Source: a virus
Reading direction: 5' to 3' (one strand)
IMG/VR virus record: IMGVR_UViG_3300001460_000067
Coordinates: 1-38,959 of that record
Length of the DNA: 38,959 nucleotides
Below the pieces are notes generated by a model. That model did no database searches and was not told the DNA's origin. It saw only the letters and a list, made by a program, of their open reading frames with translations. Made by a program: the position numbers and the translations under genes. Below are positions 1-38,959 of this stretch, one piece after another (the first letter of the stretch is position 1; every line of letters begins with the position of its first letter).

Positions 1-501
1 ATCAGGCATATGGTCTGGTAGCTGTTTATCTAACCATTGATTGTGCACACCATTAGGTGCAACTATTACTAAACAATTAATTCTACTTTTACTATATAAA
101 TATGCAGCAGTGTCTATGGCAACTTTTGTTTTACCTGTACCTTGTTCCATGAATAAACCAAAGTTCGCTTTATCCCTACTTAAATAGAATGATTGCCTTT
201 GGTGTTCGTAAGGCTTAGTTTTAAACATAAAATCATCCGTAGCAGGAGTGGTAAAATTACGAGTATTAGTAGCACTCTTTACTACATCACTATATTGCTC
301 TAAAAATATTTCAGCATCATTATCCCAATCAGCTGATGCCCAGTTCTTTTTAACATACTCAATATTAGCCCCTGTAGGGCTAAAAGCAACATGCCTACCA
401 ACCCACTTTCTAAATCCTGGAAGATTGGTAAACAATTGCATATTTTCTGAAGTTAAAGGGAACTTAGCTAATAAGAATTTACCTTGAACACTTATATGCA
501 C
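1..501 (-). CDS. SNF2-type DNA helicase, N-terminal part (cut by window edge)
   Basis: The 167 visible residues are the start of a superfamily 2 helicase. After about 95 residues of N-terminal domain there is a Q-motif-like KPYEHQRQ, then Walker A EQGTGKTK (residues 119-126) and motif Ia VVAPNGVHNQW. This order fits SNF2/RapA-like ATPases, which use ATP to translocate on double-stranded DNA; in phages they sit in replication modules. The start is GTG: no in-frame ATG lies upstream before a TAA, and AAGGGAG lies 8-10 bases before the GTG. The 5' end overlaps the end of a 46-codon gene by 23 bases, suggesting translational coupling. Motifs II-VI lie outside the window, so the assignment rests on the first third of the protein. 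Confidence 0.8.
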   Translation of the reverse strand, partial: MHISVQGKFLLAKFPLTSENMQLFTNLPGFRKWVGRHVAFSPTGANIEYVKKNWASADWDNDAEIFLEQYSDVVKSATNTRNFTTPATDDFMFKTKPYEHQRQSFYLSRDKANFGLFMEQGTGKTKVAIDTAAYLYSKSRINCLVIVAPNGVHNQWLDKQLPDHMPD

Positions 502-619
502 TTTTAATCTCCCTTAGTTTATCTAATACCCCAGACCAATGGTTGTGAGCCCAAGAACCTACTTTTAAATAGGTGAGGTGTTTCCTCACCCTTTCAATCT
601 TTTTATTTATTTTTCCCAT
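479..619 (-). CDS. Small basic protein, 46 aa, unknown function
   Basis: This 46-codon reading frame fills the gap between the peptidase-like gene and the helicase gene. It begins MGKINKKIERVRKH and ends at TAA after YKCSR. An AAAGGG lies about 9 bases before the ATG. The start overlaps the preceding gene by 13 bases and the end overlaps the GTG start of the helicase gene by 23 bases, an arrangement seen throughout this left arm. The protein is rich in Lys and Arg with a central WAHNHW segment. I do not recognise the family. The good ribosome-binding site and the way it bridges the gap support a real gene; its short length keeps this uncertain. Confidence 0.5.
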   Translation of the reverse strand: MGKINKKIERVRKHLTYLKVGSWAHNHWSGVLDKLREIKSAYKCSR

Positions 620-1311
620 TCTACATGCCCTTTCTTTACATCCCAAGTCAAGTCTTTAGCCCTACCACCTTTTTTAATAAAGGCTTCATATTGAATACCA
701 TCAGGATTGTCTAATATTATTTGCATAGAGTACCAACCGAATGTATTAGCTTTTCTAGGATTCTCTTTTACTTTAGGATATATCATGCTAAAGCTTTTTT
801 CTAATACTCTTTTAAATAGTCTTTTAGGTAGTATCTCAATAACTTGTTTTACATACTTGCGTTTACCAGACCATTCATGAATAGGTTTGCTGTCGCACTG
901 ATCTATAACCCAACCACCCTTTACGACTTGTACATGGCCAGTGGTTGTAATGATATAAGTTGAAGTTGTATTGCAATTCCACTTAACATACTTTGATAAA
1001 GTTATAGGAGTACCATAAGAGAAACTCAAATTAGATCTTTTAGTTAGTCTACCATATTTAGTTATATCAGTATAACCATTGTAAACTCTATACTTAGCAT
1101 TTAACTTATTTAGCACTTTAATTCTATCATGACTAAATGTAGAGCCTTTCCACTTGTTGCTTTTTTTACCAACTTTTTTATGTAACTCCCATGACTGGTT
1201 AAAAGATATACCCATTGCTATAGCTACAGCAGTAACACCACAATTAGGACCATGTACTTGGTCATCAGGATTTACAAAGCCTTCAGGTTTTTTATTAATA
1301 ATGTTTGTCAT
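607..1311 (-). CDS. Papain-like (C39-type) cysteine peptidase-like protein
   Basis: The protein has 234 residues. Near the N-terminus is HGPNCGVTAVAIAMG with Cys24, the usual setting for the nucleophile of papain-like/C39-like peptidases (Cys at the head of a helix, small residues after). A candidate catalytic His126 (TTGHVQVV) and Asp137 (WVIDQ) follow in the expected order and spacing. This is motif reading, not a family match. The last 50 residues (about 184-234) form a separate module with NPR, KGGR..DL.WD and KG.V that is repeated at the C-terminus of the 189-aa protein encoded at 7692-8261. The gene has its own promoter and a conserved leader immediately upstream, separating it from the polymerase gene. 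It might process phage or host proteins or be inactive; the substrate is unknown. Confidence 0.5.
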   Translation of the reverse strand: MTNIINKKPEGFVNPDDQVHGPNCGVTAVAIAMGISFNQSWELHKKVGKKSNKWKGSTFSHDRIKVLNKLNAKYRVYNGYTDITKYGRLTKRSNLSFSYGTPITLSKYVKWNCNTTSTYIITTTGHVQVVKGGWVIDQCDSKPIHEWSGKRKYVKQVIEILPKRLFKRVLEKSFSMIYPKVKENPRKANTFGWYSMQIILDNPDGIQYEAFIKKGGRAKDLTWDVKKGHVEWEK

Positions 1312-1328
1312 AATTTATTCCTTTCTCA
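1309..1328 (-). promoter_or_regulatory. Conserved 5' leader with ribosome-binding site
   Basis: The 20-base sequence TGAGAAAGGAATAAATTATG, ending in the start codon of the peptidase-like gene, recurs at 8470-8489 (minus), 13824-13843 (plus) and 14548-14567 (plus). Here and at both plus-strand sites the match extends three bases further upstream (AAC). AAAGGA is the Shine-Dalgarno core. Identity beyond the core and start codon suggests a conserved untranslated leader. Confidence 0.75.
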
Positions 1329-1340
1329 GTTTATATATAT

Positions 1341-1369
1341 ATTATCGTTTATTTGAGCAGATAAGTAAA
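1341..1369 (-). promoter_or_regulatory. Sigma70-like promoter, TTTACT-N17-GATAAT
   Basis: Read on the minus strand, TTTACT (1369-1364) is followed after 17 bases by GATAAT (1346-1341). The GAGAAAGGAAT leader begins 42 bases after the start of the -35 box, matching the spacing at the two divergent promoters near 13.6-13.8 kb (41 and 42 bases). It would drive the peptidase-like, 46-aa and helicase genes independently of the polymerase operon. Confidence 0.55.
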
Positions 1370-1421
1370 CAATAATCGTCTCCTGCAAATGCCTATAAAA
1401 CCAACCTTTTTAAAAAAAGTT

Positions 1422-4208
1422 TTAAGTTAATTTTCTCCACTTATCTACATACACCTTCCTAAAGCCTTTTTTAACAAGACCTTTTACTAAATACCAATCA
1501 CCTATTTTTCCTTCTTCAACTATTTGTTTACCTATGCGAGTATATTTAAATCTATCTATGGTGCTTATAATTGGACCAGTGTCATCTTCAAAAGTTAAGT
1601 TTAACCATAAGTGATGTCTGTCAACTCTGCGTCCACCTCTTTTAGCTAGGTTGACTGTCTCGTTCATATCTCTTAAATTCTTTTCTGTAAGCTTACCGAA
1701 GAATACAAATCGTCCTGGTCTGTCTGCGTCCAATTCAGCTATGTCTGTAATGTCTGAAACTATGCCATGACTTGATGGGTCTTTTTTAATATGACCAAAC
1801 CTTCTCTCGCATTCGAATATATCATCATACGGAGTAGTGCCTTCATTTAAAAGTTTTTCTTGTCTTGGGGTTAAAGTTATTTTTTCTATGCGTCTATTAA
1901 TAATATCTTCAGCAACTTTTAAGCCTACACCTTTTATATTAGTTAGCCCACCTATTAACTTGCCATCTTGTACCGACCAATTTATTTGAGATAAAAATTT
2001 ATCAAAGGGTCTATACTCAAAACCTTCTTTAACTAATTCTCTTAATAATTTTGTTCCTTGGGCTTCATCCCTAACATTACGCAAACACGCAGCAGCAAAC
2101 TCAAGAGGAAATTTAGACTTAAGAACGCAACACCAATAAGAAAGAAGAGCATAGCTAATAGCATGAGACCTATTAAAAGCCCAAGAGCCCATAGTGTTAA
2201 TATTATCCCATATCCTTTTTGCATCAGTTTCATCAAGACCATTCTCCTTTGCTCCTATTTTAAACCTTTCCCAATATTGGTCAAAGAACTCTTGACCCAA
2301 AGATTTGCTCATTGCTTTACGCAATTGAGATATGTCTTCCCAAGATAACTTACCTACATGACGACCTATTTCCATAACTTGTTCTTGGTATACAACTATG
2401 CCATAAGTTATTTCAGTTATATCTTTTACAATTGGGTGAAGATATTCTATGGGTGATGCTCCTGTGTGTCTACTTATATATTGAGTAGTTCCTCCAGATA
2501 CCAGTGGACCAGGACGACCTAAAGCAGTTAAGGCAGCAACTTCTTCAAACTTGTGCACTTTCATTTGCCTAGTTAAAGATTGTAAAGCATACCCTTCAAA
2601 TTGAAATATACCAGAATACTTTTCATCATTTAAAACTTTAAAAGCTAGTTTATCATCTAATGGATAATCTACTAACTTTTGACGTTCCCATTTGACTTGG
2701 TCTAATACGTCTTGTAGAACTGATAGAGTTCTTAATCCTAAAGCATCTATTTTAAGTAAGTTTAATTTTTCTGCATCATACTTGTCAACTTGTAAAGCTT
2801 GAGTTTGTTCATTAAAAGAGCAATATTGATTAACAGGTTTTTCAGTAACAACTATCCCAGCAGCATGCACCCCATTATGCCTAGCATGAAATTCCATTTG
2901 TGAAGCTATACGCATTTGAGGATATTTCTTTAATATTTCTCTGCCGATATCTAAATCATTAAATGTATCCATAATACAAAAAGCAGCACGAGCATCACCA
3001 CCACTCCTTTCAATGATAGCACCTTTTAAGTCATTGACTTCCCATTGTGGTATATTTAATTCTTTAGCTACTTCAGTAATAGTGCTTTTAGCTTTGTATC
3101 TACTTATTGTACCTAGCTTAGCAACATTAGCATTACCATACTTTTCTCTTAGATAATCATATACCATATCTCTTCTATCATCTTGAAAGTCTATATCAAT
3201 ATCTGGTAAGTCTGCTCTATTAAGATCTATAAATCTTTCAAACAATAAATTATGTACCAGTGGGTCAACATCAGTAATGCCTAACAAATAGCAAACTAAA
3301 GACCCAGCACTACTACCTCTAGCTGGTCCAACTAGCATATGCTCCTTAGCATAGTTAACCATATCAGCTATAACAAAAAAGTAATCCTCATACTTTTTAT
3401 TATCTATTAAACCTAATTCATAAACTAATCTATCATAGTATTTTTTGTCTTTTAGGTTAATATTTAATTTAGTGGCACCTTCTTGGCAAAGTTGTAATAA
3501 TGTCTTTTTACTGTTAAACTTAACCATATTGGCTTGTTTTAATGTCGCTACGCACACTTTAGCTATCGAATAGGTATTATCTATTGCCTCTTTTGGAGCC
3601 CAATTTACACAATCTTTATATTCCCACTCATTTAAAATATGCATAGGTTTTGTTCTATCTGTTCTGTTTCTACCTACTAAAACCTGATAAACTTTTCTAT
3701 CGGATATTGTTGGGTAGTAATTATCGCTAGTAGCTATTAATGGAAACTTTTTAGTTAAACAACTCTTATCACTTATAGGGCTACATTCAGCAAATACATT
3801 TTTATTGGCTTTAGGTAACAATCCCCAATTAGGATTTGGACCACTAAATATTATTACATTATCACTCACATCAAATAATTCTGTGTAGTCTAATCTTGGG
3901 ACATAGTAAAAGTTTTCTTTTTTTAATGATTCAGAGTTTAACCTATATATCTCTTCAAGACCTTTACTATTCTTAGCTAAAAATGTCATATAATTAATAG
4001 GTTGTTTTGTACGTTCTTTACTGTCTTCAACAAAGCCTATTTCAACTCCATAAATTGGTTTTTTGCAGATCTTTGAAAATGGTACATGTCCCCATGTGTT
4101 GTTATCTGTTATAGCTACAGTATCATTATTACAAGTTTCTATAACTTTATTAAGTGGACCATAAGCTTTACGGAAAGAATACTCTGTACGAACTTTTAAA
4201 TTAATCAT
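1422..4208 (-). CDS. DNA polymerase III alpha subunit-like (DnaE-type, C-family) replicative polymerase
   Basis: This is a C-family DNA polymerase of 928 residues, shorter than the roughly 1160 of bacterial DnaE. The N-terminal region (about 1-200) is PHP-like but lacks the metal-binding His pattern, reading KVRTEYS where HxHS would be expected, so intrinsic PHP activity is unlikely. Palm motifs are intact: GPARGSSAGS (294-303), PDIDIDF (335-341) with the catalytic Asp pair, and LKIDALGLRT with the third Asp at 488. GRPGPL (564-569), the LRKAMSK segment (629-635) and FNRSHAISYALLSYW (678-692) are also typical. Residues about 826-928 look like an OB-fold. The start overlaps the upstream DnaQ-type exonuclease gene by 8 bases, so proofreading is probably supplied by that separate protein. 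C-family polymerases are less common than A- or B-family ones in phages of this size. Confidence 0.93.
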   Translation of the reverse strand: MINLKVRTEYSFRKAYGPLNKVIETCNNDTVAITDNNTWGHVPFSKICKKPIYGVEIGFVEDSKERTKQPINYMTFLAKNSKGLEEIYRLNSESLKKENFYYVPRLDYTELFDVSDNVIIFSGPNPNWGLLPKANKNVFAECSPISDKSCLTKKFPLIATSDNYYPTISDRKVYQVLVGRNRTDRTKPMHILNEWEYKDCVNWAPKEAIDNTYSIAKVCVATLKQANMVKFNSKKTLLQLCQEGATKLNINLKDKKYYDRLVYELGLIDNKKYEDYFFVIADMVNYAKEHMLVGPARGSSAGSLVCYLLGITDVDPLVHNLLFERFIDLNRADLPDIDIDFQDDRRDMVYDYLREKYGNANVAKLGTISRYKAKSTITEVAKELNIPQWEVNDLKGAIIERSGGDARAAFCIMDTFNDLDIGREILKKYPQMRIASQMEFHARHNGVHAAGIVVTEKPVNQYCSFNEQTQALQVDKYDAEKLNLLKIDALGLRTLSVLQDVLDQVKWERQKLVDYPLDDKLAFKVLNDEKYSGIFQFEGYALQSLTRQMKVHKFEEVAALTALGRPGPLVSGGTTQYISRHTGASPIEYLHPIVKDITEITYGIVVYQEQVMEIGRHVGKLSWEDISQLRKAMSKSLGQEFFDQYWERFKIGAKENGLDETDAKRIWDNINTMGSWAFNRSHAISYALLSYWCCVLKSKFPLEFAAACLRNVRDEAQGTKLLRELVKEGFEYRPFDKFLSQINWSVQDGKLIGGLTNIKGVGLKVAEDIINRRIEKITLTPRQEKLLNEGTTPYDDIFECERRFGHIKKDPSSHGIVSDITDIAELDADRPGRFVFFGKLTEKNLRDMNETVNLAKRGGRRVDRHHLWLNLTFEDDTGPIISTIDRFKYTRIGKQIVEEGKIGDWYLVKGLVKKGFRKVYVDKWRKLT

Positions 4209-4743
4209 TAAGATGTCCTTCTTTTTTATACCATTTTAAAACTTCTACAGTAGCCTTAACATCATCAACAGCCCTGTGTGCACCTTTGTGTTCTTTACCT
4301 GTTATCTCTAAGTAGATGTCTGTAAGTTTTCTTTTTAAACCCCATACCTTTTCACCTACCTCTACAGTACACAAGTGCTTAGGTGGCCATGGAAACTTTA
4401 TTAGTTTATCAATCCTAAGTAAATTATATTTTAATACATTAGAATCAAAAGACAAGTTGTGTGCAGCTAAAACTTCTTCCCCAATAAAAAAATCTACTAA
4501 CTTATTATAGTAAGCTATGAATGGTGGTTTGTCTTTTAGATCCTCATTTTTAATCCCTGTTATCTTGGTTATTTTAGGTGATAGTTCTTGGTTGGGATTT
4601 ACTAAAAAATTTAACTCTTCTTTTACATTTAAATCTTTATCTAGCTTAACAGCCCCAAACTCTATTATATGGGGTTGTTGTTTTATATCTACTGCATCTG
4701 GCATAACTAAGCCAGTAGTTTCAAGATCCATTACTATCATCAA
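4201..4743 (-). CDS. DnaQ-like 3'-5' exonuclease (DEDDh), proofreading subunit
   Basis: The 180-residue protein carries all three DEDDh exonuclease motifs. Exo I is MDLETTG with Asp6 and Glu8, Exo II is AHNLSFD with Asp100, and Exo III is HRAVDD with His156 and Asp161. The family removes 3'-terminal nucleotides from DNA using two metal ions and proofreads for C-family polymerases. The gene lies directly upstream of the DnaE-type gene and overlaps it by 8 bases, so it is probably co-translated and acts with that polymerase, whose own PHP domain looks inactive. The protein has only the catalytic domain, with no obvious clamp-binding or helicase extension. The 3' end of the upstream 94-aa gene overlaps its start by 23 bases. 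Confidence 0.92.
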   Translation of the reverse strand: MMIVMDLETTGLVMPDAVDIKQQPHIIEFGAVKLDKDLNVKEELNFLVNPNQELSPKITKITGIKNEDLKDKPPFIAYYNKLVDFFIGEEVLAAHNLSFDSNVLKYNLLRIDKLIKFPWPPKHLCTVEVGEKVWGLKRKLTDIYLEITGKEHKGAHRAVDDVKATVEVLKWYKKEGHLND

Positions 4744-5005
4744 TATCCTCCAAAATAAATGAATAAACTCCTAAGTCGTGTATTGAGTCTTGGTGCTTGT
4801 TTGACCATTGATTGCAGTATCTAATTAATTTAGTTACAATCATATTTACTGCACCTAGCCTATTCCAATCTTCTGTTGACTCACATTTTAATCCATTAGG
4901 AAAAAGACTTTTCATAACCTCCCCATGTATCATGTAAGAGTGTCCGTATCTTTTACCTTTATATTCTGCAGTCTTAAGAGCTGTTTTAATTTTATCTGAT
5001 AGCAT
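4721..5005 (-). CDS. Small conserved phage-type protein, 94 aa (possible MazG/DUF1599-like fold)
   Basis: The 94-residue protein is mostly helical by composition, with RYGHSYMIHG, LIRYCNQW and a final QDSIHDLGVYSFILEDID. The pattern of an acidic DS..DL helix following a K..RY helix resembles small all-alpha nucleotide-handling families such as DUF1599/DUF6378. This is a weak resemblance from memory. The gene lies in a tight run between a coiled-coil gene and the exonuclease gene, overlapping both. If the resemblance is real, a role in nucleotide metabolism would fit its neighbours ThyX and the HAD phosphatase. Confidence 0.55.
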   Translation of the reverse strand: MLSDKIKTALKTAEYKGKRYGHSYMIHGEVMKSLFPNGLKCESTEDWNRLGAVNMIVTKLIRYCNQWSNKHQDSIHDLGVYSFILEDIDDSNGS

Positions 5006-5213
5006 CGTCTTCCCTTTCTATTTTAAGTTCTGCAATTTCATCTTGGAGTTCGTTGCATGTATCTGTTAGTTGATCTATTTTAGCTTCTTGGTCTTCATAG
5101 TTATTTATTATGTCTTCAAGTTTGCCTCTTAAAGTTGCTCTAACATCTAATATACGAGCAATGGGTTCTCTATCTAATTCAATATTATTATTTATTATTC
5201 TTAAATCAGTCAT
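4992..5213 (-). CDS. Small coiled-coil protein, 73 aa, unknown
   Basis: The C-terminal half (about residues 32-70) has heptad-like hydrophobic spacing with many Glu, Asp and Lys residues (LEDIINNYEDQEAKIDQL and onward), indicating a coiled coil and probable oligomer. The protein is acidic, with no catalytic motif visible. The gene abuts the HAD gene upstream and overlaps the 94-aa gene downstream by 14 bases. I do not recognise the family; its place suggests an accessory to DNA or nucleotide metabolism. Confidence 0.6.
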   Translation of the reverse strand: MTDLRIINNNIELDREPIARILDVRATLRGKLEDIINNYEDQEAKIDQLTDTCNELQDEIAELKIEREDDAIR

Positions 5214-5669
5214 TTAATAATCTCCTTTGTTTACTTGTAAGCATGTTAGCCCTAAATCATCTCTATACATTTGTACTACGTCAGGTCTGTCTTCTAAAAC
5301 AAACCAAACTTTTTTGACATTAATATGGTCTTTTACTATTTTCATCTTAACCTCCGCATCAGAACTTTTATCTTCATTCTCACGCATGTATAAACCATCA
5401 CAAGGAATATCATTTAATTTAATCCATTCATTAGTTATCCTAGCCCACTTTTCTTCTCTGGCTGTTATTAAGTATATTTTAGTTTCCGAGTCTTTTAGAT
5501 TCCTAATAATATTAGCAATATTCTCAATACATGGTTCTTCTGCAGATCTTCTGTTGAATTCATCATATTCTTCTGCAGTCATAATCCTATCAGAATTATT
5601 TATTATATTAGCCCTATCACCAATCTCAGCAATTGTTCCGTCAATATCACATATAATTATTCTTTTCAT
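5214..5669 (-). CDS. HAD-superfamily phosphatase, polynucleotide-kinase-phosphatase-like
   Basis: The 151-residue protein shows the HAD motifs: CDIDGT with nucleophile Asp8 and general acid Asp10, motif II LITAR (Thr69), a Lys near 108, and motif IV VLEDRPD with Asp127. The late VVQMYRDDLGLTCLQV resembles the C-terminal phosphatase of T4-type polynucleotide kinase, which removes 3'-phosphates from nucleic acid ends. No kinase domain is fused here. The alternative is a nucleotidase supplying nucleosides. Its ATG overlaps the stop of thyX by one base (TAATG), so the two are translationally linked in what looks like a nucleotide metabolism block. Confidence 0.8.
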   Translation of the reverse strand: MKRIIICDIDGTIAEIGDRANIINNSDRIMTAEEYDEFNRRSAEEPCIENIANIIRNLKDSETKIYLITAREEKWARITNEWIKLNDIPCDGLYMRENEDKSSDAEVKMKIVKDHINVKKVWFVLEDRPDVVQMYRDDLGLTCLQVNKGDY

Positions 5670-6328
5670 TATTTAACTCCTTTTTCATTTAAAGGTCTTG
5701 ACATTGATGGAGCTGACCACTCTTTTGGAGTTAAGAATGGCTTTGCCCAATCGTGGACTTTTATAACTTCCGAAACCATAAGTGTAAAAACTTCTCTGTA
5801 TTCACCTTGTGCTCTTGGGCTTAATCTAGACTTAGCCATTTCATGTAAAGTTCTTAAATTAAATTTAGCTACAATATTAGTGTGGATATTAGTAGGCAAT
5901 ATACCTCTAGCATCCTCAGCATTAACTCCTGAGTTTTTTAACTTTTGATAATATTCATTTATAGCTTCCATTGCTTTGGTATAATGGTGCTTACCTTGTT
6001 CATAGTCTTTCACTTCTTCTGGTATGTAATAACCAAAACCTTGCATATCAACTGTACGTTGAGATTGCTGTGCATAGCTACCTTGTCTTGTGCGTACAAA
6101 CTGATGAGTAAAGCCACGAGTAACTTCTCTAATGTCAAATACATAATCAACAAACTCCCATGATGATTTTATAGTATTTAGCATATAATCTAGTTCGGCT
6201 TGTTTTTTACCTTCTGGCCACTCTTTAATTTTAGCATACGCACCATCTTCATTCATTAACCTAGTATTTTTAGTAAACAATAAAAGGTTCTTAGCATCAC
6301 TAGTGTAATTTATTAATTTAACCTTCAT
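5669..6328 (-). CDS. thyX: Flavin-dependent thymidylate synthase ThyX
   Basis: The 219-residue protein contains the ThyX signature in the form RTRQGSYAQQSQR (residues 79-91, family pattern RHRxxSxNxxSxR), preceded by HQFVR. A C-terminal SRLSPRAQGEYR provides the conserved substrate-binding Arg. ThyX methylates dUMP to dTMP using methylenetetrahydrofolate, FAD and NADPH, so it provides thymidylate for phage DNA synthesis. Length is normal for the family. It lies between the lipoprotein gene (11-base overlap at its start) and the HAD phosphatase gene (1-base overlap at its end). Confidence 0.95.
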   Translation of the reverse strand: MKVKLINYTSDAKNLLLFTKNTRLMNEDGAYAKIKEWPEGKKQAELDYMLNTIKSSWEFVDYVFDIREVTRGFTHQFVRTRQGSYAQQSQRTVDMQGFGYYIPEEVKDYEQGKHHYTKAMEAINEYYQKLKNSGVNAEDARGILPTNIHTNIVAKFNLRTLHEMAKSRLSPRAQGEYREVFTLMVSEVIKVHDWAKPFLTPKEWSAPSMSRPLNEKGVK

Positions 6329-6770
6329 TGTCTAACTCCTCGATTAATTTGTTAGCAAACTGATGAGGAACAGCAATCATAACATAAGCTTCAAAATTAT
6401 TACTACCTTGCTTAATATCTAGCTTAACTCTTTTAAATCCTTCTATTCTAATATTAATAGTTTCTACTAAAGCTATTTCTGTATTTTGAGATGAGCCTTG
6501 TGATAAGTAATATTTTGATTTGCCTTTAACTTCACTAGCTATCATGTCTGCTGCAGTTCTTTTTGCTGCCATGGTTGCCATGTCTACTGCTAGTTGCTTG
6601 TGGATTGATTTACCATAACCACTCACAACAGTAGAACCTTCAACTGCTGGTGGGTCAATATACCAAACTGGTTCTGATGGTGAATTAAATTTATAACTAC
6701 ACCCTCCAAAAAATTGTATCACTACTACGAAAATTATCATTCCTAAAAAAAATTGTATGTAATCTTTCAT
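6318..6770 (-). CDS. LPP20-like lipoprotein
   Basis: The first 23 residues form a signal peptide with a long hydrophobic stretch (FFLGMIIFVVVIQFF) and a lipobox-like FGGC, giving Cys24 as the candidate lipidated residue; Phe at -3 is non-standard. The mature part has PVWYIDPP, then GYGKSI and an Ala-rich helix, the layout of LPP20-family outer-membrane lipoproteins. A phage product of this type would be anchored in the host envelope. Possible roles are superinfection exclusion or envelope modification, neither of which the sequence proves. It is embedded in the metabolic operon, overlapping thyX by 11 bases. GAAAGGAAT lies just before its ATG. Confidence 0.6.
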   Translation of the reverse strand: MKDYIQFFLGMIIFVVVIQFFGGCSYKFNSPSEPVWYIDPPAVEGSTVVSGYGKSIHKQLAVDMATMAAKRTAADMIASEVKGKSKYYLSQGSSQNTEIALVETINIRIEGFKRVKLDIKQGSNNFEAYVMIAVPHQFANKLIEELDNEG

Positions 6771-6771
6771 T

Positions 6772-7695
6772 TTATATTCCTTTCTTACTACTTAAATTAA
6801 TTAAATAATTATTGCCAATTAAATTGTCAACGACATTTATATCATCAACAACATCATCAAGCAACAACTGCCTCCATGTAGCAAACCTACCCACAGAAAA
6901 AATATTATACTTTTGAGTCATGTGTAAGATAAACTCTTTGCGTATAGTATCATCTATTGGTAGTAACTTGCCATACTTCATTTCAGATAAACTTAGATTA
7001 TTTAATGTCTTGGGTTGAATGCCAAAGTCTTCCATTAAAAAACTAAATAGTTCTGAAGCCTTCTTGTCTGGTTCTTCTATGTACTCAGCTATAATTATGT
7101 TACCAGTTATAGAAACTCTATAGCATTTAGATAACTTGTCTGGATAATAAATTGTTTGATAAATATCCATGGTTGGGTCAGATATCACTCCTCGCTTAGA
7201 CCATATCTTTTTAAATTTAAAATCAGGTTTTTGTTTCCAATTTACTATGTTCATCATAACTGGCATAGGTATAGTAGATATTATAGGATCTTCACCAACA
7301 GAAGGTAACTTGTAAGGATCTAAAGTCTCTCCATATTTAATATCTAATCCATTAGACATTAATTCAATAAAGTTAAAAGGTGCGATGTATCTTATTGCTG
7401 GGTCTAAATTATTTATAGATCTATCATAATATGCTCCTGTTACTTTTTTAGAATACATATTAGATAAAAATATATTAGGCTCAGTAATAATTTCACTATC
7501 ATACTTTATAGCTTTTCTAACTTTAACTCTCTTGAATGGTATGCCAGTGGCTATAGATACTTTGTCAGATCTAAAACGTAGCAATGCATCATGGTTGTTG
7601 GGTAATGCATTTTGAGATTCTTTAATGATTGGTTTATGTCTACGCAACATGTGTGCTGTTAACATACCAGCCATACCTGATCCATAGATAATCAT
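6772..7695 (-). CDS. FAD-dependent oxidoreductase resembling UDP-galactopyranose mutase / amine oxidase
   Basis: The 307-residue protein starts with a Rossmann FAD-binding fingerprint, MIIYGSGMAGMLTAHML (Gly5, Gly7, Gly10). Near the C-terminus is NIFSVGRFATWRQLLLDD, resembling the second FAD-contacting motif GR...Y...D of UDP-galactopyranose mutases. The middle is too divergent to name a substrate. At 307 residues it is shorter than typical mutases of about 370-390. It could modify host surface sugars or be another flavoenzyme. Its neighbour ThyX also uses FAD, but a functional link is speculation. Its start overlaps the 189-aa gene by 4 bases. Confidence 0.65.
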   Translation of the reverse strand: MIIYGSGMAGMLTAHMLRRHKPIIKESQNALPNNHDALLRFRSDKVSIATGIPFKRVKVRKAIKYDSEIITEPNIFLSNMYSKKVTGAYYDRSINNLDPAIRYIAPFNFIELMSNGLDIKYGETLDPYKLPSVGEDPIISTIPMPVMMNIVNWKQKPDFKFKKIWSKRGVISDPTMDIYQTIYYPDKLSKCYRVSITGNIIIAEYIEEPDKKASELFSFLMEDFGIQPKTLNNLSLSEMKYGKLLPIDDTIRKEFILHMTQKYNIFSVGRFATWRQLLLDDVVDDINVVDNLIGNNYLINLSSKKGI

Positions 7696-8261
7696 CTTTT
7701 AATCCTTACTCTGCCTTTTTCTATGTCCCATGCTAGGTCTTGTCGTCTACCACCTTTAGATACATATTCTTCATATGTTATCCCTTTATTCTTAATAACA
7801 ATATCTAAAGAATTACGACCATGACTTTCTTCTCTTCTAGGGTTGACTAGCAGATCTGTGGTAATCTTTCTGCCTTTATAAATAGATTTGCGTCCACGAG
7901 TTTCATCTCCATTTATTATTCTTTCTGACTTAGGCTTTTTAGAATTAGGCTTTTTTGATTTATTAATTATTCCTTCTTCTCTTAGCTTCGAGAATAGATT
8001 CATTAATCGTTCTGCTCCTGTTCTCCTATCAGCAAACCTTCTTACTTTTTTAGTATCTTTTCTATTAGTATAACTATTGTAAAGTTCCACCATATCATCG
8101 CCAGTTATCGTAGCATAATTATCAATTATATCATTTATATTTCTTATTAATATTCCTGACTTGCCATCGTCTTTAGCTTGAGTAATGCTATCATAACAAG
8201 ATATAGTGCTAAGCCCATCAGACTTATTATATCTTTTTAAAAATATTTTATAGACTGCCAT
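7692..8261 (-). CDS. Phage-type protein with basic linker and repeated C-terminal module, 189 aa
   Basis: Three parts are visible. Residues about 50-93 contain MVELYNSYTNRKDTKKVRRF followed by ADRRTGAERL, a pattern I associate with small phage DNA-associated proteins. Residues about 100-135 form a Lys/Arg-rich linker with RGRKSIYKGRK. Residues about 139-188 form a module with NPRR, GI.YEEYVSKGGRRQDLAWD and KGRV. The last module is clearly homologous to the end of the peptidase-like protein at 607-1311. The basic charge and AT-hook-like RGRK suggest nucleic acid binding, for example as a transcription or replication modulator; this is inference. Confidence 0.65.
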   Translation of the reverse strand: MAVYKIFLKRYNKSDGLSTISCYDSITQAKDDGKSGILIRNINDIIDNYATITGDDMVELYNSYTNRKDTKKVRRFADRRTGAERLMNLFSKLREEGIINKSKKPNSKKPKSERIINGDETRGRKSIYKGRKITTDLLVNPRREESHGRNSLDIVIKNKGITYEEYVSKGGRRQDLAWDIEKGRVRIKR

Positions 8262-8472
8262 TGTCTTCTCCTTCCTTAGATATAGTTATTAATTGTTTAT
8301 CTGTATTGGTTAAAAATTTTTGAACAACGTCCAACATTCTATCTTGTTGAGCCATTACCTTAACAGTGTAATCTATATATTCAAAATAATCTTTTTTTAA
8401 TAGATCGTATTTTTCTTGGGTTGTAATTTCAGCTATATCTATAGCCTCAATATATTTTTTTACATAATGCAT
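8248..8472 (-). CDS. Small helical protein, 74 aa, unknown
   Basis: The product (MHYVKKYIEAIDIAEITTQE onward) is predicted to be mostly helical and mildly acidic; no motif is recognised. Its start codon is the ATG of one copy of the conserved 20-base leader, so it begins a translational unit after a 67-base gap from the UvrD-like gene. It overlaps the 189-aa gene by 14 bases. Confidence 0.65.
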   Translation of the reverse strand: MHYVKKYIEAIDIAEITTQEKYDLLKKDYFEYIDYTVKVMAQQDRMLDVVQKFLTNTDKQLITISKEGEDNGSL

Positions 8473-8489
8473 AATTTATTCCTTTCTCA
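8470..8489 (-). promoter_or_regulatory. Conserved 5' leader copy with weak promoter upstream
   Basis: This is a perfect copy of TGAGAAAGGAATAAATTATG on the minus strand. Upstream, within the 67-base gap, TTGTAA is followed after 16 bases by TAATAC, a weaker promoter candidate than those with TTTACT. It could give an internal boost to the flavoprotein, thyX and polymerase genes. Confidence 0.5.
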
Positions 8490-8539
8490 ATATTGTTAGT
8501 ATTATTTAAAATCATTTTAATTACAACATTTATTTTACG

Positions 8540-10015
8540 TCAGTTAAAATCAAAGTGCTTCAATGTTCTTGGTTGTGTTATGTATAATTTATTTTTAGCC
8601 CTAGTTATCGCCACGTACCAAACTCGTAACTCTTCATCACTGTGAATATTATCAAAACTTTTTTTGCTCATATCTGTTAATAATAAAACATTATCAGCTT
8701 CCCCACCTTTAATTTGATGGATGGTACTAATTATTATTTTAGGTTTATCTTGAAACTTTTCACCATTACGCAAACATGCTCTTAAATATTCTCTATCACT
8801 TAATGGGATTAATTTTAAAACTTTGAGCCATGATTGTTGCAGGATGGTTGATGGTAATCCTAAATCATTCACTGTGTAGCTTTCTAAATTCTCTAACTTA
8901 TGTTTAATGGGGATAAATTTTAAAACATTTTTAGCTTCACTTATAGATAGCTTATTGCCTTTGCGTAGACTTTCCCAAGACATGATAGCTTTACTAACGT
9001 CTGTATTTAAAGAGCTGTTGTTATGTATCATATAACCTTTACCTTGTTGTATGGCTACTTGTTTACATCTAGTTAATAAATATTTAGATCTGGCTAATAA
9101 AAGCCAGTTACCTTTTAAATTAATTTCTTGTTCATTGGCTATGTATTCTACTGCACCTTTAAATTCTCTTGGTTGCCATTTCTTTTCATATCTATTTTTT
9201 ATACGTTTTAATATTTTATTTGCTAGGTTGTGAATGGTTGATGGTATTCTATAAGATTGAGGTAAAACTATTTTGTTACCTTTTAATGATAAGAATTTAT
9301 TTACATCAGCCCCAGCCCAACCAAAAATAGCTTGATCATCGTCACCAGCAATAAAAACTTTTTTAGCATCTTTAGATAATTTTATAGCTAACTTATATTG
9401 CAAAGAGGACAAGTCTTGAGCTTCATCAAATATACAAACATCAACAGGTAATGTACCTTTATATTTTTCTAACATGTCTGTAAAATCATACAAGCCATAT
9501 TCTTGTTTATACTTTTTAAGAGTTTGTTTGTATTGCTCTACTGCGTGATAAGTTAAATCAGTAATATTAGATATTCTAAATTGTTGCTCAGTAGTGCGCA
9601 TTGTCATTCTAGCTAGTGCATCTACTCTGGCACATTTATCTCCTAAACCATCCCCAACAGGTAACATTGTAAACTCATCATACACACCTTTAAAAGTTAA
9701 GCCCATAGCCCTACCAAATTTTTTATAATGGTTAGTAGTCATAACTTCATCAGAACGCAAACCTAATTGTTTAAAAGCTAAAGAGTGTATTGTTCTAAAA
9801 AATGGCAACCTATCTTCATCAAAACCAAAACGCACAATGGCTCTGTCTATTGCTTCATTTGCAGCTTTACGAGTAAATGCTAAAAATGCAATGCGTTCTG
9901 GAGGTGTTCCATTTTCAATAGCTTCATCAACTATATTTAATAGTGATGTTGTTTTACCTGTTCCTGGTGGACCAAGAATAATATTAACCCTATGAGAAGT
10001 CTTTAATGTTACCAT
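8540..10015 (-). CDS. UvrD/Rep-like superfamily 1A DNA helicase
   Basis: The 491-residue protein has the SF1A motifs in order: Walker A GPPGTGKT (15-22), motif Ia AFLAFTRKAANEA, Walker B FDEAQD (196-201), motif III GDDDQAIFGWAGA (224-236), motif IV LPQSYR (251-256). Motif V lies in ISTIHQIKGGEADNVLLLTD and motif VI in WYVAITRAKNKLYI. These enzymes unwind DNA 3'-5' with ATP; in phages they serve replication or recombination. The length is short for UvrD (about 720), as is common for phage versions with reduced insertion domains. Its start overlaps the 79-aa gene by 26 bases. The Gln-containing DEAQD is the usual form in this family. Confidence 0.93.
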   Translation of the reverse strand: MVTLKTSHRVNIILGPPGTGKTTSLLNIVDEAIENGTPPERIAFLAFTRKAANEAIDRAIVRFGFDEDRLPFFRTIHSLAFKQLGLRSDEVMTTNHYKKFGRAMGLTFKGVYDEFTMLPVGDGLGDKCARVDALARMTMRTTEQQFRISNITDLTYHAVEQYKQTLKKYKQEYGLYDFTDMLEKYKGTLPVDVCIFDEAQDLSSLQYKLAIKLSKDAKKVFIAGDDDQAIFGWAGADVNKFLSLKGNKIVLPQSYRIPSTIHNLANKILKRIKNRYEKKWQPREFKGAVEYIANEQEINLKGNWLLLARSKYLLTRCKQVAIQQGKGYMIHNNSSLNTDVSKAIMSWESLRKGNKLSISEAKNVLKFIPIKHKLENLESYTVNDLGLPSTILQQSWLKVLKLIPLSDREYLRACLRNGEKFQDKPKIIISTIHQIKGGEADNVLLLTDMSKKSFDNIHSDEELRVWYVAITRAKNKLYITQPRTLKHFDFN

Positions 10016-10229
10016 TACGAACTTTTTCTAAAACTATTTTTGCAGCATGAACGGAATAAAAGTCATCCGAATTAAATGTACCTTTAGATATCATAGTTTC
10101 TAAAGCTTCAAATAACGATATCAAATCATCATTATCTAAATCATTTCTTATTCTACGGAAAAGTTCCTCGTTCTCATATTTGTTTCTCCAGTTAGTTAAT
10201 CTCCATGTTTCTATTGGTGGTACTGTCAT
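9990..10229 (-). CDS. Small protein between primase and helicase, 79 aa, unknown
   Basis: The product is helical and charged, with WRLTNWRNKYENEELFRRI near the start and ISLFEALETMISKGTFNSDD in the middle. No known motif is visible. It abuts the primase-like gene (adjacent bases) and overlaps the helicase gene by 26 bases, so it is co-translated with replication proteins and may be an accessory such as a helicase loader. This is inferred only from position. Confidence 0.6.
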   Translation of the reverse strand: MTVPPIETWRLTNWRNKYENEELFRRIRNDLDNDDLISLFEALETMISKGTFNSDDFYSVHAAKIVLEKVRNGNIKDFS

Positions 10230-11762
10230 TTAAAAATCCTCCTCTATGGTTGATGGTAAATCTAAATCTTCTTCTTCATAAAACTCTGGTGCTGTGACGG
10301 ACCAAACTTTTACAGGCTTACTTTTTATTTTAAAAGTTTTACGTTCTGCTCCTGCGTCTCTGAGCCAAGACCATATTTGGTGCTGGTTAGAATATTTATA
10401 TCTTCTAGTTTCTAGGTAGATAAAAAGATCTTCAGATCTAAAAAATACTCTTTTAGTTTCAGTATCATGAAAAGGCTTACCATTCATAATCTCATCCCGA
10501 TGACGAGCCTGCACCTTACCAGTTAAGAATGTATCTAAAAATCTTTCAAATTGACCTTTAGGTGAAGCATCATCAGGATCTTGTACAATCTCTACTACTT
10601 CAAGTAACTCATTTATTCTATGTTCCCACCTTTGAGCAGGCATAGTGGATGGGCATTTATTTAATCTTTCTACACAAAGCTTTTGTAACTTGCGTTGATC
10701 TAATAATTGGTCGGTGTTGGTTTCAATACGTTCCCCACCTATTTCAATATACCACCTTACAGATTCTTTATTTGTAGTTTCATATTTAGTGATACTATCT
10801 ATTTCAATACTAGCCCCAGACATGTTAGAACCAACCCCAAATTTACGTTTAATGCATTTAACCCTTTCACAATAGTTACAAATGGGTGCTTGTTTGCAGG
10901 TATATTCATAATCCTTTTTAGCTACACCCTTAACTATCCCACTAACTTCTGAAGCTGATAGGGGAGGTTTAACATATTCATAGTTATGTTTCATGACGTC
11001 TTCTTGCCAATCGTCTGGATTCTTTTTTCTATAGTAAACACCTATATTGAATAGTGAAACATTCCTAGTGCCTTCAGGAAAACCCATCGTAGATAAATGT
11101 TGCAAGCAAGGTGGACCATCTTCAAACATATCTATAAGTTTAGGTTGATAAGATTGTAATTTATCTAAGGTTGTTGTTTTACTTTCTGCGTAGTCTAAAA
11201 ATTCTGTTAGAGATAATTTCTTACCATCTTTGATTGCGTATCGTTCTGAGCTCTCACCACTGTGATAACATAAGTTTATCCAATTACCTCTATCACGTTC
11301 ATTAGCACGTTTAGTTTGTTTAGGGAATATCTCTACACCACCATAGCCTAATTGTGCTGCGAACTCATTTAGTTTACTTACTACCTTTGTGGCTTTGACT
11401 GGTGGGTCTAGGAATAAATAGAGGTGTGCTCCTCCACTCTTGGATCTGCATAGAACTAATGGGGTGTCTTTAATTCTTTTTTCAAGTTCTTCTAATTTTT
11501 CACTTAAAACAATAGCACCCTTTATATCTATATCAATAGCCCCAAAGCTACATGTGTTATCGCTTTTTAACATAATAATACCTAATATATAGTCTTTACC
11601 ATTTAAGTGGTCTTCATAATTTTTAGTGGTTGGTGGTTCTGATATAGTTAAAGCCCTACCAGAAAGCTTACCTTCAGCTGATTTGTTAAAAACTTTATAT
11701 TGACCATAAGCATGTTCATACCCATCAAACAGTTTCATAAATCTTTTTACTTTATTTGTCAT
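10230..11762 (-). CDS. Primase-polymerase-like (archaeo-eukaryotic primase fold) DNA primase
   Basis: The 510-residue protein shows AEP-type catalytic motifs: FGAIDIDIK with Asp77 and Asp79, SKSGGAHLYLF (107-117) with His113, and a third block GNWINLCYH (159-167). Before the last is EIFPKQTKR. This set matches phage and TOTE-type primase-polymerases. Residues about 225-290 look like a PriCT helical domain, followed by a four-Cys cluster (Cys289, 295, 298, 303) and RKFG, as in many phage primases, which could bind zinc or iron-sulfur. The C-terminal 180 residues (LRDAGAERKTFKIKSKPVKVW) may form a winged-helix-like DNA-binding region. It would prime synthesis for the DnaE-type polymerase. No replicative hexameric helicase is visible in the window. 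Confidence 0.8.
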   Translation of the reverse strand: MTNKVKRFMKLFDGYEHAYGQYKVFNKSAEGKLSGRALTISEPPTTKNYEDHLNGKDYILGIIMLKSDNTCSFGAIDIDIKGAIVLSEKLEELEKRIKDTPLVLCRSKSGGAHLYLFLDPPVKATKVVSKLNEFAAQLGYGGVEIFPKQTKRANERDRGNWINLCYHSGESSERYAIKDGKKLSLTEFLDYAESKTTTLDKLQSYQPKLIDMFEDGPPCLQHLSTMGFPEGTRNVSLFNIGVYYRKKNPDDWQEDVMKHNYEYVKPPLSASEVSGIVKGVAKKDYEYTCKQAPICNYCERVKCIKRKFGVGSNMSGASIEIDSITKYETTNKESVRWYIEIGGERIETNTDQLLDQRKLQKLCVERLNKCPSTMPAQRWEHRINELLEVVEIVQDPDDASPKGQFERFLDTFLTGKVQARHRDEIMNGKPFHDTETKRVFFRSEDLFIYLETRRYKYSNQHQIWSWLRDAGAERKTFKIKSKPVKVWSVTAPEFYEEEDLDLPSTIEEDF

Positions 11763-11781
11763 TACTTCCTTTCTTAAATTT

Positions 11782-11802
11782 GGGAGGGTTGTTAGCCCTC
11801 CC
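11782..11802 (-). terminator. GC-rich stem-loop downstream of the ssDNA-binding protein gene
   Basis: On the minus strand, GGGAGGG and CCCTCCC form a perfect 7-bp stem with a 7-base loop, just after the stop of the putative ssDNA-binding protein and 20 bases before the primase start. It is one of the most GC-rich spots in the arm. No U-run follows (AAATTT), so it may be a partial terminator, processing site or 3' mRNA stabiliser rather than a full intrinsic terminator. Confidence 0.6.
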
Positions 11803-11808
11803 TTAGTC

Positions 11809-12627
11809 TTACATTACGTCTGAGTCTTCATCGTCCTTAGAATCTTCTGGGGCAACTTTTACATCACCTGATTTTATTTGATCCCTGAAGGCTCTTGCTG
11901 AAAGGTAAATTTGATCTCCACCTTTAAGTTGTTTCATGATGCCTCCACTACCAGCATCAAACATTGGCTCAACATCCCAACCAAACCAATCACCTTTATC
12001 ATTACTCATAGGTACAGTCTTTAACTTATAAGCATTATAAAAGATAGCAGGATTAAAAACTCCACTGCCATCAGGTTTAGGAACTTGTAGAGCAGCAGTC
12101 ATACTATTCCATCTACGAGCAACTTTTAACATACTACTAGTCATAGATATTAAAGCTTGAGTGGTGGCTCCAGTTTTATCATCATACAAGTATGCAAAGT
12201 ATTCTCCTGTTGTAACTACTTCATTACCATCGGAGGTGATGTCTTTCATTGAGCCTTGAGGCTTCTCGCATAGTTCTAGGATACTGCTGTCTGTGCCATG
12301 GTCTTTTACTAAACCACCACCAGAGTCTCTAGGCTTCCATTCAATATACTTTCTACTATAGTTTACTGGGATAACTGTTACACCCTTTTCACCATTGTAA
12401 AGTTCTTTAGTTACTGAATTAATGATATCACCTACTTCAGCTCCTTCAATATACTTACCATCTCTTTTGTTGACTTGTGGAGAGTTGGATTGTAAAACTT
12501 GAAGTCTGGGTATCATGTAATCTTCGTTGGTCATTCCTTCTTGACCTACACTAGCATCTTCCATTAGCATAGATGGGTCAATTGTTGATACTATAGTATC
12601 ATTCTTTTTTTGTACTGCTTTAACCAT
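11809..12627 (-). CDS. Putative phage single-stranded DNA-binding protein
   Basis: The 272-residue protein has a central globular region (EDYMIPRLQVLQSNSP, GEKGVTVIPVNYSRKYIEW, ISMTSSMLKVARRWNSM). Its tail is strongly acidic (PEDSKDDEDSDVM), typical of SSB proteins, where the acidic tip recruits replication proteins. The resemblance is to the group of phage replication-module proteins often annotated as ssDNA-binding, not to E. coli SSB itself. It lies first among recognisable replication genes, close to the leftward promoter, consistent with high expression. A GC-rich hairpin follows the gene. An alternative is a recombination-associated protein of unknown type. Confidence 0.55.
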   Translation of the reverse strand: MVKAVQKKNDTIVSTIDPSMLMEDASVGQEGMTNEDYMIPRLQVLQSNSPQVNKRDGKYIEGAEVGDIINSVTKELYNGEKGVTVIPVNYSRKYIEWKPRDSGGGLVKDHGTDSSILELCEKPQGSMKDITSDGNEVVTTGEYFAYLYDDKTGATTQALISMTSSMLKVARRWNSMTAALQVPKPDGSGVFNPAIFYNAYKLKTVPMSNDKGDWFGWDVEPMFDAGSGGIMKQLKGGDQIYLSARAFRDQIKSGDVKVAPEDSKDDEDSDVM

Positions 12628-12628
12628 A

Positions 12629-13222
12629 TTAATTACTCCTTTTTATAACGGCACGATGGCCAGTGAAAATTTTAAAGATATCATAAGGAACATCCTTACC
12701 ATTGACTATTTGTTCTTTGAGCCAAGAGTTTAGTCTCCTATGATTTACTTCAGACTTATTAGCGAAGTCGTATTGCTTTGAGTCTAAGATCTTTTCAAAC
12801 TCTTTAGCTTTACTATCTTCACCAGTAGCGAACTGAACAACATAGTTATTACTTATTAAAGAGTCAGCCTTATTGTCTCTTAGGTAATTGTAACAACTAT
12901 TTTTCCTTACGATTAAGTTATCTTTTAATTCACCTTTGGCACGTTCTATTGCACCATTGCTAGGTGTACTACCAGACACTACATCATTCACTGAAACTTT
13001 AGTACCATCATTTAGCTTAAATTCCTTTACATTTAAACTATTCATTAACTCTGGTAAGTCTATCTCAGAAACTTGCTTTAAGTTCTGTTTCGCTAGTTTG
13101 AGTTGTTCTTCAAGCTTAATCACATCGTCTTCAAGTTGTAATTGTCTTTCAGCTAACTCGCTACATGCACCTAATTCATTGGATGTGGGTGCGACATCCT
13201 CTAGCAAATTGATTTTACTCAT
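12629..13222 (-). CDS. Conserved early phage protein with N-terminal coiled coil, 197 aa
   Basis: Residues about 20-50 (LAERQLQLEDDVIKLEEQLK onward) form a coiled coil, followed by KEFKLNDGTKVSVNDVVSGS, a small beta segment, and a helical C-terminal half containing LNSWLKEQIVNGKDVPYDIF. I do not recognise a named family. It lies between an unknown 122-aa gene and the putative ssDNA-binding protein gene in the leftward operon, overlapping the former by 4 bases. A role in replication initiation or as a partner of the ssDNA-binding protein is possible. Confidence 0.65.
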   Translation of the reverse strand: MSKINLLEDVAPTSNELGACSELAERQLQLEDDVIKLEEQLKLAKQNLKQVSEIDLPELMNSLNVKEFKLNDGTKVSVNDVVSGSTPSNGAIERAKGELKDNLIVRKNSCYNYLRDNKADSLISNNYVVQFATGEDSKAKEFEKILDSKQYDFANKSEVNHRRLNSWLKEQIVNGKDVPYDIFKIFTGHRAVIKRSN

Positions 13223-13587
13223 TTGTTTTCCTTTCTAAATTCCAAGGTTGTAGGCATGTACCAGCCAGCTCTTCTATCCCTATCACCTTGCTCGATGTTA
13301 CGTTCCCATCTGAGAACATTAATAATTGGAGATACTTCTGCAGCCAAAGCTGATACTATCATCACTGCAATTGGATCTCCACCTCCTGCCCAAAGTATAT
13401 AGTCATTGGGACTGAAGTCTTTTAACAACCTACGAGCCTTAAATATAGACGGACCAGTTAAGAACTGAGGCTTTTCATTAGGCTCAAAAATAACCTTCAT
13501 TGAACCATAACGAGTTGCGTCAGTTAAATCTGGAGTCCAACCGAACTTATTCTCTCTTGGTCGTTGTACTAAGTAGACTGTTGCCAT
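13219..13587 (-). CDS. First leftward early protein, 122 aa, conserved but unknown
   Basis: The product begins MATVYLVQRPRENKFGWTPD and contains DYILWAGGGDPIAVMIVSAL followed by LRWERN. The Gly-rich segment after an aromatic pair recalls conserved unknowns at the start of replication operons in other phages; this is memory, not a family assignment. It is the first gene after the divergent promoter region and is preceded by GAGAAAGGAAT close to its ATG, a near copy of the conserved leader. It is therefore likely to be made early and in quantity. Confidence 0.7.
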   Translation of the reverse strand: MATVYLVQRPRENKFGWTPDLTDATRYGSMKVIFEPNEKPQFLTGPSIFKARRLLKDFSPNDYILWAGGGDPIAVMIVSALAAEVSPIINVLRWERNIEQGDRDRRAGWYMPTTLEFRKENK

Positions 13588-13613
13588 TTAATTCCTTTCT
13601 CAAATATATCTAT

Positions 13614-13643
13614 ATACTATATATAAAAGAATTGAGAAGTAAA
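13614..13643 (-). promoter_or_regulatory. Leftward early promoter (TTTACT, -10 TAGTAT)
   Basis: On the minus strand TTTACT (13643-13638) is followed by TATATA and, after 18 bases, TAGTAT (13619-13614). The leader GAGAAAGGAAT begins 42 bases after the start of TTTACT, as at the 1.3 kb promoter. It would drive the replication operon. The -10 box is the weakest of the set. Confidence 0.5.
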
Positions 13644-13665
13644 ATATTTTTTTCCTAGGATATGG

Positions 13666-13777
13666 GGTAACTTGGTAACTGCGGTAACTTAATCTCTGTA
13701 AGCCTTAGTAAGTAAGGATTATATCTGGGTAACCAGAGTAAGAATCTGTTGGTAACTTTTTTAATACTTTGGTAACT
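13666..13777 (+). repeat. Six direct GGTAACY repeats (iterons or operator sites)
   Basis: The heptamer GGTAACT or GGTAACC occurs at 13666, 13674, 13683, 13728, 13751 and 13771, all in the same orientation. The first three are spaced 8 and 9 bases apart, the rest 45, 23 and 20. They fill the gap between the two divergent promoters, and the last copy ends 6 bases before the rightward -35 box. An AT-rich TATATA tract lies at the left side. This fits a replication origin with iterons or a regulator binding region. The copy at 13728 lies in CTGGGTAACCAG, an imperfect palindrome. Confidence 0.75.
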
Positions 13778-13783
13778 TTAGGC

Positions 13784-13812
13784 TTTACTTATTTGTGCAG
13801 TTGGCGTATAAC
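13784..13812 (+). promoter_or_regulatory. Rightward early promoter, TTTACT-N17-TATAAC
   Basis: TTTACT is followed after 17 bases by TATAAC, a good host sigma70-type match. The conserved leader with its AAAGGA ribosome-binding site starts 41 bases after the start of TTTACT. It would transcribe the four short rightward early genes. Confidence 0.65.
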
Positions 13813-13823
13813 ATAGTTATAAC

Positions 13824-13843
13824 TGAGAAAGGAATAAATTATG
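13824..13843 (+). promoter_or_regulatory. Conserved 5' leader copy
   Basis: This is an exact copy of TGAGAAAGGAATAAATTATG, here preceded by AAC as at 1309-1331. It supplies the ribosome-binding site of the 58-aa Cys-rich gene. Confidence 0.75.
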
Positions 13844-14017
13844 ATAGATAATAAATGTAGACCATCTGCTAATATCCACAAAGGTGATTGTGTTTACAAG
13901 TTGGCTGATGCTAATGGTCATTCTTGTGGTAATGTTTGTGACGAATGTTATGATGAGGTTAAAGCTAAATATAATCCTGACATATTTGATAAACCTTATA
14001 ATGATGGAGATGTTTAA
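13841..14017 (+). CDS. Small Cys-rich (zinc-finger-like) early protein, 58 aa
   Basis: The 58-codon frame starts at the ATG of the conserved leader and ends in TAA, sharing one base with the ATG of the next gene (TAATG). It has Cys at 6, 17, 29, 33 and 36; the cluster HSCGNVCDECYDE looks like part of a metal-binding knuckle, with the more N-terminal Cys and His13 as further ligands. The rest is acidic. As the first gene of the rightward early transcript, it is a candidate regulator or host take-over protein. No family is recognised. Confidence 0.75.
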   Translation: MIDNKCRPSANIHKGDCVYKLADANGHSCGNVCDECYDEVKAKYNPDIFDKPYNDGDV

Positions 14018-14316
14018 TGATAGATGATAAATATATAGAAGATCAATTACCACCTAGATGGTTAATAGAAGATCAACTAGCACAACAAAAAGAAGATGCA
14101 AAATATCTTATTAAATATAATAAAAGACAAGTAGAAAAACAAAAATTTATATTGTCATCTTTAGAGAAGTTTTTAACAGCACCTAAATTTAGTGTTTATA
14201 ATAAAAAACATGGTTGGACTAATCTTGAAGGTGTATTAAATGCTATTGATGAAACTAAAGATCAAATAAGGGAGTTTAGAAAAGAAATATGCCTTTACAT
14301 GAAGGAGAGTGCTTAA
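14017..14316 (+). CDS. Early helical protein, 99 aa, unknown
   Basis: The product (MIDDKYIEDQLPPRWLIEDQ onward) is strongly helical, with a Lys/Glu/Gln-rich centre likely to form a coiled coil and a second amphipathic helix near the end. It ends in KESA, as does the next protein. ATG overlaps the previous stop by one base; the next gene starts the same way. No function is recognised. Confidence 0.65.
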   Translation: MIDDKYIEDQLPPRWLIEDQLAQQKEDAKYLIKYNKRQVEKQKFILSSLEKFLTAPKFSVYNKKHGWTNLEGVLNAIDETKDQIREFRKEICLYMKESA

Positions 14317-14507
14317 TGTATACAAAAAAACAACAAAAAGAATATTTAATTAAATTACAAAAATTACAAAATGAATTAAGTGCAGTACAAAATGATAAAA
14401 TATTTGATACTTGGTGGTCAAAAGAAGAATACAATAAATTTATAGAATTTTCTAATGATATTTATTTAAGAATAGAAGCTTTAAAACCAAAAAAGGAGAG
14501 TGCTTAA
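14316..14507 (+). CDS. Early helical protein, 63 aa, unknown
   Basis: The start chosen is the ATG in TAATG because AAGGAG lies 9 bases upstream; a frame beginning 27 bases earlier would lie inside the previous gene. The product MYTKKQQKEYLIKLQKLQNE continues into a charged helix with WW in the middle and ends in KESA. Its 3' junction (AAGGAGAGTGCTTAATG) is identical to its own 5' junction, a 17-base direct repeat (14302-14318 and 14493-14509). It was probably produced by local duplication. Confidence 0.65.
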   Translation: MYTKKQQKEYLIKLQKLQNELSAVQNDKIFDTWWSKEEYNKFIEFSNDIYLRIEALKPKKESA

Positions 14508-14542
14508 TGAAAAAACATATTAAGAAATTACAAAATATTTAA
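14507..14542 (+). pseudogene. Eleven-codon remnant after a duplicated gene junction
   Basis: After the second copy of the 17-base junction, an ATG opens a frame of only 11 codons (MKKHIKKLQNI). Its DNA AAATTACAAAAT matches the early part of the preceding 63-aa gene (LQKLQNE region). With the shared junction, this looks like a decayed third copy of the small gene, though a tiny leader peptide before the next gene cannot be excluded. Confidence 0.4.
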
Positions 14543-14547
14543 ACAAC

Positions 14548-14567
14548 TGAGAAAGGAATAAATTATG
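14548..14567 (+). promoter_or_regulatory. Conserved 5' leader copy
   Basis: This is an exact TGAGAAAGGAATAAATTATG, again preceded by AAC, before the 213-aa early gene. No TTTACT box lies at the usual distance upstream, so here it probably acts only as a ribosome-binding site. Confidence 0.7.
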
Positions 14568-15206
14568 ATAGTAAAATATGATTATAAAGGCGAACCAATT
14601 CAAACTTTTAGAAGAAATTTTAAATTTAGAGAAAAGTATTCTGGTAATGAACCTATTAGTTGGGAGACTTTCGCTTCAGATTTTAATAAAATTAGAAAAC
14701 ATTTTGAAACTGGTCGTTGTAGATTCTACAATGATGATGAGAGACAAGTTTACGTTCACTCTAGAAAGATAGTAGATCATGTAGAGAAATATGGTGAAGA
14801 GCCTATGGAAGTTTGCTCTAGTGATTGGTGGGCTTTAGGTGATTTAGTTTCTTTTGTTCAAACAACTTTAGAGCATAGAAAGTCTCCAGTATATTATAAG
14901 TATGCTAATCATATGGGATGGAGTGATGTTAACCCTTGGGAGATTACTATGATAGTTAGTGAAAAAACTATTGAGATTAAATCTATGAAAGCTACTAAAG
15001 ATGATTCTGTTAAGCTTAAATGGGTAGCTGGAGGATTTGCTGGTCATTGTGTTAATCAAAGAGATCAAGAATGGTTTATAGAATCTGATTCTGAAGGTGC
15101 AAGAAAAAGAATCCGTAGAAGAAAAGATGGATATTGGTATGATAAGTATAACAGCAGATTTATAATAGATCTTGAACCTCATAAGTTCTACGATTATAAT
15201 TTTTAA
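14565..15206 (+). CDS. Conserved phage early protein, 213 aa, unknown
   Basis: The N-terminal half has MIVKYDYKGEPIQTFRRNFK and a stretch of aromatic residues. The C-terminal half (about residues 115-205) contains SDVNPWEITMIV, GGFAGHCVNQRDQEWF and RRRKDGYWYD. The second part resembles a beta-rich domain that I have seen in many phage early proteins of unknown function (pattern: two strands, GGF.GHC.NQ, then a basic RKDG.W). The conserved leader fixes the start. It ends the rightward early unit, just before the structured non-coding region. Confidence 0.6.
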   Translation: MIVKYDYKGEPIQTFRRNFKFREKYSGNEPISWETFASDFNKIRKHFETGRCRFYNDDERQVYVHSRKIVDHVEKYGEEPMEVCSSDWWALGDLVSFVQTTLEHRKSPVYYKYANHMGWSDVNPWEITMIVSEKTIEIKSMKATKDDSVKLKWVAGGFAGHCVNQRDQEWFIESDSEGARKRIRRRKDGYWYDKYNSRFIIDLEPHKFYDYNF

Positions 15207-15226
15207 ATTATTTTCATAATATCTTT

Positions 15227-15279
15227 AAGGCTACTTTAAAAATTTCTTACTCCCTAAGAATCCAAAATGAAGTAGCCTT
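15227..15279. other. Nested inverted repeat S1 in the non-coding region
   Basis: AAGGCTACTT (15227-15236) and AAGTAGCCTT (15270-15279) are a perfect 10-bp inverted repeat. Inside it TTCTTA (15244-15249) and TAAGAA (15255-15260) form a second perfect 6-bp stem with loop CTCCC. A short pyrimidine run TTTCCT overlaps the right end. It may be a bidirectional terminator for the early operon or part of a structured RNA or DNA site. Confidence 0.6.
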
Positions 15280-15290
15280 TCCTAAAAAGT

Positions 15291-15397
15291 TTGAGCCAGA
15301 ATTTAAAAAATAAGAATTAACACAACAAATTATATATAGTAATTTATCCCCAAATTTATATTTACAACTGCTTTTGTTAATATTTTTTCTGGCTCAA
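15291..15397. other. Nested inverted repeat S2 in the non-coding region
   Basis: TTGAGCCAGAA (15291-15301) and TTCTGGCTCAA (15387-15397) are a perfect 11-bp inverted repeat 85 bases apart. Inside are ATTAACA (15316-15322) and TGTTAAT (15375-15381), another perfect inverted pair. The whole gap 15207-15544 holds no gene I can support. It contains only S1, S2 and the promoter below. Confidence 0.6.
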
Positions 15398-15487
15398 GAA
15401 ATAATTATCTTACTAACAATTAAAAAAATAAAGAGTTATTTTAGTTATTAATCATATATAATTGCACATAATAATTAAAATTGTTGA

Positions 15488-15515
15488 TTTACATAAGTTA
15501 TTTTGTATTTATATA
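15488..15515 (+). promoter_or_regulatory. Candidate late promoter before the terminase genes, TTTACA-N16-TATATA
   Basis: TTTACA is followed after 16 bases by TATATA, placing transcription start near 15522, about 23 bases before the terminase small subunit gene. The -35 box shares TTTAC with the early promoters. Confidence 0.5.
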
Positions 15516-15544
15516 AGGAGTTGCAACATTAACACGAGGACAAT

Positions 15545-16111
15545 GTGTCGGAAGAAAATACAGAAAATAAAAGAAAAAGAGGAAGACCAAAAAACCCACC
15601 AGAACCAAAGGTGCAAGTGCAACGACCAATTAAAAATGGACCACGCAATAAATTCACAGGAACATTTAAATCTGTTGAGCCATTAGGCACAGAAAAAGTA
15701 TTTAGGAAAAAGAGATACAAGTGGAACCATCAAGCATTAATAAATTGGATTATGGGACAAGCAGATCCTGCAGGCTTTCTTGGTGCAGTGATGACAGGCA
15801 AAGAAATATTCCCAGTATACAAGCAAGATGGTGAAGGCAAAGTAGAACATGTAGGCAAAGTATCAGCAGACCCAGAACTAAGAGTCATGGCAGCAAAAAC
15901 CCTATTAGGCAAATGCGTTCCTGATTTAAAAGCTGTAGAAATTAATTCAACAGTTGAGCAGAAGAAAGTAATTGACATAACAAGGATATCAAGCGATGAC
16001 CTCAATACCATTGAACGAGCTCTTGAGCACTCTGTCATTGAACCAAGTGAAGGCAGAGAAGAGCAGGAGGAGTCTGAAGGAGTTTATCAGAAACAGCTGG
16101 ACAACAGTTGA
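15545..16111 (+). CDS. Terminase small subunit
   Basis: The 188-residue protein begins with a basic N-terminus carrying an AT-hook-like KRKRGRPKN (RGRP at 12-15). A helical region WNHQALINWIMGQADPAGFL follows and then LRVMAAKTLLGKCVPDLKAVE, a pattern common to small terminase subunits that recognise the packaging site. Position directly before the large subunit supports the call. The start is GTG, with GAGGA 4 bases upstream; an ATG two bases earlier is in a different frame with a short product. The last 116 bases overlap the large-subunit gene in another frame, an unusually long overlap. Confidence 0.7.
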   Translation: MSEENTENKRKRGRPKNPPEPKVQVQRPIKNGPRNKFTGTFKSVEPLGTEKVFRKKRYKWNHQALINWIMGQADPAGFLGAVMTGKEIFPVYKQDGEGKVEHVGKVSADPELRVMAAKTLLGKCVPDLKAVEINSTVEQKKVIDITRISSDDLNTIERALEHSVIEPSEGREEQEESEGVYQKQLDNS

Positions 16112-17501
16112 ACCTGGAAGAGACTTCCACGACAATTGGCACATTGATGCTATATGCGAACACTTACAAGCAGTAGTTGAAGGTGACATTAAAAGGCTAA
16201 TAATAAACATACCACCAAGACACATGAAGTCAATTACAGCATCCGTGGCACTACCAGCATGGTGCTGGACTAAATACCCTAACAAAAGATTTCTGTTTGC
16301 TAGTTATGCGAACTCTTTGTCAATAAGAGATTCAGTAAAGTGCCGTAGACTAATAGATAGTAGATGGTATCAAGACCACTTTGGTGATATGTTTAGCTTA
16401 ACAACAGACCAGAACCAAAAGCAAAGATTCGAGAACGACAAAACAGGAATGCGCATAGCTACGTCAGTTGATGGAGCATTGACTGGTGAAGGTGGTGACA
16501 TTATAGTTATTGACGATCCACACAATGTCAGAGAAGCAGAATCCTCAACAGTACGTGAAGGTGTTCTTGATTGGTGGGACCAAGCCATGCAAACCAGACT
16601 CAACGACCCCAAGACAGGAGCATTCATTATTATAATGCAACGTGTACATGATAGTGATTTAACTGGTCATATACTTAGCAACGATTATGATTGGGATCAC
16701 TTATGCCTACCAGCCAGACATGAAGAAAAGCACCCATACCCATCCACCTCGTCTATAGGATTTAAAGACCCACGCACTGAAGAAGGTGAATTATTATGGC
16801 CAAATAGAATTGATGAAAAAACTTTAGACAAGCTTGAGCAGTCGCTAGGAAGTTATGCTGCATCTGGCCAATTACAGCAAAGACCTTCAATGAAAGGTGG
16901 CACCATATTAAAAGAACATTGGTGGCGATGTTGGGAAGACCCAGATCACCTACCTCCTATTGAATATGTAATACAATCCTGGGACACTGCCTATTCAACA
17001 AAAGAAAAATCAAGCTACTCAGCCAGAACAACTTGGGGAGTATTTAAGTATGAAGGTTGTTGGAATGCTATAGCTATTGATTGTTGGTATGATAGAGTAA
17101 GCTATCCTGACCTCCGCAGAGAAGCACAAGAAGCATATGACACCTACCAACCAGACGCAGTCTTAATTGAAAAGAAGGCTAGTGGTCAATCATTATTACA
17201 AGACCTCCGCATGAGTGGTGTTCCTGTTATACCTTACATGCCAGACAGAGATAAAGAAGCACGTGCCCATGCAGCATCCGCACTTTTAGAAGATGGAAGA
17301 ATATGGTACCCAGCAAAAAAGAAGTGGGCAAAAGATTTGATAAATATATGTTCGTCCTTTCCAACAGGAGATAATGACGATATAGTAGATACGTGTACAC
17401 AAGCATGGCTTAGATTACGCAAATCTTGGTTCTTAACGCACTCCGAAGATTGGGAAGACGACTACCAAGAGAAAACAGATAGGAAACCATTATATGGCTG
17501 A
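15996..17501 (+). CDS. Terminase large subunit (ATPase and nuclease)
   Basis: The 501-residue protein has the packaging ATPase motifs: Walker A IPPRHMKS (72-79) and Walker B IIVIDDP (169-175). Its RNase H-like nuclease motifs are SWDTAYS (Asp330), LIEKKASG (Glu392) and GDNDDIVDT with acidic residues at 461-465. N-terminal SLKEFIRNSWTTVEPGRDF and DNWHIDAICEHL are typical of the family. It docks at the portal, drives DNA into the prohead and cuts the concatemer. The ATG chosen has AAGGA 9 bases before it and lies inside the small-subunit gene. The conserved N-terminal block starts about residue 20, so a start downstream of the overlap would remove family sequence. Confidence 0.96.
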   Translation: MTSIPLNELLSTLSLNQVKAEKSRRSLKEFIRNSWTTVEPGRDFHDNWHIDAICEHLQAVVEGDIKRLIINIPPRHMKSITASVALPAWCWTKYPNKRFLFASYANSLSIRDSVKCRRLIDSRWYQDHFGDMFSLTTDQNQKQRFENDKTGMRIATSVDGALTGEGGDIIVIDDPHNVREAESSTVREGVLDWWDQAMQTRLNDPKTGAFIIIMQRVHDSDLTGHILSNDYDWDHLCLPARHEEKHPYPSTSSIGFKDPRTEEGELLWPNRIDEKTLDKLEQSLGSYAASGQLQQRPSMKGGTILKEHWWRCWEDPDHLPPIEYVIQSWDTAYSTKEKSSYSARTTWGVFKYEGCWNAIAIDCWYDRVSYPDLRREAQEAYDTYQPDAVLIEKKASGQSLLQDLRMSGVPVIPYMPDRDKEARAHAASALLEDGRIWYPAKKKWAKDLINICSSFPTGDNDDIVDTCTQAWLRLRKSWFLTHSEDWEDDYQEKTDRKPLYG

Positions 17502-19905
17502 TGAGAAAAATGTAATACCCTTCGCAGAAGGAGCACCAGCAGACAACCTTGAAGTTGAAGAAACTAAAGATGGCGATGTCCTCATAGGAACACCAGAAGA
17601 AGAGCAAGAAGTAAATTCTGACTTTTACAGTAACCTAGCCCCAGACATTGATGAAAGAGAATTAGTTAAACAAGCTTCCGAGTTGCTAGACTATTACAAC
17701 ATAGACCGAGAAGCAAGATCCAATTGGGAAGAGCGATACAAAGAAGGTTTAAAAACTCTTGACCCAGACGGAGGATTACAAGACGATGATTCTGAAAGAG
17801 CAGCAAGAGGATTAAGTCAAGTTGTACATCCGATGATTGCTGAAGCTGCAACACAATTTCAATCTAGAGCAATAGCTGAGTTATTCCCTGCTGGTGGTCC
17901 AGTGAAGACTGTTACCATAGGTGAAGCAGACGACAAACTCAGAGAACAAGCAATCCGTGTGCAAGATTATATGAATTACCAAGTGTTAGAAGAGATGCCT
18001 GAGTATTTCCCAGACCTTGATCAAATGTTATTTCACTTACCTTTAATAGGACAAACTTTTAAAAAAGTATGGTATGACCCTAGTATGGATAGAATTACAA
18101 GTCGCTTTGTTAAAGCTGAAGACTTCGTGGTTGCTCCTGAGAGTACAGATCTTTTAACTTCTCCTAGATATACCCACGTTATACAAATGCCTCGTAATGA
18201 GTACAATAAATATGTTCAAGCTGGCTATTACTTACCTAGTGATAGTTATGTTGGTGGTTCATCAGAGATGGACGAGACAACTTATGATATTGAAGGCATA
18301 AGCCCAGAAGCATCAGAAGGTGTAGACCAACAGATGACCCTTTTAGAAATGCACACTAATATACAATTTGATGGTATTGATGGTGCGGATATTGAGGATG
18401 AAAATTCTGTCGCTTTACCTTATGTAGTAACTATTGATTACGATTCTCAAACTATTGTATCTATAAGACGTAACTGGGACGAGTCTGACGAGAATAAGGC
18501 TAAACGTAATTGGTTTGTTGAGTATAAGTTTCTGCCTGGATTAGGATTTTATGGCTTTGGACTTTATCACTTAATTGGTGGGTTGGGTCGAGCTGCAACT
18601 GGTTCTCTTAGAGCCTTACTAGATTCAGCAGCATTCTCAAATATGCAAGGTGGCTTTAAATTAAAAGGCAGAGTTCCAGGAGGTGAATTAGAAATTAATC
18701 CTGGAGAGTTTGTTGATTTAGATGCTGCAGTGGATGATGTGAATAAGGCTATATTGCCTTTACCTTTTAAAGAGCCATCTCAAACACTATTTAATTTATT
18801 AGGTTTTATTGTTCAAGCTGGGCAAAGATATGCCAGTGTAGCAGATTTAAATGTTGGTGATGCTAATCCTAATGCTCCTGTGGGCACTACTATAGCAATG
18901 TTGGAACAAGGTTCTAAAATATTCTCAGCAATCCATAAAAGACTACACTACGCACAAGGCAAAGAATTTAAAATGATTGCTAAGCTAAACTCTGAGACAT
19001 TGAATGATGCTATAGACTTTGCTGTGAGTGGTGCTAGTAAAATGATTTATGCTGCAGACTTTGATGGTAGGATTGATATTATTCCTGTTAGTGATCCTAG
19101 CATATTTAGTTCTACTCAACGTATCGCACAAGCCCAAGCCATATTACAATTAGCACAATCTGCACCTCAACTCCACGATGTATATGAAGCTTACAAAAGA
19201 ATGTATGAAGCTATACGAGTGCCAAATATTGATGAGATATTAAAGAAACCTGAAGAAGCACCAAAGCTAGATCCAGTAGATGAGAATGTTACAGTTATGC
19301 TAGGCAAACCTATAAAAGCTTTTGCAGACCAGAACCATGAAGCACACATCGCCGTACATATGCAATTTTTATCAGACCCATCCTTAGCTGGTAATAAGTT
19401 AGCCCAAAAAAGTATTGGTCCTGTATTGATTGCTCATATTGCGGAACACATGGCTTTACTTTATAGAGTCAGGATGCAAAAAGCTATGGGAGTTCAACTA
19501 CCACCACTACCAGACCTTAGAGATCCTAAATTTAAATTCGCTGATGTGTCCCCAGAAATAGATAACCAAATAGCAGAACGAGCAGCACAAATTGCTCAGT
19601 CCGCACCAAAGATGAAACCAATCGCAGGAATAGATAAATTGGGTGGAGGAGACCCTATTAATTATGCTCAACAACTCGCTAAAATTGAAGCCGAAGCAGT
19701 TAAGGCAAGGACTCAAGCCGAAATCCAAGCTGACCAAGCAAAGGCAAAATCAGATATCCAGATTAACCAAGCTAAAGCACAAGTCGATATTCAAAAATCA
19801 ATGCAAAAACTTAAAGCAGACCTAGAAGGTAAGATGGCTAAACTACAAGCCGAACTTCAAATAGCAAGACAAAAAGAAATAATTAAAATGAATAAGGAGA
19901 ATTAA
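17494..19905 (+). CDS. Portal protein
   Basis: The 803-residue protein follows the large terminase with an 8-base overlap, the usual place of the portal. Residues about 55-200 include a helical WEERYKEGLKTL, VVHPMIAEAATQFQSRAIAE and a strand region KKVWYDPSMDRITSRFV typical of long podovirus/P22-like portals. The crown end (about 735-803) is a long Ala/Lys/Gln coiled coil (KIEAEAVKARTQAEIQADQ and onward). Portals form the dodecameric DNA entry vertex, binding terminase, scaffold and connectors. It is longer than P22 portal (725), the excess being the C-terminal coiled coil, which may project into the capsid. Confidence 0.85.
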   Translation: MADEKNVIPFAEGAPADNLEVEETKDGDVLIGTPEEEQEVNSDFYSNLAPDIDERELVKQASELLDYYNIDREARSNWEERYKEGLKTLDPDGGLQDDDSERAARGLSQVVHPMIAEAATQFQSRAIAELFPAGGPVKTVTIGEADDKLREQAIRVQDYMNYQVLEEMPEYFPDLDQMLFHLPLIGQTFKKVWYDPSMDRITSRFVKAEDFVVAPESTDLLTSPRYTHVIQMPRNEYNKYVQAGYYLPSDSYVGGSSEMDETTYDIEGISPEASEGVDQQMTLLEMHTNIQFDGIDGADIEDENSVALPYVVTIDYDSQTIVSIRRNWDESDENKAKRNWFVEYKFLPGLGFYGFGLYHLIGGLGRAATGSLRALLDSAAFSNMQGGFKLKGRVPGGELEINPGEFVDLDAAVDDVNKAILPLPFKEPSQTLFNLLGFIVQAGQRYASVADLNVGDANPNAPVGTTIAMLEQGSKIFSAIHKRLHYAQGKEFKMIAKLNSETLNDAIDFAVSGASKMIYAADFDGRIDIIPVSDPSIFSSTQRIAQAQAILQLAQSAPQLHDVYEAYKRMYEAIRVPNIDEILKKPEEAPKLDPVDENVTVMLGKPIKAFADQNHEAHIAVHMQFLSDPSLAGNKLAQKSIGPVLIAHIAEHMALLYRVRMQKAMGVQLPPLPDLRDPKFKFADVSPEIDNQIAERAAQIAQSAPKMKPIAGIDKLGGGDPINYAQQLAKIEAEAVKARTQAEIQADQAKAKSDIQINQAKAQVDIQKSMQKLKADLEGKMAKLQAELQIARQKEIIKMNKEN

Positions 19906-20364
19906 ATGGACGAGAAAACTTTTATGGACAGGTACATGACTGCATTTAGTGCATTTACTGATGCTCAATCTAAAGGTGAAAACCCAGCAGACATTCTTGA
20001 AAGTATGAAAAAGGTGGGTGTAGTTAATCCTAGTGATAGAGATATGGGTTCTATGAGTGGACCAGTAAGTAATAAAGATATGGAATTCATGAATGACCCA
20101 TCTATGAATGCAGATAGAACAACAGGAGTTCCTATGTCGGATGATAGGAATCCTACTATTATGAATGAGCAACCTTATATGCCTCCAGTAGAAAAAATAA
20201 GCCCTATGGGTAGTGAAGATTCTTTAGGTTCAGAAATGGGTGCACTTAGAGGACCAGTGAGTGATAAAGAACTAAAGATGATGCAAGACATGCAACCCTC
20301 AGGCTCATTAGTAAATAATGTAACAGATTTTTTAATTAATTTAGGAAGAAAGGTAGGACAATAA
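19906..20364 (+). CDS. Met/Pro/Asp-rich protein with an internal repeat, 152 aa
   Basis: The protein looks largely disordered in the middle, with many Met, Ser, Pro and Asp residues. A motif is repeated: GPVSNKDMEFM (52-62) and GPVSDKELKMM (116-126). The second copy follows GSEMGALR, which recalls the LGALR of the 247-aa protein further on. Helical ends (MDEKTFMDRYMTAFSAF and VTDFLINLGRKVG) flank the repeats. It follows the portal gene directly and shares one base with the next gene. It is probably a virion or assembly protein; the function is unknown. Confidence 0.65.
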   Translation: MDEKTFMDRYMTAFSAFTDAQSKGENPADILESMKKVGVVNPSDRDMGSMSGPVSNKDMEFMNDPSMNADRTTGVPMSDDRNPTIMNEQPYMPPVEKISPMGSEDSLGSEMGALRGPVSDKELKMMQDMQPSGSLVNNVTDFLINLGRKVGQ

Positions 20365-20594
20365 TGGCAAACAATGAAGTAGATGTAATGGGAATGTTTA
20401 AAGCTAAAATGGGCTTTTCAGCTGACCAAGTACCAATGACCGAAGAACAAGTAACACAATTCATGCTCCTCTGTCAACAACAAATGTTAGGCTTACCAGA
20501 AGAAGAGCACATGGAAGACGAAGAATCTATGAGTAATGGTTCGGTAAAAATAATTAAGATAGGCAAAGGTTCATCAATGATGGAGGATATGTAA
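20364..20594 (+). CDS. Small acidic protein, 76 aa, unknown
   Basis: The product begins MANNEVDVMGMFKAKMGFSA, has a helix with EEQVTQFMLLCQQQMLGL, an acidic segment EEEHMEDEES and ends with VKIIKIGKGSSMMEDM. It is linked to both neighbours by TAATG overlaps, so it belongs to a co-translated block between portal and lysis genes. No family is recognised. Confidence 0.6.
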   Translation: MANNEVDVMGMFKAKMGFSADQVPMTEEQVTQFMLLCQQQMLGLPEEEHMEDEESMSNGSVKIIKIGKGSSMMEDM

Positions 20595-21304
20595 TGCCCA
20601 AGTTACCTAAAAATTTAGGTGCACTTTTTAATATGGGTGGTAAAGGTAAGCCTGCAAAACAAATAGATATTCCTAATAAAGATGCTGTTTACTTTGATAA
20701 TATATGGGAAACTCTTAGTAATTTAAAAACTTTTAAAAACTTAAAGAATGAACAAGCTAGAAAAGTAGGTTCTCAAGAATATAATAATCCTAGATTTAAA
20801 GATTTTTCAGAAGCTGATTTTGAAAAACTATTAAAAGATAATCCTGAAGATTTTAAACTTGGCATTAATGATTTAGACATGGATGAATTATTAACAGGTA
20901 AAATGTCTTGGGATGAAATTGGTGAACAATCAGGGCAAATATTGCAAGTAGGCAAAGAACTTCATAATTTTGGAGTATCTGACGAGCAAATGTTAAAGTT
21001 GTTAAATGATAGATTTCTACTTGGAGGTTTTGAGTACGACCCAGAGAATGTTAAAATATTAAATAACATGCTTAAAAAAGTAGATGGTGGTGAATTAGGT
21101 AAACCAAATTTAGATCTTAAAGCTATAGAAAAATCTAGATCAGAAAAAGGATATCATCGTCCTGATGGTAGGTTTGTTGTTGGTGATGAGGTTTATGATA
21201 ATATTGATGATTTTATGGAGCAAACTTCAGGTATAGAAGGAGCTCCTGGTCCTATAGAACCTATGGGTGAAACTATAGTTGACCCAAAAGATGTAGATGA
21301 CTGA
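20594..21304 (+). CDS. Acidic protein with shared N-terminal segment, 236 aa
   Basis: The N-terminus MPKLPKNLGALFNMGGKGKP followed by IDIPNKD resembles the starts of the two following proteins (247 and 365 aa): a hydrophobic L/I-G-A-L-L/F-N block, then Lys/Gly/Pro-rich linker, then IP.K. The remainder is acidic and helical, with repeated short FEKLLKDNPEDFKLG-type turns, and contains HRPDGRFVVGDEVYDN near residue 190. No enzyme motif is visible. It could be packaged in the virion together with its neighbours. Confidence 0.6.
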   Translation: MPKLPKNLGALFNMGGKGKPAKQIDIPNKDAVYFDNIWETLSNLKTFKNLKNEQARKVGSQEYNNPRFKDFSEADFEKLLKDNPEDFKLGINDLDMDELLTGKMSWDEIGEQSGQILQVGKELHNFGVSDEQMLKLLNDRFLLGGFEYDPENVKILNNMLKKVDGGELGKPNLDLKAIEKSRSEKGYHRPDGRFVVGDEVYDNIDDFMEQTSGIEGAPGPIEPMGETIVDPKDVDD

Positions 21305-22040
21305 TAAAGTTACAGGAGTTTTAAGCCTATTAAAAGGTTTAGCAAAACAAACACCAACTTCTAAAAGTACAGAACTAACAATACCTAAAAAGTCAGACTT
21401 AGGTGCACTGCGTGGTAGTAGTAATTTAACAGAAGACATAACTAAACTACCAAGTTTCAAAGAAGCAATCAGAGGTTTTAAAAAATCTTTAATTAAATCC
21501 GAAGCTGATGCACAAACTGTAAAATCTATGAGTGATAAAGATATAGACAATGAGTCTATAGGATCTTTAGCTTCTGGTATGAATATTGATAAAGATATTT
21601 TTAACAATACAGAACTTTTAGAAGACTGGGCAGCAGGCAAAACCGATTATCAAGATTTTCAAAAAACTAATGAACAAGGATTAATGGAATATCCTTTTGA
21701 TGAAATGACTTCAGAACCATTTGGCACTGATTTTTTAAAAGGTGCTAACTATCCTATAGACCCAAGAGCATATGTTCTTAGAGATTTAGAGCAAAATTAT
21801 AAAATGTCTAAACCTGAAATAATTGAATACCTTAAAAAAAATAACATTATTAAAGAAGCCGACCCAAAAGAAACTTTTAACAAACTCCAAGCTGATGCTA
21901 TAAAAGAAGCTTTTGCCTCAGGAGACCCTAATAATCCTATTGTTAAAAAAATATCTGATGCTTTAAGTAGTGCTGGGGATGAATTAATTCCTGTAGAAGA
22001 TATAATAACTATAGAAGACATCTATGGGAAATCAAACTAA
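21297..22040 (+). CDS. Acidic protein with shared N-terminal segment, 247 aa
   Basis: The N-terminus VLSLLKGLAKQTP, then LTIPKKSDLGALRG, aligns with IGALLNLLKQTP, then GSIPSKQNLERAALRD of the next protein. The rest is helical and acidic, with MSDKDIDNESIGSLASGMNI and ANYPIDPRAYVLRDLEQNY. The start overlaps the preceding gene by 8 bases and the stop shares one base with the next start. No known domain is recognised. Confidence 0.6.
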   Translation: MTDKVTGVLSLLKGLAKQTPTSKSTELTIPKKSDLGALRGSSNLTEDITKLPSFKEAIRGFKKSLIKSEADAQTVKSMSDKDIDNESIGSLASGMNIDKDIFNNTELLEDWAAGKTDYQDFQKTNEQGLMEYPFDEMTSEPFGTDFLKGANYPIDPRAYVLRDLEQNYKMSKPEIIEYLKKNNIIKEADPKETFNKLQADAIKEAFASGDPNNPIVKKISDALSSAGDELIPVEDIITIEDIYGKSN

Positions 22041-23137
22041 TGGCTAAATTTGATATAGGAGCACTGCTAAATTTATTAAAGCAAACCCCGAAAACTAATC
22101 CACCTTCAGGTTCAATACCTAGTAAGCAAAATTTAGAAAGAGCAGCACTCCGAGACAAAGACCTATTCAAAGCAACATATGGCAGAGAACCAACAGAAGC
22201 TGAATTAGGTGCATTACCTTTTGTAAACTTAGGAGACTTAGTAAACTTAGGTGCATTAAAAGATGTGCCTTATAGTCCTGGCAAGGCTAGTGAAGTTACA
22301 GCTACTGAAATGGGTCAAGCTGGTAGACCTACTAGCCCAACTAAAACTCGTGAAGGTTTAACTAAATCAACAGGAACAACTGAAACAGGAGACCCTTTAC
22401 TTAATGATTTTGCTAATGATTTAATGTTTGATGGTACTAGCCCTATGGGTGGTACTGCGGATACTATTAAAGGTATTATAGATGATAATGAGGAACTATT
22501 TTATAACGATTATTATACAGACATTTTTAGAAATAAAGATGGTAAGTTAATGGGTTATAGAAATAATGAGAGATACGCAAGATTTAAAGATTATTATAGC
22601 GAAGAAGATATTGCTGCAGATGAGTTAGGTCGCAATAAGCAAGAATTATTAGAAGGTGTAAATATTTATGCAGAAGAAGTGCCTGACCACACTGATGTTG
22701 TAGATTATTTTAAAAATACTGCGCAAGATTATTTAGATGATAAAGGTTTAGGAGATACTATTTATTTGTTCCGACAAGGCAGACTAGCCAGAGGACCACT
22801 TTCTTTTTCTATGAGTCCTACAAGTAAGCCTAATATTTATAATACAGGACAAAAAGTTGATGTATATGCAGTTAAAAAGAAAGATATAAAAGCCATACCC
22901 AACTTACATAAAAAAGGCGAAACACATTATAGTTATGAAGAAGAAATTTTAGCTGACGGAGAAGATGCTGCTTATGTAGGTTCAATAGGTAATTTTACAG
23001 ATTTAAGTTTAAAAGATGGTCCAGGAATTAAATTTGTTGATAGTGAGAGACCTTATACTTATAAAGATAATGAACTAGGAAAAACAGCTAAAGTAGATTC
23101 AGAGCAATTTTTAAATCAACTTAGAGGAAGTAAATAA
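22040..23137 (+). CDS. Putative ADP-ribosyltransferase-fold protein with shared N-terminal segment, 365 aa
   Basis: Residues 1-40 carry the segment shared with the two preceding proteins. The C-terminal 130 residues show an R-S-E pattern of mono-ADP-ribosyltransferases: a strand IYLFRQG with Arg245, then PLSFSMSP with Ser255 and Ser257, then VDVYAVKKKDIKAI and finally HYSYEEEILADG with Glu300 and Glu302. In the family these residues bind NAD+ and transfer ADP-ribose to a target side chain. This would be an effector injected with DNA, as T4 Alt is, or a head-associated toxin domain as in some MuF proteins. The middle (about 120-235) is unassigned. The call rests on motif spacing, not a family search. 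Confidence 0.5.
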   Translation: MAKFDIGALLNLLKQTPKTNPPSGSIPSKQNLERAALRDKDLFKATYGREPTEAELGALPFVNLGDLVNLGALKDVPYSPGKASEVTATEMGQAGRPTSPTKTREGLTKSTGTTETGDPLLNDFANDLMFDGTSPMGGTADTIKGIIDDNEELFYNDYYTDIFRNKDGKLMGYRNNERYARFKDYYSEEDIAADELGRNKQELLEGVNIYAEEVPDHTDVVDYFKNTAQDYLDDKGLGDTIYLFRQGRLARGPLSFSMSPTSKPNIYNTGQKVDVYAVKKKDIKAIPNLHKKGETHYSYEEEILADGEDAAYVGSIGNFTDLSLKDGPGIKFVDSERPYTYKDNELGKTAKVDSEQFLNQLRGSK

Positions 23138-23406
23138 TGGCTAAACTACCTAAAGTAAAAAAAGTAAAAACTCCAGGAGGTTACATGGTACCAGCTAAGT
23201 ATGTAGCTGGGTTAAGTGGTGAACAACGTAAGAAGAGATTATTAGCCCTTGAAAAAATGCGTAAATCAGGTAAAGTTTTAGGAGATCTTCCAGGAGACAA
23301 AACACCTTCTGGTAAAAAAAGAAAAACAAAAGAATCTATATACACTAAAAAATTTAGGAAAATGTATGGCAATAAACGCAAAACAAAAAACAGCTCTAAA
23401 AAATAA
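23137..23406 (+). CDS. Highly basic small protein, 89 aa
   Basis: The product is dominated by Lys and Arg (MAKLPKVKKVKTPGGYMVPA, GDKTPSGKKRKTKES, YTKKFRKMYGNKRK) with a central helix LSGEQRKKRLLALEKMRKSG. Such charge suggests DNA or RNA binding, perhaps DNA condensation in the head. It overlaps the next gene by 41 bases. The same type of small basic protein follows it several times. Confidence 0.65.
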   Translation: MAKLPKVKKVKTPGGYMVPAKYVAGLSGEQRKKRLLALEKMRKSGKVLGDLPGDKTPSGKKRKTKESIYTKKFRKMYGNKRKTKNSSKK

Positions 23407-23659
23407 AGCAGAAAAAGCAAACGCACCACTAGGTGCTTTAACTACTATTTACAATAAAGGACTAGGTGCTGCTGCAAGTGGGGGTCGTCGTCCAGGGGTC
23501 TCACCATCAGCTTGGGCTATGGCTAGAGTTAATTCTGTATTAACAGGAGGTAAAGCTAGGCAAGTTGATAAAAAGCAGTGGGAACAAATACAAGCTTATC
23601 GTAAGAAGAATAAAGGTAAGAAAAAGAAATCATCAACTAAAAAAAATAAAGGAGAATAA
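23366..23659 (+). CDS. Small basic protein with conserved VSPSAWAMARVNS motif, 97 aa
   Basis: The core RPGVSPSAWAMARVNSVLTG is a pattern I recall from small proteins in many marine phages and viruses (PG..P..WAMARVNSF type); their function is unknown. The C-terminus is poly-Lys (KKNKGKKKKSSTKKNK). It begins inside the 89-aa gene and ends just before AAGGAG of the 33-aa gene. The N-terminal LGAL is shared with nearby proteins but may be chance. Confidence 0.65.
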   Translation: MAINAKQKTALKNKAEKANAPLGALTTIYNKGLGAAASGGRRPGVSPSAWAMARVNSVLTGGKARQVDKKQWEQIQAYRKKNKGKKKKSSTKKNKGE

Positions 23660-23660
23660 A

Positions 23661-23762
23661 ATGTACGGAAAGACAACTAAAAAGAAGACAACTAAGAAGA
23701 AGATGACCATGGCAGAAAAAATGGCTAAACTTAGGAAAAAGAAGAATAAGAAAAAAGCTTAA
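23661..23762 (+). CDS. Very small Lys-rich protein, 33 aa
   Basis: A 33-codon frame starts at ATG with AAGGAG 7 bases upstream and encodes MYGKTTKKKTTKKKMTMAEK then MAKLRKKKNKKKA. About half of the residues are Lys or Arg. The longer frame that starts upstream overlaps the previous gene and has no ribosome-binding site, so this internal start is preferred. The stop shares a base with the next ATG. It is probably a nucleic-acid-binding or DNA-condensing peptide. Confidence 0.6.
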   Translation: MYGKTTKKKTTKKKMTMAEKMAKLRKKKNKKKA

Positions 23763-23896
23763 TGCCAGTCAAAAAAGTTAAAGGTGGTTATCGGTGGGGT
23801 AGTAAAGGTAAAATCTACCCTACTAAAGCCCAAGCAGAAAAGCAAGGCAGAGCAATAATGGCTTCTAAAGGAAAAAAGAAGGGTGCCAAAGTCTAA
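23762..23896 (+). CDS. Small phage protein of the KGGYRWG type, 44 aa
   Basis: The product reads MPVKKVKGGYRWGSKGKIYP then TKAQAEKQGRAIMASKGKKK and GAKV. This matches a small protein type I recall from phage genomes (KKV.GGY.WG..GK.Y....A..QGRAI.ASG), of unknown role. Its ATG overlaps the preceding stop (TAATG). It is linked with the neighbouring basic proteins in a co-translated array. Confidence 0.65.
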   Translation: MPVKKVKGGYRWGSKGKIYPTKAQAEKQGRAIMASKGKKKGAKV

Positions 23897-24065
23897 GAAA
23901 TTAATCCAGAAAGATGGCACCAGCACACACTGGAAAAAACTAATACAATATAAAAATTGCTCGTTTTGCTCAAATAAAGCTATGCATTATGAGAAATTTA
24001 AGTATTATTGTAACAATTGTTTTAAAGGAAAATTAAATGGCAAACAAAACAGTAGAAGCACCTAA
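23883..24065 (+). CDS. Small zinc-ribbon-like protein, 60 aa
   Basis: The product has two CxxC pairs, CSFC (26, 29) and CNNC (43, 46), separated by 13 residues, a plausible zinc ribbon, with a basic C-terminus. The start is GTG with AAAGGA about 10 bases before; it overlaps the 44-aa gene by 14 bases and the next gene by 29. Zinc ribbons of this size often bind nucleic acids or recruit host enzymes. The target is unknown. Confidence 0.55.
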   Translation: MPKSKKLIQKDGTSTHWKKLIQYKNCSFCSNKAMHYEKFKYYCNNCFKGKLNGKQNSRST

Positions 24066-24222
24066 AGGTTTTCATTGGATGAAAGCAGGTAAAGGTTTTA
24101 AACTTATGAAAGGTGATTACAAACCTCACACAGGTGCAGTTAAGAGGGCATCTTTTGAGATACAAAAGGTACATAAAAATGGCAAAAGCAAAAATAAAAA
24201 AGGTAGCAGCAGCAGAAATTAG
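24037..24222 (+). CDS. Small phage protein of the PKGFHWMK type, 61 aa
   Basis: The core APKGFHWMKAGKGFKLMKGD then YKPHTGAVKRASFEIQKVH is a pattern I recall from marine phage small proteins of unknown function. The C-terminus is basic. AAAGGA stands about 8 bases before the ATG. The 3' end overlaps the next gene. Confidence 0.65.
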   Translation: MANKTVEAPKGFHWMKAGKGFKLMKGDYKPHTGAVKRASFEIQKVHKNGKSKNKKGSSSRN

Positions 24223-24370
24223 AGCTGCAAAAAAATTTTTAGAACGTAAAGGCTTTAAAGCCACAGACATACCACCAAGATTATTCGCAATGGCTGCAAA
24301 AGAACTAGACAAGTCTTTTACTCAGACATTAAATACTTTAGCACAATCTCAAACAGCAGGTGTTGTGTAA
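24179..24370 (+). CDS. Small basic helical protein, 63 aa
   Basis: The start taken is the ATG of MAKAKIKKVAAAEIRAAKKF, with AAAAGG about 10 bases upstream, rather than an upstream ATG buried in the preceding gene. It is an amphipathic basic helix followed by KGFKATDIPPRLFAMAAKEL. It is not recognised. The ATG of the next gene overlaps its stop. Confidence 0.6.
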   Translation: MAKAKIKKVAAAEIRAAKKFLERKGFKATDIPPRLFAMAAKELDKSFTQTLNTLAQSQTAGVV

Positions 24371-24606
24371 TGACCCTTGATCCTTTTATGGTATGGAATG
24401 TTGTGCTAACATTAATTGTTCTGCCTTTTGGATGGGCATTTGGTAAAATGTTTTCAGAAGTAAAAAGATTACAGATCTTATTAAATAGAACAAGAGAAGA
24501 TTATGCAACTAAAAATGAACTTCACAATGAAACAAAAGAGATAAAAGAACTAGTGCTAAGGCTAGAAGTCAAACTCGATAGGTTCATTGAGAAGCACAAT
24601 GGTTGA
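24370..24606 (+). CDS. Membrane protein with one N-terminal helix and a coiled coil, 78 aa
   Basis: Residues about 8-28 (VWNVVLTLIVLPFGWAFGKM) form one membrane helix; the rest (KRLQILLNRTREDYATKNEL and onward) is a coiled coil. The layout suits a holin partner, Rz-like spanin component or other lysis accessory, and it lies upstream of a holin candidate and an endolysin. It could also be an injected or membrane-docking virion protein. Confidence 0.55.
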   Translation: MTLDPFMVWNVVLTLIVLPFGWAFGKMFSEVKRLQILLNRTREDYATKNELHNETKEIKELVLRLEVKLDRFIEKHNG

Positions 24607-25243
24607 ACCTGTAACTGCTGTACTAACTGGCATAGCTTTAGTTAAAAAATCAGTAGATTTTATAAAGAGTAATATAGCAACAGCCCAAGATATTGGTGAT
24701 TTAGTAGGACATGTAGAAAAAGCTTTTGAAGGGCAAAAGCAAGTCATCAAAGCAAGAGAGAAAAAAGGAGCAGACCCTTTTGCAACTGAGAATGTGGCTA
24801 AAGAAATTATAGATGCTAGATTAGCACAAGAAGCATTATATGAAATGAAACTACTAATAGACCATCGGTTTGGACACGGAACTTGGAGCTACATATTAGA
24901 AGAAAGAAAAAAAAGAATAGATGCTCGTAAAGAAGCAATAAAAGAAGCAAAAGCTAAAGCACATAAGAAACAACAAGAAATAATGGAGTATGTAAAGTGG
25001 GGATTAATAGCAGTTATAACTTTAGCTTTTATAAGTGTAGCTATAGGAGTAACTGTTAAATTTTTAGTAACATTAAACCCTCCTGCGTATGCTCATGATT
25101 TAGAGTATGATGATGGCACTTGTAAATTATATGAGCCTAGATATTTCTTAATGTGTTTAAGCGAAGGCAGAGAATTTACAGACACACAAATTTACCTAGA
25201 CTATAAAATAGAGAAGGACCAATACATTGAAAGTATTGATTAA
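24599..25243 (+). CDS. Membrane-anchored helical protein, 214 aa
   Basis: I take the ATG of MVEPVTAVLTGIALVKKSVD, which overlaps the previous gene by 8 bases; a TTG four codons earlier is the alternative. The first 110 residues are helical (IDHRFGHGTWSYILEERKKR at about 87-106). A basic helix then leads into a membrane segment WGLIAVITLAFISVAIGVTV (about 134-153) and an outer C-terminal domain with two Cys residues (DDGTCKLY, FLMCLSEG). It resembles marine phage proteins of unknown role near the lysis genes. It may be a spanin-like or virion membrane protein. Confidence 0.55.
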   Translation: MVEPVTAVLTGIALVKKSVDFIKSNIATAQDIGDLVGHVEKAFEGQKQVIKAREKKGADPFATENVAKEIIDARLAQEALYEMKLLIDHRFGHGTWSYILEERKKRIDARKEAIKEAKAKAHKKQQEIMEYVKWGLIAVITLAFISVAIGVTVKFLVTLNPPAYAHDLEYDDGTCKLYEPRYFLMCLSEGREFTDTQIYLDYKIEKDQYIESID

Positions 25244-25264
25244 TTTACCATTTAACAGTATAAA
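25236..25264 (+). promoter_or_regulatory. Candidate promoter TTGATT-N17-TATAAA for the holin-like gene
   Basis: TTGATT and TATAAA are separated by 17 bases. Transcription would begin about 25271, at the A of the holin-like ATG, and no Shine-Dalgarno sequence precedes that ATG, so a leaderless transcript is possible. Confidence 0.4.
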
Positions 25265-25270
25265 TAAATC

Positions 25271-25474
25271 ATGACACCAGAGAATTTAGATAAATGGCGC
25301 ATTTGGCCAAGACTGCTTATAACGATGTACGGTTTGTGCTTTTATAGAGTAACTGAGTGGTTCATGCAACTTCAAGATCCAACTAATGCACAATCAGCTT
25401 TTGTAAGTGTGGTTGTGGGTGCTGGGGCTGCATGGTTTGGGTTATATTGTGGGAGTGGTAAAAAAAGTGAGTAA
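25271..25474 (+). CDS. Holin-like small membrane protein, 67 aa
   Basis: Two hydrophobic segments are visible: PRLLITMYGLCFYRVTEWF (about 13-31) and FVSVVVGAGAAWFGLYCG (about 44-61), separated by a short LQDPTNAQSA loop. This size and two-helix layout, directly before a lysozyme gene, fit a class II holin. I recall close relatives of this sequence type in marine phages. Holins permeabilise the inner membrane to release endolysin. No ribosome-binding site is visible. Confidence 0.6.
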   Translation: MTPENLDKWRIWPRLLITMYGLCFYRVTEWFMQLQDPTNAQSAFVSVVVGAGAAWFGLYCGSGKKSE

Positions 25475-25805
25475 CAAAGAAGAAAAGTTAAAAAAATATG
25501 GTCTTCAAGGTTTAAACAAACCTAAAAGAACTCCAGACCACCCAACCAAGAAAGGAATAGTAGCTATTAAAGATGGTGAGAAAATTAAAATTATTCGCTT
25601 TGGCGACCAAAAGATGGGGCACAACTATAGCAGTGAAGCTCGTAAAAATTTTAAACAACGTCATGCTAAGAATATTAAAAAAGGCAAAACAAGTGCTGCA
25701 TATTGGGCAAACAAACTTTTTTGGGCTGGCAAAGAAGGCTCTAAAAAGAATCCTCCAAAAAGTCAAAAGCATGTTAAAGGGAGAGTAAAAGGTGGAAGAT
25801 CTTAA
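25467..25805 (+). CDS. Basic phage protein of the KAKRTP/AAYWANK type, 112 aa
   Basis: The start is GTG (VSNKEEKLKKYGLQGLNKPK), with GGGAG about 12 bases before. A frame that starts earlier would run deep into the holin-like gene. It contains RTPDHPTKKGIVAIKDGEKI, KIIRFGDQKMGHNY and RHAKNIKKGKTSAAYWANK, a pattern I recall from DUF6321-type phage proteins of unknown function. It is strongly basic, probably binding nucleic acid. It overlaps the lysozyme gene by 14 bases. Confidence 0.65.
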   Translation: MSNKEEKLKKYGLQGLNKPKRTPDHPTKKGIVAIKDGEKIKIIRFGDQKMGHNYSSEARKNFKQRHAKNIKKGKTSAAYWANKLFWAGKEGSKKNPPKSQKHVKGRVKGGRS

Positions 25806-26256
25806 AAGCAAATTAATAGAACTTATATCTTTACATGAAGGTGTTAAGTACAGAGTGTATGATGATGCTAATGGTAAAGAAATTAAAGCTGGTGATACGT
25901 TAGTTGGCCACCCAACCATAGGTGTAGGTAGGAATATAGCTAGTGATGGGCTAGGTTTAACTATAGAAGAAATAAATTTTATCCTAGTCAACGATATCAA
26001 TAGAGTAATAGGAGAAGCTAAAAACTGGGTGTTTTTTAATGGATTGAGTGAAGTGCGTCAAGGAGTTTTAGTAGACATGCTCTTTAATATGGGCAGGACT
26101 AGGTTTAATCCTAGTAAGTGGCCAAACTTCTTTGGAGCAATAAAAGACCACAATTGGGATAAAGCTTCAAAAGAAATGTTAGACTCTGCTTGGGCTAAGC
26201 AAGTCAAATCTAGAGCTGAAAGGCTAAGCAAAATGATGTTAACTGATCAGTGGTAA
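25792..26256 (+). CDS. Endolysin, T4-type lysozyme (GH24)
   Basis: The 154-residue protein has the GH24 catalytic set: Glu16 (LHEG), Asp25 (YDD) nine residues on as in T4 lysozyme, and Thr42 in PTIGVGRN, with an insertion between Asp and Thr. Late motifs QGVLVDMLFNMG and AWAKQVKSRAERLSKMM agree with the family's C-terminal lobe. It cleaves peptidoglycan for host lysis. There is no signal peptide, so it depends on the holin. The start is GTG with AAAGGGAGAG upstream, overlapping the preceding gene. Confidence 0.9.
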   Translation: MEDLKSKLIELISLHEGVKYRVYDDANGKEIKAGDTLVGHPTIGVGRNIASDGLGLTIEEINFILVNDINRVIGEAKNWVFFNGLSEVRQGVLVDMLFNMGRTRFNPSKWPNFFGAIKDHNWDKASKEMLDSAWAKQVKSRAERLSKMMLTDQW

Positions 26257-26257
26257 T

Positions 26258-26285
26258 TTTACTTTTTAATAATTGTGGTTATAAT
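26258..26285 (+). promoter_or_regulatory. Candidate promoter TTTACT-N16-TATAAT before the GroES/scaffold/capsid genes
   Basis: TTTACT is followed after 16 bases by a consensus TATAAT, right after the endolysin stop. The -35 hexamer is the same as in the three early promoters. It would boost the head-assembly genes separately from the terminase and portal genes. Confidence 0.55.
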
Positions 26286-26357
26286 AAATGACATTAATTA
26301 GAGCAAATTTTAGTAAACTTTTAAAACCTAAAAAGAAAAAAAGAAGGAAAAAGAAAA

Positions 26358-26510
26358 ATGCAAAAAGACGTAATAATTAATGTAAACGGAGTTTCTTCAA
26401 AAAGCGAGGTGCAACTTGACAATAACAGACCTACTGGAGAGCATAAAGAAATCACTAGAGCAGAAGAGGAAAAATCTAGCGAACGAACTGATAGAGGGCA
26501 GAGCGAGTGA
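26358..26510 (+). CDS. Possible small acidic protein, 50 aa
   Basis: An ATG preceded by AAGGA opens a 50-codon frame (MQKDVIINVNGVSSKSEVQL then DNNRPTGEHKE and an acidic end). It overlaps the next gene's first 95 bases in another frame. The ribosome-binding site supports it, but its length and overlap are limiting. The beta-strand-like start IINVNG suggests a folded hairpin. Function unknown. Confidence 0.4.
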   Translation: MQKDVIINVNGVSSKSEVQLDNNRPTGEHKEITRAEEEKSSERTDRGQSE

Positions 26511-26613
26511 TTTTGCTCAATATCAGAAGAACGTTGGTATCGGTGAAGGCTTAAAGTTAGCAATTAACGATATTGATGATATTTTTAAAAAACTAAACAG
26601 AGAGGATGAATAA
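26416..26613 (+). CDS. Small helical protein, 65 aa
   Basis: The start is TTG with GAGG 6 bases upstream. The product (MTITDLLESIKKSLEQKRKN, then LANELIEGRASDFAQYQKNV and GIGEGLKLAINDID) is helical with a layout seen in small phage proteins near head genes: two helices, Y....G..EGL.LA. The role is unknown. It stops one base before the GroES-like gene. Confidence 0.55.
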   Translation: MTITDLLESIKKSLEQKRKNLANELIEGRASDFAQYQKNVGIGEGLKLAINDIDDIFKKLNREDE

Positions 26614-26614
26614 C

Positions 26615-27010
26615 ATGGCTCATCTCCATGAGATAAAATGGGACAACGACCCAGAAACAAACGTACCAAAAAACTTACCAAAACCTACAGGATGGCGAGT
26701 TTTAATTCAACCCCAAGCCCCAAAAGTAAAAACTAAAAGTGGCTTATATTTACCATCACAATCTCAAGACAATGAAGAATATTTAACAGCCCATGGCATT
26801 ATACTTGCTCATGGACCATTGGCTTGGTGTGAAAGAGAAACAGGTCGTCCATGGCATTATGGTCGCTGGGCTAAAGTAGGAAGCCATGTTACTTTTGGTA
26901 AATATGCAGGACAAAAGCTAGTTATAGATAAAGTTAAATTGTTGTTGTTAAATGATGATGAGATAACTTCTGTAATACCAAAAGACTGTAATATTCAAAA
27001 TTATATATAA
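26615..27010 (+). CDS. GroES-like co-chaperonin (Cpn10)
   Basis: The 131-residue protein matches GroES/Cpn10: PTGWRVLIQPQ (about 24-34), a mobile-loop-like KVKTKSGLYLP (37-47), GIILAHGP, and a C-terminal KVGSHVTFGKYAGQKLVIDK then VKLLLLNDDEI. Phage co-chaperonins such as T4 gp31 replace host GroES so that GroEL can fold the major capsid protein; location just before scaffold and capsid genes fits this. The ATG used has GAGG 9 bases upstream; an ATG three codons earlier directly abuts that GAGG. Residues 70-85 (CERETGRPWHYGRW) are an insertion in the dome region. Confidence 0.85.
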   Translation: MAHLHEIKWDNDPETNVPKNLPKPTGWRVLIQPQAPKVKTKSGLYLPSQSQDNEEYLTAHGIILAHGPLAWCERETGRPWHYGRWAKVGSHVTFGKYAGQKLVIDKVKLLLLNDDEITSVIPKDCNIQNYI

Positions 27011-27022
27011 GGAGCTGGGTTT

Positions 27023-27877
27023 ATGACTACAGAGAACCAACAAGAAGAGCAACTCGAAATAGAGATACAAGATCCTATAGTAGACGAGCAACCTAAAGAA
27101 GAACCTAAACAAACCGAAGAACCTAAACAAGATGATGAGGATTATAGCCTTAGAGTCCAAAAAAGAATTAACAAACTAGTCCAACAACGCAAAGACTCTG
27201 ATTTAAAAGCACAAGAAAAAGAAGAACAAATTAATTCTTTAAAGTCTAGGCTAGAAAGACTCGAGCAAGGTGAGAATCAAAAAGCTGCACAACAGTTTGA
27301 ACAAAGATACACCAACGTAAAGCAAGAGATGCAAAAAGCTATTGAAGAAGGTGACACATCTAAGCAAGTAGATTATGCTGAACAATTAGCTGATATTCGT
27401 GCTGCGATGAAAGTTTCCGAACTTCAAAAGCAACAAGTCATGCAACAAAGGAGTCAATCCCCTACAGTAGGACGTGCTGCTCAACCTAAAGCACCAGCAA
27501 AAGCAATGGACTGGTGGGGTAAAAATCAATGGTTTAATTCAGGTGGCTTTGAAAGAGAAACTGCTGCTGCTAGATCTATAGATGTACAACTTGATTTAGA
27601 AGGCTACGACAAAGAATCTGATCAATATTATGAAACTCTAAATAATCGTTTACAAAAATTATTCCCCGAGTTAATATCATCATCAGATAACACTGGTAGA
27701 AGTAGACCAAAAAGCAGTCAAACAGTAGTAGCTCCATCTGCAGGAGGGTCAACTAAAACAGGAAATCGTATTAAGATGACTAAGGAGCAATTGCGTATGG
27801 CTAGAGAAATTGGTTTAACTACACCTGAACAATTAAAAGTCTACGAAACTGAACTTAAAAAACAGGAGAGAAACTAA
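27023..27877 (+). CDS. Scaffolding protein
   Basis: The 284-residue protein begins with an acidic, Pro-rich, disordered region (residues 1-40), then a long coiled coil (about 43-145) with RVQKRINKLVQQRKDSD, and a C-terminal basic helical end (KMTKEQLRMAREIGLTTPEQ and onward). This layout and the position two genes before head proteins are typical of capsid scaffolds, which direct procapsid assembly and exit or are degraded. No protease domain is attached. Confidence 0.75.
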   Translation: MTTENQQEEQLEIEIQDPIVDEQPKEEPKQTEEPKQDDEDYSLRVQKRINKLVQQRKDSDLKAQEKEEQINSLKSRLERLEQGENQKAAQQFEQRYTNVKQEMQKAIEEGDTSKQVDYAEQLADIRAAMKVSELQKQQVMQQRSQSPTVGRAAQPKAPAKAMDWWGKNQWFNSGGFERETAAARSIDVQLDLEGYDKESDQYYETLNNRLQKLFPELISSSDNTGRSRPKSSQTVVAPSAGGSTKTGNRIKMTKEQLRMAREIGLTTPEQLKVYETELKKQERN

Positions 27878-28359
27878 TGGTAGAAAAAAGAAATGTAAGA
27901 GCTCAAGAAAGTCAAAAAAATTCTCGCGAGTTAGATGCTCGTGATGATTCTAGTTGGAAACCACCATCATTATTGGATGCTCCTCCAGCACGTCCAGGAA
28001 TGGTGCAAAGGTGGATAGCTACCTCGATTCTGGGGAAAGAAACTCCTGACAATGTTTATAAAAGAAAAAGAGCAGGTTGGGAACCAAGACCAGCAGATAC
28101 TATAGGGGACTTTGCAGTTCCTACATTGAATCATGGTCAATGGGATGGGTGTATCGGTGTTGAAGGGATGATACTTTGTGAGATGCCAGAAAATAGATTT
28201 AAAAAAATGAAGGCTTATTACAATGACAAAGAAAAAGAACAAAACATGTCCTTAGGCAGTGATTTACGCATGGCAGAAAAAGCTGGTGGAATTCCGATCC
28301 AGGAAACAAGAAAAAGTAGTGTCAGCCACGGCAGAGATTTATCTGTTATGGATGATTAA
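27877..28359 (+). CDS. Head-associated protein, 160 aa
   Basis: The core VQRWIATSILGKETPDNVYK then RKRAGWEPRP and GVEGMILCEMPENRFKKMKA matches a protein type I recall between scaffold and capsid genes in phages (RWI...I.G..D..N...R...GWEPV then G.LIL...P). It may be a minor head or procapsid component. The ATG shares one base with the scaffold stop (TAATG). Confidence 0.65.
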   Translation: MVEKRNVRAQESQKNSRELDARDDSSWKPPSLLDAPPARPGMVQRWIATSILGKETPDNVYKRKRAGWEPRPADTIGDFAVPTLNHGQWDGCIGVEGMILCEMPENRFKKMKAYYNDKEKEQNMSLGSDLRMAEKAGGIPIQETRKSSVSHGRDLSVMDD

Positions 28360-28390
28360 TTTTAACAATTTTTATACGAGGTAAAATAAA

Positions 28391-28951
28391 ATGGCAAATG
28401 TAAATGCAGCATTCGGATTTGTACCAGTGCGTCATATGTCGAGTTCTCCTATAAGAACTAACAAATATACTATAACAAGTGGTTTAGCTGAAAACATCTT
28501 TAGTGGTGATTTAGTTATTCTAACTGCTGATGGTGTTATTACTCCAAGTAATGGTGCAGGTGAAGCAGCAAACACTTTAGGTGTATTTGGAGGATGCTCT
28601 TATACAGCATCAGATGGTTCTTATGTTTACTCAGAGATCTGGCCAACAGGTACAACAGCAACAGATATTGTTGCTTATGTGTATGACGATCCTAACATAA
28701 TTTATAAAATTCAATCAGCTGGAACACCAGCACAGACCAATATTGGTAATTGTGCGGACGTAACAACTGGTGCAGGTTCAACAGTAACAGGAAGATCAGG
28801 TTTTTCACTTTCTGGTACTATGGCAGAAACAAAAGCATTATGTAAGATTGTCGCACTTTATGACTCACCTGAGAACTCTTTCGCACAATATGGAGTTGTT
28901 GAGGTTTTATTAAACGAGCATATATATGCTCATGACACAGCAGGAATATAG
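28391..28951 (+). CDS. Head decoration or stabilisation protein
   Basis: The 186-residue beta-rich protein begins MANVNAAFGFVPVRHMSSSP, followed by KYTITSGLAENIFSGDLVIL, the pattern of decoration proteins encoded immediately before the major capsid gene in many phages. It contains many Gly, Ser and Thr residues and no Lys-rich region. It is likely to bind the expanded capsid. GAGGT lies before its ATG. Confidence 0.7.
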   Translation: MANVNAAFGFVPVRHMSSSPIRTNKYTITSGLAENIFSGDLVILTADGVITPSNGAGEAANTLGVFGGCSYTASDGSYVYSEIWPTGTTATDIVAYVYDDPNIIYKIQSAGTPAQTNIGNCADVTTGAGSTVTGRSGFSLSGTMAETKALCKIVALYDSPENSFAQYGVVEVLLNEHIYAHDTAGI

Positions 28952-28962
28952 GAGATTAAATT

Positions 28963-29865
28963 ATGGCAATGAATAGAGCACAATTTGCGAAAATGCTAGA
29001 GCCAGGATTGAATACCTTATTCGGTCTTGAGTATGCTAGTTATCCTGAGGAGTACAAAGCAGTTTTTGAAGCTAATACTTCTAACAGGGCATTCGAAGAA
29101 GATGTATTACTAGAGGGATTCGGTAATGCACCTACTAAAACAGAAGGAGCACCAATTAGTTATGATGCAGCAAGCCAGCAATGGACTGCTAGATATCAGC
29201 ACGACACTGTTGCATTAGCCTTTAGTATAACTGAAGAAGCAGAAGAAGATGGACAGTATGGGTCTATCGCTGGCAGATATACAAAAGCTTTAGCAAGGTC
29301 AATGGCTTCAACTAAAGAAATTAAAGCTGCAACTGTTTTAAATACTGCAACAACATCTACTGGTGGTGACGGAGTAAGTTTATTAAATACTTCTCATCCA
29401 ACTTTAAATGGTATCCAAAGTAACACTTTGGCAACTGCTGCAGATTTAAGTGAGACTTCACTAGAAACTATGCTAATTCAAATAGCAGACATGAAAGATG
29501 ATAGAGGGCTAAGAGTAGCTGCACAAGGAACAATGTTAATTATTCCTACTGCATATATTTTTACTGCTCAAAGACTTCTTGAGTCTACTTTAAGAGTTGG
29601 CACAGCTGATAATGATATCAATGCAATTAACTCTGGAGGATATCTTCCAAATGGTTATCATGTAATGAGAAGACTATCAGATAGTGATTCATTCTTTATT
29701 AAAACAGATGTACCTGATGGACTTAAGATGTTCCAAAGAACAGCTTTGAAAAAAGGTATGGAAGGTGATTTTGAAACTGGTAGTGTTCGCTACAAAGTTA
29801 GAGAAAGATACAGTTTTGGTTTCACTGACTGGAGAGGAATATTCGGCACAGAAGGTGGTGCTTAA
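28963..29865 (+). CDS. Major capsid protein (HK97-fold, Mu-like head subunit family)
   Basis: The 300-residue protein contains FGLEYASYPEEYKAVFEANT, then RAFEEDVLLEGFG, APISYDAAS, and a C-terminal VRYKVRERYSFGFTDWRGIF. The pattern (PE.Y..VF...TS.RA.EEDV...GFG) is that of Mu-type and many marine phage major head subunits. Position after scaffold and decoration genes supports it. The mature size may equal the full length, because no prohead protease is seen. It should be the most abundant product; a GC-rich hairpin follows its stop. Confidence 0.9.
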   Translation: MAMNRAQFAKMLEPGLNTLFGLEYASYPEEYKAVFEANTSNRAFEEDVLLEGFGNAPTKTEGAPISYDAASQQWTARYQHDTVALAFSITEEAEEDGQYGSIAGRYTKALARSMASTKEIKAATVLNTATTSTGGDGVSLLNTSHPTLNGIQSNTLATAADLSETSLETMLIQIADMKDDRGLRVAAQGTMLIIPTAYIFTAQRLLESTLRVGTADNDINAINSGGYLPNGYHVMRRLSDSDSFFIKTDVPDGLKMFQRTALKKGMEGDFETGSVRYKVRERYSFGFTDWRGIFGTEGGA

Positions 29866-29882
29866 TACTAACCCTAAAAAGG

Positions 29883-29905
29883 TAGGGGAGTTACATGCTC
29901 CCCTA
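29883..29905 (+). terminator. GC-rich stem-loop after the capsid gene, with a 3-codon mini-frame
   Basis: TAGGGGAG and CTCCCCTA form a perfect 8-bp stem with a 7-base loop, 18 bases after the capsid stop. No U-run follows, so full termination is doubtful. The left arm holds a Shine-Dalgarno-like GGGGAG followed by ATG CTC CCC TAA (29895-29906), 8 bases before the ATG of the 920-aa gene, which has no ribosome-binding site of its own. Confidence 0.6.
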
Positions 29906-29913
29906 ACTTCCTA

Positions 29914-32676
29914 ATGGAAATAAATTTAAATAATAAAGAAGGAGCTCTTCCTTCGGCAGCAGAAATACAAACAGCTAGAAATCTTTTTCCTAATTCAGAG
30001 AAACCAATGGAGTCTTATGAGACATGGAAAAACTCTGGCATGCCTTTAGAAACAACACAAAAATATGGTAGGGCTAGAGGACCAAGTTATCCTAGACCTG
30101 AAAGACCAGCAATAGAATTTACAATAAATCCTAATTTGGGAGTCTTTGGTAATAGAGAATTTAGAATCAATAGACCTAAATACTCATATACAGAAGACAC
30201 TCCTCAAAGAGAATCAGATAAATATAGTACATTATATGGTTTAAAAACCTTACCATTATATTTTAATAAACTCACTGAACCTGTAGCTATAGGTATAGAT
30301 TTATTAGAGGGTATAGCTACAAGAGATCCAATTCAAACAGGTACAGCAGCAATATTATCACAATCTATGAGCCCTAAGGCTCAAGCTTTAATTGCTGCAG
30401 CTTCTGTGTTTATGCCTTTTGATGCTGAGGCAGTTAAGATATTTGGTTCTCCTGAATTATTTAGTGGTGTAGTAGAGAAAATAAAAGGTGCTCCTAGTAA
30501 AGCCAGAGGAGAAGAACTCAAACAAAAGCCTGAGAACTGGATGGGTGGTATGTTAAAAGGTGGCACTACTCTTAAAATTAACAATATGGAAATACCTATA
30601 AAAACTAGTGAAGTTGAAAATATGATGAGGCTTATTAAAAATAATAAGCTGGACGACAAATTATTGACTAAAGATGAAATGGTAAAAGTTTTAGAAGACC
30701 AATATTATACATCCTTTATATCTGAAAAAACTAGCCCTGCTTATTTTAATAGGCTAGGTGATATGGAAGTTACTAAAATAGAATTACCTAAAGATGGAGA
30801 TGTAACTAAAGATTTATTAGAAATATCTAATTATACAACCAGAGATGCAGGAGTTCATCATGGTGGTGAGCAAGGCATCATAAGCCACTCACTAATTAGA
30901 AAAGATAATAATGCTTACGAAATTACAGAAATACAAAGTGACATGGCTTCAGATGCACACAAGTTCGGTATGCGAGGTAGTCCTAAAAATAATTTCTTTC
31001 AAGATTTAATGAAACAATTTAAAAGAAGAAATAGAGATGCTCCTGCATTGGATTTTTTTGGAGGGTCTGCTATTGAACGTAGTCCTGCAGGAATACAAAA
31101 TGATGATTATTTGCCTAATATATTTGAAATTTATACATCTTCACAATACGGCAAAGCTCCTTCTTCAGTATTATCAGGAAATAGTGCAAAAACTAGAAAC
31201 CTAATGATTGAAAAATATGGTAGGGGTGATGCTATTGGGGGTGGCAATAATGTTGATACTTATGCTGCTGCAATATTTGATAAGTATAAAAATGCCATTA
31301 ACGAAGTTGATGATTTATACACAAATGATTATTTAGAAAAAATTTATGATTTATCTACTGATAAAGCATTTAAAAATAAATATAATAAAGAAGAATTTGC
31401 CACTTCTACTAGAAAAGCAATGAAAGACAAAATAGTAAGGAGCATAAGAACAGAAAATCCAACAGGAGCAAATGTTACTGAAATATTAAACAACATAGCT
31501 AGTGGTTACACAACATCTCCTAAGTCTTTGTGGGAGAGTGTTCATAAAAATTTAACTAAAAAAGTTGAAGACTTACACTCTGTTAGTGATGAGTTGGGAG
31601 AAGATGCTGCAGATTTAGAAGTGTTTAATGAATTTAAAAAAGTCGATTTTGACTTAAGAAGGTTTTCAAAACACATGCAAAATAATCCTTTAAATTCAGG
31701 CAGTGTACCAGCACAAACTCCTTTAATGAAGAATTTAGACTATGTTGAGTTTGAAATAAAAAAGCATCTTGTAAAAGCTGCAAAACAAGACCAACCTAAA
31801 TTTATGCTCCCAGGAGAAGAACCTTTAAGATATTGGGCAAAAAGAGGTCAAGATGAAAAATTTTTAAAAACTATTTACAGTTTAGCACCTGATAGTAAAA
31901 AAGGTTATAAAGGTAAAATAGGTCAAGTTTTAACTAAACTTAGTAAAAAGTATAACATACCTTTTAGGCTAGAGGGTAAAGTAGACTTAGATAATAGAAA
32001 TTTATATAATATATTTAAAGAAGAAAAGAATAATTTAGAGAACTTAGCAGACCTATCAGACTCGAACTATAGAATTATTGGCAATAGTGGCACATTTAAT
32101 AATTTAGACACTAGCCCTTACGAAGCTCTTTTAACTGATGCCACTCAAAAGCAAACAGACAGAATTAGAGATTTAAGAGAAGAGTATGCAGATAGTGTAT
32201 CAGAAGGTGGCGGTGACTTTTCTTCTGCAGAAGCGAGTTTTAATAATAATATACTTGAAGATCCTCAAGATTTTATTTATCAATCTGATATGATGGGTGT
32301 TTTGGATTGGGAAGGTATGTCAGAAGGTTTTGACCTTATGGCTAAAAATACAGAGTCTAAAAGTGTAAAGTTAGCATCAGAAATGTTTAGCAACATAACT
32401 AAAAAAACTAAGCAAAATTACGAAACCAATCTACAACTTATAGAAGAATTTGCTGATGATGCAAATAATGCTGAAGACTTGTTTAATATAGTTTTAATAA
32501 AAGCTTCTCGGAAAGCAGAATCAGATTACATAAATAGCTTACCTGAAATTAAGAAAAACGAACTTATGGATTTAGGTATTATAGGCATGGATCAAAATGC
32601 TAGGTTTGTAATTGAATTACCTGATGTTGTAAAAGAGCAGATTATTGAACAAGGCTTTCCAATAACTGGTTTATAA
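29914..32676 (+). CDS. Large protein with EIQSD-type polyvalent-protein domain, 920 aa
   Basis: The protein lies between capsid and structural genes. Residues 1-140 are a Pro-rich, charged region. Residues about 138-170 are an Ala-rich hydrophobic stretch (DPIQTGTAAILSQSMSPKAQ, ALIAAASVFMPF), possibly membrane-active. Residues about 200-350 match a domain type found in phage polyvalent (MuF-associated) proteins: ENWMGGMLKGG, LTKDEMVKVLEDQY, SHSLIRKDN, and the hallmark YEITEIQSDMA (EIQSD at 339-343). A roughly 250-residue insertion follows, and the second half of that domain (about 605-685: DYVEFEIKKHLVKAAKQ, then GEEPLRYWAKRGQ) resumes. Residues 690-920 are unassigned. It is probably packaged and injected; the call is from motif resemblance only. 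No Shine-Dalgarno sequence precedes its ATG. Confidence 0.6.
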   Translation: MEINLNNKEGALPSAAEIQTARNLFPNSEKPMESYETWKNSGMPLETTQKYGRARGPSYPRPERPAIEFTINPNLGVFGNREFRINRPKYSYTEDTPQRESDKYSTLYGLKTLPLYFNKLTEPVAIGIDLLEGIATRDPIQTGTAAILSQSMSPKAQALIAAASVFMPFDAEAVKIFGSPELFSGVVEKIKGAPSKARGEELKQKPENWMGGMLKGGTTLKINNMEIPIKTSEVENMMRLIKNNKLDDKLLTKDEMVKVLEDQYYTSFISEKTSPAYFNRLGDMEVTKIELPKDGDVTKDLLEISNYTTRDAGVHHGGEQGIISHSLIRKDNNAYEITEIQSDMASDAHKFGMRGSPKNNFFQDLMKQFKRRNRDAPALDFFGGSAIERSPAGIQNDDYLPNIFEIYTSSQYGKAPSSVLSGNSAKTRNLMIEKYGRGDAIGGGNNVDTYAAAIFDKYKNAINEVDDLYTNDYLEKIYDLSTDKAFKNKYNKEEFATSTRKAMKDKIVRSIRTENPTGANVTEILNNIASGYTTSPKSLWESVHKNLTKKVEDLHSVSDELGEDAADLEVFNEFKKVDFDLRRFSKHMQNNPLNSGSVPAQTPLMKNLDYVEFEIKKHLVKAAKQDQPKFMLPGEEPLRYWAKRGQDEKFLKTIYSLAPDSKKGYKGKIGQVLTKLSKKYNIPFRLEGKVDLDNRNLYNIFKEEKNNLENLADLSDSNYRIIGNSGTFNNLDTSPYEALLTDATQKQTDRIRDLREEYADSVSEGGGDFSSAEASFNNNILEDPQDFIYQSDMMGVLDWEGMSEGFDLMAKNTESKSVKLASEMFSNITKKTKQNYETNLQLIEEFADDANNAEDLFNIVLIKASRKAESDYINSLPEIKKNELMDLGIIGMDQNARFVIELPDVVKEQIIEQGFPITGL

Positions 32677-32693
32677 GGTATAAGTAATTCATT

Positions 32694-32748
32694 CTGGGAA
32701 TTTTAATCTATAAGGACTGTCCCAGCAGACTCTCAAGTGACCTTATAG
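32694..32748 (+). promoter_or_regulatory. Structured 5' region with a possible pseudoknot
   Basis: CTATAAGG (32708-32715) and CCTTATAG (32741-32748) are a perfect 8-bp inverted repeat. The loop contains TCCCAG (32720-32725), complementary to CTGGGA (32694-32699) upstream, so a pseudoknot or alternative pairing is possible. An unusually strong GAGGAGGT (32761-32768) then precedes the next ATG. Confidence 0.55.
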
Positions 32749-32772
32749 TAAACCCTTTTTGAGGAGGTCAAT

Positions 32773-33402
32773 ATGGCTAAAACAACTTTTTCAGGACCAG
32801 TCAGATCTGAAAACGGATTTCAAATGGTTTCAAAAAATGCAACCACAGGCACAGTAACTGTAACTAGTGGTAATAAAATGATTAATGAAGCTGTAGGCAG
32901 TGCAGGTATTGAAGGAACAGCAGGAACTTATGTTACTCAAGTAAGTAGATTTAAAAGTGATGTAGATACTAATGTAAATATAGTTAAAACAACTATTATG
33001 ATAGACTTAACAGGATTAAGAGATGGTGGTACTGCTGGTGACATTATCGGTAAGGATGGCAGTGGTGTTGCTTATATTGCTAGAGTAACCACAGCTGACC
33101 AAGGTACAATTTTTGGTTTGACTATGGAGTGTGTTGAAGCACCTGCTGGTGGTGGTGCAGATATTGATTTATACTCTGCTACTGAAGGCACTGGTGTAAA
33201 TGATACTGCTATAGGTGATTTAACAGAAACTGAATTAATTAATGGTGGTACACAAGCAGCAGGAACAAGAACAGCATCCGCAGCAACAAATGTTCTTGCA
33301 GCTGATCAATATTTATATTTAGTAGGTCAAGGCACTGGTCATGCAGCATACACAGCAGGAAGATTTATTATTGAGATAACAGGCTTTGATGTAGCTAGTT
33401 AA
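32773..33402 (+). CDS. Virion structural protein (decoration-type), 209 aa
   Basis: The product begins MAKTTFSGPVRSENGFQMVS and is Gly/Thr/Ala-rich and beta-rich, with AGTYVTQVSRFKSDVDTNVN, IVKTTIMIDLTGLRDGGT and a C-terminal YTAGRFIIEITGFDVAS. It resembles marine phage structural proteins of unknown role (perhaps head fibre or decoration). The strongest ribosome-binding site in the window precedes it, implying an abundant product. Confidence 0.6.
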   Translation: MAKTTFSGPVRSENGFQMVSKNATTGTVTVTSGNKMINEAVGSAGIEGTAGTYVTQVSRFKSDVDTNVNIVKTTIMIDLTGLRDGGTAGDIIGKDGSGVAYIARVTTADQGTIFGLTMECVEAPAGGGADIDLYSATEGTGVNDTAIGDLTETELINGGTQAAGTRTASAATNVLAADQYLYLVGQGTGHAAYTAGRFIIEITGFDVAS

Positions 33403-33414
33403 TAGGAGAGCACA

Positions 33415-33828
33415 ATGGCTAATATAGTAACAACAACTAAACTCTCTGAAAATGTAAACGAGGTAGTCTATGCTTTTCAACTTCAGTATGTTGATGCTGG
33501 TGATGAATCAGCTTTATTAAAAGTAGATGTATCAGGTTTAGATCCTAACTCTAATGGAGATGCTTGTACTGGAGTGAAAATATTAGAATGTACTTGGGTT
33601 ATATCTACTATGACTGTACAAGTATTAGCTGCAGCAGATACCAATGTTATAATGCTTCATTTAACAGAAAATCAATCAGGATATGTAGATTTTAGATCTG
33701 TAGGAGGATTGCCTAATACTAAAACTTTAGGCACAAATCCAACAGGAGATATAAAATTTACTACTACTGGTTTAGGTGCTGCTGGCGACTCATATCAGAT
33801 AGTAATGAGATTGAAGAAGAAATATTAA
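33415..33828 (+). CDS. Virion structural protein, 137 aa, unknown
   Basis: The product (MANIVTTTKLSENVNEVVYA onward) is beta-rich, with LLKVDVSGLDPNSNGDACTG and GDIKFTTTGLGAAGDSYQIV. It is of a type often found between capsid and connector genes in marine phages. GGAGAG is close before its ATG and its stop shares one base with the next start. It may be a capsid, vertex or fibre-associated protein. Confidence 0.55.
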   Translation: MANIVTTTKLSENVNEVVYAFQLQYVDAGDESALLKVDVSGLDPNSNGDACTGVKILECTWVISTMTVQVLAAADTNVIMLHLTENQSGYVDFRSVGGLPNTKTLGTNPTGDIKFTTTGLGAAGDSYQIVMRLKKKY

Positions 33829-34496
33829 TGGCAACTTCTGGAACAGTAGCTTACAGACCTAATGTAGAGGAGATAATAGCTGAGTCTTTTGAAAGATGTG
33901 GTATTGATCCTCAAACACAAACAGGTCAAAAAGCAACCAGTGCCAGAAGAAGTTTAAACTTACTTTTTACTGAATGGTCTAATAGAGGATATAATTATTG
34001 GACTGTTCAGTACAAAACAATCACTTTAGTTGCCAATCAAGCAAACTATACCTTAGAATCAGGTATTGTAGATGTTATAGACATGGTCTATAGAAAAGGA
34101 TCTAACGACCAACCTATGCAGAGGATAGCTATATCAGAATACAATCAATTGCCTAATAAAACTACTACAGGAGCATCTTCTCAGTTTATGTTAGATAGGC
34201 AATATACACCAACAATTAATGTTTGGCCAGTGCCAGACAATGTAGTAGATACAATAAGATATTATGGTGTCTATCAATTAGAAGATATAACTAAGTCTTA
34301 TGAAGACGCAGATGTACCCTATAGATGGACAGATGCCATATGTGCAGGCTTAGCATCTAAATTAGCAGTAAAATTCGCACCAGATAGAGCTGAAGGATTA
34401 TACACTCTTTATGAAAGGGCTTTTAAATTCGCTTCTGATGAAGAGGGTGCCAATGTAACACTAAGGGTTAGACCATCAGGTTTAAATTTATATTAA
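33828..34496 (+). CDS. Head-tail connector, P22 gp4-like tail accessory factor
   Basis: The 222-residue protein has EEIIAESFERCGIDPQTQTG, then ARRSLNLLFTEWSNRGYNYW, and VPYRWTDAICAGLASKLAVK, the pattern of adaptor proteins (E..ERCG.... TG.....A..SLN....EW.NRG). In P22, gp4 binds below the portal and seals the packaged DNA. The sequence shows the same N-terminal helical arrangement, then a beta-rich centre and a helical end. Position among structural genes fits. The cell-wall-degrading activity of P22 gp4 cannot be inferred here. Confidence 0.75.
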   Translation: MATSGTVAYRPNVEEIIAESFERCGIDPQTQTGQKATSARRSLNLLFTEWSNRGYNYWTVQYKTITLVANQANYTLESGIVDVIDMVYRKGSNDQPMQRIAISEYNQLPNKTTTGASSQFMLDRQYTPTINVWPVPDNVVDTIRYYGVYQLEDITKSYEDADVPYRWTDAICAGLASKLAVKFAPDRAEGLYTLYERAFKFASDEEGANVTLRVRPSGLNLY

Positions 34497-35669
34497 ATGG
34501 CAAGATATGCAAAAGGTAAAAAGTCACAAGCAATATCAGACCGCAGTGGCTTTAGAGTTCCTTACAGACAATTAAAAACAGAATGGAACAACCTAAGAGT
34601 TGAACCAGAAGAGTTTGAACCCAAGCACCCTCAATTATCTCCACCTAAAAATATAGTAGATGCTCAGGCTTTATTCCAACCTAGACCTGACAATGATCCA
34701 GAAAATATAAGTATATACATAGGCTATAATTGGTTTGTGCCTAAAGTAGAAAATAATATGATGGCTAATATCTACGACAAACCTGCTACTATAGGTGCTA
34801 GGGCTAAAGGCAATATAGGTGTAATATCTATAGAATTTAATAGAGAAGTTGCTGTAACTGGTGTTGATGCTAATATTTTAGTAGATGCTAATAATGAAGA
34901 CGAAAGAGTTGCTTTTGTAGATTATAGTCTTGGGCAAAATGTTAATTATACAGTTACAGTTCAGAGTGTTGAAGGTGCAAATAAATATTTTATAGACGCA
35001 GTACAACAATCAACAATGTTACTAAAAGAAGGTAGCACTTATGTATTCAATTGGTCTGCAGCCACTAGCCATCCATTTAGATTCTCAACAACCTCAGACG
35101 GCACACACAATAGTGGCAGTGAATACACTACAGGAGTAGTTAAAGACGATTCAGCCTACACAACAACTATAACTGTAGCTAAAGGTGCACCTAACCTTTA
35201 TTATTATTGTGCTGTTCACTCTGGTATGGGTGGGGCTATTACAACCTTAGCTACTTCAGTTAGTGCTACAAATAACTTAGGAACTATCTCTAACATTGAA
35301 ACAGAGCAAGTTGTAACTGGTGTTGCTGGTACTGGAGCTGTTGCTGAAGTTGGTAGTAATTTAGGAATAAATATTCCTGAGACTAGTGTGATAGGTACTG
35401 GTGCTTTAGGTACAATATCTATTGAACTTGATAATCCTACATGGGGTGTAGGCACATGGGGTGGTGGTGCTTGGGGACAAAGCTTAACTACTGTAGATGT
35501 AAGTGTAACAGGTGTTGAAGCTACTGGTAATATAGGTACAGAAGTTCCACAAGTTGAAATATCTGAATCTGGTGTTGTTGGTACAGGAGCAACAGGTAGC
35601 GAATCTATTAATATTAGTACAACTTCATGGGGCGATGAAACATGGGGTGAGGATAATTGGGGACAGTAA
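34497..35669 (+). CDS. Tail protein with a cupredoxin-like domain and WG repeats, 390 aa
   Basis: Residues about 151-250 have a plastocyanin-like layout: KYFIDAVQQSTMLLKEGSTY, SHPFRF with His192, THNSGSEY, and LYYYCAVHSGMGG with Cys238, His241 and Met244. These are the four ligands of a type 1 copper site, though Cys-x2-His-x2-Met is tighter than plastocyanin's Cys-x2-His-x4-Met. Such domains recur in marine phage structural proteins I recall. The rest shows repeats of VTGV.ATG.IG type and two Trp/Gly units: TWGVGTWGGGAWGQ (315-328) and SWGDETWGEDNWGQ (377-390). The Trp/Gly units and repeats suggest a fibrous tail component. Whether it binds copper is unknown. Confidence 0.7.
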   Translation: MARYAKGKKSQAISDRSGFRVPYRQLKTEWNNLRVEPEEFEPKHPQLSPPKNIVDAQALFQPRPDNDPENISIYIGYNWFVPKVENNMMANIYDKPATIGARAKGNIGVISIEFNREVAVTGVDANILVDANNEDERVAFVDYSLGQNVNYTVTVQSVEGANKYFIDAVQQSTMLLKEGSTYVFNWSAATSHPFRFSTTSDGTHNSGSEYTTGVVKDDSAYTTTITVAKGAPNLYYYCAVHSGMGGAITTLATSVSATNNLGTISNIETEQVVTGVAGTGAVAEVGSNLGINIPETSVIGTGALGTISIELDNPTWGVGTWGGGAWGQSLTTVDVSVTGVEATGNIGTEVPQVEISESGVVGTGATGSESINISTTSWGDETWGEDNWGQ

Positions 35670-36293
35670 ATGAATTATACATCATTAGTTACAAATATAC
35701 AAAACTTTTTAGAAGACGATAGTTCTGAATTATCAACTTCTATACCAACTATAATAACTCAAGCCGAAAGGATAATATATCAAAGATTGCCTAACTTACC
35801 TTGTTATAGAAATATAGATACTGGCACACTTACAGCTGGCACCACAGATTACACTATATCTACAGCCAGAATGATTCGTAATGTTTCTATTGTAGTAAGC
35901 AATGAAAGAGTGTTTTTAAACCATCGTGTTGATTCTTATATGCATGATTATTGGAAAAATTCATCAACTCAAGCCCAGCCAGAAATGTACTCAACAAAAC
36001 AAGCAACAACATCTGGTGTAATTATTACACTTGCCCCAACACCAAATTCAAACTATAATTATTTTGTTGATTATATTAAACCAGAAACAGGTTTATCAAC
36101 AGGAAACGCAAACAATTGGGTTGGTGATAATTTGGAAAATGTTTTGTTAAGTGCTTGTTTATATGAAGCTAGTGCTTTTTTGAAGGCACCAGAAACTTTA
36201 ACTACATATAAAGCTCAATTTGACGAAGCAGTAACTTTAGCAACAGCAGAAATGCAAAGAACTTATCAAGCAGAATATGACGGAGGAATATAA
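35670..36293 (+). CDS. Phage tail adaptor / tail tube protein, 207 aa
   Basis: The product has IQNFLEDDSSELSTSIPTII, then TQAERIIYQRLPNLPCYRNI, TGTLTAGTTDYTISTARMIR and LLSACLYEASAFLKAPETL. This is the pattern of small adaptor or tubular proteins (tail tube nozzle or gp4/gp10-type) with an N-terminal helix pair, a beta centre and a late helical LLSACLYEA region. With the gp4-like gene nearby, it probably forms part of the tail stub. Confidence 0.65.
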   Translation: MNYTSLVTNIQNFLEDDSSELSTSIPTIITQAERIIYQRLPNLPCYRNIDTGTLTAGTTDYTISTARMIRNVSIVVSNERVFLNHRVDSYMHDYWKNSSTQAQPEMYSTKQATTSGVIITLAPTPNSNYNYFVDYIKPETGLSTGNANNWVGDNLENVLLSACLYEASAFLKAPETLTTYKAQFDEAVTLATAEMQRTYQAEYDGGI

Positions 36294-36296
36294 AAC

Positions 36297-36713
36297 ATGG
36301 CAATATCTCAAGCAATGTGCACCAGCTTTAAAGCTGAAATATTAGACGAACAACACGATTTAGTAGCAGACACTATTAAAGTAGCCTTGTTTACTAGCAG
36401 TGCTAGTTTAGGAGCAGGAACAACAGCTTACTCAACTAGCAATGAAATATCAGGCACTGGTTATACTGCTGGTGGTGAAGCTTTAAGTAATAAAGTAGTA
36501 ACCACAACAGGAACAACTGCATACTTTGACTCAGACGACCCAACATGGTCAGGAGCAAGTTTTACAGCTAGAGGTGCATTAATATATAATGACACTAATG
36601 GTGATAAGGCTATAGCAGTTTTAGACTTTGGTGGTGATTTTACAGTAAGTGGTGGTACATTTAAAATAGTGTTCCCAGCAGCAGGAGCCAACGCAATTAT
36701 AAGGATAGATTAA
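36297..36713 (+). CDS. Tail-associated structural protein, 138 aa
   Basis: The product (MAISQAMCTSFKAEILDEQH, then DTIKVALFTSSASL) contains ISGTGYTAGGEAL and DPTWSGASFTARGALIYNDT. This is a widespread phage tail protein type I recall (pattern: KVALY.SSA.L...T..Y...EV.G.GY.AGG). The role is probably in the tail or fibre base. It is beta-rich with no catalytic motif. Confidence 0.65.
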   Translation: MAISQAMCTSFKAEILDEQHDLVADTIKVALFTSSASLGAGTTAYSTSNEISGTGYTAGGEALSNKVVTTTGTTAYFDSDDPTWSGASFTARGALIYNDTNGDKAIAVLDFGGDFTVSGGTFKIVFPAAGANAIIRID

Positions 36714-36714
36714 T

Positions 36715-38097
36715 ATGGCAAGTTCATACTCAACAAATTTTAAAATTGAAAAAATGGCCACAGGCGACCAGTCTGGTGCTTGGGGTACAACTACTAATTT
36801 TAACTTTGATATACTAGATAGGATTGCAGCATATAAATCTGTAGCCTTATCAGATGCATCAACAGCAACCTTAACAGTTGCAGCATCCTCACCTAGTAGT
36901 GGCTCAAGTAATGTTCAAGACGGAATGTATAGAGTGATAAAATTTACAGGATCATTAAGTCAGGCTTGTACAATTACAATAGCCCCAGCAACCACAACAG
37001 CTTATTTTATGATAGAAAATGGGACTAGTGGTAGTCAAAACATTATAATGAAGCAAGGCTCAGGAGCAGCAACAGTCACTATTGCTCCAGCAAAAACAGA
37101 CATAATATATTGCGATGCTAGTGATGAAGTTATATCAGTAGGAACTAAAATAGGAGTTTCTGTAGCTTTAGATGATATTGGTACTGGTGATGCAGCATCA
37201 ACTTTAGCAACTTCTGCAGGTAACATAACTATTGATGCTCAAGGTAATGACACAGACATAATATTTAAAGGCACTGATAATACTGCCGACATTACTATGT
37301 TAACTTTAGATGGTAGTGATGCAGGAACAGCAACTTTTAATCACGATGTTAAATTAAATACAGACAGTTCTGTATTAGGTTTTGGAGCTGATAACGATAC
37401 AACTCTTACTCATACTGATGGTACTGGTTTAACTTTAAATGGTGCTAATAAATTAACTTTTAGAGATGCAGGGCTAACTATTGGATCTAATGCAGATGGT
37501 GATTTAGACATTGTGTCTGATGGTACTGCTGTAGATAGCATTAACATTGAATCTGCAGGTGGTATAACTTTAGATGCAGGTACTGCTGGTAGTGGTATTA
37601 TTTACGAAGATGACGGCACTGAAATGGCTAGAGTACATAACAGTTCTAGCGATGTAATAATTGAAACTAAGGTATCAGATAAAGATTTATTAATAAAAGG
37701 TAATGATGGTGGCTCTACTGTTACACCTGCTACTTTTGATATGTCTGCTAAAGGTAAATTAATTATGGGTGCAGGAGCAGCAGGTAGTACACAAACTGCA
37801 AACGCAACTGGCTCTACAGTTTTAGATTTTGATACATATTCTAACTTTGTATTAACTTTTACTGGTAATGTAACTTTAGCTAATCCTAGTACAGAATCAG
37901 TTGGGCAGTCTGGTGTAATAATGATTATACAAGATGGTACTGGTAGTAGAACTTTAAGTCTTGGAACAGATTATGAAACAGCAGGAGCAGCAGGATTAAC
38001 CATAAGTACAGCAGCAAGTTCCGTAGACATTGTTCCTTACTTTGTTCAATCAGCAGATAATATATTGCTTGGTGCACCTCAACTTGCATTTGCATAG
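36715..38097 (+). CDS. Tail fibre-like protein with beta repeats, 460 aa
   Basis: The N-terminal part (MASSYSTNFKIEKMATGDQS GAWG; about 1-140) is a particle-binding-like domain. The middle contains repeats: AGNITIDAQGNDTDIIFKG, DITMLTLDGSDAGTATFNHD, LTFRDAGLTIGSNADGDLDI and IESAGGITLDAGTAGSG. Such Gly/Asp/Thr repeats form beta-helical fibres in marine phage tail proteins. The C-terminal 110 residues (about 350-460: STVLDFDTYSNFVLTFTGNV) may trimerise. Likely a receptor-binding or fibre shaft protein. Confidence 0.75.
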   Translation: MASSYSTNFKIEKMATGDQSGAWGTTTNFNFDILDRIAAYKSVALSDASTATLTVAASSPSSGSSNVQDGMYRVIKFTGSLSQACTITIAPATTTAYFMIENGTSGSQNIIMKQGSGAATVTIAPAKTDIIYCDASDEVISVGTKIGVSVALDDIGTGDAASTLATSAGNITIDAQGNDTDIIFKGTDNTADITMLTLDGSDAGTATFNHDVKLNTDSSVLGFGADNDTTLTHTDGTGLTLNGANKLTFRDAGLTIGSNADGDLDIVSDGTAVDSINIESAGGITLDAGTAGSGIIYEDDGTEMARVHNSSSDVIIETKVSDKDLLIKGNDGGSTVTPATFDMSAKGKLIMGAGAAGSTQTANATGSTVLDFDTYSNFVLTFTGNVTLANPSTESVGQSGVIMIIQDGTGSRTLSLGTDYETAGAAGLTISTAASSVDIVPYFVQSADNILLGAPQLAFA

Positions 38098-38109
38098 GAG
38101 ACATATCTA

Positions 38110-38907
38110 ATGCCAATTAAAGGTGAATTTTTTCAAAAACCAGCAGGTGGTGGTGCATCATTTTATGACCATCAGATAGCACAGAGCTGTAGATTTGATA
38201 GAGGAAGTAGTTCAGTAATAAGCCGTACTAATAGTTCACCATCTAATCAAAAAAAATGGACATTAAGTTTTTGGTTAAAATTTACAGAAGCTACTAATAC
38301 AACTGCTAGTCAATGTCAAATGGTAGTATCAGGTACTAGTGGTAGTCAGTATTTTTTTACAACTTTTCGTAATAATGAGTTTAAAAGAGAATTAACAGGT
38401 ACTGGTTATTTAACTAGTTCTGCTTTATTTAGAGATCCTAATGCGTGGAATCATTTTATTTATAGAGTAGATACTACGCAATCAACAGCATCAGATAGAG
38501 AAAGACTATATTTAAATGGAAATATAGTAGCTTGGGGTACTACACAAGGTCCTAACTATATTGCTCAAAATAATGATTATGGATTTGTAACACAAAATAG
38601 TGTTGCTATTGCATTTGGTGGTATATCAGGAGTAGGGCATGGCACAGTAGGAACTTCTCATTATCTAGCAGAATTTATATTAACAGATGGACAATCATAT
38701 GCACCTACACAGTTTGGTGAAAGTAAAAATGGTGTGTGGATTCCTAAAGACCCTGATGGTACAACCTTTGGTAATAATGGATTTCATCTTAAATTTGAAA
38801 ATGCAAGTGATTTAGGAAATGATAGTTCTGGGAACAATAATGATTTTACAGCAGCAGGACTTGGTGCAGACCATCAAGTTCTTGATAGTCCAACATTTGG
38901 GAGTTAA
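38110..38907 (+). CDS. LamG-like lectin domain protein, tail receptor-binding candidate (N-terminal piece)
   Basis: The 265-residue protein contains a concanavalin-type jelly roll: CRFDRGSSSVISRTNSSPSN, then WTLSFWLKFTEATNTTASQC, AWNHFIYRVDTTQST, ERLYLNGNIVAWGTT and NGFHLKFENASDLGNDSSGN. The order and spacing are those of LamG/Pentraxin-like phage proteins. In relatives I recall, the NDFT segment runs on into a C-terminal DTP-FCTLNP region. Here an in-frame TAA stops the protein after DSPTFGS, and the expected FCTLNPL occurs seven bases later as the start of another frame in the same phase. It would bind host surface sugars. Confidence 0.75.
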   Translation: MPIKGEFFQKPAGGGASFYDHQIAQSCRFDRGSSSVISRTNSSPSNQKKWTLSFWLKFTEATNTTASQCQMVVSGTSGSQYFFTTFRNNEFKRELTGTGYLTSSALFRDPNAWNHFIYRVDTTQSTASDRERLYLNGNIVAWGTTQGPNYIAQNNDYGFVTQNSVAIAFGGISGVGHGTVGTSHYLAEFILTDGQSYAPTQFGESKNGVWIPKDPDGTTFGNNGFHLKFENASDLGNDSSGNNNDFTAAGLGADHQVLDSPTFGS

Positions 38908-38913
38908 ATAGAT

Positions 38914-38959
38914 ATGGCAAGTAGTGGAAATTTTTGTACCTTAAATCCTTTAACAGAAA
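38914..38959 (+). CDS. Continuation of the LamG protein, start of a second frame (cut by window edge)
   Basis: Only 15 residues are visible, MASSGNFCTLNPLTE. The ATG is in the same reading frame as the LamG gene, two codons after its stop (TAA ATA GAT ATG). GGGAG lies 10 bases before it, so restart of translation is possible. FCTLNPL resembles what follows the LamG part in related proteins, so this is probably the second half of one split gene. Confidence 0.55.
   Translation, partial: MASSGNFCTLNPLTE

Follow-up and report, generated by a model that had tools for sequence, protein, structure and literature searches.

The protein of 920 residues encoded directly downstream of the major capsid gene in a marine phage record, IMGVR_UViG_3300001460_000067 (38,959 bases, analysed over its whole length and hereafter called the window), very probably contains a member of a common phage domain family marked by the motif EIQSD, and this domain is predicted to adopt the fold of the GNAT acyltransferases. 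On balance, we favour the view that the gene is accessory cargo of the head module of an HTVC023P/CRP-901-like phage, and that its product, an N-terminal module joined to a twice-split EIQSD domain of GNAT fold, would be packaged and act early in infection.

The 920-residue protein gene and its phage group

An initial annotation, made from the letters of the window without database searches, had described a 920-residue protein right after the capsid gene, and this description held. The ORF (29914-32676, plus strand) is open from its ATG to the stop codon and starts 48 bases after the end of the capsid gene (Table 1). Eleven further viral contigs encode the protein at 55-100% identity, making 12 marine contigs with the window, and in every contig whose flank there is present the gene lies directly 3' of the capsid gene. 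The gene is under purifying selection, strongest in the core blocks, where dN/dS is low.

The portal protein of the window phage, a member of the PHROG 1216 family, shares 65% identity with those of the Roseobacter phages CRP-901/902 and about 38% with those of the pelagiphages HTVC023P/027P, which places its marine group close to the CRP-901 and HTVC023P groups, both abundant in the global ocean (PMC10149686). Positions 26606-27010 hold the positional counterpart of the co-chaperonin GroES annotated just upstream of the capsid genes in CRP-902 and HTVC023P, and the left arm of the window carries an ORF of 928 residues (1422-4208, minus strand).

Table 1. Features at the capsid junction of the window and along the 920-residue protein (strand names follow predicted models)
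Feature	Position	Strand	Evidence
Major capsid protein gene, directly upstream	28963..29865	+	Pfam Phage_capsid_4 E 1.5e-14; PHROG 371 (major head protein) 6e-20
Hairpin between capsid stop codon and ATG of the 920-residue protein gene	29883..29905	+	MFE -20.7 kcal/mol for 29862-29925, z -3.8
920-residue protein gene, whole	29914..32676	+	complete ORF; in 11 other contigs; dN/dS <1 in most regions
Putative N-terminal module, residues 1-177	29914..30444	+	190-aa protein on its own at the corresponding site of L212; synteny
Residues 178-295, helical lead-in and predicted beta-2 block (FSGVVEKIKG...PENWMGGML...LTKDEM...VTKIELP)	30445..30798	+	conservation, dN/dS, weak profile match
Residues 296-356, predicted beta-3/beta-4 block with H315, H325 and EIQSD 339-343	30799..30981	+	unforced alignment; hhalign P 0.006-0.01
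Insertion 1 (residues 357-595), largely helical and fast evolving	30982..31698	+	identity, dN/dS, helices in model
Residues 596-690, predicted alpha-3/beta-5/alpha-4/beta-6 (VPAQTPLMKNLDYVEFEIKKHLVKAAK...LPGEEPLRYW...YKGKIGQVLTKLSKKYNIPFRLEG)	31699..31983	+	85-89% conserved
Insertion 2, residues 691-893, helical, between predicted beta-6 and beta-7	31984..32592	+	32-61% identity; model helices 695-886
Residues 894-920, predicted C-terminal beta-7 and helix (ARFVIELPDVVKEQIIEQGFPITGL), closing the domain	32593..32673	+	match to ITPEMR..GQPLF of the parent family
Head decoration-type gene, directly 3' of the capsid gene in insert-less relatives	32773..33402	+	role inferred from position, junction survey

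The capsid junction

The 920-residue protein gene is an accessory insert. A survey of the corresponding junction covered 80 loci whose capsid proteins share 82-88% identity, and 76 of these loci had more than 500 bases downstream. None of these 76 relatives held the gene at the junction, a count that gives no frequency for the whole group since the survey may omit the records closest to the window. At most of the surveyed junctions the decoration-type gene comes next, about 80-145 bases on, and some hold other small genes. The gene was likewise absent from the capsid junctions of CRP-902 and HTVC023P, and the parts of these two phages that were read contained no EIQSD-like motif. Unrelated small genes lie between capsid and decoration genes in L155, L166, L168, L178, L199, L201, L203 and L212; those found at the junction include genes for proteins of 133-146 residues with MKKEQVAFIYMSQW, 190 residues (MAYVDNHPGEANYY) and 199 residues (MTIATNNSNELFEM). 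Because unrelated genes occupy one and the same junction, accessory genes of the head module may be exchanged there, and the junction appears to be a place where such genes are swapped.

The region of initiation had been called unusual and taken as a sign of a packaged effector, a point that we reject because relatives lacking the gene share the post-capsid hairpin, which is thus an ordinary feature of the phage group. A strong hairpin, of differing sequence, was present in all seven gene-less relatives checked (L150, L152, L160, L171, L204, L217 and L226), as well as in the window (29866-29913), and these hairpins probably serve in common as a terminator or to stabilise the mRNA. The ATG of the 920-residue protein gene is not visibly preceded by a good ribosome site, so expression of the gene may be low.

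Domain organisation of the protein

The motifs LTKDE (residues 251-255), SHSLIRKDN (324-332) and EIQSD (339-343, nucleotides 30928-30942) are followed by EFEIKKHLVKAAKQ (612-625) and GEEPLRYW (634-641), confirming that the later half of the domain comes about 250 residues after EIQSD, as the initial annotation had it. Its account of a domain split by one insertion was right as to residues 357-595 and overlooked a second insertion (691-893) as well as the segment that closes the domain at the C-terminus (894-920). Nor is such a split peculiar to this protein, since the parent family described below has variable inserts at the same place.

Conservation follows this division. Residues 201-295 are the most conserved stretch of the window family (92-95% in the more distant relatives), and dN/dS was 0.07-0.26 for residues 178-295, 0.25-0.47 for residues 296-360 and 0.13-0.18 for residues 596-690. 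In contrast to the core, where the more distant relatives remain 80-95% identical, insertion 1 falls to 50-52% identity, with dN/dS of 0.61-0.66. Fast-evolving insertions around a constant core suggest a surface near a fixed activity that is under changing pressure.

To judge from its sequence relatives and synteny, the segment of residues 1-177 is a separable module. The only stand-alone version at a surveyed junction, in locus L212, is an ORF of 190 residues which begins 46 bases 3' of the capsid gene and terminates close to the point at which the EIQSD domain would start with its lead-in; BLASTP matched it to the window protein over residues 98-147 (E 3e-7). A search for further copies of the module yielded nothing beyond L212 and a single truncated relative. 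The hydrophobic N-terminal segment, which had been read as a mark of an effector, is assigned to this module, and the earlier claim is not supported as it was worded.

The EIQSD domain family

A scan of viral contigs seeded with the motif EIQSDWHQ recovered the parent family from at least 120 contigs. The long domain shared by its members begins with a lead-in module, followed by YxLPGGxNYREiLLTLP and SsHxxxPNvLAHxR...EEIQSDWHQ, after which a first variable insert leads to vPdAPFKktWhELalKR...AAenGYDrIAwTtGxqQAeRY, a second to GGEGMKgFYDKiLP..KKyGAkV and a third to ITPeMR..GqPLF. No Pfam model exists for this domain, and no paper naming it was found in the literature searched. Several EIQSD proteins share one polypeptide with LPD22, ART-PolyVal, PBECR5 or RadC, and the domain therefore occurs in polyvalent proteins as these were defined by Iyer et al. 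2017 (PMC5512222). The initial annotation had assigned EIQSD and its flanking segments to the core of a large polyvalent-protein-associated domain (LPD). The idea that EIQSD and the later half belong to a single phage domain which occurs in polyvalent proteins was borne out, while a numbered LPD was not identified, since no Pfam LPD model matches the window protein and no Pfam model of any kind matches the parent domain.

The genes of other members lie in a head module. A PHROG 1216 portal flanks the EIQSD gene in 7 of the 12 loci scanned, five of which also have the large terminase beside it; the window phage has the same portal family, with its 920-residue protein gene placed after the capsid gene and not beside terminase and portal. 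In ct7L0027 (MW202675) the EIQSD protein UOF80349.1 is encoded just after the portal and an M15 peptidase, in a module with GroES and the capsid gene. The gene for UOF80349.1 (L145 8532-11075; MW202675 42531-45074) encodes an EIQSD-type domain and then a second C-terminal region, and is flanked by the portal and M15 peptidase on one side and, on the other, by a gene whose product is labelled type I restriction enzyme. In the SAR11 phage HTVC028P, gp34 adjoins proteins annotated as internal virion proteins. This EIQSD-type protein of 954 residues (L144 7078-9942), annotated as hypothetical, reads EMQSDLLQ and is nevertheless similar to a seed member (E 7e-12), so that WHQ after EIQSD is not family-defining.

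Relationship of the 920-residue protein to the EIQSD family

We are confident, short of certainty, that the window protein belongs to this family. When the window family was aligned with 20 typical members by MAFFT (27 sequences), blocks 2, 3 and 5 fell into register unforced, and H315, H325, E339-D343, P603, K616, A622, G914 and P916 were identical in all 27 rows. As in typical members (such as L037, L015, UOF80349.1 and HTVC028P gp34), EIQSD lies on a strand, which it ends in the model of the window protein (residues 334-341), with two conserved histidines upstream; the P...K...A block before and on a helix, the final G-x-P, the order of the blocks and the insert junctions are also shared. 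The window protein differs from them in lacking WHQ (MAS follows EIQSD), FYDK and GGEGM, and in having two very large helical insertions and an N-terminal module of its own. The downstream blocks occur in order, with the best match to B4 at residue 661 and to B5 at residue 898, where the model has a strand (897-901) and a helix (904-913); B3, aligned by MAFFT, needs one gap and was missed by the ungapped scan. Residues 596-690 align with VPDAPFKKTWHELALKR...GYDRIAWTTG..QAERY and FYDKILP..LNKYGKKYGAKV of the parent family.

It could be argued that EIQSD and the later segment resemble the family by coincidence, in a helical phage protein that has no relation to it. Whole-protein scans against Pfam, PHROGs, NCBIfam, PADLOC and PDB sequences indeed returned chance matches only, with no LPD model in the Pfam hmmscan, and tblastn against annotated phages up to E 5 found nothing meaningful, one match at 0.02 being to the tail fiber of HTVC022P. 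HMMER scores against the parent family were near zero and HMMER block scans were insensitive. Pairwise statistics were modest. Profile-profile comparison of the window family with the parent family by hhalign gave P 0.006-0.01 for the local and 0.0008 for the global score; the lead-in module taken alone matched the parent lead-in weakly (P 0.014 when set against the right segment, 0.17 for the whole protein), and the structural model of the window protein is of low confidence. However, only 2 of 300 column-shuffle controls of the excised profile scored as high as the local match, and the score of an ordered search with the three downstream blocks, leaving out EIQSD, was reached by no more than 4 of 2000 shuffled sequences and by 2 of the 341 stretches of real proteins. 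The blocks so mapped are, moreover, the conserved parts of the window family, which counts in favour of membership, and the model resembled GNATs in all of its best 50 matches. Taken with the portal family that the window phage has in common with typical members, these results make coincidence improbable.

A predicted GNAT fold

A short typical member was modelled with AlphaFold2 from an alignment of 58 sequences, giving a pLDDT of 87.9 and a pTM of 0.81. Foldseek against the PDB found nothing at E <0.001, the best rows being mostly GNATs or proteins with a GNAT domain. With VIA-align, the best 50 PDB rows were GNATs without exception (Z 7.8-10.1, up to 142 residues aligned), and the top matches were isocitrate lyase 2, through its GNAT-like domain, and two toxins that acetylate tRNA, AtaT and TacT3. 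The modelled elements run from beta-1, helices, beta-2 (NYRExLLTLP), beta-3 (NvLAHxR) and beta-4, ending in EIQSD, through an insert to alpha-3 (WxxLAxKR), beta-5, alpha-4, beta-6, an insert, beta-7 and a C-terminal helix. In the model this is the GNAT order, the strand names being our own assignment.

The model of the window protein had a mean pLDDT of 53.9, with 70-90 in several of the mapped blocks. Its best 50 PDB rows were all GNATs, at middling Z values of 6.3-8.2 that are near the level for models without a true match; the model is also not independent of the first, because its alignment included typical members. Most of these matches span residues from about 127 to about 903 and cover both halves and the C-terminal strand, so that in this low-confidence prediction the two halves, which the initial annotation had proposed to check for packing, build one fold. 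The first GNAT strand, placed at residue 127 with a pLDDT of about 30-40, is doubtful and probably wrong because the lead-in was misaligned. In the predicted split fold, insertion 1 would sit between beta-4, ending in EIQSD, and alpha-3. No match to GNATs or the PDB was found at the level of sequence, and the assignment of a GNAT (acyl-CoA acyltransferase) fold to the EIQSD domain is therefore one supported by structure prediction. Such a fold appears to be unrecorded for the domain in the sources searched and may be known elsewhere.

The likeness to GNATs such as the C-terminal domain of isocitrate lyase 2, AtaT/TacT/KacT, GCN5, RimI and NatD is one of predicted fold only. They differ from the EIQSD family, in which the main variable insert stands in place of the loop after beta-4, at the position of the GNAT CoA pyrophosphate loop, and from the window protein with its two insertions splitting the fold. 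A Q/RxxGxG/A CoA loop was not evident by eye between beta-4 and alpha-3; EIQSD is followed by GRxxGY in typical members, where the model places GRxxG in a helix, and by HKFG in the window protein.

This bears on a rather unlikely reading, in which the domain is a degenerate pseudoenzyme of GNAT fold that binds a ligand or partner without acyl transfer, as a sensor, an inhibitor or a structural plug of the virion. An obvious CoA pyrophosphate loop is lacking and the variable insert fills its position throughout the family, MAS replaces WHQ in the window protein, and the closest match in fold, a structure solved with acetyl-CoA, is the GNAT-like domain at the C-terminus of isocitrate lyase 2. 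That domain has a regulatory role. Against this, the H, E, Q, S and D residues vary little or not at all among members of the family, as expected of an active or ligand site. Acyl transfer by the window protein remains the favoured reading, and catalysis may have been lost.

Proposed role in infection

According to the favoured reading, the 920-residue protein would be made late and in small amounts. Once packaged in the head, for which its N-terminal module may be responsible, it would be ejected with the DNA and act early on a host target. Its gene context makes a packaged effector plausible. Late synthesis beside the capsid gene, the head and internal-virion settings of the relatives and the chains shared with effector domains together point to a protein that is carried by the particle and delivered early, from which we infer both packaging and ejection. 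The most likely reaction would be acylation of a host protein or RNA, as is thought for phage and polyvalent GNATs; GNATs in polyvalent proteins have been proposed to acylate host proteins (PMC5512222). Rac of phage phiKMV is a phage GNAT with the same proposed activity, and it and other phage GNATs have been proposed to modify host machinery (PMC7824862). The passage on Rac consulted there does not report packaging, which we propose for the window protein.

An unlikely alternative is that the protein, made late, works in the producing cell as a helper of head assembly or a modifier of the host and is never packaged. Its direct link to the capsid gene would suit such a role, and the co-chaperonin GroES, a non-virion helper, shares the module in CRP-902. 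The location of a relative within the internal virion protein cluster of HTVC028P argues the other way, as do relatives within polyvalent proteins carrying ART-PolyVal, PBECR5 and LPD22, which are predicted to be packaged (PMC5512222). The window protein resembles polyvalent proteins in its phage head context and in relatives that share chains with LPD22, ART-PolyVal, PBECR5 and RadC (PMC5512222). It differs from them in having one recognisable effector-type domain, of predicted GNAT fold, joined to an uncharacterised N-terminal module in place of several known domains; a polyvalent protein carries at least two distinct conflict-type domains in one chain.

More tentatively, the EIQSD proteins as a whole could be a large unnamed clade of GNAT-fold enzymes, encoded in head modules and delivered with the DNA, in which a variable insertion has taken the place of the CoA loop; the marine version would then be an extreme one, its two hypervariable helical insertions reflecting an evolutionary arms race against host factors in which the activity itself stays constant. 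The predicted fold offers a testable activity for a very common phage domain without a Pfam model, and the EIQSD proteins encoded beside portal and terminase in many phages become candidate injected effectors. HTVC028P gp34 is a good candidate for detection in virions by proteomics.
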